Positions 1 through 64,000 of a stretch of 64,000 nucleotides of DNA are shown one piece after another (position 1 is the stretch's first letter; each line of letters starts with the position of its first letter). The translations under genes were made by a program, and so were the position numbers. The stretch is from positions 510,840-574,839 of the forward strand of contig NZ_JH976535.1 in NCBI RefSeq assembly GCF_000183545.2. The letters are read 5' to 3'. The stretch comes from Thermaerobacter subterraneus DSM 13965. GTDB lineage: Bacteria; Bacillota; Sulfobacillia; Thermaerobacterales; Thermaerobacteraceae. Below the pieces are notes generated by a model. The model saw only the letters and a list, made by a program, of their open reading frames with translations. It had not been told where the DNA came from and made no database searches.

Positions 1-1
1 G

Positions 2-817
2 GCCGGCCTGGGCTGGCGGACGGGCCTCCTGCCGCCGCCCGAGCACGTGGCGGTCAAGCTGCCGGTCTTCTCCTGGAACAAGCTGCCCGGGGTCGACCCC
101 TCCCTGGGCCCGGAGATGCAGTCCACGGGCGAGGTGATGGGGATCGACGTGACCCTGGAAGGCGCCCTGGCCCGCGGCTTGCTGGCGGCGGGGATGAAGC
201 TGCCCGAGCCGGGGCAGGGGGTGCTGCTGACCGTGGCGGACCCGGACAAGCCGGCGGCGGTGGAACTGGCCCGGCGCCTGGCGGCGGCCGGCTACCGGCT
301 CTACGCCACCCCCGGGACCGCGGCCGCCCTGGCGGCGGCGGGCCTGGAGGCCACGGTTTTACCCAAGCTCTCTGCCGCCGCGCCGGACGAACCGGCCCCC
401 GGCCCGTCCCGGACGCCGCTGCTGGATGCCCTGCGGGACGGCCGGGTGCGCCTGGTGATCAACACCCTGACCCAGGGCCGCGATCCCCAGCGGGACGGGT
501 TCCGCATCCGGCGGGCGGCGGTGGAGCGGGGCATCCCCTGCCTGACCTCCCTGGATACCGCCGCGGCCCTGGTGGAGGTGCTGATGCACCGGCCCGACCG
601 GCGGGCCCTGGCGGCCCAGGTCCGCGCCCTGCAGGACCTCAAGCCGGTGGCGGCCGGCGGGAGCCGGCCCGGCGCCGGGGCGCCGGGGGCCACGGCGGGG
701 CACGGCCCGGCGGTGGCCGGCGGCGGGGCGGGTGGCGGAGCGCACCGCGACGGGCGGTCGGGCCACCAGGTCCCCGGGACGGTTCAGGCCTTCCCGGCGG
801 GGAGGGAGCGGCGGTGA
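2..817 (+). CDS. carB: Carbamoyl-phosphate synthase large subunit, C-terminal part (5' end outside window)
   Basis: The reading frame is already open at the left edge, so only about 271 C-terminal residues are visible. The first part carries the CarB signature LPGVDPSLGPEMQSTGEVMG, the end of the second ATP-grasp half. It is followed by the MGS-like allosteric domain (GYRLYATPGTAAAL, LVINTLTQG, IRRAAVERGIPCLTSLDTA). CarB makes carbamoyl phosphate from bicarbonate, ammonia and ATP for pyrimidine and arginine synthesis, and the MGS domain is where UMP or similar effectors bind in the family. The last 50 or so residues are Gly/Ala/Arg-rich and look like a lineage-specific tail. The stop codon overlaps the GTG start of the next gene (GTGA), so translation is probably coupled through the pyr operon. 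Identity is certain. Confidence 0.95.
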   Translation, partial: AGLGWRTGLLPPPEHVAVKLPVFSWNKLPGVDPSLGPEMQSTGEVMGIDVTLEGALARGLLAAGMKLPEPGQGVLLTVADPDKPAAVELARRLAAAGYRLYATPGTAAALAAAGLEATVLPKLSAAAPDEPAPGPSRTPLLDALRDGRVRLVINTLTQGRDPQRDGFRIRRAAVERGIPCLTSLDTAAALVEVLMHRPDRRALAAQVRALQDLKPVAAGGSRPGAGAPGATAGHGPAVAGGGAGGGAHRDGRSGHQVPGTVQAFPAGRERR

Positions 818-2304
818 ACCGGGCTGCGGAACCATACCCAGGCCTCCAGGGCGGCGGGTTTTCTCCCTCCCGCGTCCTGGCCCGGGTGGTGGAGACCCGG
901 TGGGTGGCGCCGGGCGTCGCCATGACCACGCTGGCCGAGCCGGCCCTGGCCCGGCGGGTCGAGCCGCTGCAGTTCGTCCAGGTGCTGGTGCCCGCAGCCG
1001 GCTGGCCGCTCCCGGCCGGCAGCCCGCTGCCGCCGGTGCCGGAGGCGGAGCCGGCGGGCGGGACCAGCGGCTTCGCTGGCGACACGGGGAGCTCCGGCGG
1101 CACCGCCGGGGACCCCGGCGGCTTGAGGGTGCCGGGGCCCTCGGGGCACGCCGGGGAGACCGGCGGCCCCGGGCCGGGGATGCGGCCGCCCGTGGCGACA
1201 GGCGGAACCGTGGGGCGCCCCTTCCTGGGTCGCCCCTTTTCCGTGGCTGGGACCGACGCGGAAGGGGGCCGCATCACCCTGGTCTACCGGGTCATCGGGC
1301 CGGCCACCGCGGCCCTGGCCTCCCTGCCGCTGGGCGCCGGGCTGGTGGTGCTGGGGCCCCTGGGCCGGCCGGCGCCGGCGGGCTGGACGGCGGGCAGCCG
1401 GACGGCGGGGTCCTCAGCGGCAGCGGCTGCAACGGCAGCAGGACGGGAGCCCGGATGCGGGCCGGGCGCCGCGGCACCGTCCGAGTCCCGGTGCACGCCA
1501 GATATCGGTGCGCCGGCCGGTCCGCGGCGCAGGCCGGGTGTGGTCGAGCCGGCCGAGCCACGGTGCGAGCCGGCCGCTCCACAGCCGGCGGACCCGCAGC
1601 CGGCGGGCCCCGGGCGCACACCGGGCACGGGAGCGCCTTCGGATCCCCGGTGCGGGCCGGGCGCCGCGGCGCCGCGGCCCCTGCTGCTGGTGGCGCCCGG
1701 CTGGCAGGTGCTGGCCCTGCGGCTCCTTGCCGCCCGGGCTCAGGCGGCTGGTGTGCCGGTGACGGTGGCCAGCGTGATCGAGCCCCGGCCCCCCCAGCCG
1801 CCGGTGCCTTCCCCGAGCCCGGAGCGCCCGGCACCGGTCCCCGCCAGTGACGGGAGCGACCCCGCAGCGGCACTGGAGGCGGTGTGGAACGGGCTTTCGC
1901 CGGCGGCGCCGCCCCTCGCCTTCTGGGCCGGTTCCTCCAGCTGCTGGCCGGGTGCCTCCGGCGGGGAGCAGGCGGGGGGCGGCCGGACCTCGGCAAGTGG
2001 CCGCAACTCGGAAGGCGGCCGGACTTGGCTGGAGGCCTTGCGCGCCCATCCGGCCGTGGCCGGCACGGCGGGCCCCGGCCGCGTGGTGGCGGCCGGCCCT
2101 GCCCCCTTCCTGCGCGGCGTGCAGGCGGCGCTGGGGGGCACGGCGGCGGAGGGCTTTCTCGTCGTCGACGCCTACATGCCCTGCGGGTACGGGGTGTGCC
2201 TGGGCTGCGCCGTGCCCCTGCACGGCCCCGCCGGGACCGTGCGGTACGCCCGGGCCTGCCGGGAAGGGCGCTGGTTTCCGGCGCGGGAGGTGATCCTGGG
2301 ATGA
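814..2304 (+). CDS. pyrK: PyrK-like dihydroorotate dehydrogenase electron transfer subunit with long low-complexity insert
   Basis: This is the expected FAD and [2Fe-2S] partner of class 1B PyrD, passing electrons from dihydroorotate oxidation to NAD+. The N-terminal flavin domain has the RPFS motif (GRPFSVAG) and ends near GLVVLGPLGRP. The C-terminus has the cluster motif C-x4-C-x2-C-x16-C (MPCGYGVCLGC then ARACREGRW). At 496 residues it is nearly twice the usual length of about 260. Extra Gly/Pro/Ser-rich DNA separates the domains, including degenerate 12-residue units of the type RCxPGxGAPxxP between about residues 210 and 285. The usual Gly-rich NAD motif (GGGIGxAP) is not seen; the equivalent stretch reads LLLVAPGWQVLALR. 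NAD binding may therefore be altered. The GTG start overlaps the carB stop and the end overlaps the pyrD start by ATGA. Confidence 0.85.
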   Translation: MNRAAEPYPGLQGGGFSPSRVLARVVETRWVAPGVAMTTLAEPALARRVEPLQFVQVLVPAAGWPLPAGSPLPPVPEAEPAGGTSGFAGDTGSSGGTAGDPGGLRVPGPSGHAGETGGPGPGMRPPVATGGTVGRPFLGRPFSVAGTDAEGGRITLVYRVIGPATAALASLPLGAGLVVLGPLGRPAPAGWTAGSRTAGSSAAAAATAAGREPGCGPGAAAPSESRCTPDIGAPAGPRRRPGVVEPAEPRCEPAAPQPADPQPAGPGRTPGTGAPSDPRCGPGAAAPRPLLLVAPGWQVLALRLLAARAQAAGVPVTVASVIEPRPPQPPVPSPSPERPAPVPASDGSDPAAALEAVWNGLSPAAPPLAFWAGSSSCWPGASGGEQAGGGRTSASGRNSEGGRTWLEALRAHPAVAGTAGPGRVVAAGPAPFLRGVQAALGGTAAEGFLVVDAYMPCGYGVCLGCAVPLHGPAGTVRYARACREGRWFPAREVILG

Positions 2305-3236
2305 ACCCGGTTCCCTCCCTGGAAGTGCGCCTCGGTTCCCTGGTGCTGAAGAACCCGGTGGTCACCGCGGCGGGCACCTTCGGCTACGGCCGCGAGGCGG
2401 CCGAGTTCTACCCCCTGGACCGGCTGGGGGCGGTGACCGTCAAGGGGCTGAGCCTCGAACCCTGGCCCGGCAACCCGCCGCCCCGGGCGGTGGAAACCCC
2501 GGCGGGCCTTCTCAACGCCATCGGCCTGCAGAACCCGGGCGTCGAGCACTTCGTCGCCCACGGCCTGCCCTGGCTGCGCCGCCTGGCGGTGCCGGTCATC
2601 GCCAACGTGGTGGGCCGGACGGCGGAGGAGTACGCGGCCGTGGCCGCCCGGCTGGATGCCGCCGGTGTCGATGCCCTGGAGCTCAACCTCTCCTGCCCCA
2701 ACGTCAAGGCGGGAGGGCTCGAGTTCGGCCGGGATCCGGCCACGGCGGCGGCCCTGGTGCGCCAGGTGCGCCGGGTGACCCGGCGGCCCCTGCTGGTCAA
2801 GCTGTCGCCGGAGGGCGGCCGGCTCCTGGAGGTGGCCGCGGCGGTGATGGAGGCGGGGGCCGACGGCCTCTCGCTGATCAACACCCTGCGCGGTGCCGCC
2901 GTCGACGTGGACGCGGAGCGGCCGGTGCTGGCCACGGTGGGGGGCGGGCTGTCGGGCCCGGCCATCCGGCCTGTCGCCGTGTACTGGATCTGGGAGGCGT
3001 ACCGCCGGCTGCGGGTCCCCATTCTGGGTATGGGCGGCGTGGCGACGGGCCGGGACGCGGCGGAGCTCATGCTGGCGGGCGCGGCGGCGGTGGCCGTGGG
3101 CACGGCGGCCCTGGCCGACCCCATGGCCCCGGTGCGGGTGCTGGAAGAACTGGCGGCGATCCTGGCGGCCAGGGGCCTGGACGCGGCCCGGCTCACCGGC
3201 CGGGCCCACGGCAACGGGGAGGAGGGAGCGGGATGA
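2301..3236 (+). CDS. pyrD: Dihydroorotate dehydrogenase, class 1B catalytic subunit
   Basis: This enzyme oxidises dihydroorotate to orotate on FMN, the fourth step of pyrimidine synthesis. The 311-residue TIM barrel starts LGSLVLKNPVVTAAGTFGYG and carries the class 1 catalytic cysteine in NLSCPNVK (about residue 131), KLSPEG, the INTLRG loop and the FMN phosphate site GMGGVATGRDAAELMLAGA. A Cys base, rather than Ser, separates class 1 from the membrane-bound class 2, and the adjacent pyrK-like gene makes class 1B the natural call. I chose the ATG at 2301, which overlaps the upstream stop by four bases, because family similarity begins right after it; an open frame further upstream belongs to the shadow of the previous gene. 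Confidence 0.96.
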   Translation: MNPVPSLEVRLGSLVLKNPVVTAAGTFGYGREAAEFYPLDRLGAVTVKGLSLEPWPGNPPPRAVETPAGLLNAIGLQNPGVEHFVAHGLPWLRRLAVPVIANVVGRTAEEYAAVAARLDAAGVDALELNLSCPNVKAGGLEFGRDPATAAALVRQVRRVTRRPLLVKLSPEGGRLLEVAAAVMEAGADGLSLINTLRGAAVDVDAERPVLATVGGGLSGPAIRPVAVYWIWEAYRRLRVPILGMGGVATGRDAAELMLAGAAAVAVGTAALADPMAPVRVLEELAAILAARGLDAARLTGRAHGNGEEGAG

Positions 3237-4126
3237 TGGTCGAGGTGGCTCCGGCGGGGCGCCTGGTGGTGGCCCTGGACGTGGCCGAGGCGGGGCGGGC
3301 GGAGGAACTGGTCCGGCGCCTGGCCCCGTCGGGATGCGCGTTCAAGGTGGGCCTGGAGATGCTCTACGCCCTGGGGGCCGGCTGGATCGATCGCCTGGCC
3401 GGGCAGGGGCTGCGGGTTTTCGCCGACGCCAAGCTGCACGACATCCCCCACACCGTGTCCAGGGCCGCCCGCGCCCTGGCCGCCCGGGGCGCGTGGATGA
3501 TCACCGTCCACACGGCGGGTGGGGCGGAGATGGTGCGGGCGGCGGTGGAAGGGGCCGCTGAAGGGGCCGCCGCTGCCGGCTGCCCGCGCCCCCTCCTGGT
3601 GGGGGTGACGGTCCTCACCAGCCTGGACGAAGGGGCGCTGCGGGAGGCGGCGGGCACCGCCTTGCCCCTGGCCGCCGAGGTGGTGCGGCGGGCGGAACGG
3701 GCCCGGGCCTGGGGGCTGGACGGGATCGTCTGCGCGGCGGTGGACCTGGCGGCGGCCCGCCGGGTGCTGGGCCCGGGCATGGTGCTGGTGACGCCCGGCA
3801 TCCGTCCCTCGGGGGCGCCGGCGGCAGACCAGCGGCGGGTGGCCACACCGGGGGAGGCCGTGGCGGCGGGCGCCGACTACCTGGTGGTGGGGCGCCCGGT
3901 CACGGAAGCCGCCGATCCCCGGGCGGCCCTGGAGGCCATCGCCGCCGAGGTGGAGCGGGCCGGAGCGGCGAATCCGGCGGCCGCCCCCGGGGCCGGTGGG
4001 CCGGCGGGGGCCACCGGGCCCGCTGGCAACTCTGCGGAAGGCATTGCCGCAGGTGCTGCTGGGAAGCCGGCGGGAGTTGGGGCCGGCGCCCGGCCTGCCG
4101 GCGACGAAGAGGTGAGCCAGGCATGA
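3233..4126 (+). CDS. pyrF: Orotidine-5'-phosphate decarboxylase
   Basis: This enzyme converts OMP to UMP, the last step of the de novo pathway. The catalytic K-x-D signature is seen as DAKLHDIPHTV near residue 64, within a TIM barrel that begins RLVVALDVAEAG. The phosphate-binding region is VTPGIRP and the end is LVVGRPVTEAADP. This spacing is that of the common bacterial group 1 enzyme of about 240 residues. Here the protein is 297 residues because about 50 Ala/Gly-rich residues follow the fold, probably a disordered tail. The ATG at 3233 overlaps the pyrD stop, and a second ATG follows immediately. It lies between pyrD and pyrE in one transcription unit. Confidence 0.95.
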   Translation: MMVEVAPAGRLVVALDVAEAGRAEELVRRLAPSGCAFKVGLEMLYALGAGWIDRLAGQGLRVFADAKLHDIPHTVSRAARALAARGAWMITVHTAGGAEMVRAAVEGAAEGAAAAGCPRPLLVGVTVLTSLDEGALREAAGTALPLAAEVVRRAERARAWGLDGIVCAAVDLAAARRVLGPGMVLVTPGIRPSGAPAADQRRVATPGEAVAAGADYLVVGRPVTEAADPRAALEAIAAEVERAGAANPAAAPGAGGPAGATGPAGNSAEGIAAGAAGKPAGVGAGARPAGDEEVSQA

Positions 4127-4794
4127 GCGGGGGCAACCCCAGGATGGCCCAGCGAGGGGCGACCGGGGGCGAATGGGCCGGCGGTGGCGGATTGGCCGGC
4201 GGCGCCGGATCGGCCGGAGACTCCGTGGAAGCGCTGCTGGAGCAGACGGGCGCCCACCGCCGAGGGCACTTCCGGCTGACCACCGGCCTGCACAGCGACG
4301 AGTTCTTCCTCCTGGCCCAGGCCTTTCAGTATCCCCAGGTCCTTGAAGCCATCGGGGCGGCCCTGGCGGAGGCGCTGAAGAACGTGCTGCCCGCGGGGAT
4401 GCCGGTGGGTGCCGTGGCCGGCCCGGCGGTGGGCGGGATCCTACTGGCCCACGCCGTGGCCCGGTGCCTGCCTGCCCGCTCCCTCTTCGCCGAGAAGGAT
4501 CCCGGCGGCGGCATGGCCTTCAAGCGCGGCTTCCGCCTGGAGCCGGGCGAGCCGGTGGTGGTGGTGGAGGACGCGGTGACCACGGGCGGTTCGGTCCGCA
4601 AGACCATGGAGGCCGTCACGGCGGCCGGCGGCCGGGTGGTGGCCGTGGGGGCCGTGGTCGACCGCAGCGGCGGCGCAGTGGATTTCGGCGTGCCCTTCGC
4701 CGCCCTGCTGGCCCGCTCCGTGGCCGCCTACCCGCCGGGCGACTGTCCCCTGTGCCGCCAGGGCGTCCCGCTGCAGGACCTGAAGCGCGGGTAG
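4123..4794 (+). CDS. pyrE: Orotate phosphoribosyltransferase, Thermus type
   Basis: This enzyme joins orotate to PRPP to give OMP. The type I phosphoribosyltransferase PRPP loop is VVVVEDAVTTGGSV near residue 145. The ending CPLCRQGVPLQDL is characteristic of the Thermus-type PyrE subfamily, as are GHFRLTTGLHS and LFAEKDPGGGMAFKRG. The protein has 223 residues, with about 30 extra Gly-rich residues at the N-terminus compared with the roughly 185-residue family members. It starts at the ATGA overlap with pyrF and is the last gene of the operon. The two C-terminal cysteines are a subfamily feature of unknown role. No strong terminator is visible right after the stop. Confidence 0.94.
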   Translation: MSGGNPRMAQRGATGGEWAGGGGLAGGAGSAGDSVEALLEQTGAHRRGHFRLTTGLHSDEFFLLAQAFQYPQVLEAIGAALAEALKNVLPAGMPVGAVAGPAVGGILLAHAVARCLPARSLFAEKDPGGGMAFKRGFRLEPGEPVVVVEDAVTTGGSVRKTMEAVTAAGGRVVAVGAVVDRSGGAVDFGVPFAALLARSVAAYPPGDCPLCRQGVPLQDLKRG

Positions 4795-5330
4795 GGCCAC
4801 GGGCGCCGGGTTGGGCGGCGGCCTGGCCTGCAGGCGCACCGGCGAGCAAGAGGTGGCGGGGTCGGGGCCGAGACCGGGGGGCCCGCCCGGCCGGGCCAAG
4901 TGGCGCGGCGAGCACGGCGCCGCCAGGCGCGCTCCGCGGGCACGGTGGCGGCCGTAACGGCTGCCGAGCCCTGTTACGCCGGAACGCCATCGTAAAGGGC
5001 TCCCGTAGTGTCTCCACCACCCTGCCAGCTCGGATTCCCCGAGTTGTACGCGCGGGACCGGCCGCTCCTACCAGGCTGGCTGCCCTGGCCCGGCCTCTCC
5101 CTACTGGCCGACCCTCAGGCTGCCCTCAGGCGGCGTTCAGCCGCGCCTCAGCCCCGCGGGCGTAGCATGGAGGTGACGGAGGAACGGGCTGGTGAGCTGG
5201 GGTGTCCGGTTTTCGGGCCCGCCGTGGTGAGTGCGCCGTCCTGCACGAAGGCCCATGGACAGGCCGGGCCGACGGGTGCCGGCGCTCTGGCCCGCGGGGG
5301 TGGTCGGGACGCCCCGGGGAGGTGGGTGCG
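4795..5330 (+). other. Gene-free stretch after the pyr operon
   Basis: No convincing gene is seen in this roughly 535-base interval; its open frames are high-GC shadows without similarity or a ribosome binding site. It ends the pyr operon and holds the 11-bp-spaced repeat array described separately, which probably drives the downstream lipoprotein. No U-rich terminator is obvious after pyrE. Confidence 0.6.
5115..5168 (+). promoter_or_regulatory. Four TCAG boxes at exact 11-bp spacing plus a -10-like hexamer
   Basis: TCAG occurs at 5115-5118, 5126-5129, 5137-5140 and 5148-5151. The units read CCTCAGGCTGC, CCTCAGGCGGC, GTTCAGCCGCG and CCTCAGCCCCG. Direct repeats spaced 11 bp are the known footprint of OmpR/PhoB-family response regulators, and the third unit resembles the GTTCA unit of Streptomyces PHO boxes. 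TAGCAT at 5163-5168 could be the -10, placing the last boxes where a -35 would lie, as at activator-dependent promoters. The likely target is the lipoprotein gene at 5331. The spacing is seen in the sequence; the regulator is inferred. Confidence 0.5.
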
Positions 5331-5936
5331 ATGGCCGGCCGAGTCGGGTGGAGGGCGTTGCGGGCGGTCCTGGCGGGGGCCGTCCTGCTGACGGTGTCCC
5401 TTCTGGTCGCCGGTTGCACCCCGGGTCCGCTCGAAGTGGGAACGGGCGCGTCAACGCCTGCCCGGACTGCCGCGCCCGCGGGCGGAGCGCCCACGGGCGG
5501 AGCCGGTGAAGCCGGTTCGTCCCAACCCGGACTCCTCATGCCGCTTCCGGACGCCTGGTACAGCGCAGGGGGGCTTTCCCTGCGCGTCGACGGCATCAGC
5601 CTGGACGGCGGCCGGGTGCTGGTGGATGTCACGGTGAAGAACACAGCCGACGGCCAGCGGTTGCTGCTGCTGGGCGGTTGCGGCCCTTCCCAGGGGGCGG
5701 TGCTCACCCCGAGCCGGCGGTACGAGCTCTATTACCGCACCAGCAACGGCGACGACCTCACCCGCGGCATCCCGCCGGGCGCCACCCGGCAGGCGCGGGT
5801 GGTGCTGGCTTTCCGCACGGGGCTCGAGCCCGACCTGGCCCAAGTGAGCGGCCTCGAGTTCCACCCCGGCTACGTCCTCGACCCTCAGGCGGGGAAGTTG
5901 AGCTACCTGGAGGTCCGCATTCCCGCTGCCCACTGA
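5331..5936 (+). CDS. Predicted lipoprotein with DUF4352-like beta-sandwich domain
   Basis: A signal peptide of about 28 residues with a hydrophobic core (LAGAVLLTVSLLVAGC) ends in a lipobox with Cys29. The 201-residue protein is therefore probably anchored on the outer face of the membrane. A Gly/Ala/Thr-rich spacer follows. From about residue 75 a domain of alternating strands (LSLRVDGISLDGGRVLVDVT, VKNTADGQ, and a late IPPGATRQARVVLAF) resembles the immunoglobulin-like DUF4352/TRAP-type extracytoplasmic family. I chose the ATG at 5331 because it places the signal peptide at the N-terminus and has GGGGAGGTGGG just upstream. The array at 5115-5151 suggests response-regulator control. No specific function can be assigned. 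Confidence 0.7.
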   Translation: MAGRVGWRALRAVLAGAVLLTVSLLVAGCTPGPLEVGTGASTPARTAAPAGGAPTGGAGEAGSSQPGLLMPLPDAWYSAGGLSLRVDGISLDGGRVLVDVTVKNTADGQRLLLLGGCGPSQGAVLTPSRRYELYYRTSNGDDLTRGIPPGATRQARVVLAFRTGLEPDLAQVSGLEFHPGYVLDPQAGKLSYLEVRIPAAH

Positions 5937-6185
5937 TCCGCGTTCCCCCGCCCCGCCGCCTTGAGCTGCGCCAACCTGTCTCTTCAGCAGGACCTGCCGG
6001 GCTTGCCCGGGCCAGCGCCCGGCCCCTGCCCGGGCCGGGCAGTCCGCTACCCGCCGCCAGCTGGCAAGAGGATCCCCACCGCGATCATGCGCGGCGGATG
6101 ACGCTAAGCGCCTGCGGTCATGCCGACCGGCCCCGGCCTGCCGTGGCCGGCGGGCCGTGGGGCGCTTTCGGTGCTTCCCGTGCGG

Positions 6186-6215
6186 TTGACAGTGGCGCCG
6201 GCCCGCGGGTAACCT
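6186..6215 (+). promoter_or_regulatory. Probable sigma-A promoter of sufB
   Basis: A perfect TTGACA at 6186-6191 is followed after 18 bp by TAACCT (6210-6215). The interval then becomes unusually A+T-rich (ACCAAATAAGGATAG) before the sufB ribosome binding site. This is the clearest -35 element in the window. The gene-free stretch 5937-6309 otherwise holds only GC-rich inverted repeats such as CCGGGC-TT-GCCCGG near 5997. Confidence 0.55.
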
Positions 6216-6309
6216 TAGACCAGAACCAAATAAGGATAGATTCGCAAAAACATCCCCCTGGACGGTTGGTCCGCCATCGCCCACGGGGCCACGCCCGGAG
6301 GTGAGCTGG

Positions 6310-7710
6310 GTGGCCAAGGAACTGGTCGAACTGGGCCAGGAGTACAAGTACGGTTTCCGCGACCCCGAGAACTACGTGTTCAAGTCCCCCAAGGGCTTGA
6401 CCCGGGAGATCGTCGAAAGCATCTCCCACTACAAGAACGAGCCGGACTGGATGCGTCAGATCCGGCTGCATGCCTTCGAGGTCTTTGAGAAGAAGCCCAT
6501 GCCCACGTGGGGTCCCGACCTGTCGGGCCTGCGCTTCGAGGACATCCACTACTACATCAAGCCCGCCGAGCGCCAGGGGCGCAGCTGGGACGAGGTGCCG
6601 GAGTACATCAAGCGCACCTTCGACCGGCTGGGCATCCCCGAGGCGGAGCGCAAGTTCCTCGCCGGCGTCAGCGCCCAGTACGAGTCGGAGGTCGTCTACC
6701 ACAGCATCCGGGAAGACCTGGAGAAGCAGGGCGTGATCTTCTGCGACACCGACACCGCGGTCAAGGAGTACCCCGACCTGGTGCGGGAGTACTTCGGCAC
6801 GGTGGTGCCGGCGGAAGACAACAAGTTCGCCGCCCTGAACACCGCGGTGTGGTCCGGCGGCAGCTTCATCTACGTGCCGCCGGGCGTGCGGGTCGACATC
6901 CCGCTGCAGGCGTATTTCCGCATCAACGCCCAGAACATGGGCCAGTTCGAGCGGACCCTGATCATCGTGGACGAGGGGGCCTTCGTCCACTACGTGGAGG
7001 GCTGCACGGCGCCCATCTACTCCACCGACTCGCTGCACTCCGCGGTGGTGGAGATCATCGTCAAGAAGGGCGGCCGCTGCCGTTACACCACCATCCAGAA
7101 CTGGTCCCACAACGTCTACAACCTGGTGACCAAGCGGGCCGTCGCCTATGAAGAGGCCACCATGGAGTGGGTCGACGGCAATATCGGCTCCAAGGTCACC
7201 ATGAAGTACCCCAGCGTGTACCTGCTGGGCCGCGGCGCCAAGGCCGACATCCTGTCCATCGCCTTCGCCGGCCGGGGGCAGCACCAGGATGCCGGCAGCA
7301 AGGTGATCCACGCGGCTCCCGATACCTCGTCCACCGTGGTGTCCAAGGGCATCTGCAAGGACGGCGGCATCCAGAGCTACCGCGGCCTGGTCCAGGTGCA
7401 CGAGGGGGCCGAGCGGGCCAAGGTCAACGTCCAGTGCGACGCGCTGATCCTGGACCCGTACTCCCGGACGGACACCTTCCCCTACATCGAGATCAACGAG
7501 GACAACGTCACCATCCAGCACGAGGCGACGGTGTCCAAGGTCAGCGAGGAGCAGCTCTTCTACCTGATGAGCCGCGGCATCGACGAGCAGACGGCGACCA
7601 CCATGATCGTCAGCGGCTTCATCGAGCCCTTCACCAAGGAGCTGCCGATGGAGTACGCCATCGAGATGAACCGCCTGATCCAGCTGGAGATGGAAGGCTC
7701 CGTCGGCTGA
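6310..7710 (+). CDS. sufB: Fe-S cluster assembly scaffold protein SufB
   Basis: SufB is the scaffold subunit of the cytosolic SufBCD complex, on which Fe-S clusters are built. The 466-residue sequence is full length. It opens with [16 protein letters not shown], has the conserved [20 protein letters not shown] and [20 protein letters not shown] regions, and ends with [21 protein letters not shown]. The GTG at 6310 is preferred over the one at 6301 because GGAGGTG (6297-6303) then sits six bases upstream. Firmicutes usually carry sufB as the last gene of sufCDSUB. Here no sufC, sufD or sufS is adjacent, and a Rieske protein follows instead. A SufU/IscU gene lies 25 kb away at 32519. It has its own TTGACA promoter. 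Confidence 0.95.
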
Positions 7711-8049
7711 TGGGGTTCCTGGGGCCGGCGGCTGCGTCCGGTCGACCGGGCCTGCAGGTCCGGCCGGCCGCCGTCCGCTCCGCCACCGGTCCCACCGGGG
7801 CGGCCGGGCGTGACCGGGCGCCCCTGGGAAGCGGTGGTCGGCTGGGCAAGCCGGGAGGCCGGTCCCCGGGACGGGCGGCGCCCGCCGCTTGCGCCAGAGG
7901 TCCCGCTGCGCCGGGCGGCCTGCATTGTGCCGGGCGGCCGCATGGAAGGCGGCGCGGGGCGGCGCGCTGGGCGGCAGCGAGGCTCTCAACGAACCGGCAA
8001 GGCCGGTGGCCCTCGGGCCACCGGCCTTCGCGTGGAGGAGGGTTGATCC
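7711..8049 (+). other. Gene-free stretch with perfect inverted repeat
   Basis: No supported gene lies between sufB and the Rieske gene. A perfect 14-bp inverted repeat, AAGGCCGGTGGCCC / GGGCCACCGGCCTT with a two-base centre, spans 7999-8028. It ends just before the GGAGGAGGG ribosome binding site of the next gene. There is no T run after it. It may attenuate read-through from sufB or shield the ribosome binding site; either is inference. Confidence 0.55.
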
Positions 8050-8364
8050 ATGGCCTGGAGGCAGGTGGCGACCCGGGATCAGGTCCCGGCGGGAACGGGG
8101 CTGAAGGTGGAGATCGACGGCCATCCTGTGGCTGTCTGGCATACCGCCAGCGGCGAGTTCTTCGTTACCGATGATACGTGCACCCATGCCCAGGCGTCCC
8201 TGAGCGAGGGGGGCCTGCAGGGCTACGTGTGCATCTGCCCGCGCCACGGGGCCCGTTTCGACGTGCGGACGGGGGCCGTGAGAGCCCTGCCGGCGGTGGT
8301 GCCCTTGCGCACCTATCCCGTGCGGGTCGACGGCGATGCCATCCTGATCGATTGGAAGGACTGA
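8050..8364 (+). CDS. Rieske-type [2Fe-2S] ferredoxin
   Basis: A small soluble protein of 104 residues with the Rieske ligand set C44-x-H46 (CTHAQASL) and C63-x2-H66 (CPRHGARFDVRTG). It matches the NirD / BphA3-like class of stand-alone Rieske ferredoxins that pass electrons to oxygenases or reductases. No signal peptide or membrane anchor is present, so it is cytoplasmic, unlike Rieske subunits of bc complexes. The ATG at 8050 follows GGAGGAGGG with good spacing. It lies directly after sufB and so may be part of Fe-S metabolism here. No oxygenase or nitrite reductase subunit is nearby, so the partner is unknown. Confidence 0.88.
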   Translation: MAWRQVATRDQVPAGTGLKVEIDGHPVAVWHTASGEFFVTDDTCTHAQASLSEGGLQGYVCICPRHGARFDVRTGAVRALPAVVPLRTYPVRVDGDAILIDWKD

Positions 8365-8505
8365 TCCGCTGCGGGGAGGGTGGATCCGCTGCGCGGCCGG
8401 GCCGCCGGGGGCTGCGGGCTGGGGCGGTCCGGCCGCCGGCCCGGCTGGCGTGGCGGCTGTAGGCGGCAAAACTCCTGCCGCCGGTTCGGGAAGGGGGTTG
8501 CACCT

Positions 8506-9429
8506 GTGGGCGGAACGGCCACCACCTCGCAGGGCGCCGGCACGGGCCCGGGCGCCGGGGGCCCCGGAGGGCGGCCGGGGGCAGGGCCGCTCCAGGCGGG
8601 CCGGTTCGTCCAGGTGGCCTTCCTGGCCGCGGGAGCGACCCTGTTCAGCCTGGGGATCAACGGCTTTCTGGTGCCGGCGCGGCTGGGCGAGGGCGGCCTC
8701 AGCGGCGTCTCCTTGCTGCTGCACTACGCCACGGGCCTGCCCGTTTCGCTGCTCTACCTGCTGCTCAACATCCCCCTGTTCGTTTTCGGCTGGTGGGCCA
8801 TCGGCCGGGGGTTCATCCTGCGGACGGGCCTGGCCACCCTGCTGGTCACCCTGGCCCTGCGGCTGACGGAGGGCGTGGCCTTCCGGGTGGACGAGCCCCT
8901 GCTGGCCAGCCTGTACGGCGGCGCCTTCATCGGCTCGGGCATCGGGCTCCTGTTCCGGGCCGGCGCCAGCAGCGGCGGGATCGACATCGTCGCCCGGTTC
9001 CTCAAGGAGCGGTACGGGATCGGCATCGCCGAGACCTTCCTGGTGGCCGACAGCCTGGTGCTGGCAGCCTTCGCCCTGACCCTAGGGGCCGACACCGCCC
9101 TCTACTCCATCCTGGTGACCTTCCTGGGCGGCCGGGTGGCCGACGTGGTGCAGGAAGGACCCTTGCGGGCCAAGAGCGCCTGGATCGTCACCAGCCGGCC
9201 CCGGGAGATCGCCCGGGTGGTAACCGTCCAGCTGGGGCGCGGGGCCACCATCCTGCGGGCAACGGGCGCCTGGACGGGCGAAGAGCGGGCGGTGGTGCTG
9301 GTCGTCCTCAACCGCCGGGAGCTGGCCCGGCTCAAGCAGCTGATCCGCGAGATGGACCCCCAGGCCTTCGTGGCGGTGACCGATGCGGCGGAGGTGCTGG
9401 GCGAGGGGTTCCCGGCCGCCTGGTCCTGA
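8506..9429 (+). CDS. YitT family membrane protein (YitT membrane domain plus DUF2179)
   Basis: Protein of about 307 residues with an N-terminal Gly-rich lead, then five to six membrane segments (FVQVAFLAAGATLFSLGING, GLPVSLLYLLLNIPLFVFGW, LATLLVTLALRL, LYGGAFIGSGIGLLFRAGAS). The conserved ASSGGIDIVARFL motif of the family follows, and then a soluble C-terminal DUF2179 domain (SAWIVTSRPREIARVVTVQL ending FVAVTDAAEVLGEGF). YitT proteins are widespread in Firmicutes, and their transport substrate is not established. I placed the start at GTG 8506, preceded by AAGGGGG; an earlier in-frame start at 8380 would only add Arg-rich, non-conserved residues. Confidence 0.85.
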   Translation: MGGTATTSQGAGTGPGAGGPGGRPGAGPLQAGRFVQVAFLAAGATLFSLGINGFLVPARLGEGGLSGVSLLLHYATGLPVSLLYLLLNIPLFVFGWWAIGRGFILRTGLATLLVTLALRLTEGVAFRVDEPLLASLYGGAFIGSGIGLLFRAGASSGGIDIVARFLKERYGIGIAETFLVADSLVLAAFALTLGADTALYSILVTFLGGRVADVVQEGPLRAKSAWIVTSRPREIARVVTVQLGRGATILRATGAWTGEERAVVLVVLNRRELARLKQLIREMDPQAFVAVTDAAEVLGEGFPAAWS

Positions 9430-9540
9430 CAGGGTGCGAACGGGTGCGCGGCGTGGCGCGCTGTTGCCCCGGGAAGCCGCCGTTCCGCAGGGAAAACGCG
9501 TTTCCACAGTCTTGGCACGGCCCGTCCTTATTCACCTAAG

Positions 9541-9577
9541 ATGACGAAATCATTTCAAAAATGTTAAACTCCCCATA
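9541..9577 (+). promoter_or_regulatory. Promoter that would yield a leaderless mRNA
   Basis: An A+T-rich patch in very GC-rich DNA contains ATGACG (9541-9546), 18 bp, then TGTTAAACT with the -10 hexamer TAAACT at 9565-9570. The expected transcription start, seven bases on, is the A of the ATG at 9577. No ribosome binding site precedes that ATG. Together this points to a leaderless transcript. The same TAAACT element occurs before the cold-shock gene at 20802. Confidence 0.45.
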
Positions 9578-11861
9578 TGAACACCTCTGGAGGGTCGTCG
9601 CCCGGCCGGGTCCGGCAGGGCACGCCGGGTATGGGCGCGCCGGCCGTGGAAGCTCCGGCCCCGGCCCCAGATCCGGCCGGAAGCCACGGCGGAAGCCATG
9701 GCGGGCCCCACAATCCCGCCCGGCCGGAGGGGCCCGGGCGGGGCCGCCGCCTGCCGCCGGGCCTGCGCCTGCGGGCGGCGGGCGCCGTGCTGCTCGCCCT
9801 TCTGGTAGTAGGTCCCTTCTGGCGGCAGGCGGCGGGGGCAGCCGCCGGGGCGTGGGGCCCAGCCACCGGCATCCTGGCCGGCGGGGCCGGCCAGGATGCC
9901 GGTGGCGCAGCCGGCGCCGACCGGCCGGCCGGCGGGCTGCTGGCGGGCGCCCCGGCCGGCCGGGGTCCGGGCGGGCCCGGCGCTGGCGCGGGCAGCCAGG
10001 GGCTTGCCGCACCCCCCGCCGCGCCGCCGCCGGGGGGCGGCGGCGCGGCCAGCGCCCCCCCCCGCTCGCCCAGCCCCCGCCCGCCCACCGCCCGCCCCCC
10101 CTCCATCCGGCCCGGGGGGGCACCGGCCCGCGCGACGCCTTCGCCCGAGCCGTGCAGCAGCTGCTCTACCGACTCGAGCGGCTCGATCCGGCCCGCCTGG
10201 AGGGGGATCCCGCGGCCCTCGAGCTGGAACTGGCCACCCCCGAGATGCCGTTCGTCAACGTGCTGGTGCCGCGCCCGGTGCCGGCCGCGGCCCCGGTCAA
10301 GGTTCCGGGGCGGGTGGCCGCGGCGGGTTCCTTGAGCGGTGAGCCGCCTGGCGCCGCGCCATCGGGCGCCGGTTCCGGCGGGCCGGGTTCCGCCGGTGGG
10401 AGCCCGGGTGGCAGCGGGATCCCGGGCGCCGGCGGGACGGCCCCCGGCGATGGCGGCGACGCGGCGGGAGGGGCCACAACCGGCGGCCTCCGCCCGGGTG
10501 CGGCCGTCCTGCTGATCGCCTTCGGGCCCCGCTTTCCCGAAACGGTGGCGCATGTGATCGCCACGTGGACGGACCAGGGCAGGGTCCACGTCCAGGTCCT
10601 GGACGAGCGAGAGCGGGCCGCTCTCGCTGGCCTGCCACCCGCCGGGTCGGGGGCGGGCGGTGCGGCCGCGGTCGAACCGGGCGGGCAGGCACCTGCTCCG
10701 GGCGGGCCGGCTGCCCCTGACCCTGGGACGCGGGGGCAGGCTCCCTCGATCTCCCGGCCGGGCGGGGCGGCACAGGGTGCCGGGATGGGCGGCCCGCCAC
10801 CCGGCCCGGCACAGGACGAAGGGCGGGTGCCGCCCGAGCCGCCGGTGTCCTGGAGGGATCCGGCCCCCGGGTCGGCCCCGCCGGCTCCCCTTGCCCCTGG
10901 TTCCGCGGGCCAAGGTTTTGGAGGGTGGGCAGCGACCGGCACCGGCCAGCAGCCAGGGCCGGGATCCGGTGGGCCAGCGGCACCCGAGCCCACCCCGTGG
11001 CAGGCATCGCCCGCCGGAGGGGGGTGGGGACTGGCCGCCCTCTTCCGGGACGGGTGGGTTCTTCCCGGGGTTGACGGGCGGCCCCGGCTGGTGGTGGTGA
11101 CGGAGCATCACCTGGGGGGCCGGGACCCGTCGCTGCGCGTGACGCTGCTGGAACCATGGGGTGACCAGTGGGTGCCCGTGGGGTTCCTGGGATGGCCTGA
11201 ACCGCCGGCGGCGTCGGCCGTGCCCCGGGGTGTGGTGCCCGGCGGCTCGTTGGTCTTCGGGAGGCCGTCCGGCGGCGGGCCGCAAAACGGGTGGAGCCTC
11301 TTGGGGGGCAGCCCGGGGCCCAAGTCCCCCGGCCGCCCGCAGTCCGGGGTCGGGCCGGAAGACGGCGCCGGGATCGTCATCCGGCAGGTCCGCATGGCCC
11401 CTGACGGCAGCGGGCTCGATCTCGCCCTGAGTACCGGCGGCAGCCCCGTGCTGGTCACCCGGGACGGCCCGGCCCCCGGCCTGTGGGAGCAGCGCTGGAT
11501 CTGGACGGGGGACACCTACCGGCTGGCATGGAGCCGCCCGGTGGACCGGGCCTTGAGCGTGCTGGAAGCCTTCATTACCCTGGTAAGCCGGGGGCGGTGG
11601 GCCGAGGCCGCCGCCCTGGTGCGGCAGCAGGATGCCGCGGTGGCCGGTGCCGGCCGGGACCTGCTGGTCCAGCGGCCCCTGGGTCAGGGCTGGCGGGTGG
11701 AGGCGGTCGGGGGCAACTACGAGCGCGGCCCCCTGGTGGTCACCCGCAGCGACGGCGTGCGCATCACGGTGACTTTCACGGAAGAACCGGGCCCCGGCGG
11801 GCGGCTCGCGGTGCGCATCGCCGGGGTGGTGGCCCGGAGTCCCCAGCAGGCCGGCCCATAA
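9577..11861 (+). CDS. Predicted membrane-anchored hypothetical protein; reading frame disrupted near 10.06-10.12 kb
   Basis: The first part reads well in the frame of the ATG at 9577. A Gly/Pro-rich cytoplasmic lead is followed by one membrane helix (LRLRAAGAVLLALLVVGPFW) and an Ala/Gly/Pro linker. The second part reads well only in the frame one base earlier, from about DAFARAVQQLLYRLERLDPA (10130) to the TAA at 11861. It includes LRPGAAVLLIAFGPRFPETV, a long Gly/Pro linker and a C-terminal domain (LSVLEAFITLVSRGRW, VTFTEEPGPGGRLAVRIAG). The frames meet at homopolymers (nine C near 10057, runs of C and G near 10095-10121). One missing base in a run, in the assembly or in the genome, would explain this. 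It is followed by ychF. No family is recognised. An extracytoplasmic location is inferred from the single N-terminal helix. Confidence 0.5.
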
Positions 11862-12002
11862 GGGGCATCCGGCCGGGCAGGGTGGCCGGGTCCAGCCGCC
11901 CTGCCCGCCGCCGGGCCCGGAACGCCGCCGCGCCGCCGCGGAGGAGCGGGTGCGGACCCGCCGGCGGCGCACCAGCCAACTGCGAACCAAGGAGGCCCGC
12001 CC

Positions 12003-13073
12003 GTGGACATCGGTCTGATCGGCCTTCCCCAGGTGGGGAAGTCGTTGCTTTTCCGGCTGCTGGCCGGCGAGGGCCGGGGGGGTCCCGGCCAGGCGACGGT
12101 GGGCATGGCGTCCGTTCCCGACCCGCGCCTGGACCGCCTGGCAGCCCTCTACAAGCCCCGGAAGGTGACCCCCGCCGCCTTGCGGGTGACCGACATCCCC
12201 GGCGCCGTGCCGGGCGAGGACCGGGCGCGGTGGAACCGGTTCCTGGAAGCTGTGCGAGGGGCGGACGTGCTGGTCCACGTGATCCGCGCCTTCGGCGGCG
12301 GCTCCCTGCCTCACGTGCTGGGCGAGGTGGACCCCCTGCGGGATGCCCGCCTGATCCGCGACGAGCTGATCCTCACCGACCTGGCGACGGTGGAGAGCGC
12401 CCGCCAGCGGCTGGAGGCCACGCCGCCCCGCAAGCGCCGGCCCGACGACCAGGCCCTGCTGGAGCGGCTCCCGGAGATGCAGGCCTTGCTCGAACAGGAG
12501 CGGCCCCTGCGGGAGCTCTCCTGGACCGATGAGGACCTGCGCCTGGTCAAGGGCTTCGGCCTGCTCACCCTCAAACCCTTGGTGCTGGCCGTCAACGTGG
12601 ACGAGGGCCAGCTGCAGCAGGGGACCTTCCCGGGCGAGGAAGCCCTGCGCCAGGCGGCCGCCCAGTGGGGCGAGCCCCTCATCACCTTCTGCGGTCCCGT
12701 GGAAGCCGAGATCGCCGAGCTGCCCGCCGGCGAGCGGGAGGCCTTCATGGGCGAGTACGGCATCGGCGAGCCGGGCGTGGCGCGCCTGGCCCGGGCGGCC
12801 TATGAGGCCAGCGGGCTGATCAGCTTCTTCACCGCCGGGGAGGAGGAGGTCCGGGCCTGGCCCATCCGCCGCGGGCTGACGGCCAAGCAGGCGGCCGGCA
12901 AGATCCACTCCGACATCGAGCGGGGTTTCATCCGGGCGGAGGTGGTCGCCTACGAAGACCTGATCCGCCTGGGATCCATGGCCGCCGTGCGGGAGGCGGG
13001 TCTGCTGCGCCTGGAGGGCCGGGACTACGTGGTCCAGGACGGTGACGTGATCCTGTTCCGGTTCAACGTCTGA
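12003..13073 (+). CDS. ychF: YchF/Ola1 family P-loop ATPase
   Basis: An Obg-related P-loop protein that prefers ATP to GTP in characterised members and binds ribosomes. The 356-residue sequence has the G1 loop GLPQVGKSLL (residues 7-16; usual form GLPNVGKST), the switch region VTDIPGAV, LVHVIRAF, and a C-terminal TGS-like domain (FFTAGEEEVRAWPIRRGLTA, AGKIHSDIERGFIRAEVV, VVQDGDVILFRFNV), which is the family hallmark. The GTG start at 12003 is preceded by AAGGAGG. The usual NKxD specificity motif is degenerate (LAVNVDEG), as in this family. It is followed within about 14 bp by the TIM-barrel gene, so the two may be co-transcribed. Confidence 0.9.
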   Translation: MDIGLIGLPQVGKSLLFRLLAGEGRGGPGQATVGMASVPDPRLDRLAALYKPRKVTPAALRVTDIPGAVPGEDRARWNRFLEAVRGADVLVHVIRAFGGGSLPHVLGEVDPLRDARLIRDELILTDLATVESARQRLEATPPRKRRPDDQALLERLPEMQALLEQERPLRELSWTDEDLRLVKGFGLLTLKPLVLAVNVDEGQLQQGTFPGEEALRQAAAQWGEPLITFCGPVEAEIAELPAGEREAFMGEYGIGEPGVARLARAAYEASGLISFFTAGEEEVRAWPIRRGLTAKQAAGKIHSDIERGFIRAEVVAYEDLIRLGSMAAVREAGLLRLEGRDYVVQDGDVILFRFNV

Positions 13074-13087
13074 GCGGGGGAATGGGG

Positions 13088-14170
13088 ATGCGGGGCATCG
13101 TCACCTACGACCGGCGGGACCTACGGGTGCTGCGGGACATGGGGTTCCTGCCCGGCGGCGAGCGGATGGGGGCGGGGGAGGCGGGCGCCCGAAACCTGCC
13201 CTTTCCCCTCCACGTGTTCTACGAGATCAAAAGCGTGCTGGGCCGGGTCGAGCCGCCCCTCCCCGGGGCCCACAACATGATCAGCTGCTTTGGAGACAAC
13301 CGGGCGGTGGAGGCCGACCCCGGCCTGGCGGCCGTTGGTCCCGACGGCCTGCGGGCGGTGCGGGGGACCCCCTACTTCGACTGGGACTGGGTTTGCCCCA
13401 GCGAACCGGCCTACCGCCGGCGGCTGCTGGAGCTGGTGGAGCGAGCCGCGGCGGAGGGCATCGCGGGCCTGCGGCTGGACACGGTGAGCTTTCCCCGCGA
13501 AGGGTTTTGCCGCTGCCCCCGTTGCCGGGCGGCCCAGGCGGCCTCGGGGCTGGGTGAAGAGGAGTGGCGAGCGGCCACCATTGCCGGGTTCGTCCGGGAG
13601 GCCCTGGCCCGGGCGGGGGCAGGGCGGCCGCCGGCACCGCCCTCTGACCCGGGCGCGGGGTCCGGCCCGCGCCCCGGCCCGCGTCGAGGCCACCGGGACC
13701 GGCTGGACCCGGGGCAGGCGGCAGGGGACGGTTCCGCTTCCGCTGCGGGCGGGATCCTGCCGGGTCCGGCAGGCCGCCATGGCGGAACCCGGCCGGCGTC
13801 CTCACGGCCCCTGCTCTCGCTGACCCTCTACCCGGATCCCTACGGCGATCACCAGTTCCGGCGCTTCGGCGTGGACGTGGCCCAGCTGGCCCCGCTGGTC
13901 GACTTCTTCGTAGTGCCTATCTATGATCTCCACTACAGCACGACGTACTGGGTAGAAACCCTGGCCTGGGGTTTCCGTGACCTTCTGGGCGACACGCCCT
14001 TTGTGGTCGAGCTGTACGCGCTCAACGTGGACCGCAAGGCCCTGCTCAAGGCGGCTCGGGTGGCCGATGCCTACGCCGACGGCATCCTCCTGGCCTACGA
14101 GCGCGCCCCCGAGGCCCTGGCCGTGCTGGAGGAACTGGGCCCCACGCCGGCCCGCAGCCGCCTCGCCTGA
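13088..14170 (+). CDS. Putative TIM-barrel (glycoside-hydrolase-like) protein with Cys cluster
   Basis: Hypothetical protein of about 360 residues. Blocks typical of a GHL/GH-like (beta/alpha)8 barrel are visible: MRGIVTYDRRDLRVL, PYFDWDWVCPSEPAYRRRLL, EGIAGLRLDTVSFPREG, then LLSLTLYPDPYGDHQFRRFG, VDFFVVPIYDLHYSTTYWV and FVVELYALN. These resemble the 'putative glycosyl hydrolase-like' barrels found beside carbohydrate genes. After the LDTVSF strand comes FCRCPRCRAAQ, a C-x-C-x2-C cluster that could bind metal. A Gly/Pro-rich insert of about 60 residues interrupts the barrel near residues 180-240. I prefer the ATG at 13088 to 13082 because GCGGGGG then lies seven bases upstream. It follows ychF closely. 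The substrate is unknown. Confidence 0.55.
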   Translation: MRGIVTYDRRDLRVLRDMGFLPGGERMGAGEAGARNLPFPLHVFYEIKSVLGRVEPPLPGAHNMISCFGDNRAVEADPGLAAVGPDGLRAVRGTPYFDWDWVCPSEPAYRRRLLELVERAAAEGIAGLRLDTVSFPREGFCRCPRCRAAQAASGLGEEEWRAATIAGFVREALARAGAGRPPAPPSDPGAGSGPRPGPRRGHRDRLDPGQAAGDGSASAAGGILPGPAGRHGGTRPASSRPLLSLTLYPDPYGDHQFRRFGVDVAQLAPLVDFFVVPIYDLHYSTTYWVETLAWGFRDLLGDTPFVVELYALNVDRKALLKAARVADAYADGILLAYERAPEALAVLEELGPTPARSRLA

Positions 14171-14216
14171 GCACCGGGCGCCGCCGGTGGTGTCCCCGCT
14201 CCGGGCCGCCATCCTG

Positions 14217-14239
14217 CGCCGCCATGCCGAACGGCGGCG
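14217..14239. terminator. Hairpin between convergent genes
   Basis: CGCCGCC and GGCGGCG form a 7-bp stem with a 9-base loop between the barrel gene (plus) and the MFS gene (minus). No T run is present on either side, so a terminator role is only suggested by position. Confidence 0.3.
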
Positions 14240-14266
14240 ATCCACGATGAGGGGGCGGCGCCTCCC

Positions 14267-15775
14267 TTACCGGGTCGACGTCGCCACCAGACTTCCCGCC
14301 GCCGGACGCGCCGCCTCACCCGGCGCAGGGCCAGCCCCCGTCCCGTCGGCGCCGTCCGGACCGGCGTCTCCCGATTCCAGGCGGCGCAGGGCGCGGCTTC
14401 CCCAGAAGAGGGCGGCCAGCAGCAGCACCTCCACCGCGGCGTAGGGCAGCTGGGGATGGAGGCTGAACAAGAATCCCGCCAGCAGCGGGCCCGCCATCCG
14501 GCCGATGCTCTCGAAGGAGGCCTGGATCCCCAGGGCGGTCCCCTGGCCCAGCCGGGTCCGGCGCGAGACCAGGGTGGTCAAGGGCGGGCGAATCAAGGCC
14601 AGGGCCACACCCCACACCGCCACGGCCGCGCAGGCCTGCCAGACCCGCCCCGCCAGAAGCAGCAGGACGAAGGCCACAGCACCGGCCAGAAACCCCGCAC
14701 TGGAGGTCCGCGTCTCGCCCCAGCGCTCCATGGCCCGGCCCACCACGGTGAACTGGATGACGGCCGAGGCGATGCCCATCACCGAGAAGGCCAGCTGGTT
14801 GGCCGATTCCGGAGCGCCCATCCGTTCCATCAGGTAATACCCCAGCATGGAGAAGACGCTGGAACCGGCCATGGCGGCCACCAGGACCAGCCAGTAGCAC
14901 GGCGCCTCGGCGCTGGCGACGGCCAGCCGCAGGGACCGGGTGAGGGGCGGGCGCCGGCCGGCGGTCGCGGCCCGGGGCCGGGGCGCGGGCAGCACGGCGA
15001 TGGCCAGCAGGGCGGTCAGCAGGATGGCAATGCCCCCCGTCAGAGCCAGGCCGGAAAAGCCGTAACCCAGCGACGTGATGGGCACCCCCAGAAGCGGGCC
15101 CAAGACGAAGCCCAGGTTGCTGGACCCACCCATCAGGGCCAGGGAGCTGCCGCGGCGTTCGGGTGGCGTCAGGTCGGCCACCAGGGCCTGAGCAGATGGG
15201 AAGGTGGATGACGACAGCATGCCGCCCAGGAAGCGTACCAGGATCAGTACCGCCACCGAGTGGACGAAGGCCATGGCGATGAAGGACAGGCCGAAGCCGG
15301 TCATGCCCAGGATCAGCACGGGCTTGCGCCCGATCCGGTCCGAGAGCGACCCCCACACCGGGGCAAACAGGAACTGGGCCAGGGCGTACAGGGAGACCAT
15401 AAGGCCCATCTCCAGGCTGCTGGCGCCCAGATCCTGCGCAAAATAGGGCAGCACCGGCAGGACGATGCCGAAACCGGCCACCGTCAAAAACATGGTGAGC
15501 AGCAGGATGAAGAAGCCGTGGCGGGAGAGCTGTTCCTCCGCGGCCGGGCCGCCGCCGGCCGCCCCTTCCTCCGTGCGGGGGATCTCCCGCTGCGGCCGGG
15601 CCGTACCCGTTCGGGGCCGACCCGTCCCCAAGGCGGGCCCCGCCGGCCGGCCCCGAACGGCCACAGGCTCCCCCTGCGACCTCCCGTTGCCCGATGGGGG
15701 GCATCCGCCGGGGACACCCGGGGCAGGGGCATGGCCGGCACCGGGACCGGCCGGCGGGGGTGTTCGATCCGGCAT
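14267..15775 (-). CDS. MFS transporter, TetA/multidrug-efflux-like
   Basis: A major facilitator protein of 502 residues with about 12 membrane segments, from HGFFILLLTMFLTVAGFGIV to LLLAALFWGSRALRRLES. The loop 2-3 signature G-x-L-S-D-R-x-G-R-K is present as GSLSDRIGRKPVLILG, and motif C-like glycines are in GSSNLGFVLGPLLGVP, which supports drug/H+ antiport rather than sugar uptake. An Ala/Gly/Pro/Arg-rich N-terminal extension of about 85 residues and a C-terminal tail are not part of the fold. ATG at 15775 with TGGAGGT eight bases upstream. It lies 57 bp downstream of the SQR-like gene on the same strand, so they may share a message. The substrate cannot be told. Confidence 0.82.
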   Translation of the reverse strand: MPDRTPPPAGPGAGHAPAPGVPGGCPPSGNGRSQGEPVAVRGRPAGPALGTGRPRTGTARPQREIPRTEEGAAGGGPAAEEQLSRHGFFILLLTMFLTVAGFGIVLPVLPYFAQDLGASSLEMGLMVSLYALAQFLFAPVWGSLSDRIGRKPVLILGMTGFGLSFIAMAFVHSVAVLILVRFLGGMLSSSTFPSAQALVADLTPPERRGSSLALMGGSSNLGFVLGPLLGVPITSLGYGFSGLALTGGIAILLTALLAIAVLPAPRPRAATAGRRPPLTRSLRLAVASAEAPCYWLVLVAAMAGSSVFSMLGYYLMERMGAPESANQLAFSVMGIASAVIQFTVVGRAMERWGETRTSSAGFLAGAVAFVLLLLAGRVWQACAAVAVWGVALALIRPPLTTLVSRRTRLGQGTALGIQASFESIGRMAGPLLAGFLFSLHPQLPYAAVEVLLLAALFWGSRALRRLESGDAGPDGADGTGAGPAPGEAARPAAGSLVATSTR

Positions 15776-15832
15776 GGGTCAACCTCCAGAGCTCGCGGCA
15801 GGCTCCACCGGACAAATATTTCGGTACTCAAA

Positions 15833-17074
15833 CTATTTTAGCCGCGAAGGCTCCGCGGACCAAGAGGCCGGTCCGAACCACCCCTCCAGCCGCTCCCGTT
15901 CGAAGGCCAGCTTCTGGTCCAGAAATTCCCGGGAGGGCGAGGCCACTTCCACCCGCGGTGCAGGCCGGGCCAGGAACTCGCCGCGCACCAGGGTGGCTAG
16001 ACCGCCGCCTAGCTCCAGGAAGCAGTAGCCCTCGCCCCGGTACGGTTCCGGCGGCCGGCTGCCCGTCAGGGCCGCCGCGATGTGGGCCGCCGCCACCACG
16101 GCCTCTCCCTCGGCGAAGACGCCCGCCTTGGGCAGGGGCTGGCCGTTGGCCATGGCGATCTGGGTGCAGTCGCCGATGGCATACACCCGGGGGAACCGGG
16201 TTTGCAGGGTGGCGGGGTCGACGGCGATCCATCCGCCCCCCGGTGCCAGCCCGGCGGTCACGGCCACGTCGGGGATCCGGTGGGGAGGCACGGCCAGCAG
16301 CAGGTCGTAGGGCTCGGTCTCGCCCCCTTCGCCCACCAGGCGGCCCGGTTCGACCCGGACGAACCGGCGGTTCGGGTGGAAGTCGATCTGCCGCAGGGCC
16401 AGGCTGGACTCGATGGCCTGGCAGCCGGCAGGGCCCGCCACGGGCAGGGAGCCGGCCTGGGGCGTGAACACGGCGATGGAGAAGTTCGGCCGGCCGGCGG
16501 GCGGCTGGCCCTGGAGGCCGCGGCCGCGGAGGGCCTCGTCGACCAGAAGGGCCGCCTCGTAGGGAGCCGGCGGGCACTTGTAGGGCACTCCCAGGATGGC
16601 CACCACCACCCGCCCACCGGTCATGGTGGCCAGCCGGCGGCCGGCGGCCAGGGCGCCCTCCGGATCATAGAGGTTGAAGGCGCCGGGTGCCTCGAGCAGC
16701 CCTGGCACCAGGTCCGGCCGGGGCTGGGCGCCCAGGGCGACCACCAGGTAGTCCCACTCCAGCCGGCGGCGGTCCCCGGACCCCGGCCCGCCCGCCGGTT
16801 CCACCTCCACCCAGCGCTCCTCGGGGGCGATGGCCGTGATGCGGGCCTGCAGGTAGCGGACGCCCCGGTCGTTGAGGGCATGCTTGGAGCGGGTGGCCTC
16901 GTCGAGCCGGGTCTTGCCCACCAGCAGCCAGGTCTTGCGGAACCCCAGCCGGAAGGTGGGGTTGGGGTCGACCAGGACCACCTCATCCGCAGGGTCCAGG
17001 CGGCGGCGCAGTTCCAAGGCCGCCTTGATGCCGCCCCAGCCGCCGCCGGCGATCAGCACGCGCCGGATGGCCAC
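15833..17074 (-). CDS. FAD-dependent oxidoreductase, sulfide:quinone reductase / flavocytochrome-like
   Basis: Pyridine-nucleotide-disulfide-fold flavoprotein of 413 residues. FAD binding is shown by LIAGGGWGGIKAALEL at the N-terminus and by YAIGDCTQIAMANGQPLPKA near the C-terminus. The segment GVPYKCPPAPYEAALLVDEA contains the cysteine conserved in SQR and flavocytochrome c sulfide dehydrogenase relatives, and the C-terminus is amphipathic. The family passes electrons from sulfide or a related donor to quinone at the membrane. I chose the GTG at 17074 because GGGGGTGATC lies eight bases upstream; GTG 17092 is an alternative. Only one clear redox cysteine is present, fewer than in canonical SQR, so the substrate is uncertain. 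It lies upstream of the MFS gene and next to the PTS genes. Confidence 0.75.
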   Translation of the reverse strand: MAIRRVLIAGGGWGGIKAALELRRRLDPADEVVLVDPNPTFRLGFRKTWLLVGKTRLDEATRSKHALNDRGVRYLQARITAIAPEERWVEVEPAGGPGSGDRRRLEWDYLVVALGAQPRPDLVPGLLEAPGAFNLYDPEGALAAGRRLATMTGGRVVVAILGVPYKCPPAPYEAALLVDEALRGRGLQGQPPAGRPNFSIAVFTPQAGSLPVAGPAGCQAIESSLALRQIDFHPNRRFVRVEPGRLVGEGGETEPYDLLLAVPPHRIPDVAVTAGLAPGGGWIAVDPATLQTRFPRVYAIGDCTQIAMANGQPLPKAGVFAEGEAVVAAAHIAAALTGSRPPEPYRGEGYCFLELGGGLATLVRGEFLARPAPRVEVASPSREFLDQKLAFERERLEGWFGPASWSAEPSRLK

Positions 17075-17174
17075 CGTGATCACCCCCGTCACAGCGGCAG
17101 CCGGGTCCGGTCACGGGCTCCCGGCCGCGGGCTCCTCCTCTCGGCCTCACCTACAGGGTGCAAAAGGGCCGGTG

Positions 17175-19037
17175 CTAATGGGCTGGTTCGACGCCCACCC
17201 CGGCCAGAAAGGCCCGTAGGCGCCGGCGCACCGCGTCGCCATCGGGCAGGGTGACCAGCTCTTCCGCCAGAAGCCGGGCGTCGGCATAGCGCACGGCCCG
17301 GATCACCTGCTTGACCTCCGGCAGGGCGCGGGCGTGCATGCTGAGCTCGGTCATGCCGGCGCCCAGCAGGAAGGGCGCCGCCAGGGGCTCGCCGCCCAGC
17401 TCGCCGCACACGCCGGCCCAGATGCCCGCCTCTTCGGCGGCGCGGCCCACCTCCAGGATCAGGCGCAGCACCGCCGGGTGGAGGGGATCGTACAGGCCGG
17501 CGACCTGCCGGCTGGTCCGGTCGACGGCCAGGGTGTACTGGGTGAGGTCGTTGGTGCCGATGGAGAAGAAGTCCACGGCGCCGGCCAGGGTCCGGGCCGC
17601 CAGGGCGGCCGCCGGCACCTCGATCATGATCCCCACTTCCACCGGGCCGTGGGCGATCCCTTCCCGCTCCAGGCTTGCCGCCGCCTCCTGGACCGCCTGG
17701 CGCAGGCGCCGGACCTCCTCCAGGGTGGTCACCATGGGGAACATCACGCTGACCGGCCCCTCGGCGGCCGCCCGCAGCGCGGCCCGCAACTGGGCCTGCA
17801 GCAGGTCCGGCCGTTCCAGCCCCAGCCGTGCCCCGCGCCAGCCCAGGGCCGGGTTCATCTCCTCGGGCCAGTTAATGAAGGGCAGTCGCTTGTCGGCGCC
17901 CACGTCCAAGGTGCGCAGCACCAGGCGGCGCCCCCCAAGGGCCCGCACCGCGGCCACGTAGGCCTGCCATTGCTCCTCCTCTCCCGGCGGCTCGGACCGG
18001 TCGAGGAACAGGAACTCGGTGCGGAAGAGGCCCACGCCCTCCGGGCCGAAGGGCTCCGCTGCGGCAATGTCCTCGGGCCTGCCGATGTTGACGGCCAGCT
18101 CCACCCGCCGGCCGTCGGGGGTGACGGCCGGCAGGTCCCGCAGGGCGGCCAGGGTCCGGGCCCGCCGGGCCTGCTCGGCCAGGGCCTGTTCGACCGCCTG
18201 GCGGCGCTGGGGGCTGGGGTCGAGGACGACCCGGCCCGCCGTGCCGTCGACCACCACCGGCTGGCCGGGCCGAACCGCCGCCATGGCTCCGGCTGCGCCG
18301 GCCACCGCCGGCACCCCGGCGCCCCGGGCCAGGATCGCCACGTGGGAGGTGGCACCGCCGGCTTCCGTGACGAGCCCCAGCACCTTTTCCCGGGGCCAGC
18401 GGGCGGTGTCCGACGGCGCCAGGTCGTGGGCCACGATGACGCTGGGTTCGTCCGGCGTCAGATCCAGGGAAGCGCCCAGCAAGGCAGCCAGAAGCTGGCG
18501 CCCCACATCCCGGATGTCGGCGGCCCGGCCCCGCAGGTACTCGTCGTCGAGCTGCTCCAGCATGCGGGCGAAATCCTCGGTGGCGCGGGCCACGGCTGCT
18601 TCCGCCGTGCTGCCGCCGGCGATGGCCTGGCGTACCTGGCCGTCCAGTTCGGGGTCGTCGACCAGCAGCTGGTGGGCGGCGAAGATGGCCGCCTCGTCCT
18701 CCCCCGCCTGCTCCCGCGCCCGGGCGGCCAGCCGGTCCAGGCGCTCCCGCACCTGGCGCCGGGCCGCTTCCCACCGGGCCGTTTCCGCCTGCGGGTCGAC
18801 GGGGCCCGCCGGCGGCGGCACCGTCAGGTCGGGCGGCCGGTAGACCCAGGCCGGACCCAGCGCCAGCCCGGGCGCGGCGGCAATGCCCTCGATCACCCGC
18901 TCGCCCGGCGCCGGCCCACCGCCCGCCACGGCTCCCGCCGCCTGCGGGCCTTCACCGGGCGCCGCCGGGCCCGGCGTGGCCAGGCCGGGCGCGCCAGGGG
19001 GTTGGGGGGTAGCCGGTGTGGCCCGTTCGTCCTGCAC
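17175..19037 (-). CDS. ptsI: PTS enzyme I (phosphoenolpyruvate-protein phosphotransferase)
   Basis: This protein takes phosphate from PEP onto a histidine and passes it to HPr. All expected parts are visible in 620 residues: the N-terminal HPr-binding helical domain, the phospho-His loop GGATSHVAILARGAGVPAV with His232, and the PEP-binding barrel with GVGLFRTEFLFLDR, LRTLDVGADK, MFPMVTTLEE, GIMIEVPAAAL and FSIGTNDLTQY. The active-site acid/cysteine loop is AGVCGELGGEP. About 45 Ala/Gly/Pro residues precede the conserved start. It lies just downstream of ptsH with four bases between them. No sugar-specific EII genes are in the window, so here the pair may serve regulation or an EII encoded elsewhere. 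Confidence 0.95.
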   Translation of the reverse strand: MQDERATPATPQPPGAPGLATPGPAAPGEGPQAAGAVAGGGPAPGERVIEGIAAAPGLALGPAWVYRPPDLTVPPPAGPVDPQAETARWEAARRQVRERLDRLAARAREQAGEDEAAIFAAHQLLVDDPELDGQVRQAIAGGSTAEAAVARATEDFARMLEQLDDEYLRGRAADIRDVGRQLLAALLGASLDLTPDEPSVIVAHDLAPSDTARWPREKVLGLVTEAGGATSHVAILARGAGVPAVAGAAGAMAAVRPGQPVVVDGTAGRVVLDPSPQRRQAVEQALAEQARRARTLAALRDLPAVTPDGRRVELAVNIGRPEDIAAAEPFGPEGVGLFRTEFLFLDRSEPPGEEEQWQAYVAAVRALGGRRLVLRTLDVGADKRLPFINWPEEMNPALGWRGARLGLERPDLLQAQLRAALRAAAEGPVSVMFPMVTTLEEVRRLRQAVQEAAASLEREGIAHGPVEVGIMIEVPAAALAARTLAGAVDFFSIGTNDLTQYTLAVDRTSRQVAGLYDPLHPAVLRLILEVGRAAEEAGIWAGVCGELGGEPLAAPFLLGAGMTELSMHARALPEVKQVIRAVRYADARLLAEELVTLPDGDAVRRRLRAFLAGVGVEPAH

Positions 19038-19041
19038 GGGA

Positions 19042-19311
19042 TCACGACCCTTCGCCGAAGTTGGTTTCCACCAGTTCCTTCAGGGCCGCCAGGGCGTCGG
19101 CCGCGTCCTCGCCCTCCGCCCGCAGGGTCAGGGTGGTGCCCTGGCGTGCCCCCAGGCTCAGAATGGCCATCATGCTCTTGGCGTTCACGGTCTTGCCGTT
19201 GGCCGTGACCTCGATCCGGCTGCGGAAGCGGCTGGCGGTCTGCACGAAAAGGGCTGCTGGACGGGCGTGCAGGCCCGTGGGATGCTGGATGGTGACGGTG
19301 ACCTCCGCCAT
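19042..19311 (-). CDS. ptsH: PTS phosphocarrier protein HPr
   Basis: This small cytoplasmic carrier accepts phosphate from enzyme I on His15 (TGLHARPAALFV) and has the Gram-positive regulatory Ser46 (NAKSMMAILSLG), the target of HPr kinase/phosphorylase in catabolite repression. At 89 residues it is of normal length. Presence of Ser46 with its flanking sequence supports CcpA-type carbon control in this organism. It is the first gene of a ptsH-ptsI pair, transcribed away from the divergent NADH dehydrogenase gene. An AAGGGG-type site precedes the ATG. Confidence 0.96.
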   Translation of the reverse strand: MAEVTVTIQHPTGLHARPAALFVQTASRFRSRIEVTANGKTVNAKSMMAILSLGARQGTTLTLRAEGEDAADALAALKELVETNFGEGS

Positions 19312-19375
19312 GGGAAACCCCTTTCCGAGGGCGGGGCCGCGGGCTGGACACCCTAACCCCTGAGGAGGGACTGCT

Positions 19376-20644
19376 GTGGTCGACCCGGCGCGGGGCCCGG
19401 CCGGGGCCTCCCGTAACGGCCCACCCCATGTGGTGATCCTGGGTGCGGGTTACGCCGGATTCGCCGTGGCCCGCGGGTTGCGGGCGGCCCCGGCGAGGGT
19501 AACCCTGGTCAACCCCTATCCGTATCACTACTTTACAACACTGCTGCACGAGCCTGTGGCGCGCCCGCGCCTGCGGGAGCGCATCGCCCTGCCCCTGGCA
19601 CCTTACCTGCCCCCCAACGTGGCCCTGTGGCTGGGCCGGGCGGTCGCCGTCGATCCCGGGCGGCGGGTGGTGGATGTGGAAGACCGGGCCACCGGCGCCG
19701 TCCGCCGCCTGGAGGCCGACCTGCTGGTGGTGGCCGTGGGCAGCGAGCCTCTCTTCTTCGGCATCGCCGGGCTGGAGGAACGCGCCTTGACGGTGCGCGA
19801 CCTGTCTTCGGGCCCGGTCATCCGCAGCACGGTGGAGCAGCGCCTGGCGCGTTACGCCGCGGGTGATCTGGGCCCCGAAGGCCGGCGCATCGTCATCGGC
19901 GGGGGCGGCTACACCGGGGTCGAACTGGCTGCCGAGCTGGCCGAGGCGAGGGTCGACCTGGCCCGGGAGACGGGGGTGGCGCCGGGCGCCATCGAGATCT
20001 TCCTGGTGGAGGCGGCCCCGTCGTTGCTGCCGGGGTTCGACCCGCCCCTGGTCCGCTACGTCACCCGCTTTCTGGAGAAGGCCGGGGTGCGGGTGATCAC
20101 CGGCACGCCCATCCGGGAGGTCACCCCGCGCCACGTGGTGCTGGCCGACGGTCGGCGGCTGGAAGCGGGCACGGTGATCTGGACGGGAGGTGTTCGCGCC
20201 CACCGCCTGGTGGAACAGGCGGGCTTTGAGGTGGACCGGCGGGGCCGCGCGCTGGTGGGGCCGGACTTGCAGGCCCGCGGCTTCGCCGGCGTCTACCTGG
20301 CGGGAGACGCGGCGGCGTTCCCCGGCGAGGACGGGCGGCCCCTCCCGCCCACGGCCCAGGTGGCCCTGCAGCAGGGCGAGTATCTGGGGCGCGCGCTGGC
20401 GCGCCGCCTGCGCGGGCAGCCCGTGGAGCCCTTCACGCCCCACCTGCTGGGGACCGTGATCAGCCTGGGCCGCCGGGACGGGGTGGGTCTCTTGCGCAAC
20501 GGGTACCGGGTCACGGGCCATGCAGCGCGGGTGCTGAAATCGGCCACCCTCTGGCGGTACCTGTACCGGATCGGGGGCGCCTCCCTGGTGGCGCGGGTGC
20601 TGGGCGGCATGCCGCTGCATCCCCTGGCGGGCACCCGCCGGTGA
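19376..20644 (+). CDS. ndh: NADH dehydrogenase type II (NDH-2-like)
   Basis: A single-subunit membrane-associated flavoprotein that oxidises NADH and reduces quinone without pumping protons. Two Rossmann motifs are present: VVILGAGYAGFAVARGL for FAD and IVIGGGGYTGVELAAELAEA for NADH. The family marker is LAGDAAAFPGEDG followed by PPTAQVALQQGEYLG, the quinone-site region. The C-terminal 60 residues (SATLWRYLYRIGGASLVARV) form the usual amphipathic membrane-binding part. It has 422 residues; GTG at 19376 is preceded by GAGGAGGGA. It is divergent from ptsH. In aerobic thermophilic Firmicutes NDH-2 often feeds the quinone pool. Confidence 0.88.
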   Translation: MVDPARGPAGASRNGPPHVVILGAGYAGFAVARGLRAAPARVTLVNPYPYHYFTTLLHEPVARPRLRERIALPLAPYLPPNVALWLGRAVAVDPGRRVVDVEDRATGAVRRLEADLLVVAVGSEPLFFGIAGLEERALTVRDLSSGPVIRSTVEQRLARYAAGDLGPEGRRIVIGGGGYTGVELAAELAEARVDLARETGVAPGAIEIFLVEAAPSLLPGFDPPLVRYVTRFLEKAGVRVITGTPIREVTPRHVVLADGRRLEAGTVIWTGGVRAHRLVEQAGFEVDRRGRALVGPDLQARGFAGVYLAGDAAAFPGEDGRPLPPTAQVALQQGEYLGRALARRLRGQPVEPFTPHLLGTVISLGRRDGVGLLRNGYRVTGHAARVLKSATLWRYLYRIGGASLVARVLGGMPLHPLAGTRR

Positions 20645-20801
20645 CGTGCGGCCGCCGGCCCGCGGGGGCGGGAGCCCTTGGGGACGGCCACCCAGGGCGC
20701 AGCCGCTGGCGGGAGAGGGCCGCCGGTGAGGCCGGTGCGGTGGGCGGGGACCAGAAACGCGGGGACCAAAAAAATGTGTAGTGCGCGGGCCGCGGGTGTG
20801 G

Positions 20802-20972
20802 TAAACTACGACCAGTTAGCCGTTCGGTAGGCCGGTCACGACGATCGGGCTTCACCGTCGCGACCTGGGCCGGCGCGCGGGGCAGTGGGGGCCGGCACCC
20901 ACTGGCCGGTAGCGGGGTCCTGGGAGCAATCCCGGCTAGCGAGTCTCACATCAGTACGGAGGTATCCGCGGT
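20802..20972 (+). promoter_or_regulatory. Promoter element and structured leader of the cold-shock gene
   Basis: A -10-like TGTGGTAAACT (hexamer TAAACT at 20802-20807) is followed by about 160 untranslated bases. The leader can form several small hairpins: CGACG (20839-20843) with CGTCG (20856-20860), AGTGGG (20884-20889) with CCCACT (20898-20903), and GGGA-GCAA-TCCC (20922-20933). Long structured leaders are typical of csp mRNAs, where they act as temperature sensors; that role here is inferred. Upstream, GCGGGGACCA occurs twice near 20746 and 20758. The rest of the gap 20645-20801 shows nothing. Confidence 0.45.
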
Positions 20973-21173
20973 TTGACCGGGACAGTCAAGTGGTTCAATG
21001 CGGAGAAGGGTTACGGGTTCATCACCCGCGATGACGGCCAGGGCGACGTGTTCGTCCACTTCTCCGCGATCGTCGGAGCCGGTTACCGGACGCTGGAGGA
21101 GGGCCAGAAGGTCACCTTCGACGTGGTCGAGGGTGAGAAGGGCCCCAAGGCGCAGAACGTCATCGTTCTGTAA
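20973..21173 (+). CDS. cspA: Cold-shock domain protein
   Basis: A 66-residue single-stranded nucleic acid binding protein of the CspA/CspB family. RNP1 is [10 protein letters not shown] and RNP2 is VFVHFSAI, on the usual five-strand barrel starting [12 protein letters not shown]. Such proteins act as RNA chaperones or transcription antiterminators. The start is a TTG at 20973, ten bases after ACGGAGG; the sequence begins right at the conserved T-G-T-V-K. It is preceded by a long structured leader and followed by a strong terminator, so it is a single-gene unit. Confidence 0.95.
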
Positions 21174-21194
21174 GCTCCTGCACCGGAAAGCAGC

Positions 21195-21229
21195 GGGCGC
21201 CGCACCATGGTGCGGCGCCCTTTCTTTTT
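21195..21229 (+). terminator. Rho-independent terminator of the cold-shock gene
   Basis: A perfect 12-bp stem, GGGCGCCGCACC with GGTGCGGCGCCC around a two-base centre, is followed at once by TTTCTTTTT. It is the most typical intrinsic terminator on the plus strand of this window. Confidence 0.92.
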
Positions 21230-21296
21230 GGCAGCTTAGACAGGGGCGAGCTGGCACGCTGGGCGGGCACCTTGGGGGACGCGGGGGTGATAGGCC

Positions 21297-22943
21297 ATGG
21301 ACGCCGGGCCGGCGGCGGGCCGCCGCCAGGCCGTGAGAGGACGGCCGCTTCCTGCCGGGACGGGGCGCGGGGCTACGCCCCCTGGCATGGGCGGGGCGGC
21401 CGTGAACCGGCCCCTGCCGGAGGAACCCAGGGGACAGCGGGCCGCCCGGAGGCGCGGCTTTTGGGCGACCCTGCTGGCCCTGGCCCTGCTGGCCGCTGTG
21501 ATGGGTGCGGGGCGGCCGGCCGGGGCCGCCACGGGCGGAACCGGCTGGTTCGACCGCTATCCCCTGCCGCCGGGGAGCAAACCCTGGGCCGTGACCGTGG
21601 CACCGGACGGAACGGTGTGGGTGACCCTGACCGGCTCCCGCCGGCTGGGTGGCCTGGACCCGGCCACCGGGCGCTGGCGCTTCGTGGCCATGCCACGGGA
21701 GGTGCGCCAGCCGGCGCGCCTGGCCGCCGCCCCGGACGGGTCCCTGTGGCTTACCGACAACGACTTCGGCCGAGATCCCGCGGCCACCGCCTGGCGGTTC
21801 GTCCCGAATGCGACAAGCGGGAGCGGCGGCCGCTGGCAGGCTTACCCCCTGCCCTTTGCCGGCGCGGCTGCGGTGCTGCCGGCCGGCGATGCCGTCTGGC
21901 TGCTGCAGTTTCAGGGCAACCGGCTGGGCCGCCTGGATCCCGCCACCGGCCGCGTCGAGGTGGTCCCCCTTCCTCTGCCGGACTACCCGTGGCCTTCCAC
22001 CTGGGATCTGGCCCGGGACGAAGCCGGCCGCCTCTGGACCGTGAGCCCCCGTACCGGCACGGTGTACCGGTTCGACCCCCGGGACGGGACGTGGGCGACT
22101 TTTGCCCTTCCCCCCGACGTGGCGGGACCAGCCGGGGTGGCGGTGACGCCCGACGGGGAGGGCGTCTGGGTCACCGAGCACGGCGGCCGCACCATCGGCC
22201 GCCTCGACGTCACGACCCGGGCCTGGGTTCCCCTGCTCACGCCGCCGGCGCCCCCGGGCGAAGAGATCCAGGCCACCCGGCCCAACGACCTGGAGTGGGA
22301 CGGGCAGGGGCGACTCTGGGCCGCCCTGCACACCGGCAACGCCCTGGCCCGCATCGACCCGGCCACCAGCACGATGGAGCTGTTCCAGCTGCCGGCCGCC
22401 GAGCCCCAGTCGTGGGTGCAGTGGCTCGCCCGCGGGCCGGACGGCGCCATCTGGTTTGCCGCTTACGGCCGGGATTACGTGGGCCGGGTTGACCCTCGCG
22501 CCTGGCCGGTGATCCAGCTGGCCGCTGGGGTGGAGGCGACCCATCTGGTGCCGGCCGGTACGGCGTCCGTCAACGCAACCCTGGTCCAGCCGGCCCGCGG
22601 CGAGACGGGCGGTCCCGCCTCCGGCCCCGTGACCTGGGAGGTGGCTGACCGGCCCCGGGGGTGGGAGACGGTGTGGGAAGAACGCGGCCCGGCGGCGGCC
22701 CGGCTGCGCTTGACCGTGCCCCGGGATGCGGAACCCGGCGTGTACCCCCTGGTGCTGGCGGCCCGGGTGGCGCCCGAGCGGGTGGTGACGCGGACGGTAC
22801 GGGTGCAGGTGGTGCCACAGGCCGCTCTGCCCTGGCAGGCGCTGGCGGCCTTAGGCGCCATGGCGGGCGCGCTGGTGGTGGGGTGGCTGGGGGTGCTGGC
22901 TGGGATTCAGTCCCAGCGCCGGTCGAAACAGCCTCGCCCCTAG
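21297..22943 (+). CDS. Secreted, membrane-anchored beta-propeller protein (Vgb lyase / SMP-30-like)
   Basis: 548-residue hypothetical protein. A lead of about 50 residues is followed by a signal sequence (RRRGFWATLLALALLAAVMG, then AGAA). Repeated propeller blades follow, with the pattern APDGTVWVTLTGSRRLGGLD, RLAAAPDGSLWLTDND, LGRLDPATGR, VTPDGEGVWVTEHGGRTIGR, DGQGRLWAALHTGNALARID and GPDGAIWFAAYGRDYVGRVD. These resemble virginiamycin B lyase (Vgb) and SMP-30 propellers. An Ig-like domain follows, and a C-terminal membrane helix (LAALGAMAGALVVGWLGVLA) with a short basic tail. It probably faces outward. GGGGGTGAT lies nine bases before the ATG at 21297; ATG 21387 would be closer to the signal peptide. 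No enzyme activity is claimed; it precedes the CopC/CopD genes. Confidence 0.65.
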   Translation: MDAGPAAGRRQAVRGRPLPAGTGRGATPPGMGGAAVNRPLPEEPRGQRAARRRGFWATLLALALLAAVMGAGRPAGAATGGTGWFDRYPLPPGSKPWAVTVAPDGTVWVTLTGSRRLGGLDPATGRWRFVAMPREVRQPARLAAAPDGSLWLTDNDFGRDPAATAWRFVPNATSGSGGRWQAYPLPFAGAAAVLPAGDAVWLLQFQGNRLGRLDPATGRVEVVPLPLPDYPWPSTWDLARDEAGRLWTVSPRTGTVYRFDPRDGTWATFALPPDVAGPAGVAVTPDGEGVWVTEHGGRTIGRLDVTTRAWVPLLTPPAPPGEEIQATRPNDLEWDGQGRLWAALHTGNALARIDPATSTMELFQLPAAEPQSWVQWLARGPDGAIWFAAYGRDYVGRVDPRAWPVIQLAAGVEATHLVPAGTASVNATLVQPARGETGGPASGPVTWEVADRPRGWETVWEERGPAAARLRLTVPRDAEPGVYPLVLAARVAPERVVTRTVRVQVVPQAALPWQALAALGAMAGALVVGWLGVLAGIQSQRRSKQPRP

Positions 22944-23349
22944 CGCCACCGGTGCCGTAGCCTCCCTCGCCGGCTCGATCGGGTGGGCCGCGGGGCGGGG
23001 CTGCCGGCCGGGGATTGCGGGCAGGGACTGCCGGGCGGGGACCGCGGGGTAGGGACCGCCGGACGGGCGGGATCGGTCATCCACCTGAGTCAATGCGGGC
23101 CATGGGATTCCCTCCCGATGGATGGCACCTTGGCCGTTGTGCTATGCCCGAGTTGGGGCGGCCCTGCCGGCTACCGCGGCGACCGGTACCGGGTCCGGGT
23201 CGCGGCCGGGCACGCGCCCCCTCGGGGAGTGGCGGCAAGATTCCGGCCGCCGGCCGAGCTCCGGCCGGCGACCGTCGCCGGGGCGAAACGGGACCTTGGC
23301 GCTAGCGGTGCTGCGCGAACCAGGCATGACGACGGCAGGAGGGAAGATC
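22944..23349 (+). other. Gene-free stretch with degenerate 14-bp tandem units
   Basis: No supported gene. Four units of 13-14 bp of the type GGGACYGCCGGGCG follow each other at 23011-23023, 23024-23037, 23038-23051 and 23052-23065. The rest of the interval up to the copC ribosome binding site shows no convincing promoter. Confidence 0.5.
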
Positions 23350-23964
23350 ATGAACTGGAGGCGGCTGGTCCGAACGGCCTTTCTGGCGAGCCTCCTGGGA
23401 GGGGTCCTCGCAGTGGTGCTGGTGGCTTCCGGTGCCGGCGGCTGGACCCCGGCGGAGGCCCACGCGGCCCTGGTTGGGAGCTTTCCCGAGCCGGGCGCGC
23501 AGCTGCAGGAAGCGCCCCGGAAGATCGAGCTGATTTTCACCGAAGCGGTGGAACCAGAGTTTGGCGAACTGACGCTGACCCGGCAGGGTGGCGGGACCGT
23601 GGAACTGGGGCCCATGGAAGCCGAAGGGGAGACCCTGCGCGCCGAGGTGCGGGGCTCCATGCCGGCCGGCCAGTACGTCCTGCATTATAAGGTGCTCTCC
23701 CAGGACGGTCATCCGGTGGAAGGGGACGTGACCTTCTCCGTGGTGGCCGCCGCGCCCTCGCCCGGGTCGGGCACGGCGGACCAGCAACCCGCGCCCCCGG
23801 CACCCGGCCAGGACGAACCCGGCGGGGCCACCACGCCGCCGGCCGGGGCGGAGCCAGCGCCGGCCCAGGACGGTGGCTCTCAGGCCTGGCTGTGGGCCGC
23901 GGTGGTGGCCCTGGTGGCCGTGGTGGCGGTCGGGTTGATGACGGTGCTCCGGCGCCCGCGGTAA
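23350..23964 (+). CDS. copC: CopC-domain copper-binding protein, membrane-anchored
   Basis: Exported CopC/PcoC-family protein of 204 residues. A signal peptide (TAFLASLLGGVLAVVLVASG) ends at AEAHAALVGSFPEPGAQL, giving the mature N-terminal His typical of CopC Cu(II) binding. The cupredoxin-like strand pattern (RKIELIFTEAVEPEFGELTL, YVLHYKVLSQDGHPVEGDV) includes a second conserved His. A Pro/Gly/Ala-rich linker leads to a C-terminal membrane helix (AWLWAAVVALVAVVAVGLMT) and RRPR, so it is tethered outside. The ATG at 23350 follows GGCAGGAGGG. The next gene encodes a CopD-type membrane protein, the usual CopC partner in copper uptake. No Met-rich Cu(I) site is seen. Confidence 0.88.
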   Translation: MNWRRLVRTAFLASLLGGVLAVVLVASGAGGWTPAEAHAALVGSFPEPGAQLQEAPRKIELIFTEAVEPEFGELTLTRQGGGTVELGPMEAEGETLRAEVRGSMPAGQYVLHYKVLSQDGHPVEGDVTFSVVAAAPSPGSGTADQQPAPPAPGQDEPGGATTPPAGAEPAPAQDGGSQAWLWAAVVALVAVVAVGLMTVLRRPR

Positions 23965-24178
23965 GGGCGGGTGTCAGGCCCCGGCGGCGGGCCGGCCGCG
24001 CCGGCGAGCTGCGCAGCCGGAAGGTGCCTGGAGATCCTCGTGGCCCTGGGAGCTGCAGGGTGGCCGGGTGCCGTAGGGCCCAATCCCAAGAAGGAGATGG
24101 GTCCCGGACGGTGCGGCCGGGCTCCCGGGCTGTTCCACAAAGCTGTGGCCCGCGGGAGGTTCGCGGGAGGGGTCGGGT

Positions 24179-26167
24179 TTGCCTGAACTGGCGGCGGGGA
24201 TCGTGCGTTGGGTGGGCCTGCTGGGCTTGATGGGCCTGGCCGGCCCCGCCGTGCTGGACGGCTGGATCCTCCGCGGGGAGGCCGGCCCCATCGCCGGTCC
24301 GGGCCACTGGCGCCGCAGCCGGGCTCTTGCCGTGGCGGGAGGGCTGGTGCTGGCACTGGGCGCCCTGGCAGGCGCTCTGGTCGCCGCCTGGGAGGTGACC
24401 GGGGGACGACCCGAGATGCTCGGCCGTTACCTGGTCGCCACCCGCACGGGCCGGGCCACCCTGGTGCAAGCGGCGGTGGGGCTGGCGGGCGCGGCCCTGG
24501 CGGCGGCGGGCTGGCCGCGGGCCACCACCCCCGGCCGCTGGTGGATCCTGCCCGGCCTGGCGGGCGCCGGGGCGTTGGTCTGGAACAGCCACGCCGGCAT
24601 CCGGGGCGGCAGCGCCTTGCTGGTCGACGGCGTCCACGTGGTGGCGGTGGCCTTTTGGATCGGTGGCCTGCTGCGCCTGGCGCTGCTCGACTGGCGGCGG
24701 CTCGGCGAGCTGGCCGGTCCACGGGCACCCGCCACCGGCTTGGCCACACCCGGCGGGGCTGCCGCGCCGCCAGGCGCCGGACCCGTACCCGGCCGGCCCG
24801 ACGCGGGCCCGCCGGGTGGCAGCCGCCCTCGCCTGCACCCCTCCGGGCCCGCGGAACACCGGGCCCCCGCCGTCCTTGCCCTCCTGCCCCCGCTGATCCG
24901 CCGCTTCTCCAACCTGGGCGCGGTGGCCGTGCTGCTCGTCGCGACCAGCGGGATCCTGGCTGCCCGGCGCAACCTTTACGGGGCCGATGCCTTGCTGCGC
25001 AGCCCCTATGGCCAGGCCCTGCTGGTGAAGCTGCTGCTGGTCGCCGTGGTGCTGGCCATCGCGGCGGTGAACCTGTTTGCCCTGCGGCCGTGGCTGGAGC
25101 GGAGGGCAGCGGCAGGCGGCTACGGTGAAGGCAGTTCCGGTGACGGCAGCTCGGGTGGAGGTGGCGGCGTCCACCGGCTTCAGGCCGGAGGGCCCGGACC
25201 CGTGGTGGCCGTCGTGCGCCGGCTGGTGCGGGCAGAGGCTCTGGCCGCCCTGGCGGTGCTGCTGGCCTCGGGGATCCTGGCGGTGCTGCCGCCCGCCGAC
25301 CGGCCCGCCGCAGCCACCGAGCCCGTCACCTGGCGGGTCCAGGTGGCCGGGGTGCCGGTGGAACTGGCCCTCGAGCCCGGGGGCCGGGGCGAGGTCACCC
25401 TCTCGGCCCGCTCCCTGGGTCAGGCCGCCCTGGCCCGAGGCGCCGTGCGCCTGGACATGCCGGAGCATCCCATGGGGCTCTACCAGGTCACCTTGAGTCC
25501 ACCTGCCGGCCGCGCCAACGGGACCCTGGAGGCCCGCGCCGTGCTACCCATGCCCGGTGCCTGGCAGCTCACCTGGACCCTGGCCCTGGCGGACGGCCGC
25601 CAGGAGACGGCGGTCACCACCTTCGAGGCGGCCGGGGCGCCCGGCAACCAGCGCCAGGGCCGGCTCAGCCTGCGGGCGGCTTACCAGTCCACCGCCGGGG
25701 CGGTGCAGGCGACGGTGGCCTTGCTCGGCCTTCTGGAGGCCGCCGTCCTGGTGGTGCTGGGCTGGCGGCGCCTGTGGCCCATCCCCTTTGCTGCGGGCCT
25801 CATCGCCCTGGCGGCAGGCGCCTGGCTGTTGGGCCAGGTGGCCTGGATCGACGCCTACCCAACCACCGACGTTCCCAACCCCCTGCCCAGCACGCCGGCC
25901 GTCATCGAGCGGGGGCGGCAGGTCTTTGCCACCCACTGCGCAGCCTGCCACGGCCCCGAGGGGCGCGGGGACGGGCCGGCGGCGGCCGGCATGCTGCCCC
26001 CGCCGGCCGACCTGACCGGCGTCCACACCCGCCAACACACCGACGGCGACCTGTACTGGTGGATCACCCACGGCATCGACGGCACCGCCATGCCCGCTTT
26101 CGGCGACGTGCTTACGGAGGAGGATCGCTGGGCGGTGATCCGGTTCATCCGGCAACTGGGCCGCTAG
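24179..26167 (+). CDS. CopD membrane domain fused to a YtkA-like domain and a cytochrome c domain
   Basis: 662-residue membrane protein with three recognisable parts. Residues 1 to about 370 form a CopD-like multi-span region (IVRWVGLLGLMGLAGPAVLD, HVVAVAFWIGGLLRLALLDW, FSNLGAVAVLLVATSGILAA, QALLVKLLLVAVVLAIAAVN), interrupted by Pro/Gly-rich loops. Residues about 380-500 look like the extracytoplasmic beta-sandwich YtkA/FixH type (VELALEPGGRGEVTLSAR, VRLDMPEHPMGLYQVTL, LPMPGAWQLTWTLAL). After two more helices comes a class I cytochrome c domain with one CAACH heme site and a probable Met ligand in GIDGTAMPAFGDVL. TTG start at 24179 with GGGAGGGG upstream. The order next to copC suggests copper import coupled to a periplasmic-side electron carrier. 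I do not know a characterised protein with this arrangement. Confidence 0.8.
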   Translation: MPELAAGIVRWVGLLGLMGLAGPAVLDGWILRGEAGPIAGPGHWRRSRALAVAGGLVLALGALAGALVAAWEVTGGRPEMLGRYLVATRTGRATLVQAAVGLAGAALAAAGWPRATTPGRWWILPGLAGAGALVWNSHAGIRGGSALLVDGVHVVAVAFWIGGLLRLALLDWRRLGELAGPRAPATGLATPGGAAAPPGAGPVPGRPDAGPPGGSRPRLHPSGPAEHRAPAVLALLPPLIRRFSNLGAVAVLLVATSGILAARRNLYGADALLRSPYGQALLVKLLLVAVVLAIAAVNLFALRPWLERRAAAGGYGEGSSGDGSSGGGGGVHRLQAGGPGPVVAVVRRLVRAEALAALAVLLASGILAVLPPADRPAAATEPVTWRVQVAGVPVELALEPGGRGEVTLSARSLGQAALARGAVRLDMPEHPMGLYQVTLSPPAGRANGTLEARAVLPMPGAWQLTWTLALADGRQETAVTTFEAAGAPGNQRQGRLSLRAAYQSTAGAVQATVALLGLLEAAVLVVLGWRRLWPIPFAAGLIALAAGAWLLGQVAWIDAYPTTDVPNPLPSTPAVIERGRQVFATHCAACHGPEGRGDGPAAAGMLPPPADLTGVHTRQHTDGDLYWWITHGIDGTAMPAFGDVLTEEDRWAVIRFIRQLGR

Positions 26168-26230
26168 CCAGCGGGCACACCTGGGGCGCCAGCCCGGCGG
26201 AAAGCGGGGGTGCGGCTCAGACCGTGCGGC

Positions 26231-26650
26231 TCAGGCCGGTTCGTCCGGGCGGGCCAGGCTGAGGAAGAGCACGATCAGAGCGAAGGCCACCAGGGCCATG
26301 AAAGGAATGGTGATGAACCCGAACCAGTTGATCCAGGGGGTGAAGCAGGAGACGTCCACCCCGCAGACGGGCAGCCGCAGGCCGGGCACCTGCTCCTGCA
26401 AGTAGTGGAAGGCCGAGATCGACCCGCCGGCCACGCTCAGGGGTACGGCATAGGGGATGATGCGCCGGTCGTCCCGGAAGCTGGCCATGCCCAGAAGCAG
26501 CGCCTGGGGGTACATGAAGATCCGCTGCCACCAGCAGAGCTTGCAGGGGATGAACCCCAGGACCTCGCTGAAGTAGAGGCTCCCCAGGGTCGCCACCGTC
26601 GCGACCAGCCACGCCAGGTAAAGCCCGTATTCCCGGAAGAACCGGCGCAA
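26231..26650 (-). CDS. bdbC: DsbB/BdbC-type thiol:quinone oxidoreductase
   Basis: Small membrane protein of 139 residues with four helices. One cysteine pair is CKLC in the first external loop and the second pair is CGVDVSC in the second loop, as in DsbB and BdbC. It reoxidises an extracytoplasmic DsbA/BdbD-like thioredoxin and hands electrons to quinone. The TTG start at 26650 follows GAGGAGG. The thioredoxin-fold partner is encoded immediately upstream on the same strand at 26746, so the two make a functional pair, probably for folding of exported cytochromes and copper proteins encoded nearby. Confidence 0.9.
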   Translation of the reverse strand: MRRFFREYGLYLAWLVATVATLGSLYFSEVLGFIPCKLCWWQRIFMYPQALLLGMASFRDDRRIIPYAVPLSVAGGSISAFHYLQEQVPGLRLPVCGVDVSCFTPWINWFGFITIPFMALVAFALIVLFLSLARPDEPA

Positions 26651-26745
26651 CGCCCCGCCTCCTCACGGCCCGGCCCCGGCTGGCAACGCCGGACGGCCGG
26701 AGCCGGCCGGCATCGTGGCCGGCGCCAGCACCCGCCCGGCCCGGG

Positions 26746-27654
26746 TCAGGATCCACCCTGGGAACCCGTTCCCGCCGGGCCGCCGCCGGCGCCGTTCTGC
26801 CCGCCGCCCTCGCCGCTGCCTCCTGCCTCGGCCAGGGCCTGGTCGACGGCGGCCTTGAGTCCCTCGAACGACCAGTTCTCCACGAACTTGCCGTTGACGA
26901 ACACCGACGGCGTGCCGCGCACGCCCGCCCGGACGGCGATGGCCCGGTCGGCATCCACCTCGCCGGCGTACCGCCCGGACCGCAGGTCATCCAAAAGGCG
27001 CTGGGCGTCGATCCCGGGCACCGCCTGGCGTGCCACGTCCACCAGGAATTCCGGGGTGGCCCACTGCTGGTCTTCGGGCCCCTGCAGCTGCATCACCCGG
27101 TCGATGAAGGCCCAGACGCCCTCCGGGGACTGGGCGTATACCGCTTCCATGGCCTGGGCCGCCGTATCGGAATCGGGGCCGATGAAAGGATAGTTGATGA
27201 AGTAGAACCGGACCTTCCCCGTGTCGATATAGGCTTCCTTGAACCGGGGAAACTCGTTCAGGGTGAACTCGCGGCAATAGGGGCACTTGAAATCGGCAAA
27301 CTCGACCACGGTGACCGGGGCGCTGGCGGAGCCCAGGGCCGGCTGCCGCTCCAGCTGGAACAGGTCCGCCGGGGCGGCTTGCCGGTCCGCCTGGCGGGTG
27401 GCGGCCACGGCCAGGGCCACGGCCAGGACGATCATGGCGGCCGTGCCCAGGGTGAGCCACCGGAGCCGGCGGCGCCGCGCTTCCGCCTCGCGCCGGGAGC
27501 GGCCGTAGCCACCGGACCCGGATCCCGGACGGAGAGGGGGACCGGAGCGGGGACGGAGAGGGGGACCGGAGCGGGTTCCCGCCTGGGACCCCCGGCCACC
27601 GGCCTGGGGCCCGGTTCCGGATGCTGGGGTCGACCTGGGGGGCACGATCTCCAT
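26746..27654 (-). CDS. DsbA/BdbD-like extracytoplasmic thioredoxin-fold protein
   Basis: 302-residue membrane-anchored thiol oxidoreductase. A cytoplasmic, Gly/Arg-rich lead of about 65 residues precedes one helix (WLTLGTAAMIVLAVALAVAA). The DsbA-like fold follows: VTVVEFADFKCPYCREFTLN with the CPYC active site, YFINYPFIGPDSDTAAQAME, an inserted helical domain, and the cis-Pro loop VRGTPSVFVNGKFV. DsbA-type partners catalyse disulfide formation outside the membrane. I chose the ATG at 27654; the long open frame further upstream lacks similarity and overlaps another gene. It is followed by the DsbB-like gene at 26231-26650, consistent with one operon. Confidence 0.9.
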   Translation of the reverse strand: MEIVPPRSTPASGTGPQAGGRGSQAGTRSGPPLRPRSGPPLRPGSGSGGYGRSRREAEARRRRLRWLTLGTAAMIVLAVALAVAATRQADRQAAPADLFQLERQPALGSASAPVTVVEFADFKCPYCREFTLNEFPRFKEAYIDTGKVRFYFINYPFIGPDSDTAAQAMEAVYAQSPEGVWAFIDRVMQLQGPEDQQWATPEFLVDVARQAVPGIDAQRLLDDLRSGRYAGEVDADRAIAVRAGVRGTPSVFVNGKFVENWSFEGLKAAVDQALAEAGGSGEGGGQNGAGGGPAGTGSQGGS

Positions 27655-27782
27655 CCTTTCCCTGTGCGGATCTGCCGCGGCCCCGGGACGGCAGGCCGCG
27701 GCGGGCCGGCCGGCCACCGGCAGGGCCGGGGCGCTAGTCCCATGGTAGCCGGAGCGGGGCTGTCTGGGAAGGCGGCAGAACC

Positions 27783-28973
27783 TCAGCGGCGCGCGCCCCA
27801 CAGCAGCCAGGCCACCAGGCCGAGGCCCAGCCAGCCCAGCAAGGGATAAAGGACCCGGACCAGGTGGGCAAAGCCGGCCTCCGCCACGGCCATCGCCAGG
27901 GCAGCCGTGACCAGCACCGCCAGGCGGTAGGAACCGGAGCCCGGCACCCCCAGGCGGCTGGCCAGGCCGTAAAGGCTGCCGACGGCGGTGGTGAAGATCT
28001 CCGTCCACAACACCACCGCCAGCAGCGCCCGGAACCAGCCGGGCAGCCCTGCCGCCAGGTAGAGCACCGGGATCTGCCGGGTGGCAGAAGCAGGCATGTG
28101 GGCGAGCAGCGCCATGTGCAGCAGCAGGGCCAGGGCGGCCAGGCCCATCCCACCCGCCAGGCTGCCCAGCCGCCGGGCGCCGGGGGGAGCCGACGCTCCC
28201 AGGGGGACGAGCACGGGAAGCGCCAGCAGCAGGTTGAAGCCGGCGTAGAGGAGGGCGGCCACGAGCCAGTGGGGAGCGGGGGCGGCGGGCAGGGCGGCAG
28301 CCATGGGGGCCAGGGCCGCCAGCGCTGCCGGCCGTGCCGCCCGGAGGCCGTGCACCGCCACCACGATCACCACACCCACCAGCAGGGGCACCACCGTCGT
28401 GTTGGCCGCCAGGACCCCGGGAAGCCCGTGCCAGACCGTCACCACGCAGAGGAACAGGAAGGCAGCCCGCCCCGCCCAGGGCGGCCACCCCAGCTGCTCG
28501 GCGGTGACGGCGGCCGCTCCTGCGGTCATCACGCCGACGCCCAGGAACAGGGAGGCGGTCAGCAGCCCGTCCAGCAGGCTGCCGGCCCAGGGGCCGGCGG
28601 TGGCGGCCAGGGCGTCCCGGTAGGAGCGGGCCCGGGTGCGGGCGCCCAGCTCCAGCCACCAGCTCCCGCCGGCGGCGAAGGCCACGGCCACCAGCACGAT
28701 GCCCAGGCTGCCGGGCCATCCGTAGAGGGTGAAAAAGGAGAGGATCTCCTGCCCGGAGGCGAAGCCGGCACCCACCACGGTGCCGATGAAGGTGGCGGCC
28801 ACGGGCCAGGAGCCCGGCCCGGCTGCATCCCCCGGAGCCCGCGGCGACCCCGGGGAGGGGGGCGGTTGCCTTCCCCCGGCAGGCGGCGTACCCATCCCGG
28901 AGGCGAGGGGGGCTCCGGGAGGACGGGCCGGGACGGGACGGGGCTGGCGCGAGCCGGTGTTCATGGCAATCAT
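27783..28973 (-). CDS. YkvI-like multi-span membrane protein (APC-superfamily-like)
   Basis: 396 residues with about ten hydrophobic helices. The first helix carries TFIGTVVGAGFASGQEILSF, the hallmark of the YkvI family, whose unwound glycine-rich helix resembles sodium-coupled LeuT/APC transporters. Later helices include LLDGLLTASLFLGVGVMTAG, AAFLFLCVVTVWHGLPGVLA and LYPLLGWLGLGLVAWLLWGA. The first 55 residues are Pro/Arg-rich and unlikely to be part of the fold. Two ATGs (28973 and 28964) are possible starts, and neither has a good ribosome binding site. The gene diverges from trpS, with a 20-bp direct repeat between them. The substrate is unknown. Confidence 0.75.
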   Translation of the reverse strand: MIAMNTGSRQPRPVPARPPGAPLASGMGTPPAGGRQPPPSPGSPRAPGDAAGPGSWPVAATFIGTVVGAGFASGQEILSFFTLYGWPGSLGIVLVAVAFAAGGSWWLELGARTRARSYRDALAATAGPWAGSLLDGLLTASLFLGVGVMTAGAAAVTAEQLGWPPWAGRAAFLFLCVVTVWHGLPGVLAANTTVVPLLVGVVIVVAVHGLRAARPAALAALAPMAAALPAAPAPHWLVAALLYAGFNLLLALPVLVPLGASAPPGARRLGSLAGGMGLAALALLLHMALLAHMPASATRQIPVLYLAAGLPGWFRALLAVVLWTEIFTTAVGSLYGLASRLGVPGSGSYRLAVLVTAALAMAVAEAGFAHLVRVLYPLLGWLGLGLVAWLLWGARR

Positions 28974-28994
28974 CGGTATGCAGGGTGTGGAACC

Positions 28995-29036
28995 GGTTAG
29001 GCCTGCCTGTATGGCTGGTTAGGCCTGCCTGCATGG
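28995..29036. repeat. Two 20-bp direct repeats, 22 bp apart, between ykvI-like and trpS genes
   Basis: GGTTAGGCCTGCCTGTATGG (28995-29014) and GGTTAGGCCTGCCTGCATGG (29017-29036) differ at one base. The 22-bp period is about two turns of the helix, so two protein molecules could bind the same face. The position in a divergent intergenic region fits an operator; the factor is unknown. Confidence 0.6.
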
Positions 29037-29195
29037 ATGGCGCGCAGCCGGCGGTATGGCAGCATTCGCCGCCGCGGCCCCGGGGCGCCGGGCAGGGCCG
29101 GCCGGGGAGCCGTTCCGGTTCGGCCAGCGGCCGGGCGCGGGCGGCGGCGCCGGACGTCACCAGGAAGCTGGCCTGCGGCCGCCGGGAAGGTTAAG

Positions 29196-30338
29196 ATGAT
29201 GAACACACGTGTGGCAACGCCTGCCGAGACTTACGAGACTTACGGGCCGGGCATGGACGGGAGGGCGCAAGCGGTGGCGCGCAAGCGCGTGTTCAGCGGC
29301 ATTCGACCCACAGGACAGATCCACCTGGGCAACTACCTGGGCGCCATCAAGAGCTGGATCGAGCTGCAGGACCGCTACGAGTGCATCTACGCCATCGTCG
29401 ACTACCACGGCATGACGACGCCCTACGATCCGGCGGAGATGCGGGCCAACGTGCGGGAACTGCTGATCGATTACCTGGCGGCCGGGGTGGATCCGGAGCG
29501 GTCCATCCTGATCGTCCAGTCGGCGCTTCCGGAACACACGGAGCTGGCCTGGATCCTGGGCACGGTGACACCCGTGTCCTGGCTGGAGCGGGTGCCCACC
29601 TACAAGGAGAAGGTGGAGCAGCACCCCGACTACGTGCACCTGGGCCTGCTCTCCTACGGCGTGCTGATGGCCGCCGACATCGTCCTGTACAAGGCCGAGG
29701 TGGTGCCCGTCGGGGAGGACCAGCTGCCCCATCTGGAGCTGGCCCGGGAGATCGTGCGCCGGTTCCACCACCTGTTCGGGGTGCGGATCTTTCCCGAGCC
29801 CCAGGCGCTGGTCCAGGAAGATACGGCACGCATCATGAGCCTGACCGAGCCGGAGAAGAAGATGAGCAAGAGCCTGGGGCCCCGCAGCCTCATCGCCCTG
29901 GCGGATCCGCCCGAGGAGATCCGCGACAAGATCATGAAGGCGGTGACGGACACCGGGCCTGCGGGCGAGGAGATGAGCCCTGGGGTGGCCAACCTGTTCC
30001 ACCTGCTCAAGCTCTTCGGTACGGAAGAGGAGTACGCCCAGCTGCGGGCGGAGTACGACGCGGGTACGCTGCGGTATGTGAACCTCAAGCGCACCCTGGC
30101 CGATGCCCTGATCCGCAGCCTGGAGCCCTTCCGCCGCCGGCGGGCCGAACTGGAGAACGACCCCGCCTACCTGGAGCGGGTCCTGCGGGAGGGCATCCGC
30201 CGCGCCCGGGTCATCGCCCGCCAGACCATGGAAGAGGTCAAGACGGCGTGCGGGCTGATGCTGGACGAAACCAGCCTGTGGCAGGCGCCGGTCGGGACCG
30301 CCGCTGCGGGCGGCAAGGAGGGCGCCGGCACGGGCTGA
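29196..30338 (+). CDS. trpS: Tryptophanyl-tRNA synthetase
   Basis: Class Ic aminoacyl-tRNA synthetase charging tRNA-Trp. The ATP site HIGH motif is GIRPTGQIHLGNYLGAIK and the second signature is KKMSKSLGPRS near residue 221. GEDQLPHLELAREI and IYAIVDYHGMTTPYDP are conserved TrpS blocks, and the length of 380 residues is close to the norm once a variable start is allowed. The ATG at 29196 follows GGGAAGG; a second ATG follows at once, and a later Met (GMDGRAQ) would remove about 20 non-conserved residues. No T-box leader is evident, unlike many Firmicute trpS genes. Downstream is a large bidirectional hairpin. Confidence 0.95.
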   Translation: MMNTRVATPAETYETYGPGMDGRAQAVARKRVFSGIRPTGQIHLGNYLGAIKSWIELQDRYECIYAIVDYHGMTTPYDPAEMRANVRELLIDYLAAGVDPERSILIVQSALPEHTELAWILGTVTPVSWLERVPTYKEKVEQHPDYVHLGLLSYGVLMAADIVLYKAEVVPVGEDQLPHLELAREIVRRFHHLFGVRIFPEPQALVQEDTARIMSLTEPEKKMSKSLGPRSLIALADPPEEIRDKIMKAVTDTGPAGEEMSPGVANLFHLLKLFGTEEEYAQLRAEYDAGTLRYVNLKRTLADALIRSLEPFRRRRAELENDPAYLERVLREGIRRARVIARQTMEEVKTACGLMLDETSLWQAPVGTAAAGGKEGAGTG

Positions 30339-30355
30339 ACCCTGCCCCGTGGCGA

Positions 30356-30409
30356 GGGGCGTGACGCCGGAGGGCGGCGCTCCGCCGCCTTCCTCCCCGG
30401 CGTCGCCCC
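30356..30409. terminator. Large bidirectional hairpin between trpS and the GerD-like gene
   Basis: Nested stems GGGGC/GCCCC, GACGCCGG/CCGGCGTC and GGCGGCG/CGCCGCC form a nearly continuous 54-base hairpin between two convergent genes. There is no long T run, but a stem this stable in this position is likely to end transcription from both sides. Confidence 0.7.
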
Positions 30410-30435
30410 GTCCTGCTCTGCCCTGCTGAAGTCCC

Positions 30436-31248
30436 TCAGCGGCCGCTGCTGCCCTCTCCGGGACGGGTGCCCGCCGCGCCGGGGCCGCTGCCTTCCCTTT
30501 CACCTTCGCCTCCCTGGCCCGCGTCTGCCCCGGGGCCGCCGGCTCCCTGGCCGCTGCCGCCTCCGGCACCGGACGAGGCCATCATGGCCCGCATCATGGC
30601 GGCCATGTCGGCCTGGATGGCCGGGTCCTTCAGGAGTTCCCGCATCACGTCGACCATCCGGCGGCGGAGCTCCGGGTCGCCGGGAATCGCCTCCAGCAGG
30701 CCGACGGTGTTCTCGAGGATCTCCGGGCGCGTCTCCCGGTGGGTCGACGTGGCCCGGGTGAGGGCGGCGTTGACCCGCAGCGCCTCCTCCCGGACGGCAG
30801 GTTCCTCCAGCAGGCGGCGCTGCTCGCGGACCATCTCCTCCAGGATGATCCGCCGGGCCTGGGGATCGGTGGCGATCACCTCGCCGCGACCGGCGGCAAA
30901 CGCCTGCTGGACCTGGGGATCGTCGGCCAGCGAGGTCACCATTTGCCGGGTTCCAGCACTACCGGGTTTGCTGGAAGGCAGGCTGCAGCCCCCGGCCAGG
31001 GCGGCCGCGGTCAGGAGGGCCGTGGCCGCCAGCAGTAGAGGACGGCGGCCCGGCCGGCTCCGCCTGAACCCCCCGGCCCGGACCGAACCAGAACCCGCAG
31101 GTCTTGCGCCGGAGGTCCCGAGTCGTGCCGCGCGCGGGTGGAAGACCGGCTCGGGTGCCTCTGGGGAACCCGTCGCTGCAGCTTCCTGTGGCTTTGGGGC
31201 CGGGTCCACCGCCCGGCCGGCATAGCGTGCAATGGAAGGATCCTGCAC
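30436..31248 (-). CDS. GerD-like lipoprotein (putative spore germination protein)
   Basis: 270-residue protein with a signal sequence (RPLLLAATALLTAAALAG) ending in a lipobox, GGCSLPSS. It is followed by an all-helical, charged region (MVTSLADDPQVQQAFAAG, ARRIILEEMVREQRRLLEEP, DPELRRRMVDVMRELLKDP, IQADMAAMMRAMMASS) and a Gly-rich tail. Helical repeats of this kind with a Gly-rich end resemble the spore germination lipoprotein GerD, which clusters germinant receptors in the spore inner membrane. I placed the start at GTG 31248 because GGGAGGTG lies about eight bases upstream; about 60 residues then precede the signal peptide, so a later start may be real. The GerD match is by pattern only. Confidence 0.5.
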   Translation of the reverse strand: MQDPSIARYAGRAVDPAPKPQEAAATGSPEAPEPVFHPRAARLGTSGARPAGSGSVRAGGFRRSRPGRRPLLLAATALLTAAALAGGCSLPSSKPGSAGTRQMVTSLADDPQVQQAFAAGRGEVIATDPQARRIILEEMVREQRRLLEEPAVREEALRVNAALTRATSTHRETRPEILENTVGLLEAIPGDPELRRRMVDVMRELLKDPAIQADMAAMMRAMMASSGAGGGSGQGAGGPGADAGQGGEGEREGSGPGAAGTRPGEGSSGR

Positions 31249-31343
31249 CGGACGCCACCTCCCTGGCACCGGCACCCTTCTGGACATGCAGGGCCGGCGC
31301 ACCTAGCATGGGCACCAGCCCGCCGGTTCTAACCGCCCCTGGG

Positions 31344-31391
31344 AAAAAGGCGCGGGCGGGCCGGAGCCTCCAGGCGTCCGGCCCGCCCGCG
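31344..31391 (-). terminator. Rho-independent terminator after the rhodanese gene
   Basis: On the minus strand, a perfect 15-bp stem CGCGGGCGGGCCGGA / TCCGGCCCGCCCGCG is followed by CCTTTTTCCC. It lies just past the stop of the sulfurtransferase gene read from 32352. Confidence 0.88.
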
Positions 31392-31458
31392 GGCGGCAGG
31401 CGGCCCCGGTTGGGCCTCCTGCCGTTACCGGCGATGGTCCTGTCCCGGGCTGGTTTGA

Positions 31459-32352
31459 TTACCGCTCGATGGGCGCCCGCACCAGGTTGCCCCACTCGGT
31501 CCACGAGCCGTCGTAGTTGCGGACGCTCTCGAAGCCCAGGAGGTACTTCAGGGCAAACCAGGTGTGAGACGACCGCTCGCCGATGCGGCAGTACACGATG
31601 ACGTCGTCGTCCGGCTTGAGACCCTGTTCCTCCAGATAGATCTTGCGCAGCTGGTCGGCGGACTTGAAGGTGCCGTCGGGGTTGACCGCCTTGGCCCAGG
31701 GCACGTTCTTGGCGCCCTTGATGTGGCCGCCCCGCTGGGCACCCTCCTGGGGGTAGTTCTCCATGTGCAGCAGCTTGCCGGAGTACTCATCGGGCGAGCG
31801 CACGTCGATGAGCGGCTTGCCGAATTCGATGTGGCGCAGCACGTCTTCCTTGAAGGCGCGGATGTAGGGGTCGTAGCGGGTGACCGCCTTGTAGTTGGTC
31901 TTGGGGAAGGTGGGCACTTCCTTGGTCAGCGGCCGGCCCTCCGCCTCCCACTTGGCGCGGCCGCCGTCCATGATCTTCAGGTTCTTGTGGCCGAAGAGCT
32001 GGAAGACCCAGAAGGCGTAGGCTGCCCACCAGTTGTTCTTGTCCCCGTAGAAGATCACCGTGGTGTCGTTGTCGATGCCCTTCTCCGACATCAGCCGGGC
32101 GAACTGCTCGGGCGAGAGGTAATCGCGCACCACGGGGTCCTGCAGGTCGGTCTGCCAGTCGATCTTGACGGCGCCCGGGATGTGGCCGACCTCGTAGAGG
32201 GTCACGTCCTCGTCGGACTCCACGAGGCGGTACTTGGTGCTGTTGGGGTCGGCCAGCTCGTCCAGGTGCTCGGCCACCCACTGGGTGCTGACCAGGACCT
32301 CGGGGTGGGCGTAGCCCCGCTCCTGGAAGACCTTTTCCGCGGCCTCGGACAC
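31459..32352 (-). CDS. Thiosulfate sulfurtransferase (two-domain rhodanese)
   Basis: Tandem rhodanese protein of 297 residues without a signal peptide. The N-terminal domain is inactive ([16 protein letters not shown], no catalytic Cys). The C-terminal domain holds the persulfide-forming Cys255 in [18 protein letters not shown], preceded by [12 protein letters not shown]. The CRIGERS loop is that of thiosulfate sulfurtransferases (CRxGx[R/T]-type) rather than mercaptopyruvate enzymes. The GTG at 32352 follows GAGGAGGG. It is divergent from the IscU/SufU-like gene; together they suggest sulfur delivery for Fe-S cluster assembly. An operator-like site lies over the inferred transcription start. 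Confidence 0.93.
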
Positions 32353-32376
32353 GGGAATCCCTCCTCGGGAAAGATG

Positions 32377-32499
32377 AGTTAGCTAAGGGGAATTGTAAGG
32401 TAATAAAACCCGGTACAGCAACCAGTCTTTCCGTACCGGCCCGGATCCACCGGCCCCCCATGGAACTCCCGCCGCGCGTGATACATTAGTTAGGTAACT
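32377..32499. promoter_or_regulatory. Divergent promoters with twin AGTTAG[C/G]TAA operator-like sites
   Basis: AGTTAGCTAA (32377-32386) and AGTTAGGTAACT (32488-32499) flank the intergenic region; the second is a perfect inverted repeat AGTTA-GG-TAACT. For the rhodanese, TACAAT on the minus strand (32392-32397) with TTGCTG 18 bp away gives a start near 32385, inside site 1. For the IscU-like gene, TACATT (32483-32488) gives a start near 32495, inside site 2. Both sites would block their own promoter, fitting a common repressor. Confidence 0.55.
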
Positions 32500-32518
32500 G
32501 CCTGGGAGGGACGCAACC

Positions 32519-32965
32519 GTGGAATGGGACCGGGAGACCCTGATCCAGATCCTGATCGAGGAGGCCCGCAACCCGCGGATGCGCGGGCGGCTGGACGACG
32601 CCGACGTGACGGTGTCGGGCGGCAATCCGGGTTGCGGGGACGTGGTGCACATCTACCTCAAGGGCACGGGCGACGGCCACGGCATCGCCGGGGTGAAGTT
32701 CGAGGGCAGCGGCTGCAACGTCAGCCAGGCAGCGGCGTCCATGCTGCTGCAAAAGGTGGTCGACGACGGCCTCACCATGGACCAGGTCCTCCACCTGCGC
32801 GGGGAAGACATGAAGCAGTTCGTCGGCGAATCGGCCCTGGCTACCCGGCCCCGCTGCGCCACCCTGGCCCTGAGCACGCTGAAAGAGGCTGTTCGCCAGT
32901 ACCGGCGCAAGCTGCGGGCCGAAGGGAAGTGGCAGGGTCCCATCGACTCTCACCAGGAAGGTTGA
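32519..32965 (+). CDS. sufU: IscU/SufU-like Fe-S cluster scaffold protein
   Basis: 148-residue NifU_N-fold protein with three conserved cysteines, C39 (GGNPGCGD), C66 (GSGCNVSQ) and C113 (TRPRCATL), and Asp41, the usual zinc/cluster ligand set. SufU-type proteins take sulfur from a cysteine desulfurase; IscU-type proteins build [2Fe-2S] clusters. The 46-residue gap between the second and third Cys is shorter than in B. subtilis SufU and close to IscU, so the symbol is provisional. The GTG at 32519 has GGGAGGG upstream. The neighbour on the other side is a rhodanese, and sufB lies 25 kb away, so cluster assembly genes are dispersed. Confidence 0.88.
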   Translation: MEWDRETLIQILIEEARNPRMRGRLDDADVTVSGGNPGCGDVVHIYLKGTGDGHGIAGVKFEGSGCNVSQAAASMLLQKVVDDGLTMDQVLHLRGEDMKQFVGESALATRPRCATLALSTLKEAVRQYRRKLRAEGKWQGPIDSHQEG

Positions 32966-33136
32966 GGCGGAGCGAAGGCTGGCTCGGGGACCGGTGGCCT
33001 CGCAGAGCCCGGCCCGGAACCCAGCGCGGGCGCCGCCCGCTGGCAGCACCGGCGGCCCGGGCAGCCCGCACGTTGCCGGCGCCCGGCACCCGCCCACCGA
33101 GCCGGGAACCGGCGCCCCGTGGTAGGAGCCGCCGGG

Positions 33137-34297
33137 TCAGGGCTCGCGACGGCCCGGCGCACCCTGCGGTACCGGCAGCCCCAGACGCCGGCACAGCCTC
33201 ATCAAGTCCGCGGGCAGCGGCGCCACCAGCTCCACTCCTCCGGGAAGAACCAGCCGGTGACAATGCAGCGCGGGCCGGTCGAGCCCTTCCACCCTGGGCC
33301 CGCCGTACTTGCGGTCGCCCGCCAGGGGGTGGCCCGCCGCCGCCAGCTGGGCCCGGATCTGGTGGGTGCGTCCGGTGAGCAGGCGGATCCGGCACAAGGT
33401 GTAGCCCCGGGACGCGCCCACGACGGTTAGGTGAAGGGTGGCGCTGCGGGCCTGCTCCGCCGCGCCCGGCGCCTTCTCGAGGCCAGCCTCCCCTATCTCC
33501 ACCGGTGCGGCAGGCTGCTTTTGCGCGACGGAGACAGGCAAGACCCGGGTGACCCGGCGCTGGCGATCGCGCTGCAGCTGGTGCTGGAGGACCCCTTCCG
33601 GCGGCCGGCCCCGGACGATGGCCAGGTACTCCTTGACGGCCGCGCCGCTGCGCATCCAATCCGCCAGGCGAGCCGCTCCCTGGCGGGTCTTGCCGAAGGC
33701 CACCAGCCCCGACGTGTTGCGGTCGAGGCGGTGCCCGGGCGACGGCTGGTACAGAGCACCTTCGGGCAGCGTGCCGCGGCGAGCCAGTTCGTCCCGGACC
33801 CAGTCCAGTAATGTGTATTCCCGCGCCGCCCCGAATCCGCCGGCGCCATGGGTCAGCAATCCGGCCGGCTTGTTGACTACCAGCAGGTGCTCGTCCTCGT
33901 ACACCACCCGGGGCTCGTGGCGGGCCGGGGCCGGCAAGCGGGGCGCCCGGGACGAACCGGCGGGACCGCTCCGGGGCCTTGCTGCCGGCGACGGGGGCGG
34001 GGCGCCGGGTGCGGCCTGGTGGGGCGGCGCATCGACCACCTCGGCCTCCACCACGTCCCCGGCGCGCAGGACCGTGTCCCGGGGCACGCGGCGGCCGTTG
34101 ACGGTGATACGGCCCTGCCGCAGCATGCGGAACACGGCGCTGAGGGGCACGTCCGCCAGCCACCGGCGGGCCAGCCGGTGCAATCGCTGTCCCTCATCGG
34201 CCGCGGTGACCACGTAGCGTCGCCGTGCCAACCAGACCCACTCCCCGTCGCGGTGGACGACCTCGATCCGTACGTCCGGCCGGGTGCGCAGGCCCAT
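33137..34297 (-). CDS. RluC/RluD-family 23S rRNA pseudouridine synthase
   Basis: 386-residue RNA-modifying enzyme. An N-terminal S4-like RNA-binding domain (VFRMLRQGRITVNGRRVPRD) is followed by a Gly/Pro-rich linker. The RluA-type catalytic domain then has VVYEDEHLLVVNKPAGLLTH, the catalytic Asp in GHRLDRNTSGLVAFGKT, and RIRLLTGRTHQIRAQLAAAG. It converts uridine to pseudouridine in large-subunit rRNA; which positions cannot be told. The ATG at 34297 is used. It is followed on the same strand only by the intergenic region with sufU, where GCGGGC-GCC-GCCCGC (33026-33040) may mark the end. It lies about 40 bp downstream of the DUF1614 gene. Confidence 0.9.
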   Translation of the reverse strand: MGLRTRPDVRIEVVHRDGEWVWLARRRYVVTAADEGQRLHRLARRWLADVPLSAVFRMLRQGRITVNGRRVPRDTVLRAGDVVEAEVVDAPPHQAAPGAPPPSPAARPRSGPAGSSRAPRLPAPARHEPRVVYEDEHLLVVNKPAGLLTHGAGGFGAAREYTLLDWVRDELARRGTLPEGALYQPSPGHRLDRNTSGLVAFGKTRQGAARLADWMRSGAAVKEYLAIVRGRPPEGVLQHQLQRDRQRRVTRVLPVSVAQKQPAAPVEIGEAGLEKAPGAAEQARSATLHLTVVGASRGYTLCRIRLLTGRTHQIRAQLAAAGHPLAGDRKYGGPRVEGLDRPALHCHRLVLPGGVELVAPLPADLMRLCRRLGLPVPQGAPGRREP

Positions 34298-34340
34298 GCC
34301 GCTCCGCCGCCAGGCCGGTGCCCGGACGCCACCTCACGCC

Positions 34341-35003
34341 TCAAGCCAGAAAGGCGGCCAGCACGCCCACCAGGAAGATCCCGTCGAAGACCCCCGCGCC
34401 GCCGATGCTCAACATCCCCGGACCCATGCGGTCCAGGGCCCGCAGGTTCAGCAGGTCGGCGCCCACCAGGGTGCCCAGGGTGCCGGCCACGTACGCCACG
34501 GCGGCGCGGCTGCCGGGTGGCGCCACCAGCAGGGTGATGACCACCGCCGCCAGCGGCGGAATGAAGGCAGGCAGGACGATGCCGCGTCCCGGTACGGGCC
34601 GCGCCAGGGCCTTGGCCACCGCCGCCACCAGAACCGTCGCCACGAGGGCAGCCACCAGGGGCGCGCGGCCCGCGCCCAGCAGGAACAGGCTGAACAAGGT
34701 GGGGATCACCGCGCCGCCCACGTTGATGGCCAGAACACGCTCCGCCACCCGCGGCGGCTGCACCATGGGGAAAAGCCAGAAGAAGGCGATGGGTGGAACC
34801 GGCGGCGGATCCAGGGGCACCCGCTCCCGCCGCAGGGGCAGGTTGATGCCGCTACCGACCAGAGACAGCGCAAACAGCAGGAAGGCGCCGGCAGGACTCA
34901 AGCCCAGGCGCGCAAAGGACAGCGCGGCCACCTGGGCATACGTCAAGAAGAACAGCATCGGCAGCGAGAGCAGGAAAAACAACAGAAGGGGCAAGAGGGG
35001 CAC
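34341..35003 (-). CDS. DUF1614 family membrane protein
   Basis: 220-residue hydrophobic protein with about six helices, beginning LPLLLFFLLSLPMLFFLTYA. Conserved blocks are LGLSPAGAFLLFALSLVGSG, INLPL, AINVGGAVIPTLFSLFLLG, and a C-terminal GGAGVFDGIFLVGVLAAFLA. These match the DUF1614 family of Firmicutes and archaea, whose function is not known. The GTG at 35003 is preceded by GGGAGGTCAGG. It lies upstream of the pseudouridine synthase and is divergent from the spore coat gene. Confidence 0.82.
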   Translation of the reverse strand: MPLLPLLLFFLLSLPMLFFLTYAQVAALSFARLGLSPAGAFLLFALSLVGSGINLPLRRERVPLDPPPVPPIAFFWLFPMVQPPRVAERVLAINVGGAVIPTLFSLFLLGAGRAPLVAALVATVLVAAVAKALARPVPGRGIVLPAFIPPLAAVVITLLVAPPGSRAAVAYVAGTLGTLVGADLLNLRALDRMGPGMLSIGGAGVFDGIFLVGVLAAFLA

Positions 35004-35209
35004 GGCCTGACCTCCCGGTCCGCGGCGGCCCGCCCGGGCCCGCCGGGCCCATCACGCCGGTGCCTTGTACGGCCCGGCCGCGCCGCCTGCTGGTGGTAAT
35101 CGCCATCATCATACCATCCTTGGCCGCGGGGCGGCGGGCGCATACTAGGGGCGGCCGCGGGCGCGGGTTCGTGCCGAGTGCCAAATCCATCCCCCGAGGA
35201 GGGACGCTC

Positions 35210-36088
35210 ATGCCCCAGATGGCCCAGCATCAGGCGGCCGAGCTGTGGGAACTCTGCCGGGACCACGCCGTCGCCGGGGCCAAGCTGCGTGCCCTGGCCG
35301 GAAGCTGCCAGGACAGCACGCTGCGCCAGACCCTGGAGCGGCACGCCGGGGAGTTCCAGCAGGCCGCCCAGCGGCTGATGGGCTTCCTGCAGGAACAGGG
35401 CGGCTACGGGACCCACGGCCGGTACGGCCAGGACGGCCAGCAGGGGCAGGCCGGTTCCTGGCAGTGGCCGGCGGCCGCCTGGCAGTCGCCCTATCAGGCC
35501 CAGTGGCAGGCCGGCGGCGGCGCGACCTGGCAGTCCCAGCCCCAGGCCCACGGGACGAACCAGGTCTACGGCGCGGCCGGCATCCAGGGGCAGCCCCTGG
35601 ACATCGCCCTGGCCTCCGACTGCCTGCGCACGTGCAAGACCTTCGCCGTCCAGTGCATCTGGGGGGCCACCGAGTGCGGCGAGCCGGCCCGCTCGTACCT
35701 GTACCAGCTGGCCGGTGAGCACCTGCGCATGGCCATGGACCACTACCGCTGGCTCGAGCAGCACCAGGTGTACGCCTCGCCGCCCATCGACCAGCACGCC
35801 GTGCAGGAGTACACCCAGAAGCTGCACCAGCTGATGCAGGTGGGGCAGGCCGTGGCGGCGCAGGGCCTGGTGCCGGCCCAGCGCGGCTTCGCCGCGGCCG
35901 GTGCGGGCATGCATCAGGCGGCCCACGGTGGCGCCGGTGCCTACGGCACCCATGGCCAGGGCGGCTTCGCCTCCGGGTTCCAGGCACCGTACGGGCAGCA
36001 GGCCTACGGTCAACAGGCCTACGGTCACCCGGCGGGCCACGCCGGAAGCCACGAGGCCTACGCGCAGCGGGCGTACGCCCGGACCTGA
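35210..36088 (+). CDS. CotF-like spore coat protein with Gly/Gln/Tyr-rich tail
   Basis: 292-residue protein. A ferritin-like helical pair (ELWELCRDHAVAGAKLRALA, LRQTLERHAGEFQQAAQRLM) and a second one (DIALASDCLRTCKTFAVQCI, LYQLAGEHLRMAMDHYRWLE) match the two halves of the Coat_F family. Between them is a Gln/Gly/Trp-rich linker. The C-terminal tail contains YGQQAYGQQAYGHP-type repeats, as in self-assembling coat proteins. It would sit in the spore coat. ATG at 35210 follows GAGGAGGGA. CATACTAG at 35141 resembles a sporulation sigma -10, but the -35 is not convincing. Its presence supports an endospore-forming host. Confidence 0.75.
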   Translation: MPQMAQHQAAELWELCRDHAVAGAKLRALAGSCQDSTLRQTLERHAGEFQQAAQRLMGFLQEQGGYGTHGRYGQDGQQGQAGSWQWPAAAWQSPYQAQWQAGGGATWQSQPQAHGTNQVYGAAGIQGQPLDIALASDCLRTCKTFAVQCIWGATECGEPARSYLYQLAGEHLRMAMDHYRWLEQHQVYASPPIDQHAVQEYTQKLHQLMQVGQAVAAQGLVPAQRGFAAAGAGMHQAAHGGAGAYGTHGQGGFASGFQAPYGQQAYGQQAYGHPAGHAGSHEAYAQRAYART

Positions 36089-36241
36089 CGCCTCTCCGGG
36101 ACAGCCGGCCGGGGGACGCCCCTCGGTGGCGCGGGGGCGGCAGGCCGGGACCGGCCCAGGTGCACCACCCTAGGCCCTGGCGCCGTCACCGGGCTTTGCC
36201 GCCGGCGCCCTCCGCCGCCGGTGTCCCCGCCCAGGAGAGCA

Positions 36242-36274
36242 GGCGGGGCGGGTCTTCGGAAGACCCGCCCCGCC
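36242..36274. terminator. Perfect 15-16-bp hairpin between convergent genes
   Basis: GGCGGGGCGGGTCTTC pairs with GAAGACCCGCCCCGCC almost without a loop. It sits between the spore coat gene and the GntP gene, which are transcribed towards each other. No T run is seen. A bidirectional terminator is likely from position and stability. Confidence 0.65.
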
Positions 36275-36360
36275 GCGTTCACCGGGCCGACGGGGTGCCC
36301 CGATTTCCCCGGCGGGGCATCCGCCTCAGGCCGCTCTTACCGGCCGCTCCGGTTCGCCCG

Positions 36361-37812
36361 TCAGAAGAACAGGCCGTTGACCATCAGCAGCGTGACCAGC
36401 CCCGCCAGCCAGCCCAGGGTGGAGGGCACGGACCAGGTGAGGATCTGGGTCTTCACGTCCGTGATGCCCAAGGTGCGGTTGATCACCCAGAAATAGCTGT
36501 CGTTGAAGTACGAGAAGACCATGGACCCCACGGCGGCCGCCTGGGCGGCCATCACCGGCGCCACGTCCAGCGAGGCCAGGATGGGGGCGGTGATGGAGGC
36601 GGCGGTCACCATGGCCACGGTGCCGCTGCCCTGGACCAGCCGCACCAGGGTCGCCACCAGGAAGGGCAGCAGCAGCGGCGGCAGCGGCATCTGGGCGATC
36701 TGCTGGGCGATGAAGTCGCCGGTCCCGCTGGCCCGCAGCACGTTGCCCAGCGCGCCGCCGGCGCCGGTGACCAGGATGATGATGCCGGCCGACGCCACCC
36801 CTTCTTCCACCCGCTTCAGGACCTCTTCCCGCGGGGCGCGACCCATCAGGCCGTAGACGGCCAGCAGCAGGCCGATGGCCACGGCGATCACGGGGTGGCC
36901 GAGGAAGATCAGGTAACTGGCCAGGGTCCCTTGAGCCTGAAGGGCCGTCAGCGTCGTGTTGAGGAAGATCAGCAGCACCGGCACCACGATGGGGGCGAAG
37001 GCGCGCCAGGCGCCGGGCAGGCCGTCGTCTCCGCCCGTGCCGGCGAGCCCGGAGCCCCAGCCGGCGGCCGTCCCGGCCGCAGCGTCCGCCCCCGACCCGC
37101 CGGTGATGGGCACCATGCCGGTGGTGGCTGCCTGCGCCCGGGAACCCGCCGCCCGCGCCGCAGCACCGCGTTCCACGGTGATGCCCCGGGCCGCCGCCCA
37201 GCGGCCGATCCACCGGGCGTAGAGCATGGTCACCACGTAGACCGGAAGGGCGATCACCAGGCCCCAGAAGATCATCAGGCCAATGTCGACACCGAAGGTG
37301 CCGGCCGCGGCCAGAGGCCCCGGCGTGGGCGGCACCAGGTGGTGGGTGGCCATCAGGCCGGCCGCCAGGGCCACGCCCAGGCCCAGGACGGGCTTGCCCG
37401 CCTCCCGGGCCAGGGCCCGGGCCAGCGGCGAGAGGATGACGAAGCCCGAGTCGCAGAAGATCGGAATGGACACCACCGCCCCCGTCGCCCCCAGCGCCCA
37501 CTCCTCCCGCCCGCGCCCGAAGAGCCGGAGGAAGGTCAGAGCCATGCGCTGGGCGGCGCCGGTCACCTCCAGGATCCGCCCCAGCATGACGCCAAAGCCG
37601 ATGATGATGCCGATGCTGGCCAGGGTGTTGCCGAAACCCTGGGTGATGGCCTGGGCCAGATCGCCCGGCGCCATCCCGCCCACCAGGCCCGTCAGGGCGG
37701 CGGCGGCGATCAGCGCCAGGAAGGTGTGGATCTTGGTCCGCAACACCAGGAAGATCAGGACGGCCACGCCCAGCACCAGGCCCAGGACCATCTGCGTTCC
37801 GTCCCCGTGCAT
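36361..37812 (-). CDS. GntP-family gluconate/sugar-acid permease
   Basis: 483-residue transporter with about 12-14 helices, starting MVLGLVLGVAVLIFLVLRTK. The GntP/citrate-permease pattern is clear: GGMAPGDLAQAITQGFGNTL, GVMLGRILEVTGAAQRMA, PIFCDSGFVILSPLARALAR, HHLVPPTPGPLAAAGTFGVD, and near the end QGSGTVAMVTAASITAPIL and GSMVFSYFNDSYFWVINRTL. GntP members import gluconate, glycerate or other sugar acids with protons. Here it is the last gene of an operon with a DUF1537 kinase and a PdxA2-like enzyme, so a four-carbon sugar acid (D-threonate or D-erythronate) is the likely substrate. ATG 37812 is used; GTG 37821 is an alternative. Confidence 0.9.
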   Translation of the reverse strand: MHGDGTQMVLGLVLGVAVLIFLVLRTKIHTFLALIAAAALTGLVGGMAPGDLAQAITQGFGNTLASIGIIIGFGVMLGRILEVTGAAQRMALTFLRLFGRGREEWALGATGAVVSIPIFCDSGFVILSPLARALAREAGKPVLGLGVALAAGLMATHHLVPPTPGPLAAAGTFGVDIGLMIFWGLVIALPVYVVTMLYARWIGRWAAARGITVERGAAARAAGSRAQAATTGMVPITGGSGADAAAGTAAGWGSGLAGTGGDDGLPGAWRAFAPIVVPVLLIFLNTTLTALQAQGTLASYLIFLGHPVIAVAIGLLLAVYGLMGRAPREEVLKRVEEGVASAGIIILVTGAGGALGNVLRASGTGDFIAQQIAQMPLPPLLLPFLVATLVRLVQGSGTVAMVTAASITAPILASLDVAPVMAAQAAAVGSMVFSYFNDSYFWVINRTLGITDVKTQILTWSVPSTLGWLAGLVTLLMVNGLFF

Positions 37813-37898
37813 ACAGGTCACGCTCCCCTCTCGGCGGGCGCCGGTTCGTCCGCGGGGGAGGAACCGGCCCCCGGCCTCGTGTCCGCCGGCCGGGCGGA

Positions 37899-38999
37899 CT
37901 ACAGCCCGGCCTCCTCCTGTCCGGCCGCCGGGCGACCGCCGGCCACCCGGTGCCCCGTACCCGCCCGCCCCGCACCCGGCCGTCCTGCGGCCAGGCGCCC
38001 GGCGGCCAGGATGGCCCGCTTCATGCTGACGGCACTGGCCTTGCCCGTTCCCGCGATGTCGAAGGCGGTGCCGTGGTCGACCGATGTGCGGATGAAGGGC
38101 AGGCCCAGGGTCACGCTGACGGTGCCCTCGAAGTCCATGCTCTTGGCGGCGATGTGCCCCTGGTCGTGGTAAAGGGACAGGACCGCGTCGAAGGCCCCCT
38201 GCCGCGCCAGGTGGAAGACCGAATCGGCCGGCACGGGCCCCACCACCTGGTGGCCCTCCTGCTGCAGGACCTGGACGGCCGGGGCGATCTCGTCGATCTC
38301 CTCCCGGCCCAGCAGGCCGCCGTCGCCGGCGTGAGGGTTGAGGGCGGCCACGGCCAGCCGCGGCTGGGCGATGCCCAGGTCCCGCAGGTGTTCCAGGGCG
38401 GCGCGGGCCGTGGCCACGATGCGGTCCTTGCGCACCAGGTCGAGGGCCTGGCGCAGGGAGACGTGGCGGGTCAGGAAGAAGATCCGGATGCCCGCCACCT
38501 CGAACATGGTCAGGGGGTCGGGCGAGCCGGTCAGCTCCGCAAAGATCTCCGTGTGCCCGATGTGCGGGACGCCGGCCGCCCGCAGAGCCTCTTTGTGGAT
38601 GGGTGCCGTGGCCACGGCATCCACCTGGCCGGCCAGCGCCCAGGCCACCGCCCGCTCGATGTACTGGTAGGCGGCGCGGCCCGCCGCGGCCTGCACCTGG
38701 CCCAGGGCCAGGTCCGGGGGCACGTTGGCCAGGTCGACCAGATCCAGGGTGCCGGGGGTGTAAGCGCCTTCCGCCGGCCGGGTGACGACCCGCACCGCCG
38801 GCGCCCCGGGCACCAGGGTGCGGGCCCGCTCCACCGCGCCGCGATCGCCGATGACCAGCGGGCGCAGCTCCTGGTAGACCCCGGGATCGGCCAGCGCCTT
38901 GACCACGATCTCCGGCCCGATGCCCGCGGGGTCGCCCAGGGTGATGGCCACCAGGGGGCGGCCGTCGCGGGGCGTGGGGTGGTAGGGGTCGCTTGGCAT
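37899..38999 (-). CDS. pdxA2: PdxA2-like 4-phospho-threonate/erythronate dehydrogenase (PdxA family)
   Basis: 366-residue PdxA-family dehydrogenase. [69 protein letters not shown] and [20 protein letters not shown] carry the family's metal-binding and substrate residues. PdxA itself acts in vitamin B6 synthesis. Paralogues next to a DUF1537 kinase and a transporter oxidise and decarboxylate D-threonate 4-phosphate or D-erythronate 4-phosphate to dihydroxyacetone phosphate, as established for the DtnK/DenK-PdxA2 pathway, and that context is exactly seen here. ATG 38999 follows AAGGAGGTG. The last 35 residues are Gly/Arg-rich and not conserved. Confidence 0.88.
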
Positions 39000-39033
39000 G
39001 CTCCTGCACCTCCTTCGTGGCATCCGGCGGTCT

Positions 39034-40635
39034 TCAGGGGATCCGGCCGGGTGAGGTCCCGGTTTGGGGGCGGGGAGGCCTTGCCCCGGCGGCGGCCTGG
39101 GACCGGCCGCCCGGATCAGGGTGGGGCGACCCCGGCCCTCGGGGTGGCCCCGGGCCCTCCGTGGCGGCTGCCGTCTCCTCCGCCAGGGGGCGGACCCGCG
39201 GCTCCAGCAGGTGGACCAGAAGGTCCTCGTCCCCCACCAGCCCGCCCTTGGTGATGACCGCCAGCCCCGGCCGCCGCCCACCTTCCAGGGAGCCGGCCGC
39301 CACCAGGGGCGCCAGCTCGCCGGTCACCTGCAAGGCACCGGCCCCCAGCGCCGCCGCCACCGCCGCCGCGGTATCGCCGCCGGTCAGCACGAGCCCCGCC
39401 AGGGCCGGGAGGCGTTCCACCAGGGTGGCGGCCAGGGTCCCCAGCTGGCGGGCCACCTGCCGGGCCAGGCCTTCCGGAATGGCGCCGCCGGAGCGCCCGG
39501 CGTTCCGGGCAGCCGCTGCGGGCGACCCCGCGGGGGGCCGGGTTGGCCGGGTTGTCGCCGCCGAGCGGTCCGTCTCCACCACCGCCACCCCCCAGCGGGC
39601 CAGGGCGGCCTCGACCTGGGGGAGCAGGGTCTGGGCTGCAGCGACGGGATCGGCCAGCAGCTGGGGCAGCGCGGCGTGGAGGCGCGGCACCGGCCAGCGC
39701 CGGGTCACGGCGGCCAGCTGGCGCTGGGTCAGGTCCGTGAGGCTTCCCGCCACCACCAGCCAGGGACCCGCGCCGGCGCCTGCAGCCCCCGGGGAGGCGG
39801 GGGATGCCGGCCCGCCAGGTCGACCCGCTGCCGGCGAGGCGGCAGGCGAGGCGGCCGCAGAGGCCGGGGTGGCCGGGCCACCGTGGCGGTCCGCACCGGC
39901 TGCGCCCTCGCTGGGCCGTTCCCCCAGCCGGTGGGCGACCCAGGCCGCAAAGAAGGGGCCCGGGTCGACGGCCAGGACGGGGATGGGGGCCCGGGCCACC
40001 AGGGCGGCCAGGGTTTCGATGTCCTCATCCCGGGCCGCGTCCAGGACCACCACCCGGGTGCCCGCCCGGTGGAGCTCACGCAGCCGCTCCGGCAGGCGGT
40101 GGTCGTAGCCTTCGCCGTCCGGCGGCAGGTAGGCAGCGGGCAGGCCGCTCTGGGCGGCGAGCAGCCGGGCCACGTGGTCGTCCGTCACGGGGGTGAGGGG
40201 ATCCCGGGCGGCCTCCGTCGCCAGAAGCGGGACCCCGTTGACCTGGAGCCGCCCGCCCACCGTGGCGCGGCCGGAGGCAGGGAAGGCGGCCACCACCACG
40301 GCCAGGTGCCCGGGCAGGGCCTCCAGGGAACCCGCCAGCTCGGCCCCCAGGTTGCCCCGCAGGGTGCTGTCGATGCGCTTGCCGAAGAACCGGCACCCGG
40401 CGCTCCGGAGGGCCTGAAACGCCGCCCGCACGCGCCGGCGCGCCACGGCCGGTTCGACCGCCCGGGAGTGGGTGGGCAGCACCACGAGCGCCGCACCGGC
40501 CGGGGCGAGCCCGGCGGTGGGGCCCGCCAGGGGCAGGGGGTCCAGGACCACCCGGCCGGCAACACCGGCCCGCGCGGCCACCCGGGCCGCGGTGGCGTTG
40601 GCACCGGTCACGTCGTCGGCCACTAGTCCGAACAT
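39034..40635 (-). CDS. Four-carbon acid sugar kinase (DUF1537 / DtnK-DenK family)
   Basis: 533-residue kinase with an N-terminal substrate domain ([60 protein letters not shown]) and a C-terminal nucleotide-binding domain ([40 protein letters not shown]). These are the DUF1537 hallmarks. Characterised members phosphorylate D-threonate, D-erythronate or similar C4 acids; the adjacent PdxA2-like gene fits. A Gly/Pro/Ala linker of about 60 residues sits between the domains. ATG 40635 has GGGAGAG upstream. An alternative GTG at 40683 overlaps the DeoR stop (GTGA) and would add a non-conserved lead. Confidence 0.88.
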
Positions 40636-40679
40636 GCCGGGATCTCTCCCTTCCCTGGGTCCAGGAACGGGGATGGCCG

Positions 40680-41456
40680 TCACGGGGCCAGCACCACCTC
40701 GACGCCCGCTTCCGCCAGGGCCTCCAACTGCACGGCGGCGGACGCCTGGGCCTGGTCGTCGCAGATCAGGGTGCGGATCTGGTCGATCCCGGCAAACCGG
40801 GCAAAGGCGCGCCGCCCCAGCTTGCTGTGGTCGGCCACCACGTAGGACCGCTCGGCGGCGGCCAGCATGGCCTGTTTCACCGGCACCTTCTGCCGGTTGG
40901 TGGTGGACACGCCGTAGGCCACGTCGACCCCGTCGGCCCCCACGAAGGCCCGGTCCACGTGGGTGGCGCGCAGGTAAGCCTCCGTTTCCGGCCCCTGCAG
41001 GCTGTAGACACCCCGGCGCACCTGGCCGCCTGTCACGTACACGTCGACGCCCTCGCGATCCGCCAGCTCCCGGGCGATCAAGAGGTCGTTGGTCACCACC
41101 TTGAGGGTGATCCGGGGCGGCAGGTGGCGGGCGATCTCCAGCGTGGTCGAACCGGCGTCCAGGATCACCGTCTCCCCGGGGCGGATCAGGGCCGCCGCCG
41201 CCCGGCCGATCTTGCGCTTGGCCTCCACCTGCCGGGCCCGCTTGGTAGCGTAGGGCAGTTCCCTGGGCGTGACGGCGCCCACGGGCAGGGCACCGCCGTG
41301 GGTGCGCACCAGCAACCCGTCCGCCTCCAGGCGCTCCAGGTCGCGCCGTACGGTCATGGGGGAGACGGCCAGGCGCCGGGCCACCTCGCTGACCTCAAGC
41401 CGCCCTTCGGCTTCCAGCCACTGCAGGACTTGCCGGCGCCGTTCTTCGGCCAGCAT
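40680..41456 (-). CDS. DeoR-family transcriptional regulator
   Basis: 258-residue repressor. The N-terminal DeoR helix-turn-helix reads VSEVARRLAVSPMTVRRDLE with the following GLLVRTHGGA wing. The C-terminal sugar-phosphate sensing domain has ILDAGSTTLEIARHL, VVTNDLLIARELAD, VYVTGGQVRRGVYSL, FVGADGVDVAYGVST and VVADHSKLGRRAFARF. As first gene of the threonate/erythronate operon it is probably autoregulated and released by a phosphorylated C4 intermediate. Direct and inverted repeats around 41613-41641 overlap the inferred promoter and are candidate operators. Confidence 0.92.
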   Translation of the reverse strand: MLAEERRRQVLQWLEAEGRLEVSEVARRLAVSPMTVRRDLERLEADGLLVRTHGGALPVGAVTPRELPYATKRARQVEAKRKIGRAAAALIRPGETVILDAGSTTLEIARHLPPRITLKVVTNDLLIARELADREGVDVYVTGGQVRRGVYSLQGPETEAYLRATHVDRAFVGADGVDVAYGVSTTNRQKVPVKQAMLAAAERSYVVADHSKLGRRAFARFAGIDQIRTLICDDQAQASAAVQLEALAEAGVEVVLAP

Positions 41457-41612
41457 GGTGACATCGCTCCTGCCCGGCCCGGCTCCGGGGCCAGGCGGCC
41501 AGGCCGTCGCGGGGCCGCCGCGGGGACCGCCTTGGGGGCGAGGCCGCCGTGAGGGCGCCTCGGGGGCTGCCTCGGGGCTGAGGCCGTCCCGGGGCCGGGT
41601 GTTGATCTATCC

Positions 41613-41641
41613 TGTTCGATTGAGTGTTCAGTGATTATCGA
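41613..41641 (-). promoter_or_regulatory. Candidate DeoR operator and promoter of the C4-acid operon
   Basis: TGTTCGATTGAG (41613-41624) and TGTTCAGTGATT (41625-41636) are adjacent 12-bp direct repeats, and TCGAT (41616) with ATCGA (41637) are inverted around them. On the minus strand GATAAT at 41634-41639 looks like a -10; the -35 is weak. The patch is A+T-rich in GC-rich surroundings and directly precedes the DeoR gene. Confidence 0.45.
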
Positions 41642-42124
41642 GCATGTGTGTTTATGTGCGGATCTTCGCGGTTCGCCGGGCCGTTCCTGCCGGTAGGGGC
41701 GATTTCACGGTCGGAAATGGCTGGCTTGGGATCCAAGCATGCCGCATGCCGGGGACGGAGCGGACCGCCCGGCGGGCCCCGCGCGGGGAGGGCGGAGCCG
41801 GCAGGCGGCTCGGGCGGGCCGGGGATGGAGGTCGGCGGGCAGTCGTCGCGGAGGATGGCCAGGGCGCAACGCGGGGGCGGAGGGGAAGAACGTGCGGCGA
41901 GCGGCTGCGGGCGGCGCGATCAGGCCAGGCCGGAATGGTGCCTGGAGGCCAGTCTGGCCTGTCTGGAATGGTGCTAGGCAGCGGAGGCCGGAGTCCCGGC
42001 CGGACCCGGGACGTGCCCGCCAGCGAGGCCACCGGCCCGTTGGGGGCGCCAGGTAACGGATACGGGAGCGTTGCTGAGGGATCGGCGGCGTGGATCCGGC
42101 CGGTGGCTGGCCAGCCGGCGCGGC
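41642..42124. other. Gene-free stretch with a small repeat cluster
   Basis: No supported gene is seen. GGAATGGTGC occurs at 41932-41941 and 41965-41974, and between the copies lies a perfect inverted repeat AGGCCAG-T-CTGGCCT (41946-41960). The remainder is GC-rich and unremarkable. Confidence 0.45.
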
Positions 42125-42850
42125 TCAGCGCCGGCTGCCGCCGGGTCCCCTGGCCAGGCGCCACGCCAGAACCAGCGCCCACAGGGCGCCCGGGATCAGG
42201 GACGCCAGCAGCAGGGGAACGGCCGCATGGGGGAAGAGCCAGGCCAGCACCATGCCGGGCAGCCCAGGCAGCAGGGCGGCCAGGGCCATGCTCCGGGAAA
42301 CCCGGGGACCCCCGGTGGGGGCCAAGGAGGCCAGATCCCAGGCCGCCGCCATCCCCGCCAGCCAGTAGAGCCAGGTGGCCACGTACCCACCCGCCAGGGT
42401 GGCCGGCCAGGCCACATCAAACCAGAGGGGGCTTTCATCCGGGCGCGCGGCCCGGGCCAAAAGGGGGAGCCCGGCGGCTTCCAGCGCCAGCAGCGGCAGC
42501 CACACGGCCAGCGCTGCCGTGGCCAGCATGGCGCCGGCGCCGCTCCAGCGGGCACGGCCCGCCTCGCGCAGGCCCTGGTACACCAGGAACCAGCCCAGGG
42601 ACCAGGCGGCCACCCCAAGGCCCAGACCCACGTGGACCGCAACCCAGCGTTCGGGGGCCCGGCGCACCGCGTCCAGCACCTCCGCCGCGTTGCCCGGGTC
42701 CAAGGTGACGGGGTGCAGGACGGTGCTCGCCGCCGCCAGCAGGCCTCCGGCCACCAGCAGCCGGCCCGCCCAGCGCCAGCTGTCGGCGGCAGGACCGCGC
42801 CCCGCGCCGCCGGTGCGTGTTCGACCGGTGCCTTGCACTCCCGCTTCCAT
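42125..42850 (-). CDS. Hypothetical multi-span membrane protein
   Basis: 241-residue hydrophobic protein of unknown function. About seven helices are visible, including WAGRLLVAGGLLAAASTVLH, WVAVHVGLGLGVAAWSLGWF, AGAMLATAALAVWLPLLALE, LAGGYVATWLYWLAGMAAAW and LASLIPGALWALVLAWRLAR. Loops are short, with a few Arg. The ATG at 42850 is chosen because GGGGGGAGGC lies upstream; the open frame extends further 5' without similarity. It is divergent from the TerC gene, with about 350 bases between. I do not recognise a family, and no cofactor motif is seen. Confidence 0.6.
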   Translation of the reverse strand: MEAGVQGTGRTRTGGAGRGPAADSWRWAGRLLVAGGLLAAASTVLHPVTLDPGNAAEVLDAVRRAPERWVAVHVGLGLGVAAWSLGWFLVYQGLREAGRARWSGAGAMLATAALAVWLPLLALEAAGLPLLARAARPDESPLWFDVAWPATLAGGYVATWLYWLAGMAAAWDLASLAPTGGPRVSRSMALAALLPGLPGMVLAWLFPHAAVPLLLASLIPGALWALVLAWRLARGPGGSRR

Positions 42851-43106
42851 GCCGCCTCCCCCCTGACCCGATCCCCCGCCGGCGACCAAGATCGCAGCCG
42901 GTCGCCCCGTTTCCCGGCGACGGGCGTGGGATCGGGGCGCATCGCCCGACCGCTTCACCGGCGGCCCGGCGGCCCGCTCCATGGAATGACCAGGACGCCC
43001 GCCGGTGCGCCCCAGCCCGTGGTCCGGAGCCGGCGGGTCCACGCCCTCTTACCTGCAAGTATCGCCAGTCCCGCGCCCGCCTCACCCCTGCCCAACAGTG
43101 GTGGTA

Positions 43107-43120
43107 CGTTATAGGTAACG
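43107..43120 (+). promoter_or_regulatory. Palindromic site CGTTA-TAGG-TAACG upstream of the TerC gene
   Basis: A perfect 5-bp inverted repeat overlaps a possible -10 hexamer TATAGG (43110-43115). It resembles the AGTTA-GG-TAACT site at 32488 in its GTTA..GGTAAC core. No yybP-ykoY manganese riboswitch is recognisable in the interval 42851-43206, which otherwise shows nothing. Confidence 0.35.
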
Positions 43121-43206
43121 CCGCCGGAGCCGCCCACGGCATCGGGGCACGGCGCTTCGCAACGGCGGCGGGCCAACCTGCTGGATCCTCCCGGGAGGCA
43201 TGATGG

Positions 43207-44172
43207 GTGGCAGATCTCTGGGAACAGGCGGCGCGGTTCTTTGGGCTTGTATTTGTAGATCTGCTGCTGGCCGGTGACAACGCGGTGGTCATCGCCCTGG
43301 CGGCCCGCCGCCTGCACGGGCGCATGCGCCGGCAGGCGATTCTGCTCGGCGCCGGCGGCGCCGTGGGACTGCGGCTTGGGCTGGCGGCGGCGGTCACGTG
43401 GCTGCTCCACATCCCGTTGCTGCAGGTGGTGGGCGGGCTGCTCCTGCTGTGGATCGCCCGCAAGCTGGTGGCCGGCGACCACGGCGGCCACGAGAACGTG
43501 CATGAAGCGGCCGGTGTCTGGGAGGCGGTCCAGACCATCATCCTGGCCGACGTGGTGATGTCCCTCGACAACGTGCTCGCCCTGGTCGGCGTCTCGGGCG
43601 GTCACCTGGGGCTGCTGGTCATGGGGCTCGCCCTGTCGGTACCGCTGATCATCTGGGGCAGTTCGCTCCTCAGCGGGCTCATGGACCGGTGGCCGTGGCT
43701 GATCCACGTGGGTGCCGGCATCCTGGTGTGGGTGGCCGTGGAGATGCTGCTCGAGGACCGGCTTGTGCACGAGGCCCTGGCCGGGGTGCCCGAAGGGGTG
43801 CTCCTGGCGGCCCACATTGCTGCGACGCTGCTGGTGACGGGCTTCTTCATGCTGAGGAGCCGGCGGCAGGGACAGGTGCCCACGCCGGAGGTGGCTGCAG
43901 GGACCGCGCCCGCTGGCGCCGGGTTCCACACGGCCGGTGCGGTGCCGGACGAACCCGGCAAACGGCCCTCATCCTCCCACGGGGGCCCTGCGGACGGCCG
44001 GTTCTCCTCCCCGCCGCCCGAACCGCTCCCCGGCCCGCGTGCCGGCGGCACCGCAACCCGCAGCGGCTTGGGGGGCGGCGGGTCCGGGGACGGGCCCATG
44101 CCGGCACCGGTGGCACCGGCCGTGGCGCGGCGCCCTCGCAAGCCGCAGGACCCACCCCCCAGCGAGGCGTGA
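43207..44172 (+). CDS. TerC/YjbE-family integral membrane protein
   Basis: 321-residue protein whose first 220 residues form the TerC fold of about seven helices. The metal-site acids are in FVDLLLAGDNAVVIALAAR and ILADVVMSLDNVLALVGVSG, the two hallmark repeats. Members of the Firmicute YjbE/YceF group export manganese, often to metallate secreted proteins or as they are made. The C-terminal 100 residues are Pro/Gly-rich and probably disordered. GTG 43207 has GGGAGG eight bases upstream. A palindromic site overlaps the promoter region. Specificity for Mn is inferred from the family. Confidence 0.88.
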   Translation: MADLWEQAARFFGLVFVDLLLAGDNAVVIALAARRLHGRMRRQAILLGAGGAVGLRLGLAAAVTWLLHIPLLQVVGGLLLLWIARKLVAGDHGGHENVHEAAGVWEAVQTIILADVVMSLDNVLALVGVSGGHLGLLVMGLALSVPLIIWGSSLLSGLMDRWPWLIHVGAGILVWVAVEMLLEDRLVHEALAGVPEGVLLAAHIAATLLVTGFFMLRSRRQGQVPTPEVAAGTAPAGAGFHTAGAVPDEPGKRPSSSHGGPADGRFSSPPPEPLPGPRAGGTATRSGLGGGGSGDGPMPAPVAPAVARRPRKPQDPPPSEA

Positions 44173-44270
44173 GCCGCGAGCCCCTGGTGAGGAGGCTCGT
44201 TCCATGGCCGTGGCCCGGGCCGGCGAACCCCCGGCGGAGGGGCAAAGCCGAAGTCCGTTGGCGCAGGGTG

Positions 44271-44765
44271 CTAGGAATCGGCCGGTTCGTCCCGGTACAC
44301 CAGGTGACGGGTGGTCAGGGGCGGGTGGGCCAGCGCTGCGCCCAGGACGGGCGGCAAGAGCCGCACGCCGTGGCCGAGGTCACCAAGGGAGAACCAGCGG
44401 AAGGTGAGCAGGTTGGACCCATCCTGCCGGTGGCTGGATTGCCCCCGCGCCGGGACCCGTCCGCCCGGGGAACCGGGCAACGTCACCCGGTAGTAGAACC
44501 CCAGCTCATGAAACCGCCGCCCTTGCAAGGTAAAGAAGGATTCCACAACCCAGAGCAGGCGGCCCACCTGGACGTTGACGCCGAGCTCCTCCTGCAGTTC
44601 CCGGTGCAGAGCAGCACTCGTCGCCTCGCCCCCTTCGACCCGGCCACCGGGCAGGATCCAGTAATCGGTGCCGGCGATCTGGTGAAGAAGAACATGGTCG
44701 CCGGCGAGGATCACGCCGGCGACCCGCAGGTTGAAGCGCACGCCGTCCGTATCAAAGCTCAGCAC
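44271..44765 (-). CDS. Nudix hydrolase
   Basis: 164-residue hydrolase for nucleoside diphosphate derivatives. The Nudix box is complete, GGRVEGGEATSAALHRELQE followed by ELG, matching G-x5-E-x7-R-E-x2-E-E-x-G with all metal-binding Glu residues. Strand VAGVILAGDHVLLHQIAG precedes it. The domain is the whole protein, so no fused specificity domain helps to name the substrate. I chose GTG 44765 because AAGGAGGG lies ten bases upstream; the open frame runs on to 44849 but that part is not conserved. It faces the TerC gene tail to tail. Confidence 0.85.
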   Translation of the reverse strand: MLSFDTDGVRFNLRVAGVILAGDHVLLHQIAGTDYWILPGGRVEGGEATSAALHRELQEELGVNVQVGRLLWVVESFFTLQGRRFHELGFYYRVTLPGSPGGRVPARGQSSHRQDGSNLLTFRWFSLGDLGHGVRLLPPVLGAALAHPPLTTRHLVYRDEPADS

Positions 44766-44899
44766 CCGGTCCTGGCCCTCCTTGTCTTGCCGACGTGATC
44801 GCCATGCGCCGTGCCACGCTGTTCCATCGCCCATGCCACGCTCTGCCATGGTGACCTCGGCCTGCGATCTTGCCGACGGTTTACCGCGACACCGGTACG

Positions 44900-46045
44900 C
44901 TACGCCGGGACCAGCGCGGCCAGTTCCCGCAGGGACTGCTCGGTGGCCGCGTCGAACAGGTGCAGGTGCTCGGCGTCCAGCGTAAGCGCCAGCCGGTCGC
45001 CCGGGCGCACGGCCAGGCGCGGGTCGACCCGCACCGTCAGGGACGCCGCCCCCGCCGTCACGTATACGAAGGTCTCGGCGCCCAGCGGTTCGACCACCTC
45101 GGCGGTGGCCACCAGGTGGGTCTCACCGGGCACGGCACTGCCTTCGGCCGGGCGGGCGTGAATGTGTTCGGGCCGGACGCCCAGGAGCACTTCCCGCCGG
45201 TGGCCGTCCCCGGAGGACAGGCAAGCTCCGGCCGTTTCGGCCAGCTCGCCCTTCAGGCGGCAGCTCAAGCCGCCGCCAGCGAAGCGGACCTCCCCGTCGA
45301 TCCGTTCCACCACACCGCGGATGAAGTTCATCGGCGGCGAGCCGATGAAGGAGGCGACGAAGACGTTGGCCGGGCGGGCGTAGATATCCTGGGGCGTGGC
45401 CACCTGCTGCAGCTTGCCGTCCCGCAGCACGGCGATGCGGTCACCCAGGGTCATGGCCTCCACCTGATCGTGGGTGACGTAGATCGTGGTGGTACCCAGG
45501 CGCTGGTGCAGGCGGGCCAGCTCGGTGCGCATCTGTACGCGGAGCTGGGCGTCCAGGTTGGAGAGGGGTTCGTCCATCAGGAACACCTTGGGATCGCGGA
45601 CGATGGCCCGGCCCAGGGCCACCCGCTGGCGCTGGCCGCCCGAGAGCTGGGCCGGTCGGCGCTTGAGCAGGTTCGTCAGGCCCAGGGTCTCCGCCGCCTG
45701 GCGCACCCGGCGGTCGATCTCGTCCCGCGGTACCTTGCGCATCCGCAGGCCGAAGGCCATGTTGTCGTAGACGGTCATGTGGGGATAGAGGGCGTAATTC
45801 TGGAAGACCATGGCCACGTCCCGGTCCTTGGGCGGCACGTCATTGACCACCCGGTCCCCGATGTACACCTGGCCTTCGGTCACGTCTTCCAGGCCCGCGA
45901 TGAGCCGCAAGAGCGTGGACTTCCCGCAGCCCGAAGGCCCCACCAGGACCAGGAACTCCCCGTCGGCGATGTCCAGCGAGACCCGGTCGACCGCCACGGT
46001 GGAGCCAAAGCGCTTCGTTACGTCCACCAGCCGGACCTCTGCCAT
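44900..46045 (-). CDS. MsmX/UgpC-type ATPase of carbohydrate ABC importers
   Basis: 381-residue ATP-binding subunit. Walker A is GPSGCGKSTLLRLIAG, the Q loop is VFQNYALYPHMTVYDN, the ABC signature is LSGGQRQRVALGRA, and Walker B is VFLMDEPLSNLD. The C-terminal regulatory OB-like domain of MalK/UgpC/MsmX follows (FIGSPPMNF, LLGVRPEHIH, ending VDPRLAVRPGDRLALTLDAE). No permease or binding protein is adjacent. It is probably a shared ATPase like B. subtilis MsmX, which powers several sugar importers. ATG 46045 follows TTGGAGGA. Trehalose synthase lies on the far side of the TnpB gene. Confidence 0.9.
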   Translation of the reverse strand: MAEVRLVDVTKRFGSTVAVDRVSLDIADGEFLVLVGPSGCGKSTLLRLIAGLEDVTEGQVYIGDRVVNDVPPKDRDVAMVFQNYALYPHMTVYDNMAFGLRMRKVPRDEIDRRVRQAAETLGLTNLLKRRPAQLSGGQRQRVALGRAIVRDPKVFLMDEPLSNLDAQLRVQMRTELARLHQRLGTTTIYVTHDQVEAMTLGDRIAVLRDGKLQQVATPQDIYARPANVFVASFIGSPPMNFIRGVVERIDGEVRFAGGGLSCRLKGELAETAGACLSSGDGHRREVLLGVRPEHIHARPAEGSAVPGETHLVATAEVVEPLGAETFVYVTAGAASLTVRVDPRLAVRPGDRLALTLDAEHLHLFDAATEQSLRELAALVPA

Positions 46046-46497
46046 GGCGGGATTCCTCCAATCGATGTGAACGAGCAAAAATTCGTTGTAGTAGCCTGAA
46101 ATCCTGCCTGGACGGGCTTGACACCGCGCCGACAGGCCGCGTCTCCACCGACGTCGAGGGGGCGGCGCTGCCGGACGCGGCGGTGACAAACATACCTGTG
46201 GGTGACGCAGGGTGGAGGGTCCGGCGCGGGGCCGGGTGGTGGGATGCGGGATGGTGAGCGGGCGCCGGGCGCTGCATAGGCGAGCGCGCGGGCCAGGCCG
46301 GCGGAGATCAGCGGTTCCCTGCCCTTCCAGGGCATGTCCAGGGGCTCGTAGCTGCTTACCATTCCATCATCATCTCTTATCCGCCGTAGGCGAATCTTTC
46401 CCATAACTTGTTCCCCACTCCCGACACTTTCCCCCACTTTCGGCTGACGAACGGAAAAGGTGTTTGGTATTATGAGGAAAGGAGGATGATCTGGCCG
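46046..46497. other. Interval between MsmX-type gene and tnpB; possible tnpB promoter
   Basis: No supported gene. A small hairpin TGCCCT-TCC-AGGGCA lies near 46318. Just before tnpB, CTGACG (46444-46449) and TATTAT (46469-46474) could form a promoter with 19 bp spacing, followed by AAAGGAGG (46478-46485). The left end of the tnpB element should lie here but its exact border cannot be set by eye. Confidence 0.4.
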
Positions 46498-48096
46498 ATG
46501 CAGGCGACCTTTCAGACAAAGATTCAAGACCCGTCTGTTTATCCCGTGCTGGACGCCATCGCCGCCCTGTACGGTCGCCTGCTGCGCCGGTTGTTTGTCG
46601 ATGTCTATGTGCGGAAGCGTTCCCTTGTCGAATGCAAGCGGGAATACATTGCCCGCTACGGCATCACAGCCCGCCACTTCAACGCGCTGGCCACCGAACT
46701 CCAGGCCAAGGTGAAGGCGGCGGAGGAAGCCCATCGGCACCATCTGGTGCATCTGCGCGGCCAGATTCAAGCCACGGAACGAGCGATTGCCAAGTTGCAA
46801 AAGCAAGACAAGGCCCTGGCGTCCGGAAAGGGCCGCGGGGCCGGCCTGCCGCCCGAAGAGCGGGCCGAGCGTCGCCGCCGGGTTCGGTTTCGGCTGCACC
46901 AGAAGAAGCGACGGCTGGCGATGCTTCGCGCCCGCCTTGAAACGGCAAAAGCCCGGACGGGATTGCCGCCGATTTGCTTTGGCTCACGGCGTTTGTTTCA
47001 CCGGCAGTTCCACCTTGCAGAGAACGGCTTGGCTTCCCACGACGAATGGCGCAAGGCATGGCGCGATGCCCGAAGCCAAGGCTTCTTCTGCATCGGCTCC
47101 AAAGACGAGATGAGCGGCAACCAAACGTGCTCGCTCTTTGGCGACAGCTTGCGCCTTCGGGTGCCCAACGCCCTGGCCGGCCGCTTGGGGCGGCATGTTT
47201 GGCTACACGGCATCCGCTTCCCCTACGGACAGGATGTCATCCTGGCGGCCCTTGCGTCCGGGCAAGCCATCAGCTATCGGTTCGTCCGGCAAAACGGCGC
47301 GTGGTATGTCTTCGCCACCACCGAACGGCCCGCGGCTCCGATCACCACCTGGCGGAGGGCTGGCGCCCTTGGCGCGGATCTGAATCCCGACCGGCTGGCC
47401 GTGGCGGAGGTCGACCGCTTCGGCAACCCCGTGGCGGCTCGCGACATCCGGTTTCAGATTCAAGGCAAACGCCGGGAGCAGGTGAAGGCCATCCTGGGCG
47501 AGGTGGTGGCGGACCTGGTGGCATGGGCAAAGGGCGCCGGCAAGCCCATCGTGGTGGAGCACCTCGATTTCCGGGAGAAGAAGACCCGCCTACGGGAAGA
47601 AGGCCCCCGCTACGCCCGGATGCTCTCCGCCTTTGCCTATGGCGCGTTCATGGCCCTGCTGCTCTCCCGGGCCGCCCGGGAAGGCGTGGAAGTGATCCGC
47701 GTCAACCCGGCCTTCACCAGTGTGATTGGCAAGGTCAAGTTTATGGCCCGGTACGGACTGTCGCCCCACGCCGCCGCGGCGGTGGCGATTGCCCGCCGGG
47801 GCCTTGGTTTGGGCGAGCGCTTGCGCTCCGGAACCGCCCGCCCTCTACCCGCGAGGAATCGAGGGCGGCACGTCTGGAGCGATTGGCGGCGCATCGCCCC
47901 GTCGGTGCGCGGCAAGCGGGCGCACCGGCTTTATCAGCGGTCCTCCGAGGACACTCCAGGTCGGGGAGAACCCCGATCCACCCTGGCACCGGCAGCTCAC
48001 AACCTGCACGGCCCGGGGTGTGATGGTCTGGCTTGGGGTCCGGGGTGCGATCCCCCGGCGCGAATCGTCGGGAGCGCTGTTCGCCCGGCGTCATAG
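46498..48096 (+). CDS. tnpB: Atypical TnpB (IS605 OrfB-like, no zinc ribbon, His at RuvC-III)
   Basis: 532-residue RuvC-fold protein of the RNA-guided TnpB superfamily. N-terminal helices (LYGRLLRRLFVDVYVRKRSL) and a basic, Lys/Arg/Gln-rich region precede the wedge-like domain (FCIGSKDEMSGNQTCSLFGD). RuvC-I is ALGADLNPDRLAVAEVD with Asp, and RuvC-II is KPIVVEHLDFREKKTR with Glu. In the region of the usual zinc ribbon there is only VNPAFTSVIGKVKFMARYGL with no Cys. RuvC-III reads SPHAAAAVAIARRGLG, with His where canonical TnpB has Asp. No tnpA is adjacent, so it is a TnpB-only (IS1341-like) unit. ATG 46498 with AAAGGAGG upstream. The last 70 residues overlap predicted hairpins and may double as omegaRNA. 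It is somewhat less GC-rich than its neighbours. Confidence 0.8.
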   Translation: MQATFQTKIQDPSVYPVLDAIAALYGRLLRRLFVDVYVRKRSLVECKREYIARYGITARHFNALATELQAKVKAAEEAHRHHLVHLRGQIQATERAIAKLQKQDKALASGKGRGAGLPPEERAERRRRVRFRLHQKKRRLAMLRARLETAKARTGLPPICFGSRRLFHRQFHLAENGLASHDEWRKAWRDARSQGFFCIGSKDEMSGNQTCSLFGDSLRLRVPNALAGRLGRHVWLHGIRFPYGQDVILAALASGQAISYRFVRQNGAWYVFATTERPAAPITTWRRAGALGADLNPDRLAVAEVDRFGNPVAARDIRFQIQGKRREQVKAILGEVVADLVAWAKGAGKPIVVEHLDFREKKTRLREEGPRYARMLSAFAYGAFMALLLSRAAREGVEVIRVNPAFTSVIGKVKFMARYGLSPHAAAAVAIARRGLGLGERLRSGTARPLPARNRGRHVWSDWRRIAPSVRGKRAHRLYQRSSEDTPGRGEPRSTLAPAAHNLHGPGCDGLAWGPGCDPPARIVGSAVRPAS

Positions 48097-48122
48097 GCGG
48101 ATGCAATAAATGCCTATGTTTT
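48040..48122 (+). ncRNA. Candidate 3' omegaRNA/right-end hairpins and terminator of tnpB
   Basis: Three hairpins overlap the 3' end of tnpB: CCGGGG/CCCCGG (48040-48058), CGGG/CCCG near 48069-48088, and CATAGGC/GCCTATG (48092-48118), the last followed by TTTT. The stop codon TAG lies inside the last one. TnpB guide RNAs are known to overlap the gene's 3' end and run into flanking DNA. The last hairpin could equally be a plain terminator. Confidence 0.3.
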
Positions 48123-48249
48123 GAGGAACGGTTGCCCCGTCCCTTGACCGGCCTTCCGGTACCTGCATAGGATGTTGCCCCGGGTATCCCGGGAGGGCGC
48201 TGGCAAACCGGACAATGCTTCGACCCAGCCGGTGGGAGGGACCGCTGGC

Positions 48250-50016
48250 GTGCAGGCGCCGGAGGGACAGGCTGCCGGCCATCCCCGGCAAGGGGTGGCG
48301 CAAGGGGGAGCGGCCGGTACCGTGCTGCAGGTTCGGGCAGCGGCGGACGGCCGGGGGCCGGCCGGGGGGCCGGTTCCACCCACGCTGTGGTACAAGGATG
48401 CCATCCTCTATGAGCTGCACGTGCGCACCTTCTTCGACGGCAACGGCGACGGCACCGGCGACTTCCGTGGCCTGACGGCCAGGCTGGACTACCTGCAGGA
48501 CCTGGGCGTCACGGCGCTCTGGCTCCTGCCCTTCTACCCGTCGCCCCTGGCGGACGACGGCTACGACGTGGCGGACTACACGGCGGTCCACCCGGCCTAC
48601 GGCACGCTGGGCGACTTCAAGCGGTTCCTGGCGGAAGCCCACCGCCGCGGGCTGCGGGTGATCATCGACCTGGTGCTGAACCACACCTCCCGGCAGCACC
48701 GCTGGTTCCAGCGGGCCCGGCGCGCCCGGCCGGGCAGCCCGTGGCGCAACTTCTACGTCTGGAGCGAGACGCCCGACCGCTACCGCGGGGTCCGGGTGAT
48801 CTTCCCCGACTACGAGGAGGGCAACTGGACCTGGGACCCCGTGGCCCAGGCCTACTACTGGCACCGCTTCTATGCCCACCAGCCCGACCTGAACTATGAA
48901 AATCCCCTGGTGCGCCGGGCCATGCTGCGGGTAGCGGATTTCTGGTTGCGCCTGGGCGTCGACGGCTTCCGGCTGGATGCCCTCTCGTACCTCTACGAGG
49001 CCGAGGGCACCACCTGTGCGGGTTTGCCCGCGACCCACGACTTCGTCCGCGAGTTCCGCGCCCACGTGGAGTCCCGTTACGGCGAGCGGGTGCTGCTGGC
49101 CGAGGCCAACGAGCCGCCGGCCGAACTGGCCCGCTACCTGCAGGGGGACGAGTGCCACATGGCCTTCCACTTCCCCCTGATGCCCCGGCTGTTCCTCGCC
49201 CTGGCCCGGGAAGAGGCCCGGCCGCTGGAGCAGGTGCTGCGGGACGCGCCGGCCATCGCCCCGGCCTGCCAGTGGGCCGTGTTCCTCCGCAACCACGACG
49301 AGCTGAGCCTGGAGATGGTGACGCCGGAGGAACGGGCAGCGCTCCTTGACGCCTATGCGCCCGATCCCCAGGCCCGGGTCAACCTGGGCATCCGGCGCCG
49401 GCTGGCGCCTTTGCTGGGCAACGACCGGCGGCGGATCGAGCTGGCCTACGGCCTCCTCTTCTCCCTGCCCGGCACGCCGGTGATCTACTACGGGGACGAG
49501 ATCGGCATGGGCGACAACATCTACCTGCCCGACCGGCATGCGGTGCGCACGCCGATGCAATGGAGCGGCGGGCGCAATGCGGGCTTCTCACCGGCCAACC
49601 CCCAGCGGCTCTGCGCGCCGGTGGTGGTCGACCCGGCCTATCACTACGAGGCGGTCAACGTCGAGGCCCAGCTGGCCAGCCCCGACTCGCTGCTCAACTG
49701 GATGCGGCGGCTCATCGCCGTGCGCAAGGGGCTGCCGGCGCTGGGCCGCGGCAGCCTGGAGCTGGTCGAGGCCGACAATCCCCGGGTGCTGGCCTTCATC
49801 CGGCGCCACGGCGATCTGGCGGTTCTGGTGGTGGCCAACCTGTCCCGCTACGTCCAGGGGGTCCGGCTTGGCCTCGGGCCGTACCGGGGCGCCATACCTG
49901 CCGACGCCTTCGGCGGCTCGGCCCTGCCCCCGGTGGGGGAGGAGCCGTACTTTCTGACCCTGGGCCCCCACGGGTTCTACTGGTTCGTCCTGCGCCGGCC
50001 GCCGGCCGGGTTGTAA
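48250..50016 (+). CDS. treS: Trehalose synthase (maltose alpha-D-glucosyltransferase), GH13
   Basis: 588-residue alpha-amylase-family enzyme that interconverts maltose and trehalose. The order is that of GH13 subfamily 16: LWYKDAILYELHVRTFFDGN, GDGTGDFRGL, LRVIIDLVLNHTSRQHRWFQ, the nucleophile Asp243 in FRLDALSYLYE, acid Glu285 in LLAEANE, and Asp350 in FLRNHDEL. It ends with a C-terminal beta domain and lacks a fused maltokinase. GTG 48250 follows GGGAGGG at good spacing; an in-frame ATG at 48172 lacks a ribosome binding site. Trehalose would serve as osmolyte or thermoprotectant. It lies downstream of the tnpB unit. Confidence 0.9.
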   Translation: MQAPEGQAAGHPRQGVAQGGAAGTVLQVRAAADGRGPAGGPVPPTLWYKDAILYELHVRTFFDGNGDGTGDFRGLTARLDYLQDLGVTALWLLPFYPSPLADDGYDVADYTAVHPAYGTLGDFKRFLAEAHRRGLRVIIDLVLNHTSRQHRWFQRARRARPGSPWRNFYVWSETPDRYRGVRVIFPDYEEGNWTWDPVAQAYYWHRFYAHQPDLNYENPLVRRAMLRVADFWLRLGVDGFRLDALSYLYEAEGTTCAGLPATHDFVREFRAHVESRYGERVLLAEANEPPAELARYLQGDECHMAFHFPLMPRLFLALAREEARPLEQVLRDAPAIAPACQWAVFLRNHDELSLEMVTPEERAALLDAYAPDPQARVNLGIRRRLAPLLGNDRRRIELAYGLLFSLPGTPVIYYGDEIGMGDNIYLPDRHAVRTPMQWSGGRNAGFSPANPQRLCAPVVVDPAYHYEAVNVEAQLASPDSLLNWMRRLIAVRKGLPALGRGSLELVEADNPRVLAFIRRHGDLAVLVVANLSRYVQGVRLGLGPYRGAIPADAFGGSALPPVGEEPYFLTLGPHGFYWFVLRRPPAGL

Positions 50017-50130
50017 GGGGGCATGCCCGCGGTATGCGGCCCGCCTCCTGCGCGGCCTGCCGGCAGGCACCGGCCGCCGGTTCGCGTAATGTATCCCTGC
50101 TGGAAGATGGCAAGCAGAGGGGGCGGGGCC

Positions 50131-51099
50131 GTGACCGCCAACGTAAGCGACCGCGGGGCCGGTTGGGTGGCCCCCGACACCTTCGTTGTAGACCTGCGGG
50201 AGGGCGGCCAGGCCGAGCGCACGGCCGGGTTCCTCATCCGGGCACCCCGCCCGGCGCTGATCGAGGCGGGCGGCCGGGCCGGCGTCCAGGCATGGCTGGA
50301 GGCCCTCGAGCAGCAGGGAATTCCCCGGGACGAGATCGCCTACATCATCCTGACCCACATCCACCTGGACCACGCGGCGGGGGCCGGTACCCTGGCCCGG
50401 CTGCTGCCCCGGGCCCAGGTGGTGGTCCACCCGCGGGGCGCCCGGCACCTGCAGGATCCGACCCGGCTGGTGCAGGGAGCCCGGACGATCTTCGGGGATC
50501 GCCTGGAAAGCCTCTTCGGCCTGCCCGAGCCGGTGGCTGCGGAGCGGATGCTCACGCCGGAGGACGGCGAGACCCTGGATCTGGGGGCCGGCCACCGGCT
50601 GCGGTTCATCGCTGCCGGCGGCCATGCCCGGCACCAGTACATGATCCTGGATGAGGGCACCGGGGCTCTGGTCACCGCCGACGAGGCGGGGGTCCGCTAT
50701 CCCGCCCTGAGCCGGCGCCTGGGCCGGGACTACCTCCTGCCTTCCACCGCGCCCAACCAGTTCGACCCGGAACTGATGCTCCAGTCCGCCCGGCGGCTGC
50801 CCCAGTTGCGCCCGGCGACCATGCTGCTGCCCCATTTTGCGGCCACCAGCCTGTCGCCCGAGGAGATCGCCGAGCGCCTGGAAGAACAGGTTCCCCTGTT
50901 TGTAGCTTGCGGGCAGGTGGACGGGCGGCCGGCCGGCCCGGAGGAGACCCGCCGCCGCCTGGCCGAGCACATCCGCCGCGACGCGGAGGCCCACGGCCTG
51001 GACTGGGCTGAGGTGGAACCCGCCGTGGCCCTGGACCTGGACATCTGTGCCTTCGGCATCGCCGATTACCTGCAGCGCCGGGCGCAGGGGAAGGCCTGA
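50131..51099 (+). CDS. Metallo-beta-lactamase-fold hydrolase
   Basis: 322-residue MBL-superfamily protein. The zinc signature is THIHLDHAAGAG; other ligands are probably GGHARHQYM, VTADEAG and LLPHFA. The order fits glyoxalase II-like or lactonase-like members rather than beta-lactamases. A C-terminal helical part (EEIAERLEEQVPLFVACG, RRRLAEHIRRDAEAHGLDWA) is common to a group in thermophilic Firmicutes. I set the start at GTG 50131 with AGAGGGGGC upstream. GTAATGTAT near 50086 may be a promoter element. The substrate is unknown. The next gene begins 23 bases after the stop. Confidence 0.82.
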   Translation: MTANVSDRGAGWVAPDTFVVDLREGGQAERTAGFLIRAPRPALIEAGGRAGVQAWLEALEQQGIPRDEIAYIILTHIHLDHAAGAGTLARLLPRAQVVVHPRGARHLQDPTRLVQGARTIFGDRLESLFGLPEPVAAERMLTPEDGETLDLGAGHRLRFIAAGGHARHQYMILDEGTGALVTADEAGVRYPALSRRLGRDYLLPSTAPNQFDPELMLQSARRLPQLRPATMLLPHFAATSLSPEEIAERLEEQVPLFVACGQVDGRPAGPEETRRRLAEHIRRDAEAHGLDWAEVEPAVALDLDICAFGIADYLQRRAQGKA

Positions 51100-51122
51100 A
51101 ACATCCACAAGGGGGACCTGCC

Positions 51123-52133
51123 ATGAGTCCAGCGGTGGCGGAGTCTTTCAGGGCGTACCTGGTCGAGCGGGACGGCGACGGCAGCCTGCGCCAGGGGGTG
51201 CGTACGCTGGATGCCGGCGACCTGCCGCCGGGCGAGGTCACCCTGCGCGTCGCCTATTCCGGCGTCAACTACAAGGACGGCCTGGCCAGCCGGCCCGACG
51301 GCCGGGTGGTGCGGTCCTATCCCATGGTGCCGGGCATCGACCTGGCCGGCAAGGTGGTGGAGTCGGCCGATCCCCGCTTCCGGCCCGGGGATCCCGTCCT
51401 GGTGACGGGTTTCGAGCTGGGGGTCAGCCACTACGGGGGCTACGCCGAATACGCCCGGGTGCCCGCCCAGTGGATCGTGCCGTTGCCCCGCGGCCTCGAC
51501 CTGCGGGAGGCGATGATCCTGGGCACGGCAGGGTTCACCGCCGCCCTGGCCCTCCATCGCCTGGAAGAACACGGCCTGGCGCCGGGCCAGGGCCCGGTCC
51601 TGGTCACCGGCGCCACGGGCGGCGTGGGTTCTGTGGCCGTAGCCATCCTGGCCCGCCGCGGGTATGAGGTGGTGGCCAGCACGGGCAAGGACGGCGCGGT
51701 GGAATACCTCAAGCGCCTGGGGGCCAGCCGGGTCATCCCCCGCAGCGAGGTGGCGGTGCAGGGCGGCAAGCCGCTGGAGAAGCAGCTTTGGGCGGCCGCC
51801 ATCGATGCGGTGGGGGGCGACACCCTGGCCCATGTGCTGCGGACCACCCGTTACGGCGGCGCCGTGGCGGCCGTAGGCCTCACCGGGGGCAGCCAGCTGA
51901 ACACCACCGTCTTCCCCTTCATCCTGCGGGGCGTCTCCCTGCTGGGCATCGACTCGGTATACTGCCCGATGCCCCTGCGCATGCGGATCTGGCAGCGGCT
52001 GGCCGGCGATTTGCGGCCGCCCGCCCTGGACGCCTTGGTCTGCCGCGAGGTGGGGCTGGACGAGCTGCCCGAGGCCTTCGCAGACGTCCTGGCCGGGCGG
52101 GTGCGGGGGCGGATCCTGGTCCGCGTGGCGTGA
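51123..52133 (+). CDS. YhdH/AcuI-family NADPH-dependent acrylyl-CoA reductase-like oxidoreductase
   Basis: 336-residue medium-chain dehydrogenase/reductase without the catalytic zinc. Blocks are FRAYLVERDGDG, VAYSGVNYKDGLASRPDGRV, VPGIDLAGKVVESADPRFRP, GGYAEYARVPAQWIVPLP, MILGTAGFTAALALHRLEEH, and the NADPH Rossmann motif LVTGATGGVGSVAVAILA. AcuI/YhdH proteins reduce acryloyl-CoA or related enones. The ATG at 51123 follows AAGGGGGACC. The 23-base gap suggests co-transcription with the MBL-fold protein. Physiological substrate here is not known. Confidence 0.88.
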   Translation: MSPAVAESFRAYLVERDGDGSLRQGVRTLDAGDLPPGEVTLRVAYSGVNYKDGLASRPDGRVVRSYPMVPGIDLAGKVVESADPRFRPGDPVLVTGFELGVSHYGGYAEYARVPAQWIVPLPRGLDLREAMILGTAGFTAALALHRLEEHGLAPGQGPVLVTGATGGVGSVAVAILARRGYEVVASTGKDGAVEYLKRLGASRVIPRSEVAVQGGKPLEKQLWAAAIDAVGGDTLAHVLRTTRYGGAVAAVGLTGGSQLNTTVFPFILRGVSLLGIDSVYCPMPLRMRIWQRLAGDLRPPALDALVCREVGLDELPEAFADVLAGRVRGRILVRVA

Positions 52134-52428
52134 GCTCCCGTCCCGGGCGGCGAACGTTCCCTGCCGCACACCGGGGCCCGGGTGGGAGGCGGCTCCGGGC
52201 ACGGGGGCTCCGGCCGCCTTGGGCTCCGGATGTTACTCTGATGCGCCCTCATGGCCCCTGAGGAACCTGTGGATCCTGTGGACCCATCCCCCCGGGGTGG
52301 ATGGGGTGGAGCACGAGAGGGTCCATGCGATGGCGTCGAGGGAGCCTGCCGGGCTGGCCGAGCCTGCCCCTGGTTCTGGGTGCCGTTCAGGCCGGGCAGG
52401 CCGTGATGCCGGGCCGCCACGGGGCCGG

Positions 52429-52983
52429 TCACGGCCTGGCCCGGGAGCGGCGAGACAGCCGGGCCCGCAGGCGGCGGGCCAGCCGGGCCCCGGCGTGAAG
52501 CCCCAGCCGGGCGACAACGCGGGCCCCGCCGCGTCCCAGCCGCCAGGCACCGCGCCCGGTGGCGGCCACCAGATCGCGGGAGAGGCCCCAGACCAGGCGC
52601 CAGTCGTGTTCCACGGTGGCGCTGTCGAGCCCTGCCTGCCGCAGCAGGGAGGAGCGAACGGGCTCGGGCAGGGACCGCAGGGCCAGGCGCAGGGTGAAGA
52701 GCGCCACCAGCAGGTCGTCCAGCTGGCCCAGCACGGGGACAAAGCCCGGCAGCGGGTCGAGGGGTACCAGGAGATAGGCGAGGCCCGCCAGAACCAGCCG
52801 GCGGGCACGCCCGCCACCGGGGACCCCGTTCCGCCGGTTCAGGGCCAGGATGAGGCGGGCCAGCTGTGCGTACTGGGGCAGGCGGGCGGCCAGCTGCCGC
52901 AGGCGAAACCAGCGTTGCCCCCGCAGGGTCCCGGCGCCCGTCGAGCGGGGGCGGTGGCCTCGGCTGGCCGGCTCGGAGACCAT
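52429..52983 (-). CDS. DUF1232 family membrane protein
   Basis: 184-residue protein. The DUF1232 core is RRLVLAGLAYLLVPLDPLPG followed by FVPVLGQLDDLLVALF, with two membrane segments and the conserved D-x-x-P-x-x-x-G-x-x-D-D pattern. Arg-rich ends flank it. YkvA-type proteins are widespread, and their role is unclear. The ATG at 52983 has AAAGGAGG upstream. It is convergent with the AcuI-like gene; GGCGGC and GCCGCC around 52190-52220 could form a hairpin between them. Confidence 0.78.
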   Translation of the reverse strand: MVSEPASRGHRPRSTGAGTLRGQRWFRLRQLAARLPQYAQLARLILALNRRNGVPGGGRARRLVLAGLAYLLVPLDPLPGFVPVLGQLDDLLVALFTLRLALRSLPEPVRSSLLRQAGLDSATVEHDWRLVWGLSRDLVAATGRGAWRLGRGGARVVARLGLHAGARLARRLRARLSRRSRARP

Positions 52984-53399
52984 CGCGGCGGCCCCTCCTT
53001 TCGCATCCCGTCGGTGGCCGGACCAGACCGCCCGGCGCCTCGGGAATCAGGCTTCGCCAACCTTCGCTTGGCGTCTCTGCACCGGTGTGCGCGGGAATTG
53101 GCCAACCGTTGTCGTTGTCCGGAGCGGTTCCGCTCCCCGAGCGGGTCCGCCGGCCCCCGGCCGGATCCGGCAGGTGTCCCCGCCTGGTGTTGCGAACCCC
53201 TTTCGTAATGGTACAGGTCTTTGGGACCTGGCGTGTCGGGGCTTGTACCCGCCGTCCTACCGTTGTCCGAACTTATCATCTCCTTTGTCCAACCGGACCC
53301 GGCTTGCCGGGCAGCGTCCGTCGCCCGGCGAACCGGTCCCGGCAAAGCGGTGAGGAATGAAGGGGGCGGGTCGCCCGCCCGGCAATGGGGGGTTGGGTC
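52984..53399. other. Divergent intergenic region without a gene
   Basis: The interval between the DUF1232 gene and the acetoacetyl-CoA synthetase gene holds no supported coding region. It becomes less GC-rich around 53262-53290 (GTCCGAACTTATCATCTCC), a plausible promoter region, but I cannot set -35 and -10 elements with confidence. Confidence 0.4.
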
Positions 53400-55523
53400 A
53401 TGGCGGCGGTCAGCGAGGGCACCCTGCTCTGGTCGCCTCCCGAGGAACTGCAGCAGCGTTCCCGCATGCGCCATTACATGGACTGGCTGGCCCGGCACCG
53501 GGGACTGGCCTTCTCCACCTACGAGGCCCTATGGCAGTGGTCCGTGCGGGATCTGGAAGGGTTCTGGAGCAGCCTGTGGGAGTATTTCGGCATCCAGGCG
53601 TCGGCTCCCTACACCAGGGTGCTGGGCCGGCGGGAGATGCCGGGCGCCCAGTGGTTTGTGGGCGCGCGCCTCAACTACGCCCAACATGCCTTGCGGGCCG
53701 CGGCCGCCAGGGCGGGCGGACAGGGAACGCCGGGCGAGGACGGGAGCGCGCCCGCCCGGCCGGTGGTGGATCCCCAGGACCCGGCGGTGATCTACCAGTC
53801 CGAACTGCGACCCCTGGGCATGTTGACGTGGTCGGACCTGATCCAGCAGGTGGCGGCCGTGGCCAGCGGGCTGCGGGAGCTGGGAGTGGGGCCGGGCGAC
53901 CGGGTGGTGGCTTACCTGCCCAACATCCCCGAAGCCCTGATCGCCTTCCTGGCCACCGCCAGCCTGGGGGCCATCTGGTCCAGCTGCTCGCCCGATTTCG
54001 GTGCGCCCAGCGTGGCCGACCGCTTCCGCCAGATCGAGCCGAAGATCCTTTTTGCCGTTGACGGGTACCGCTACAACGGCCGGGATTACGACCGGCGGCC
54101 GGTGGTGGCGGAGCTCCAGCGGCAGCTGTCGTCCCTGGAGGCGACGGTGCTGGTGCCGTACCTGGGTGAGGGGGGCGGGCGGGCGGTTGCCGGCGGGATG
54201 GCGGCCGTCGCCGGCCCGGTCCCGGCGGGACAGGGCGGCGGTCCCGCCGGGGATGGCGGCGGGGCCGGGTTCTTCCCGGGACGAACCCTGCCCTGGTCGG
54301 ACCTGCTGCGCCAGGGCGGGCCCCTGACCTTCGAGCAGGTGCCCTTCGACCACCCGCTGTGGGTCCTCTACAGCTCGGGCACCACCGGCCTGCCCAAGCC
54401 CATCGTCCAGGGCCACGGCGGGATCCTCTTGGAGCACCTCAAGATGCTGGCCCTGCACAGCGACCTGGGGCCGGGGGACCGGTTCTTCTGGTTCACCACC
54501 ACGGGCTGGATGATGTGGAACTACCTCGCCAGCGGCCTGCTGGTGGGGGCGACGGTTTTGCTCTACGACGGGAGCCCGGGCTATCCCGACATGTATGCCC
54601 TCTGGCGCTTTGCCGAGGCCACAGGGATGAAACTGTTCGGCACCAGCGCCGCCTACGTTACCGCCTGCATGAAGGCCGGCATCGAACCGGGCCGGGAGCT
54701 GGACCTGAGCGCCCTGCGCAGCGTGGGTTCCACCGGCTCGCCCCTCTCCCCCGAAGGGTTCCAGTGGCTCTACGAGCACGTCAAGAAGGACCTCTGGGTG
54801 GCGTCGGTCAGCGGCGGCACCGATCTCTGCACCGCCTTCGTGGGCGGCTGCCCGCTGCTTCCGGTGCATGCCGGCGAGATCCAGTGCCGCTGTCTCGGTG
54901 CGGATGTGCAGGCCTTCGACGAGGAGGGCCGGCCCGTGGTGGACCAGGTCGGGGAGCTGGTGATCGCCCAGCCCATGCCCTCCATGCCGCTCTTCTTCTG
55001 GAACGATCCGGAGGGGAAGCGGTACCGGGAAAGCTACTTCGAGATGTTCCCCGGCATTTGGCGCCACGGCGACTGGGTGAAGATCACCCGCCGCGGCACG
55101 GTCGTCATCTACGGCCGTTCCGATTCCACCATCAACCGCCAGGGTGTCCGCATGGGAACCAGCGAGATCTACCGGGTGGTGGAGGACATCCCCGAGATCC
55201 TCGACAGCCTGGTGATCGACCTGGAACTGCCCGGCCGCGGGCCCTACATGCCCCTGTTCGTCGTGCTGCGGGAAGGGGTGGAACTGGACGACGCCCTGCG
55301 CAGCCGCATCAAGCAGCGCATCCGGGAGAGCCTCTCGCCCCGTCACGTGCCCGACGACATCGTGGCCATCCCCGAGGTGCCCCGCACCCTGAACGGGAAG
55401 AAGCTGGAGGTGCCGATCAAGAAGATCCTGTTGGGCGTGCCGCGGGAGAAGGCGGTGAACCCGGATTCCATGAGCAATCCGGAGTCGCTGGCGTATTTCG
55501 AACAATTTGCCCAGCAGTTGTAG
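53400..55523 (+). CDS. Acetoacetyl-CoA synthetase (acetoacetate-CoA ligase)
   Basis: 707-residue adenylate-forming enzyme. The N-terminal acetyl/acetoacetyl-CoA synthetase lead is YEALWQWSVRDLEGFWSSLW. The P-loop-like A3 motif is YSSGTTGLPKPIVQGHGG, followed by FTTTGWMMWNYLASGLLVGA and VSGGTDLCTAFVGG. The A8 hinge GRSDSTINRQGVRMGTSEIY and the C-terminal catalytic Lys in VPRTLNGKKLEVPIKKIL are present. The whole pattern, including TGWMMWN, is that of acetoacetate-CoA ligase, used for ketone-body or polyhydroxybutyrate turnover. A Gly-rich insert of about 35 residues lies near residue 260. ATG 53400 has GGGGGGTTGGG upstream. A strong terminator follows. Confidence 0.92.
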   Translation: MAAVSEGTLLWSPPEELQQRSRMRHYMDWLARHRGLAFSTYEALWQWSVRDLEGFWSSLWEYFGIQASAPYTRVLGRREMPGAQWFVGARLNYAQHALRAAAARAGGQGTPGEDGSAPARPVVDPQDPAVIYQSELRPLGMLTWSDLIQQVAAVASGLRELGVGPGDRVVAYLPNIPEALIAFLATASLGAIWSSCSPDFGAPSVADRFRQIEPKILFAVDGYRYNGRDYDRRPVVAELQRQLSSLEATVLVPYLGEGGGRAVAGGMAAVAGPVPAGQGGGPAGDGGGAGFFPGRTLPWSDLLRQGGPLTFEQVPFDHPLWVLYSSGTTGLPKPIVQGHGGILLEHLKMLALHSDLGPGDRFFWFTTTGWMMWNYLASGLLVGATVLLYDGSPGYPDMYALWRFAEATGMKLFGTSAAYVTACMKAGIEPGRELDLSALRSVGSTGSPLSPEGFQWLYEHVKKDLWVASVSGGTDLCTAFVGGCPLLPVHAGEIQCRCLGADVQAFDEEGRPVVDQVGELVIAQPMPSMPLFFWNDPEGKRYRESYFEMFPGIWRHGDWVKITRRGTVVIYGRSDSTINRQGVRMGTSEIYRVVEDIPEILDSLVIDLELPGRGPYMPLFVVLREGVELDDALRSRIKQRIRESLSPRHVPDDIVAIPEVPRTLNGKKLEVPIKKILLGVPREKAVNPDSMSNPESLAYFEQFAQQL

Positions 55524-55590
55524 CGGCCGGCCGTTGTGATCAAGCGGCGATGAGGCCGTAGGGAAGGAATCCCACGCAAGGGATACCAGC

Positions 55591-55640
55591 TGCCGGTACC
55601 AATGGGGCCGCGACCCCGCCCGGTACCGGCATTTTTCTGT
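55591..55640 (+). terminator. Rho-independent terminator of acetoacetyl-CoA synthetase
   Basis: TGCCGGTACC (55591-55600) pairs with GGTACCGGCA (55622-55631), with an inner GGGG/CCCC, and TTTTTCTGTTT follows. The gene-free remainder of 55524-55771 shows nothing else up to the IS element. Confidence 0.9.
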
Positions 55641-55771
55641 TTCGAGCGGGACCCCGGCCGCCGGCCGGACTGTGGTCGCCGCCTGCAGAAACGGTAGAGG
55701 CTTTGTTGCCGAAGTTTACGCAAGCCTTGATGGGCCCTTAACGGGTGCGGCGGCAGGCCGCGGTAGGCTAG

Positions 55772-57341
55772 CAGCCCGTGTGAATAACGCTGCATAAGCC
55801 AGGCGATCGGGAAGTATTTTTCGGCCGAGATGTCGAAGCAAGAGACATTATGACCAGGAAGAAGTTTCGCGACTACCAACCCCATCAGCTCATGATTTTG
55901 CCTCCTGCGCTGGACGAGTGGCTGCCGGAGGACCATCCGGTCCACTTCATCAGCCAGGTGGTGGACCAGCTGGATCTGTCAGCGATCTACAGCGACTACA
56001 CCGAGCGCCGGGGCCAGCCCCCGTACGAACCGCGCATGATGGTCAAGGTGTGGCTGTACGCGTACATGCGGGGGATCCGCTCGTCGCGGCGCCTGGAGCG
56101 AGCCCTGTACGAAGACGTGGACTTCCGGGTGCTTTCCGCGAACCAGCAGCCCGACCACTGGACGCTCTCGAACTTTCGGCGCCGACATCATCAGGCCCTG
56201 GCCCGGCTGTTTGTCCAGTCGGTTCGCCTGGCCCAGGAGGCGGGGCTGGTGAAGCTCCGGCACGTGGCGGTGGACGGGACCAAGCTCAAGGCCTACGCCT
56301 CCAAGCACAGCGCCATGAGCTACGGCCGGATGAAGGAGGAGGAACGGCGCCTGACGGAGGAGATCCGGCGCTACTTGGAAGAGGTTGAGGCCAACGACCG
56401 GGCGGAGGATGACGAACACGGCTCCGACAGTGGCTGGCGGCTGCCGCCCGAGCTGGCCACGGCGGATAAGCGGCTCCAGGCGATTCGGGAGGCGAAGGCC
56501 CGGCTGGAGCAGCGGGCCCGGGCCGAGGCCGAAGCCAAGGAAGTGGCGCGGGAAGCGGAGGCGGCGAAGAAGGGGCGTCGCGCCCGCCGCAAGGAGGCCG
56601 CCGCCGAACCGCGCCCGGCCGACAAGGATCAGATCAACTTCACCGACCCCGAGTCGCGGATCCTGCGCAGCGCCGACAAGGCCTTCATCCAGGGGTACAA
56701 CGCCCAGTTGGCCGTGGACGCCGAGCCGCACGTCATCGTGGCGGCTGACCTGACGAACCGGGCCGCCGACGCGCCCCACTTGGTGCCTCAGTTGGAGCAA
56801 GTCGAGGCGAACACGGGGCGCTGCCCCAGGGAACTTTCCGCCGACGCCGGTTATTACAGTGAAGCCAACCTCCAGGCCCTGGAAGAACGGGGTGTAGAAG
56901 CCTTCATCCCGCCGGATAAGATCCGTCATACGGAATGGCGCCAGCTCCAGCCGCCCCGAGGGCGGATGCCCAAGCAGATGAGCACCAAAGACCGGATGCG
57001 GCGCAAACTGCGCACGGTCCGAGGGCGCAAACGTTACAAACTGCGTCAGTGTTCCGTTGAGCCCGTCATCGGGCACATCAAAGAGGCGATGGGGCTTCGG
57101 CAGTTCTTGCTCCGTGGGCTCTCGAAGGCTCGCTTCGAGTGGCTCTTCACATGCGCAGCCTTCAACCTACTGAAGCTTTGGCGCCACTGGAAGCAAGCGA
57201 TGGGCCGCCGAGGGGAGGCCATGGCGACCTGCTGAAGCGAGGGAGGTTTCTCCCCGCCGACATAAGGCCCACACTTCGTCTTATCAAGGAGCAACGGCCG
57301 CGGGGGAACCCGACATCAACGGCGATTACTAACACGGGCTG
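55772..57341 (+). mobile_element. Complete IS1182-like insertion sequence
   Basis: The ends are inverted repeats, CAGCCCGTGT at 55772-55781 and ACACGGGCTG at 57332-57341. On both sides the flank is CTAG (55768-55771 and 57342-57345), consistent with a 4-bp target duplication or insertion into a palindromic CTAG. The element encodes one DDE transposase in full and ends about 95 bases after its stop. All parts look intact, so it may be active. It lies just downstream of the broken ATPase island. Confidence 0.88.
55850..57235 (+). CDS. tnp: IS1182-family transposase
   Basis: 461-residue DDE transposase of the IS1182/DUF772 type. The N-terminal domain (FRDYQPHQLMILPPALDEWL, YEPRMMVKVWLYAYMRGIRS, DHWTLSNFRRRH) is followed by the first catalytic Asp in VAVDGTKLKAYASKH. 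A charged coiled insert (EEERRLTEEIRRYLEEVEAN) follows, then the second Asp in LSADAGYYSEANLQALEERG and the Glu in SVEPVIGHIKEAMGLRQFLL. These are complete, so the enzyme is probably functional. ATG 55850. It has the full family length and no frame break. Confidence 0.95.
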   Translation: MTRKKFRDYQPHQLMILPPALDEWLPEDHPVHFISQVVDQLDLSAIYSDYTERRGQPPYEPRMMVKVWLYAYMRGIRSSRRLERALYEDVDFRVLSANQQPDHWTLSNFRRRHHQALARLFVQSVRLAQEAGLVKLRHVAVDGTKLKAYASKHSAMSYGRMKEEERRLTEEIRRYLEEVEANDRAEDDEHGSDSGWRLPPELATADKRLQAIREAKARLEQRARAEAEAKEVAREAEAAKKGRRARRKEAAAEPRPADKDQINFTDPESRILRSADKAFIQGYNAQLAVDAEPHVIVAADLTNRAADAPHLVPQLEQVEANTGRCPRELSADAGYYSEANLQALEERGVEAFIPPDKIRHTEWRQLQPPRGRMPKQMSTKDRMRRKLRTVRGRKRYKLRQCSVEPVIGHIKEAMGLRQFLLRGLSKARFEWLFTCAAFNLLKLWRHWKQAMGRRGEAMATC

Positions 57342-57565
57342 CTAGGCCACCAGGGCACCAACGCAAGTAACCAGGTACTAGCCGCTTACACGAGCAGCAC
57401 GCCCTAATACCACTCAGCCGTCGCCCTACGAACGCCACGCCTGTACTCGTCTACGCCGAAAGCTTGACAAGCTCCCTGGGGACAGCACCCCACTTCATCA
57501 CGCTCAGTTCCTATCCCTTCCGCCCTCCTCAAATAGGTCACCTACCCACTGACCATCCCCAACGC

Positions 57566-58057
57566 CTACGAAACCAATCGTTGCGAATCCAGTGGCTGGC
57601 ATTTACCTCCGCAACCCTTTTGCTTCTCAGAAAGACTCCGGTAAAACCGCTCTTGCGGCTGCTCACCGCATACGCACCGACACTTAAAGGACCTAACCAA
57701 GTCATCTATGTCACGCAACACCTGTCGAACGACATTAGGAGAAAAGGCATCTCCTGAACCTGTCGAATAGTGACTGACCCAGTTACTTACTAATGCCGGA
57801 ATGAGAGCCTGGGATAAACGACGCTCCTGTTCTGCTGAAAGCACAAGCAGACCTGCCCTTTTGTAAAGTGCTACTTCTGCCCGGATCGCCTCAAGCATAT
57901 TACCAACCATTCTCCTATCCTCCTTAGTCGAAAAGTCGAGCGGCACTCGAATGTTGACTTCTCGAATTACCTCTAAGAGCCTATACTCTAGGTACTGCCG
58001 AACCAACGGTAACGCCTGCTCCACTCGTCCATTATCCAAATGTTCATTGATCATCAC
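57566..58057 (-). CDS. C-terminal HEPN-like helical and Cys-rich part of the same locus
   Basis: 163 residues as an open frame from GTG 58057, continuous upstream as KIDDSILTVMINEHLD. Helices RVEQALPLVRQYLEYRLLEV, VGNMLEAIRAEVALYKRAG and LSQALIPALVSNWVSHYSTG, then VVRQVLRDIDDLVRSF, suggest a HEPN-like four-helix unit with N-x3-H in SNWVSH. A Cys-rich end (FKCRCVCGE, KGCGGKC) could bind zinc. RloC/PrrC anticodon nucleases carry HEPN domains behind an ATPase; the match here is by pattern only. As a separate protein it would lack a ribosome binding site. Confidence 0.5.
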   Translation of the reverse strand: MMINEHLDNGRVEQALPLVRQYLEYRLLEVIREVNIRVPLDFSTKEDRRMVGNMLEAIRAEVALYKRAGLLVLSAEQERRLSQALIPALVSNWVSHYSTGSGDAFSPNVVRQVLRDIDDLVRSFKCRCVCGEQPQERFYRSLSEKQKGCGGKCQPLDSQRLVS

Positions 58058-58073
58058 AGTGAGTATCGAATCA

Positions 58074-58979
58074 TCAATCTTTTACCAGACCTTCTGGTGG
58101 AGTACCATGCAACTTATAACCCGTCCATGCCCAACCATTGCTTACCGCTTGATCAAACAACTTCTCAAGCATACCGTCGTAGGTCAACAGGATAACTTGT
58201 AAACCATCCGGAACGTGCGGACGTGCAATATGCGTACGAATTGCTTCTATTAGCCGCGTCTGGTGGCCAGCATCAAAACTTGACGTAACATCATCCAGGA
58301 CCAGAAAGCGCCCACCAAATTGTCGTCGTTTACTCGCTGCCAAAAATATTGACAATGCTAGAGCATTTCTTGCCGATTCCGACAGAACCGGAACAGCGTC
58401 TAGATCTTGCGCGGAAAAGAATCGTTCCAGCATTAGATACAATCGTTGATTCCTATCGTCACGCCGAAGCTTCGGCACTATTTCACTCCCAGCCCAAATA
58501 TCCCGAAAAATGGCTCGAATGTCATCCTGAAGCATGTCAATCTTCCTACGCACTAAGTCGGCCTCAGCCTCAGCAAACTCCCTTGCTGCTTCACTAATGA
58601 ATGATCGCCACCGTTCAATGGCATCCAACTCTTGTTGTAGGCGTCCAACTTCCTCCGTCGCCCCCCTATGCTCGATCAATGCATCGCGTAGTGCCCTAGC
58701 ACAGTGAACAACGGTAACCGATCTCACAAGGAAAGCGGGGACTTTCCGCTGCAACTCCTCAATTGCCTTTTGGATCTGATCCAACATGTCCTTACGATGT
58801 TGTTCGAGCAGAGTAATCCATTCTTGAAGTGCCCTCACTTCATCCTCCCTAGGCACTCGAATCTCCCTGGCCCTTTCTAGGGTTATCCCTGAAGGGGGTT
58901 GCAAACGCCTGCTTTTAAGTACCATCCAATTCTTGACCAGGGATTCTTCGCCGACAATTGCCGACCATATCTCTGCCAT
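58074..58979 (-). CDS. C-terminal half of SMC/Rad50-like ATPase
   Basis: 301 residues. The returning coil (LEQHRKDMLDQIQKAIEELQ, AREFAEAEADLVRRKIDMLQ) leads to the C-lobe with the ABC signature VLSESARNALALSIFLAASK and Walker B FLVLDDVTSSFDAGHQTRLI, then the switch region LQVILLTYDGMLEKLF. All ATPase motifs missing from the upstream half are here, so the two are halves of one protein. In-frame reading can be traced 12 codons upstream of the ATG (REIIPIERK), which overlaps the end of the first half. Confidence 0.72.
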   Translation of the reverse strand: MAEIWSAIVGEESLVKNWMVLKSRRLQPPSGITLERAREIRVPREDEVRALQEWITLLEQHRKDMLDQIQKAIEELQRKVPAFLVRSVTVVHCARALRDALIEHRGATEEVGRLQQELDAIERWRSFISEAAREFAEAEADLVRRKIDMLQDDIRAIFRDIWAGSEIVPKLRRDDRNQRLYLMLERFFSAQDLDAVPVLSESARNALALSIFLAASKRRQFGGRFLVLDDVTSSFDAGHQTRLIEAIRTHIARPHVPDGLQVILLTYDGMLEKLFDQAVSNGWAWTGYKLHGTPPEGLVKD

Positions 58980-58986
58980 CTTACGC

Positions 58987-60114
58987 TCAATAGGGATTAT
59001 TTCTCGATATTTCCCCTAGCACCTGAATCAAAAAACTTCGAAGATCCAATCCGCTGGGGTGCTGCGAGGCCTGCTCACAGAGTGGACACTTCTCATCGGC
59101 CAACCCCATCTCGACAATCTTGAACGCTGACTCATACAGGTCCTTGTAGGGACGCTCGTTATGGACGGCTGTTGTCAGGCTCATATGGGTTTGTGCGAGT
59201 GACAGCAAAGCATCGCACTTTCTCTTAAGCTTGTCTATGGGTACTGCCGTTTCAAGGTCTTCGCGGGTTGTCACCAGCTGCTTTAGAGCCTTTGTCTCAT
59301 TCGCCCCTTCAACCCTGCTGAGCTGTTCTTCACACTTGTCGAAGTCGATATCTGAAAGTCTCCTTCCCTCAACGAGGGACCTTAGCCCTGAAATCTCCGA
59401 CAATGCTTCTAGACACAGCCGTTCAGCTAAGCAAGGGTCAAAGCTATCAGGTGGCAAACCCGTCTTTTCCATGCTAGTGAGCAGCTCTAGTACTTTATTT
59501 GCGGCCTCATCGCGTTTACGCTGTACCTCCCCTAGGCGGCGTTGTAGCGTCTCGAGCTGGCAATCGGAATTTAAATTTCTCGTGTTGCTCAGCGCTTCCA
59601 GGTTTTTTCGAATTACACTGAGACTGCCCAAACCGAGTAATCGCGCAAATGTGCGGCCACGGTCCAGTGGAGAACTAGTTATGAAGTCGTTGAATGTGGT
59701 GTAGTCCAATAGCAACGTCTCGCAATTGATTGATGTCAATAGTTGGTCTGGATCGAGACTGCCGCTGGCTTCGACAATGCGACGTCCCTGTGCGTCTCGT
59801 TTTATCGTTATCGTGACTTCTTCGCCAGTGGAGTCATCGGGTATGAACGTAAGCGTTATGGCCGCGGGTCCAGTGTGAAACCGATTCAAGTAGTATCTGC
59901 TTGCGTTTTCAGTATTTTGGATCTTGGCCAACCGGGGAACATTTCCGGTGATTGCATACGTTATCGCGTCGAATAGGGAACTCTTGCCTAGTCCATTTCC
60001 CCCAAAGATCGAAGTAATTTTATTGGGATCAAACTTCATTTTCAAGGGACTACCGTTGTTATTGATCCCACGAAACCCTTCTACAGTTAGGCCTGCTAAA
60101 TAGTATCTAGTCAT
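58987..60114 (-). CDS. N-terminal half of SMC/Rad50-like ATPase with zinc-hook motif
   Basis: About 375 residues. The N-lobe is YLAGLTVEGFRGINNNGSPL, with Walker A FGGNGLGKSSLFDAITYAI. A Q-loop-like part follows, then a coiled coil (LETLQRRLGEVQRKRDEAAN) and the zinc-hook CPLC in GLADEKCPLCEQASQHPSG near the end. In Rad50, SbcC and RloC the C-x2-C sits at the tip of the coil and dimerises through zinc. I prefer ATG 60114, which overlaps the stop of the small upstream ORF; TTG 60123 is also possible. The frame stops 30 residues after the hook, just before the second half begins. Confidence 0.75.
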   Translation of the reverse strand: MTRYYLAGLTVEGFRGINNNGSPLKMKFDPNKITSIFGGNGLGKSSLFDAITYAITGNVPRLAKIQNTENASRYYLNRFHTGPAAITLTFIPDDSTGEEVTITIKRDAQGRRIVEASGSLDPDQLLTSINCETLLLDYTTFNDFITSSPLDRGRTFARLLGLGSLSVIRKNLEALSNTRNLNSDCQLETLQRRLGEVQRKRDEAANKVLELLTSMEKTGLPPDSFDPCLAERLCLEALSEISGLRSLVEGRRLSDIDFDKCEEQLSRVEGANETKALKQLVTTREDLETAVPIDKLKRKCDALLSLAQTHMSLTTAVHNERPYKDLYESAFKIVEMGLADEKCPLCEQASQHPSGLDLRSFLIQVLGEISRNNPY

Positions 60115-60304
60115 GATTTTCAACCCGGTGCAGGAGGATTTGAATCGCCTTACGTGTGATCTGGGCTCTTTCTATCCCGTTCAATTCTCGAGATGTGGGG
60201 AGTTCAGTTCGGAGCATGCGGGCAAGCTCCTTATCACGTGTTTCAAGATGCGAAAAGAACTGTGCGATAATATTTTCAGGTCTGTCATTCAGACTGAACC
60301 GCAT
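60107..60304 (-). CDS. Small ORF upstream of the ATPase, behind a G15 tract
   Basis: 65 residues, MRFSLNDRPENIIAQFFSHL at the start, with charged helices and no known motif. Its stop (TAG) overlaps the ATG of the ATPase, so the pair is probably translated together. An in-frame stop (TGA) precedes the ATG directly, so the protein starts here. The 15-base G run ends seven bases before the ATG and may serve as ribosome binding site. It could be a regulator or partner of the ATPase. I do not recognise a family. Confidence 0.5.
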   Translation of the reverse strand: MRFSLNDRPENIIAQFFSHLETRDKELARMLRTELPTSRELNGIERAQITRKAIQILLHRVENHD

Positions 60305-60310
60305 TCAATG

Positions 60311-60325
60311 CCCCCCCCCCCCCCC
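60311..60325. repeat. C15/G15 homopolymer in the leader of the ATPase operon
   Basis: Fifteen C on the plus strand (G on the coding strand) lie between the promoter and the first ATG, immediately in the ribosome binding position. It is the longest mononucleotide run I see in the window. Such runs change length by slippage. Confidence 0.95.
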
Positions 60326-60358
60326 GACTTGCTGCTAAATTATGTAGTCCTGCTACCT

Positions 60359-60386
60359 AGTATATCGAATCTCCAGTGTTTTCCAA
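60359..60386 (-). promoter_or_regulatory. Promoter of the ATPase island operon
   Basis: On the minus strand TTGGAA (60381-60386) and TATACT (60359-60364) are 16 bp apart. They precede the G tract and the small ORF by about 40 bases, which fits a start near 60352. Both hexamers are near-consensus for sigma-A. Confidence 0.6.
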
Positions 60387-60763
60387 GGAGGGTTTAGCAT
60401 GGTCTGTCGGAGGTATCCAAGTACATTTGGCAACGCTGAGTCCTGCTTATGACCCACACAGGTTTGAGAATTAGCAACGCGCCCGTCTCCGTCCAGCTAC
60501 ACAGTCGATCGGACCTTTGGTTCAGCCAGGCGAAACGCAAGACGCCTCAACAAGACCAACGGAGGCGCTAATTGCCGCTATGTCAGGTTGGACAAAGAAG
60601 CGACTCTCCCATCGGCAGACCGAGCGTCGACGGGCGTGTCCAGGGAAGGGGGCGAGGCCAATTAAGGGTCTCCAGATCTGCCGTGGTCTCGCATTCCCCA
60701 CAGAGTGCTTGTGGTATCGTTGGCATTGGGCCTCGTCGGGCTTGTTACGGGTACCAGCCGGGG
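60387..60763. other. Gene-free flank between the island and the IS21 element
   Basis: I see no supported gene and no clear signal in this stretch of intermediate composition. It may be a remnant of older flanking DNA. Confidence 0.5.
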
Positions 60764-60891
60764 TGTCATCGCCGGTGTTAAACTGACCCGGGATCGCCGG
60801 GTAAGAATTGACCCACCCCCCAGCAAAGACACCTTCCGAATCCAGCCACGGAGCGGGAGGTGTCCTCGGCAACATGCTGGGAGGTGGGAAG

Positions 60892-62115
60892 GTGAAACGC
60901 TTATACGAGCTTCATGGCGAGGGTCGGTCCATCCGGGAGATCGCGCGAATCCTCGGCATCTCCCGGAACACGGTGCGGCGGTACTTGCGCGCCACCGAGG
61001 TGCCCAAGCCGGCACCTCGGGCGGCTCGCGGCTCGAAGCGCGACCCGTACAAAGAGTTTATCCTACAACGGGTCGCGGAAGGTGTGGAAAACTGCGTCGT
61101 CCTTCTCCGCGAGCTGCGGACCCAGGGTTACGAGGGGGGCTACACCATCCTCAAGGAGTTCGTCCGGCCCCTGCGTCGCCCCCGATCCATCCCTGGCACG
61201 GTCCGGTTCGAGACGCAGCCAGGCCAGCAGGCGCAAGTGGATTGGGGCAGTTGTGCCTATACGCTGCCGGACGGCACGGTCCGGCGAAAGTGGGTCTTCG
61301 CCATGGTGCTCAGCTGGTCCCGGGCCCTGTACGTAGAGTTTGTCGACCGGGCCGACACCGCGACGTTCATCCGCTGCCATCTGAACGCGTTCCGGTACTT
61401 CGGCGGGGTACCGGAAACGTGCCTGTACGACCGGACCAAGCTGGTGGTGTTGGGGCTGGACGAGAACGGCGAGCCCAAGTGGAATAAACGCTTTCTGGAC
61501 TTTGCCCTGCGGCTGGGTTTTGCCATCCGGCTCTGCCAGGGCTACCGTCCCCAGACCAAGGGCCGGGTAGAAAGCGGCATCAAGTACGTCAAGAGCAACT
61601 TCTGGCCCGCGGTTCGGTTCACGGATCTGGATGACCTGAACCGGCAGGCGCTGGCGTGGTGTGATACCGTGGCCAACGTCCGCATCCACGGCACCACCCA
61701 TGAGCGGCCCGTGGACCGGTTGGCGATCGAACGAGGGGTCTTGCGGCCGTTGCCCTCGCAGGAACGGCTGAGGCCTTGGCTGCGCGAGCCGCGGCAGGTG
61801 GGCCGGGACGGTTACGTGCAGTGGGAACGGGCGTGGTACGGCCTGCCGTGGCCCTGGCGGCCCGGCCAGCTCGTTCAGGTCCAGCCGGGCGAGGGCGTGG
61901 TCGAGCTCTGGGTCGGTGACCAGCGGGTGGCGGTGCATCCCCGGGCCCTCCGGCCGGGCCAGCGCTTCACGCACCCGCAGCAGTGGGCGGGGTTGTCCGC
62001 GAAGAGTGGCGGCCCGCGGCCGGAGCCCCGGGCGGTGCAATGGCCCACGGTGGAAGTCGAGCGACGGTCTTTGAGCACCTACGAGGCTCTGGCCGAGGCG
62101 GTGAGTCGGCGATGA
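60892..62115 (+). CDS. istA: IS21 transposase IstA
   Basis: About 407 residues. The N-terminal helix-turn-helix SIREIARILGISRNTVRRYL is followed by the DDE core with QAQVDWGSCAYTLPDGTV (first Asp), the YDRTKLVVLGLDENGEPKWN region (second Asp in CLYDRTK), and PQTKGRVESGIKYVKSNFW with the catalytic Glu. GTG 60892 has GGGAGGTGGG seven bases upstream; ATG 60874 is an alternative. The stop overlaps istB by ATGA, the normal arrangement for coupled translation. Confidence 0.92.
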   Translation: MKRLYELHGEGRSIREIARILGISRNTVRRYLRATEVPKPAPRAARGSKRDPYKEFILQRVAEGVENCVVLLRELRTQGYEGGYTILKEFVRPLRRPRSIPGTVRFETQPGQQAQVDWGSCAYTLPDGTVRRKWVFAMVLSWSRALYVEFVDRADTATFIRCHLNAFRYFGGVPETCLYDRTKLVVLGLDENGEPKWNKRFLDFALRLGFAIRLCQGYRPQTKGRVESGIKYVKSNFWPAVRFTDLDDLNRQALAWCDTVANVRIHGTTHERPVDRLAIERGVLRPLPSQERLRPWLREPRQVGRDGYVQWERAWYGLPWPWRPGQLVQVQPGEGVVELWVGDQRVAVHPRALRPGQRFTHPQQWAGLSAKSGGPRPEPRAVQWPTVEVERRSLSTYEALAEAVSRR

Positions 62116-62912
62116 TCGCCCTGGAGAAGGCCCGGCAGTACCTGGAGCAGCTGGGCTTGAGCCACGCGGCGGCGGTTCTCGAAAGCCGCCTGGAGGCCGC
62201 CGCCCAGAAGCAGCTCCCCTACCCCGACTTCCTCGTGGACCTGCTGGGCCTCGAGGCGGCGGCGCGCCGGGAGCGCTACCTACGGACACGGACACGACTG
62301 GCGCATTTGCCCTTTCACTGCACCCTGGAGCAGTTCGACTTCGGGTTCCAGCCGTCCGTCGACGAGCGCCAGATTCGCGAGCTGGCTACCCTCGCCTTCG
62401 TCGCCGACGCCGCCAATGTGATCTTCCTCGGACCACCCGGCGTGGGCAAAACCCACCTGAGTGTGGCTCTCGGGATCAAGGCGATCGAGGCCGGCTATGG
62501 GGTGTACTTCGTGCGAGCTCACGAGCTGCTCGAAGACCTGCGCCGCGCCCAAGCCGAGCACCGACTCGACCGGCGCATGCGAGTCTACCTGGCCCCCAAG
62601 GTGCTGATCATTGACGAATTCGGGGTCTGCCCCTACGACCGGGCGGCGGCGACCGCCCTGTTCGCCCTGATCTCGGCCCGTTATGAACGGGGCAGCATCA
62701 TCTTGACCAGTAACAAAGGCTTTGCGGAGTGGGGCGAAGTGTTGGGCGATTCGGTGATCGCCACCGCCATCCTCGACCGGTTGCTTCACCACAGCCACGT
62801 CATCAACATCCGGGGCGAGAGCTACCGGCTTCGAGAGAAGAAGCGGGCGGGACTGTTCGGCGGGACCCCACCCCGAAGGGAGGTGATGCCACAGGACGGC
62901 TCTGCGGAGTAA
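62112..62912 (+). CDS. istB: IS21 helper ATPase IstB
   Basis: 266-residue AAA+ helper of IstA, related to DnaC. Walker A is NVIFLGPPGVGKTHLSVALG, Walker B is KVLIIDEFGVCPYD, and sensor-like SIILTSNKGFAEWGEVLGD and HHSHVINIRGESYRLREKK follow. It selects target sites and activates IstA. The ATG at 62112 overlaps the istA stop; a longer open frame upstream is a shadow. Confidence 0.95.
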   Translation: MIALEKARQYLEQLGLSHAAAVLESRLEAAAQKQLPYPDFLVDLLGLEAAARRERYLRTRTRLAHLPFHCTLEQFDFGFQPSVDERQIRELATLAFVADAANVIFLGPPGVGKTHLSVALGIKAIEAGYGVYFVRAHELLEDLRRAQAEHRLDRRMRVYLAPKVLIIDEFGVCPYDRAAATALFALISARYERGSIILTSNKGFAEWGEVLGDSVIATAILDRLLHHSHVINIRGESYRLREKKRAGLFGGTPPRREVMPQDGSAE

Positions 62913-62979
62913 GTGACCCGCAGGGGTGGGTCAGTTTCCAACCGGCGCCAAGTGGGTCACTTCTAGGTCGGCGATGACA

Positions 62980-63270
62980 GGGGCAAGGTAGCCTCGATCA
63001 ACTGCCGGCGCGGGGCTCTGGGAAGCCGCCGCTTTCCAGCATCGGGACCAACGCGGCCACTAAGATGCCGTGGGTCCGCTTGTCGGGCATAGAGCAGGTT
63101 TTTGGGCATGTTGTTGGGCGCATGCCATGTGGGCGTAATAAACGTCTAGTTCACAGGAAGTTGTAGCCAAGGGGGCGTAGTAAATGAGTGGCAGGTCCCA
63201 CGTTTCCATGGGGCCTGCCACTCATAGATGTCGCCCCCCCCCGGTACCTCGACCCGGTGATCCCACGATT
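62980..63270. other. Flank of IS21 with direct repeats and a hairpin
   Basis: No gene is seen. GGGCGTAATAAACG (63131-63144) and GGGCGTAGTAAATG (63173-63186) are 14-bp direct repeats with two mismatches. A perfect 12-bp stem ATGAGTGGCAGG / CCTGCCACTCAT (63184-63225) follows, and nine C at 63234-63242. Confidence 0.5.
63184..63225 (-). terminator. Hairpin downstream of the acyl-CoA ligase gene
   Basis: The 12-bp perfect stem with an 18-base loop lies about 45 bases past the stop of the minus-strand ligase and is followed on that strand by TTTACTACG. It is a fair, though not classic, intrinsic terminator. Confidence 0.5.
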
Positions 63271-64000
63271 CTACCCCACCAGCTCCCGCCGCAACGCCAC
63301 CTTGTTGATCTTCCCCGCGCTGGTTAGCGGCAGTTGCTCGACGAAGACGAACCGGTCGGGGATCCAGAAGCGGGCAAGCCGCCCCCGCTCTACCGCCGTC
63401 GCGAGATGGGCCCGGAGGGACTCTTCCAGGCGCGCCCGGGCCTCTTCGTCCGCCAGACCCCCGCGGGGCTGCACCACGGCCAGCGGCCGCTCGCCCCAGC
63501 GCTCGTCGGGCCGGGCGATGACGGCCACCGCCGCCACGTCCGGGTGCTCGGAGATCAGCGCCTCCAGCACGCCCGTGGCGATCCACTCGCCGCCGCTCTT
63601 GACGGCGTCCTTCTTTCGATCCACCACGTAGAGGGTGCCGTCGGGGTTCATCACGCCCAGGTCGCCTGAGCGGAACCAGCCGTCCTCGTAAACCCCTCGG
63701 CTGCGTTCGGGGTCCTTGTAGTAGCCGTCCGGCAGCCACGGCGAGCGCACCAGCACCTCGCCGATGCTCTTCCCGTCGGCGGGGACGGGTTGGCCGTTGT
63801 CGCCCTCCAGCCGGACCTCGACCATGGCCAGCGGTAGCATGTTCGTCCGGAGCGCCTCCCAGGCCTCGGGCGTGCCCGGCTCGACGCCCCGGGGCACCAC
63901 CGAGATGGTGGCCGCCAGCTGGTCGGAGCCGCCGTAGATCACGCTGTAGGCGATGCCCCGCTCCCGGGCCCGCCGCGCCAGCCCCGAAGGCACCGGGCTG
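63271..64000 (-). CDS. Acyl-CoA synthetase (AMP-binding), C-terminal part (5' end outside window)
   Basis: About 240 C-terminal residues of an ANL-superfamily ligase. YSVIYGGSDQLAATISVVP is the substrate-site region (A5-like), GWFRSGDLGVMNPDGTLYVV is A7, DRKKDAVKSGGEWIATGVLE is A8, and LPLTSAGKINKVALR contains the catalytic Lys. The spacing is that of medium/long-chain fatty-acid CoA ligases, distinct from the acetoacetyl-CoA synthetase at 53400. The frame is open to the right edge. A hairpin lies downstream. Confidence 0.9.
   Translation of the reverse strand, partial: SPVPSGLARRARERGIAYSVIYGGSDQLAATISVVPRGVEPGTPEAWEALRTNMLPLAMVEVRLEGDNGQPVPADGKSIGEVLVRSPWLPDGYYKDPERSRGVYEDGWFRSGDLGVMNPDGTLYVVDRKKDAVKSGGEWIATGVLEALISEHPDVAAVAVIARPDERWGERPLAVVQPRGGLADEEARARLEESLRAHLATAVERGRLARFWIPDRFVFVEQLPLTSAGKINKVALRRELVG

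Follow-up and report, generated by a model that had tools for sequence, protein, structure and literature searches.

Twin operator-like sites over the inferred transcription starts of a divergent rhodanese/SufU-like gene pair in Thermaerobacter subterraneus

The window analysed here—64,000 nucleotides from T. subterraneus DSM 13965, whose genome has 72% GC and 2.9 Mb and belongs to a small genus—contains a leftward rhodanese gene and a rightward SufU/IscU-like gene that diverge from a 166-bp gap, with a copy of the same operator-like motif over the inferred transcription start of each. Both sites are probably the operators of one dedicated, putatively dimeric repressor that would bind over +1. 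The twin sites described in an earlier note on this DNA are real: AGTTAGCTAA on the rhodanese side (32377–32386, minus strand; TTAGCTAACTC in gene direction) and AGTTAGGTAACT on the SufU side (32488–32499, plus strand). Read in the direction of their own genes they become TTAGCTAACTC and TTAGGTAACTG, and thus represent one motif that faces the same way with respect to both genes. The candidate operator may also be written as AGTTAGSTAACT.

The leftward gene (31459–32352, minus strand) encodes an SseA-type tandem rhodanese, thiosulfate sulfurtransferase-like, with two rhodanese domains (Pfam Rhodanese, 1.5e-36), an active-site Cys loop reading CRIGERSS, and a full-length match to PDB 1uar (‘Rhodanese’, 1.1e-123). 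Its divergent neighbour (32519–32965, plus strand), previously called IscU, is a genus-restricted SufU/IscU-like scaffold paralog. A scaffold-like protein with a metal site it is indeed: the three Cys and the Asp of that site align with B. subtilis SufU (1xjs, 5xt5) in the motifs NPGCGD, GSGC, and RPRCATL, which are invariant in four orthologs. The IscU label itself fits less well. Gram-positive SufU is marked by an insertion of ~19 residues between the second and third Cys, whereas IscU carries LPPVK ahead of its third Cys (PMC2644719). The protein has neither; the insertion corresponds to a gap in its alignment to B. subtilis SufU, and the sequence before the third Cys is SALATRPRC, with RPRC instead of LPPVK. 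It scores 77 bits against TIGR01994, below the cut-off of 92.5, and as judged from its sequence it is nearer to SufU than to IscU. The protein is confined to this genus in the collections searched, and scans of genome contigs yielded no further SufU-like orthologs. A second NifU_N-type copy is encoded elsewhere in the genome (G000:C1:46793). Apart from this second SufU-like copy lies a sufB gene, followed by a gene for a Rieske-type protein, at window positions 6301–8364; with sufB and the second copy at separate places, the genome does not keep its Fe-S assembly genes together.

The rhodanese promoter was called from conservation across five genomes and reads TTGCTG (32421–32416)-18-TACAAT (32397–32392) on the minus strand. 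Its inferred –35 box is TTGCTG throughout the genus and TTGCCG in the sister genus, while the inferred –10 box is identical in all five genomes. A consensus promoter scanner reported no sigma-70 site in this region at its threshold, and the rhodanese –35 box was missed as well. For the SufU-like gene, an extended –10 element, TGaTACATT, is inferred at 32479–32487 (plus strand), with TGGTACATT in G001 and TGATAAAGT in G003. These elements would put +1 at ~32385 (minus strand) and ~32494 (plus strand), that is, inside the two sites, in agreement with the earlier placement of the sites over both starts. A degenerate second copy of the motif, TTASCTTAC (32395–32403, minus strand), lies 17 bp upstream of the rhodanese-side site in gene direction and overlaps the –10 box. 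This copy is kept in five genomes, with the upstream spacer diverging, and may constitute a second operator half or a second binding element at the rhodanese promoter.

We compared the four genus genomes (G000, the window's own, to G003) with a sister genus (G004) and with further relatives (G005, G006, G014, G039, and G089). G000 and G002 are nearly identical and were counted as one lineage, so that the independent genus lineages number ~3. All four genus genomes retain the rhodanese-side site as TTAG[CG]TAACTC, and a weakened form of it, TGTAGATAACTC, persists in G004, whose rhodanese promoter also retains TTAGCTTACAAT and where the SufU-like gene is not adjacent. In a three-species footprint (ungapped alignment anchored at the rhodanese start codon), nine of ten columns are invariant at the site and nine of ten at the –10 box, against 0–2 of ten across most of what lies upstream of the –35 box and 2–3 of ten in the –35/–10 spacer. 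The conserved islands in this footprint are the –35 box, TTASCTTACAAT (the –10 box with its upstream flank), TTAGSTAACT, and the ribosome site. Since the sister genus has the rhodanese-side site but no SufU-like neighbour, this comparison marks that site as the older, constrained one. Its counterpart on the SufU side reads AGTTAGGTAACT in G000, AGTTAGGTAACC in G002, and a degenerate AGTTAAGTAACC in G001, and is lost in G003. The best reading of this pattern is that the SufU-side site is the younger of the two and not always retained, and that joint control would be recent and partial. Conservation in related genomes, a point on which the earlier note had staked its case, is hence seen in every genus genome for the rhodanese-side site, while three of the four species show it for the site on the SufU side; likewise, the proposed joint control of the sulfur-transfer and scaffold genes is plausible for most species.

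Genome-wide motif searches were carried out as pattern searches. The exact motif AGTTAGSTAA occurs twice in the 2.9-Mb genome, both times at this locus. With up to one mismatch, the window contains three matches, all of them here (one being the right site read on the opposite strand), compared with 0.37 expected, and none of 100 shuffles reached three. TTAGSTAACT is found once per genome in the three congeners, each time at the rhodanese promoter. The looser TAGNTAACTS matches the rhodanese site in five of five genomes and two other places only (G002:1894767 and G004:C145), which we rejected as further sites, the sequence there being unrelated. Within the 166-bp gap itself, an inverted 10-mer pair at 9/10 arose in 510 of 3000 dinucleotide shuffles (17%), and a near-palindrome pair with at least 10 of 12 positions alike in 48 of 2000 (2.4%). 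On the evidence of the window alone the pairing of the sites is modestly unusual; it gains weight from the genome comparison.

According to the model that we favour, a dimeric repressor would recognise the short palindrome (A)GTTAGSTAAC(T) and, once bound over +1, would obstruct transcription from the rhodanese promoter by blocking RNA polymerase. The same repressor would act likewise on the divergent SufU-like promoter in most species of the genus. We infer that the protein represses rather than activates and that a single binder serves both sites; as the gene content suggests, its signal is probably sulfur or persulfide status. A polymerase-blocking repressor fits better than a core-promoter element because a short palindrome lies over +1 and the register of the core is variable: the motif core starts six bases past the –10 box at the rhodanese gene and three bases past it at the SufU-like gene, a difference between the two promoters that argues against a core-promoter element. 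The site was found at no other gene. Counting against a dedicated repressor, no autoregulated regulator gene bears the motif; among the open frames scanned, the only regulator recognised within ~10 kb is a DeoR protein (40680–41456), ~8 kb off. The modest local shuffle statistics, the ~3 independent lineages, and the state of the SufU-side site in G001 (degenerate) and G003 (absent) weigh in the same direction. As to candidate binders, G004 encodes an HxlR-type regulator, specific to that genus, two genes from its rhodanese (L035 22–435) and in the unit divergent from the latter. This regulator was rejected; the window's genome has a single HxlR match, at another location, and the two proteins are only ~41% identical. 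Among the titles and abstracts consulted, the motif strings led to no regulator already described. If correct, the proposed arrangement would couple sulfane-sulfur transfer and a scaffold protein peculiar to the lineage in one small, testable regulatory unit.

The loss of the SufU-side site in G003 and its weakening in G001, together with the frequency of 9/10 inverted pairs in local shuffles, also favour a different and less probable, though still serious, explanation, namely that a conserved promoter or initially transcribed element of the rhodanese gene is alone functional, that its counterpart at the SufU-like gene is a chance look-alike, and that joint control is absent. Against this stand the restriction of the two exact genomic occurrences to this one locus and the persistence of AGTTAAGTAACC in G001, where the remainder of the gap has diverged. 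We consider it improbable that a loosely selective global regulator is at work, with its two best sites at this locus by chance. The degenerate version TGTAGATAACTC kept in G004 would make wider degenerate sites conceivable, but GTTAGSTAACT at one mismatch is confined to this locus and one non-shared place each in G000 and G003. Nor did the motif precede other Fe-S genes, where the earlier note had suggested looking for it: exact and one-mismatch searches gave none genome-wide, and no second site in the window, though sufB is present there.

The regulator originally suggested for both sites, an Rrf2-type (IscR/CymR-like) protein sensing Fe-S or sulfur status, is the least credible of these candidates, although every genome of the genus has a single clear Rrf2 gene (G000:C2:19324–19698 in the window's genome), with a cysteine desulfurase gene behind it (neighbour read in G000). 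The three cysteines of the IscR cluster-binding loop are present in Rrf2 of G005, G006, G014, and G039; Rrf2 of G000, G001, and G003 has none of them and a shortened loop. Its DNA-binding helices are like those of the relatives, yet the rrf2 promoter of the genus carries a conserved palindrome of its own, CCCAGTNNNNCAGTGGGAATT, which is unlike the AGTTAGSTAA motif. Moreover, no GTTANNTAAC occurs at rrf2 loci, and G004 (a draft genome) retains the site without a convincing Rrf2 match. We thus rejected Rrf2 as the likely binder on the missing cysteines, its own promoter box, and the rarity of the motif. What survives of the original proposal is the common repressor, given a pair of related sites so positioned as to obstruct both promoters, but not its assignment to an Rrf2-type, Fe-S-sensing family.

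Elsewhere in the class, an IscR-like palindrome lies just downstream of the –10 box of the orthologous rhodanese, as ATGTCCCGACTACAATAGTCGGGATT in G014 (palindrome CCCGACTACAATAGTCGGG) and, weaker, as AACCGAGTACGATAGTCGGGATT in G089 (loci L037 and L080), with a partial resemblance in G005. This would speak for Rrf2, and by such resemblance, control of the rhodanese by an Rrf2-type Fe-S sensor may hold for G014 and G089. The rrf2 promoter of G014 is itself without the box found at its rhodanese promoter. A tentative scenario, which we regard as possible but rather unlikely, is that in this lineage the rhodanese passed from an ancestral Rrf2/IscR circuit, at which the IscR-like site of the class relatives would still hint, to a dedicated one-locus repressor. 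The local Rrf2 would meanwhile have lost its Fe-S cluster, and the SufU-like scaffold peculiar to the genus would later have come under the same operator. Rhodanese control in the class would then have shifted from iron-sulfur sensors of this family to another regulator; apart from such rewiring and the link to the scaffold, the arrangement would be an ordinary one of repressor and operator.

Like IscR/Rrf2 operators, the sites are palindromes near +1 of sulfur or Fe-S genes, where repression would act by occlusion. However, IscR-like sites have half-sites several bases apart, whereas the sites here are a compact GTTA-NN-TAAC, and the local Rrf2, without cluster ligands, has a promoter box of a different kind. 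Operators of the CopY/BlaI type, TACANNTGTA, consist of 4-bp half-sites (TACA) around a 2-bp centre; the sites share these dimensions, a likeness that we treat as a lead only, but their half-site is GTTA and no such regulator gene was found nearby. DtxR/IdeR iron boxes, TTAGGTTAGSCTAACCTAA, have the half-site GTTAG/CTAAC in common with the sites, which at 10–12 bp rather than 19 bp do not show the DtxR/IdeR spacing. Finally, an extra GTTAACTAAC in G001 and G003 was rejected as an operator, as it looks like a chromosomal dif site. In these two congeners TTCGCAnAAGTAGCATTATGTTAACTAACGCG is kept within otherwise unrelated flanks (G003:C1:2192109 and G001:C1:1313571; L042 and L043, around base 1500), and it resembles the chromosomal dif (XerC/XerD) site.
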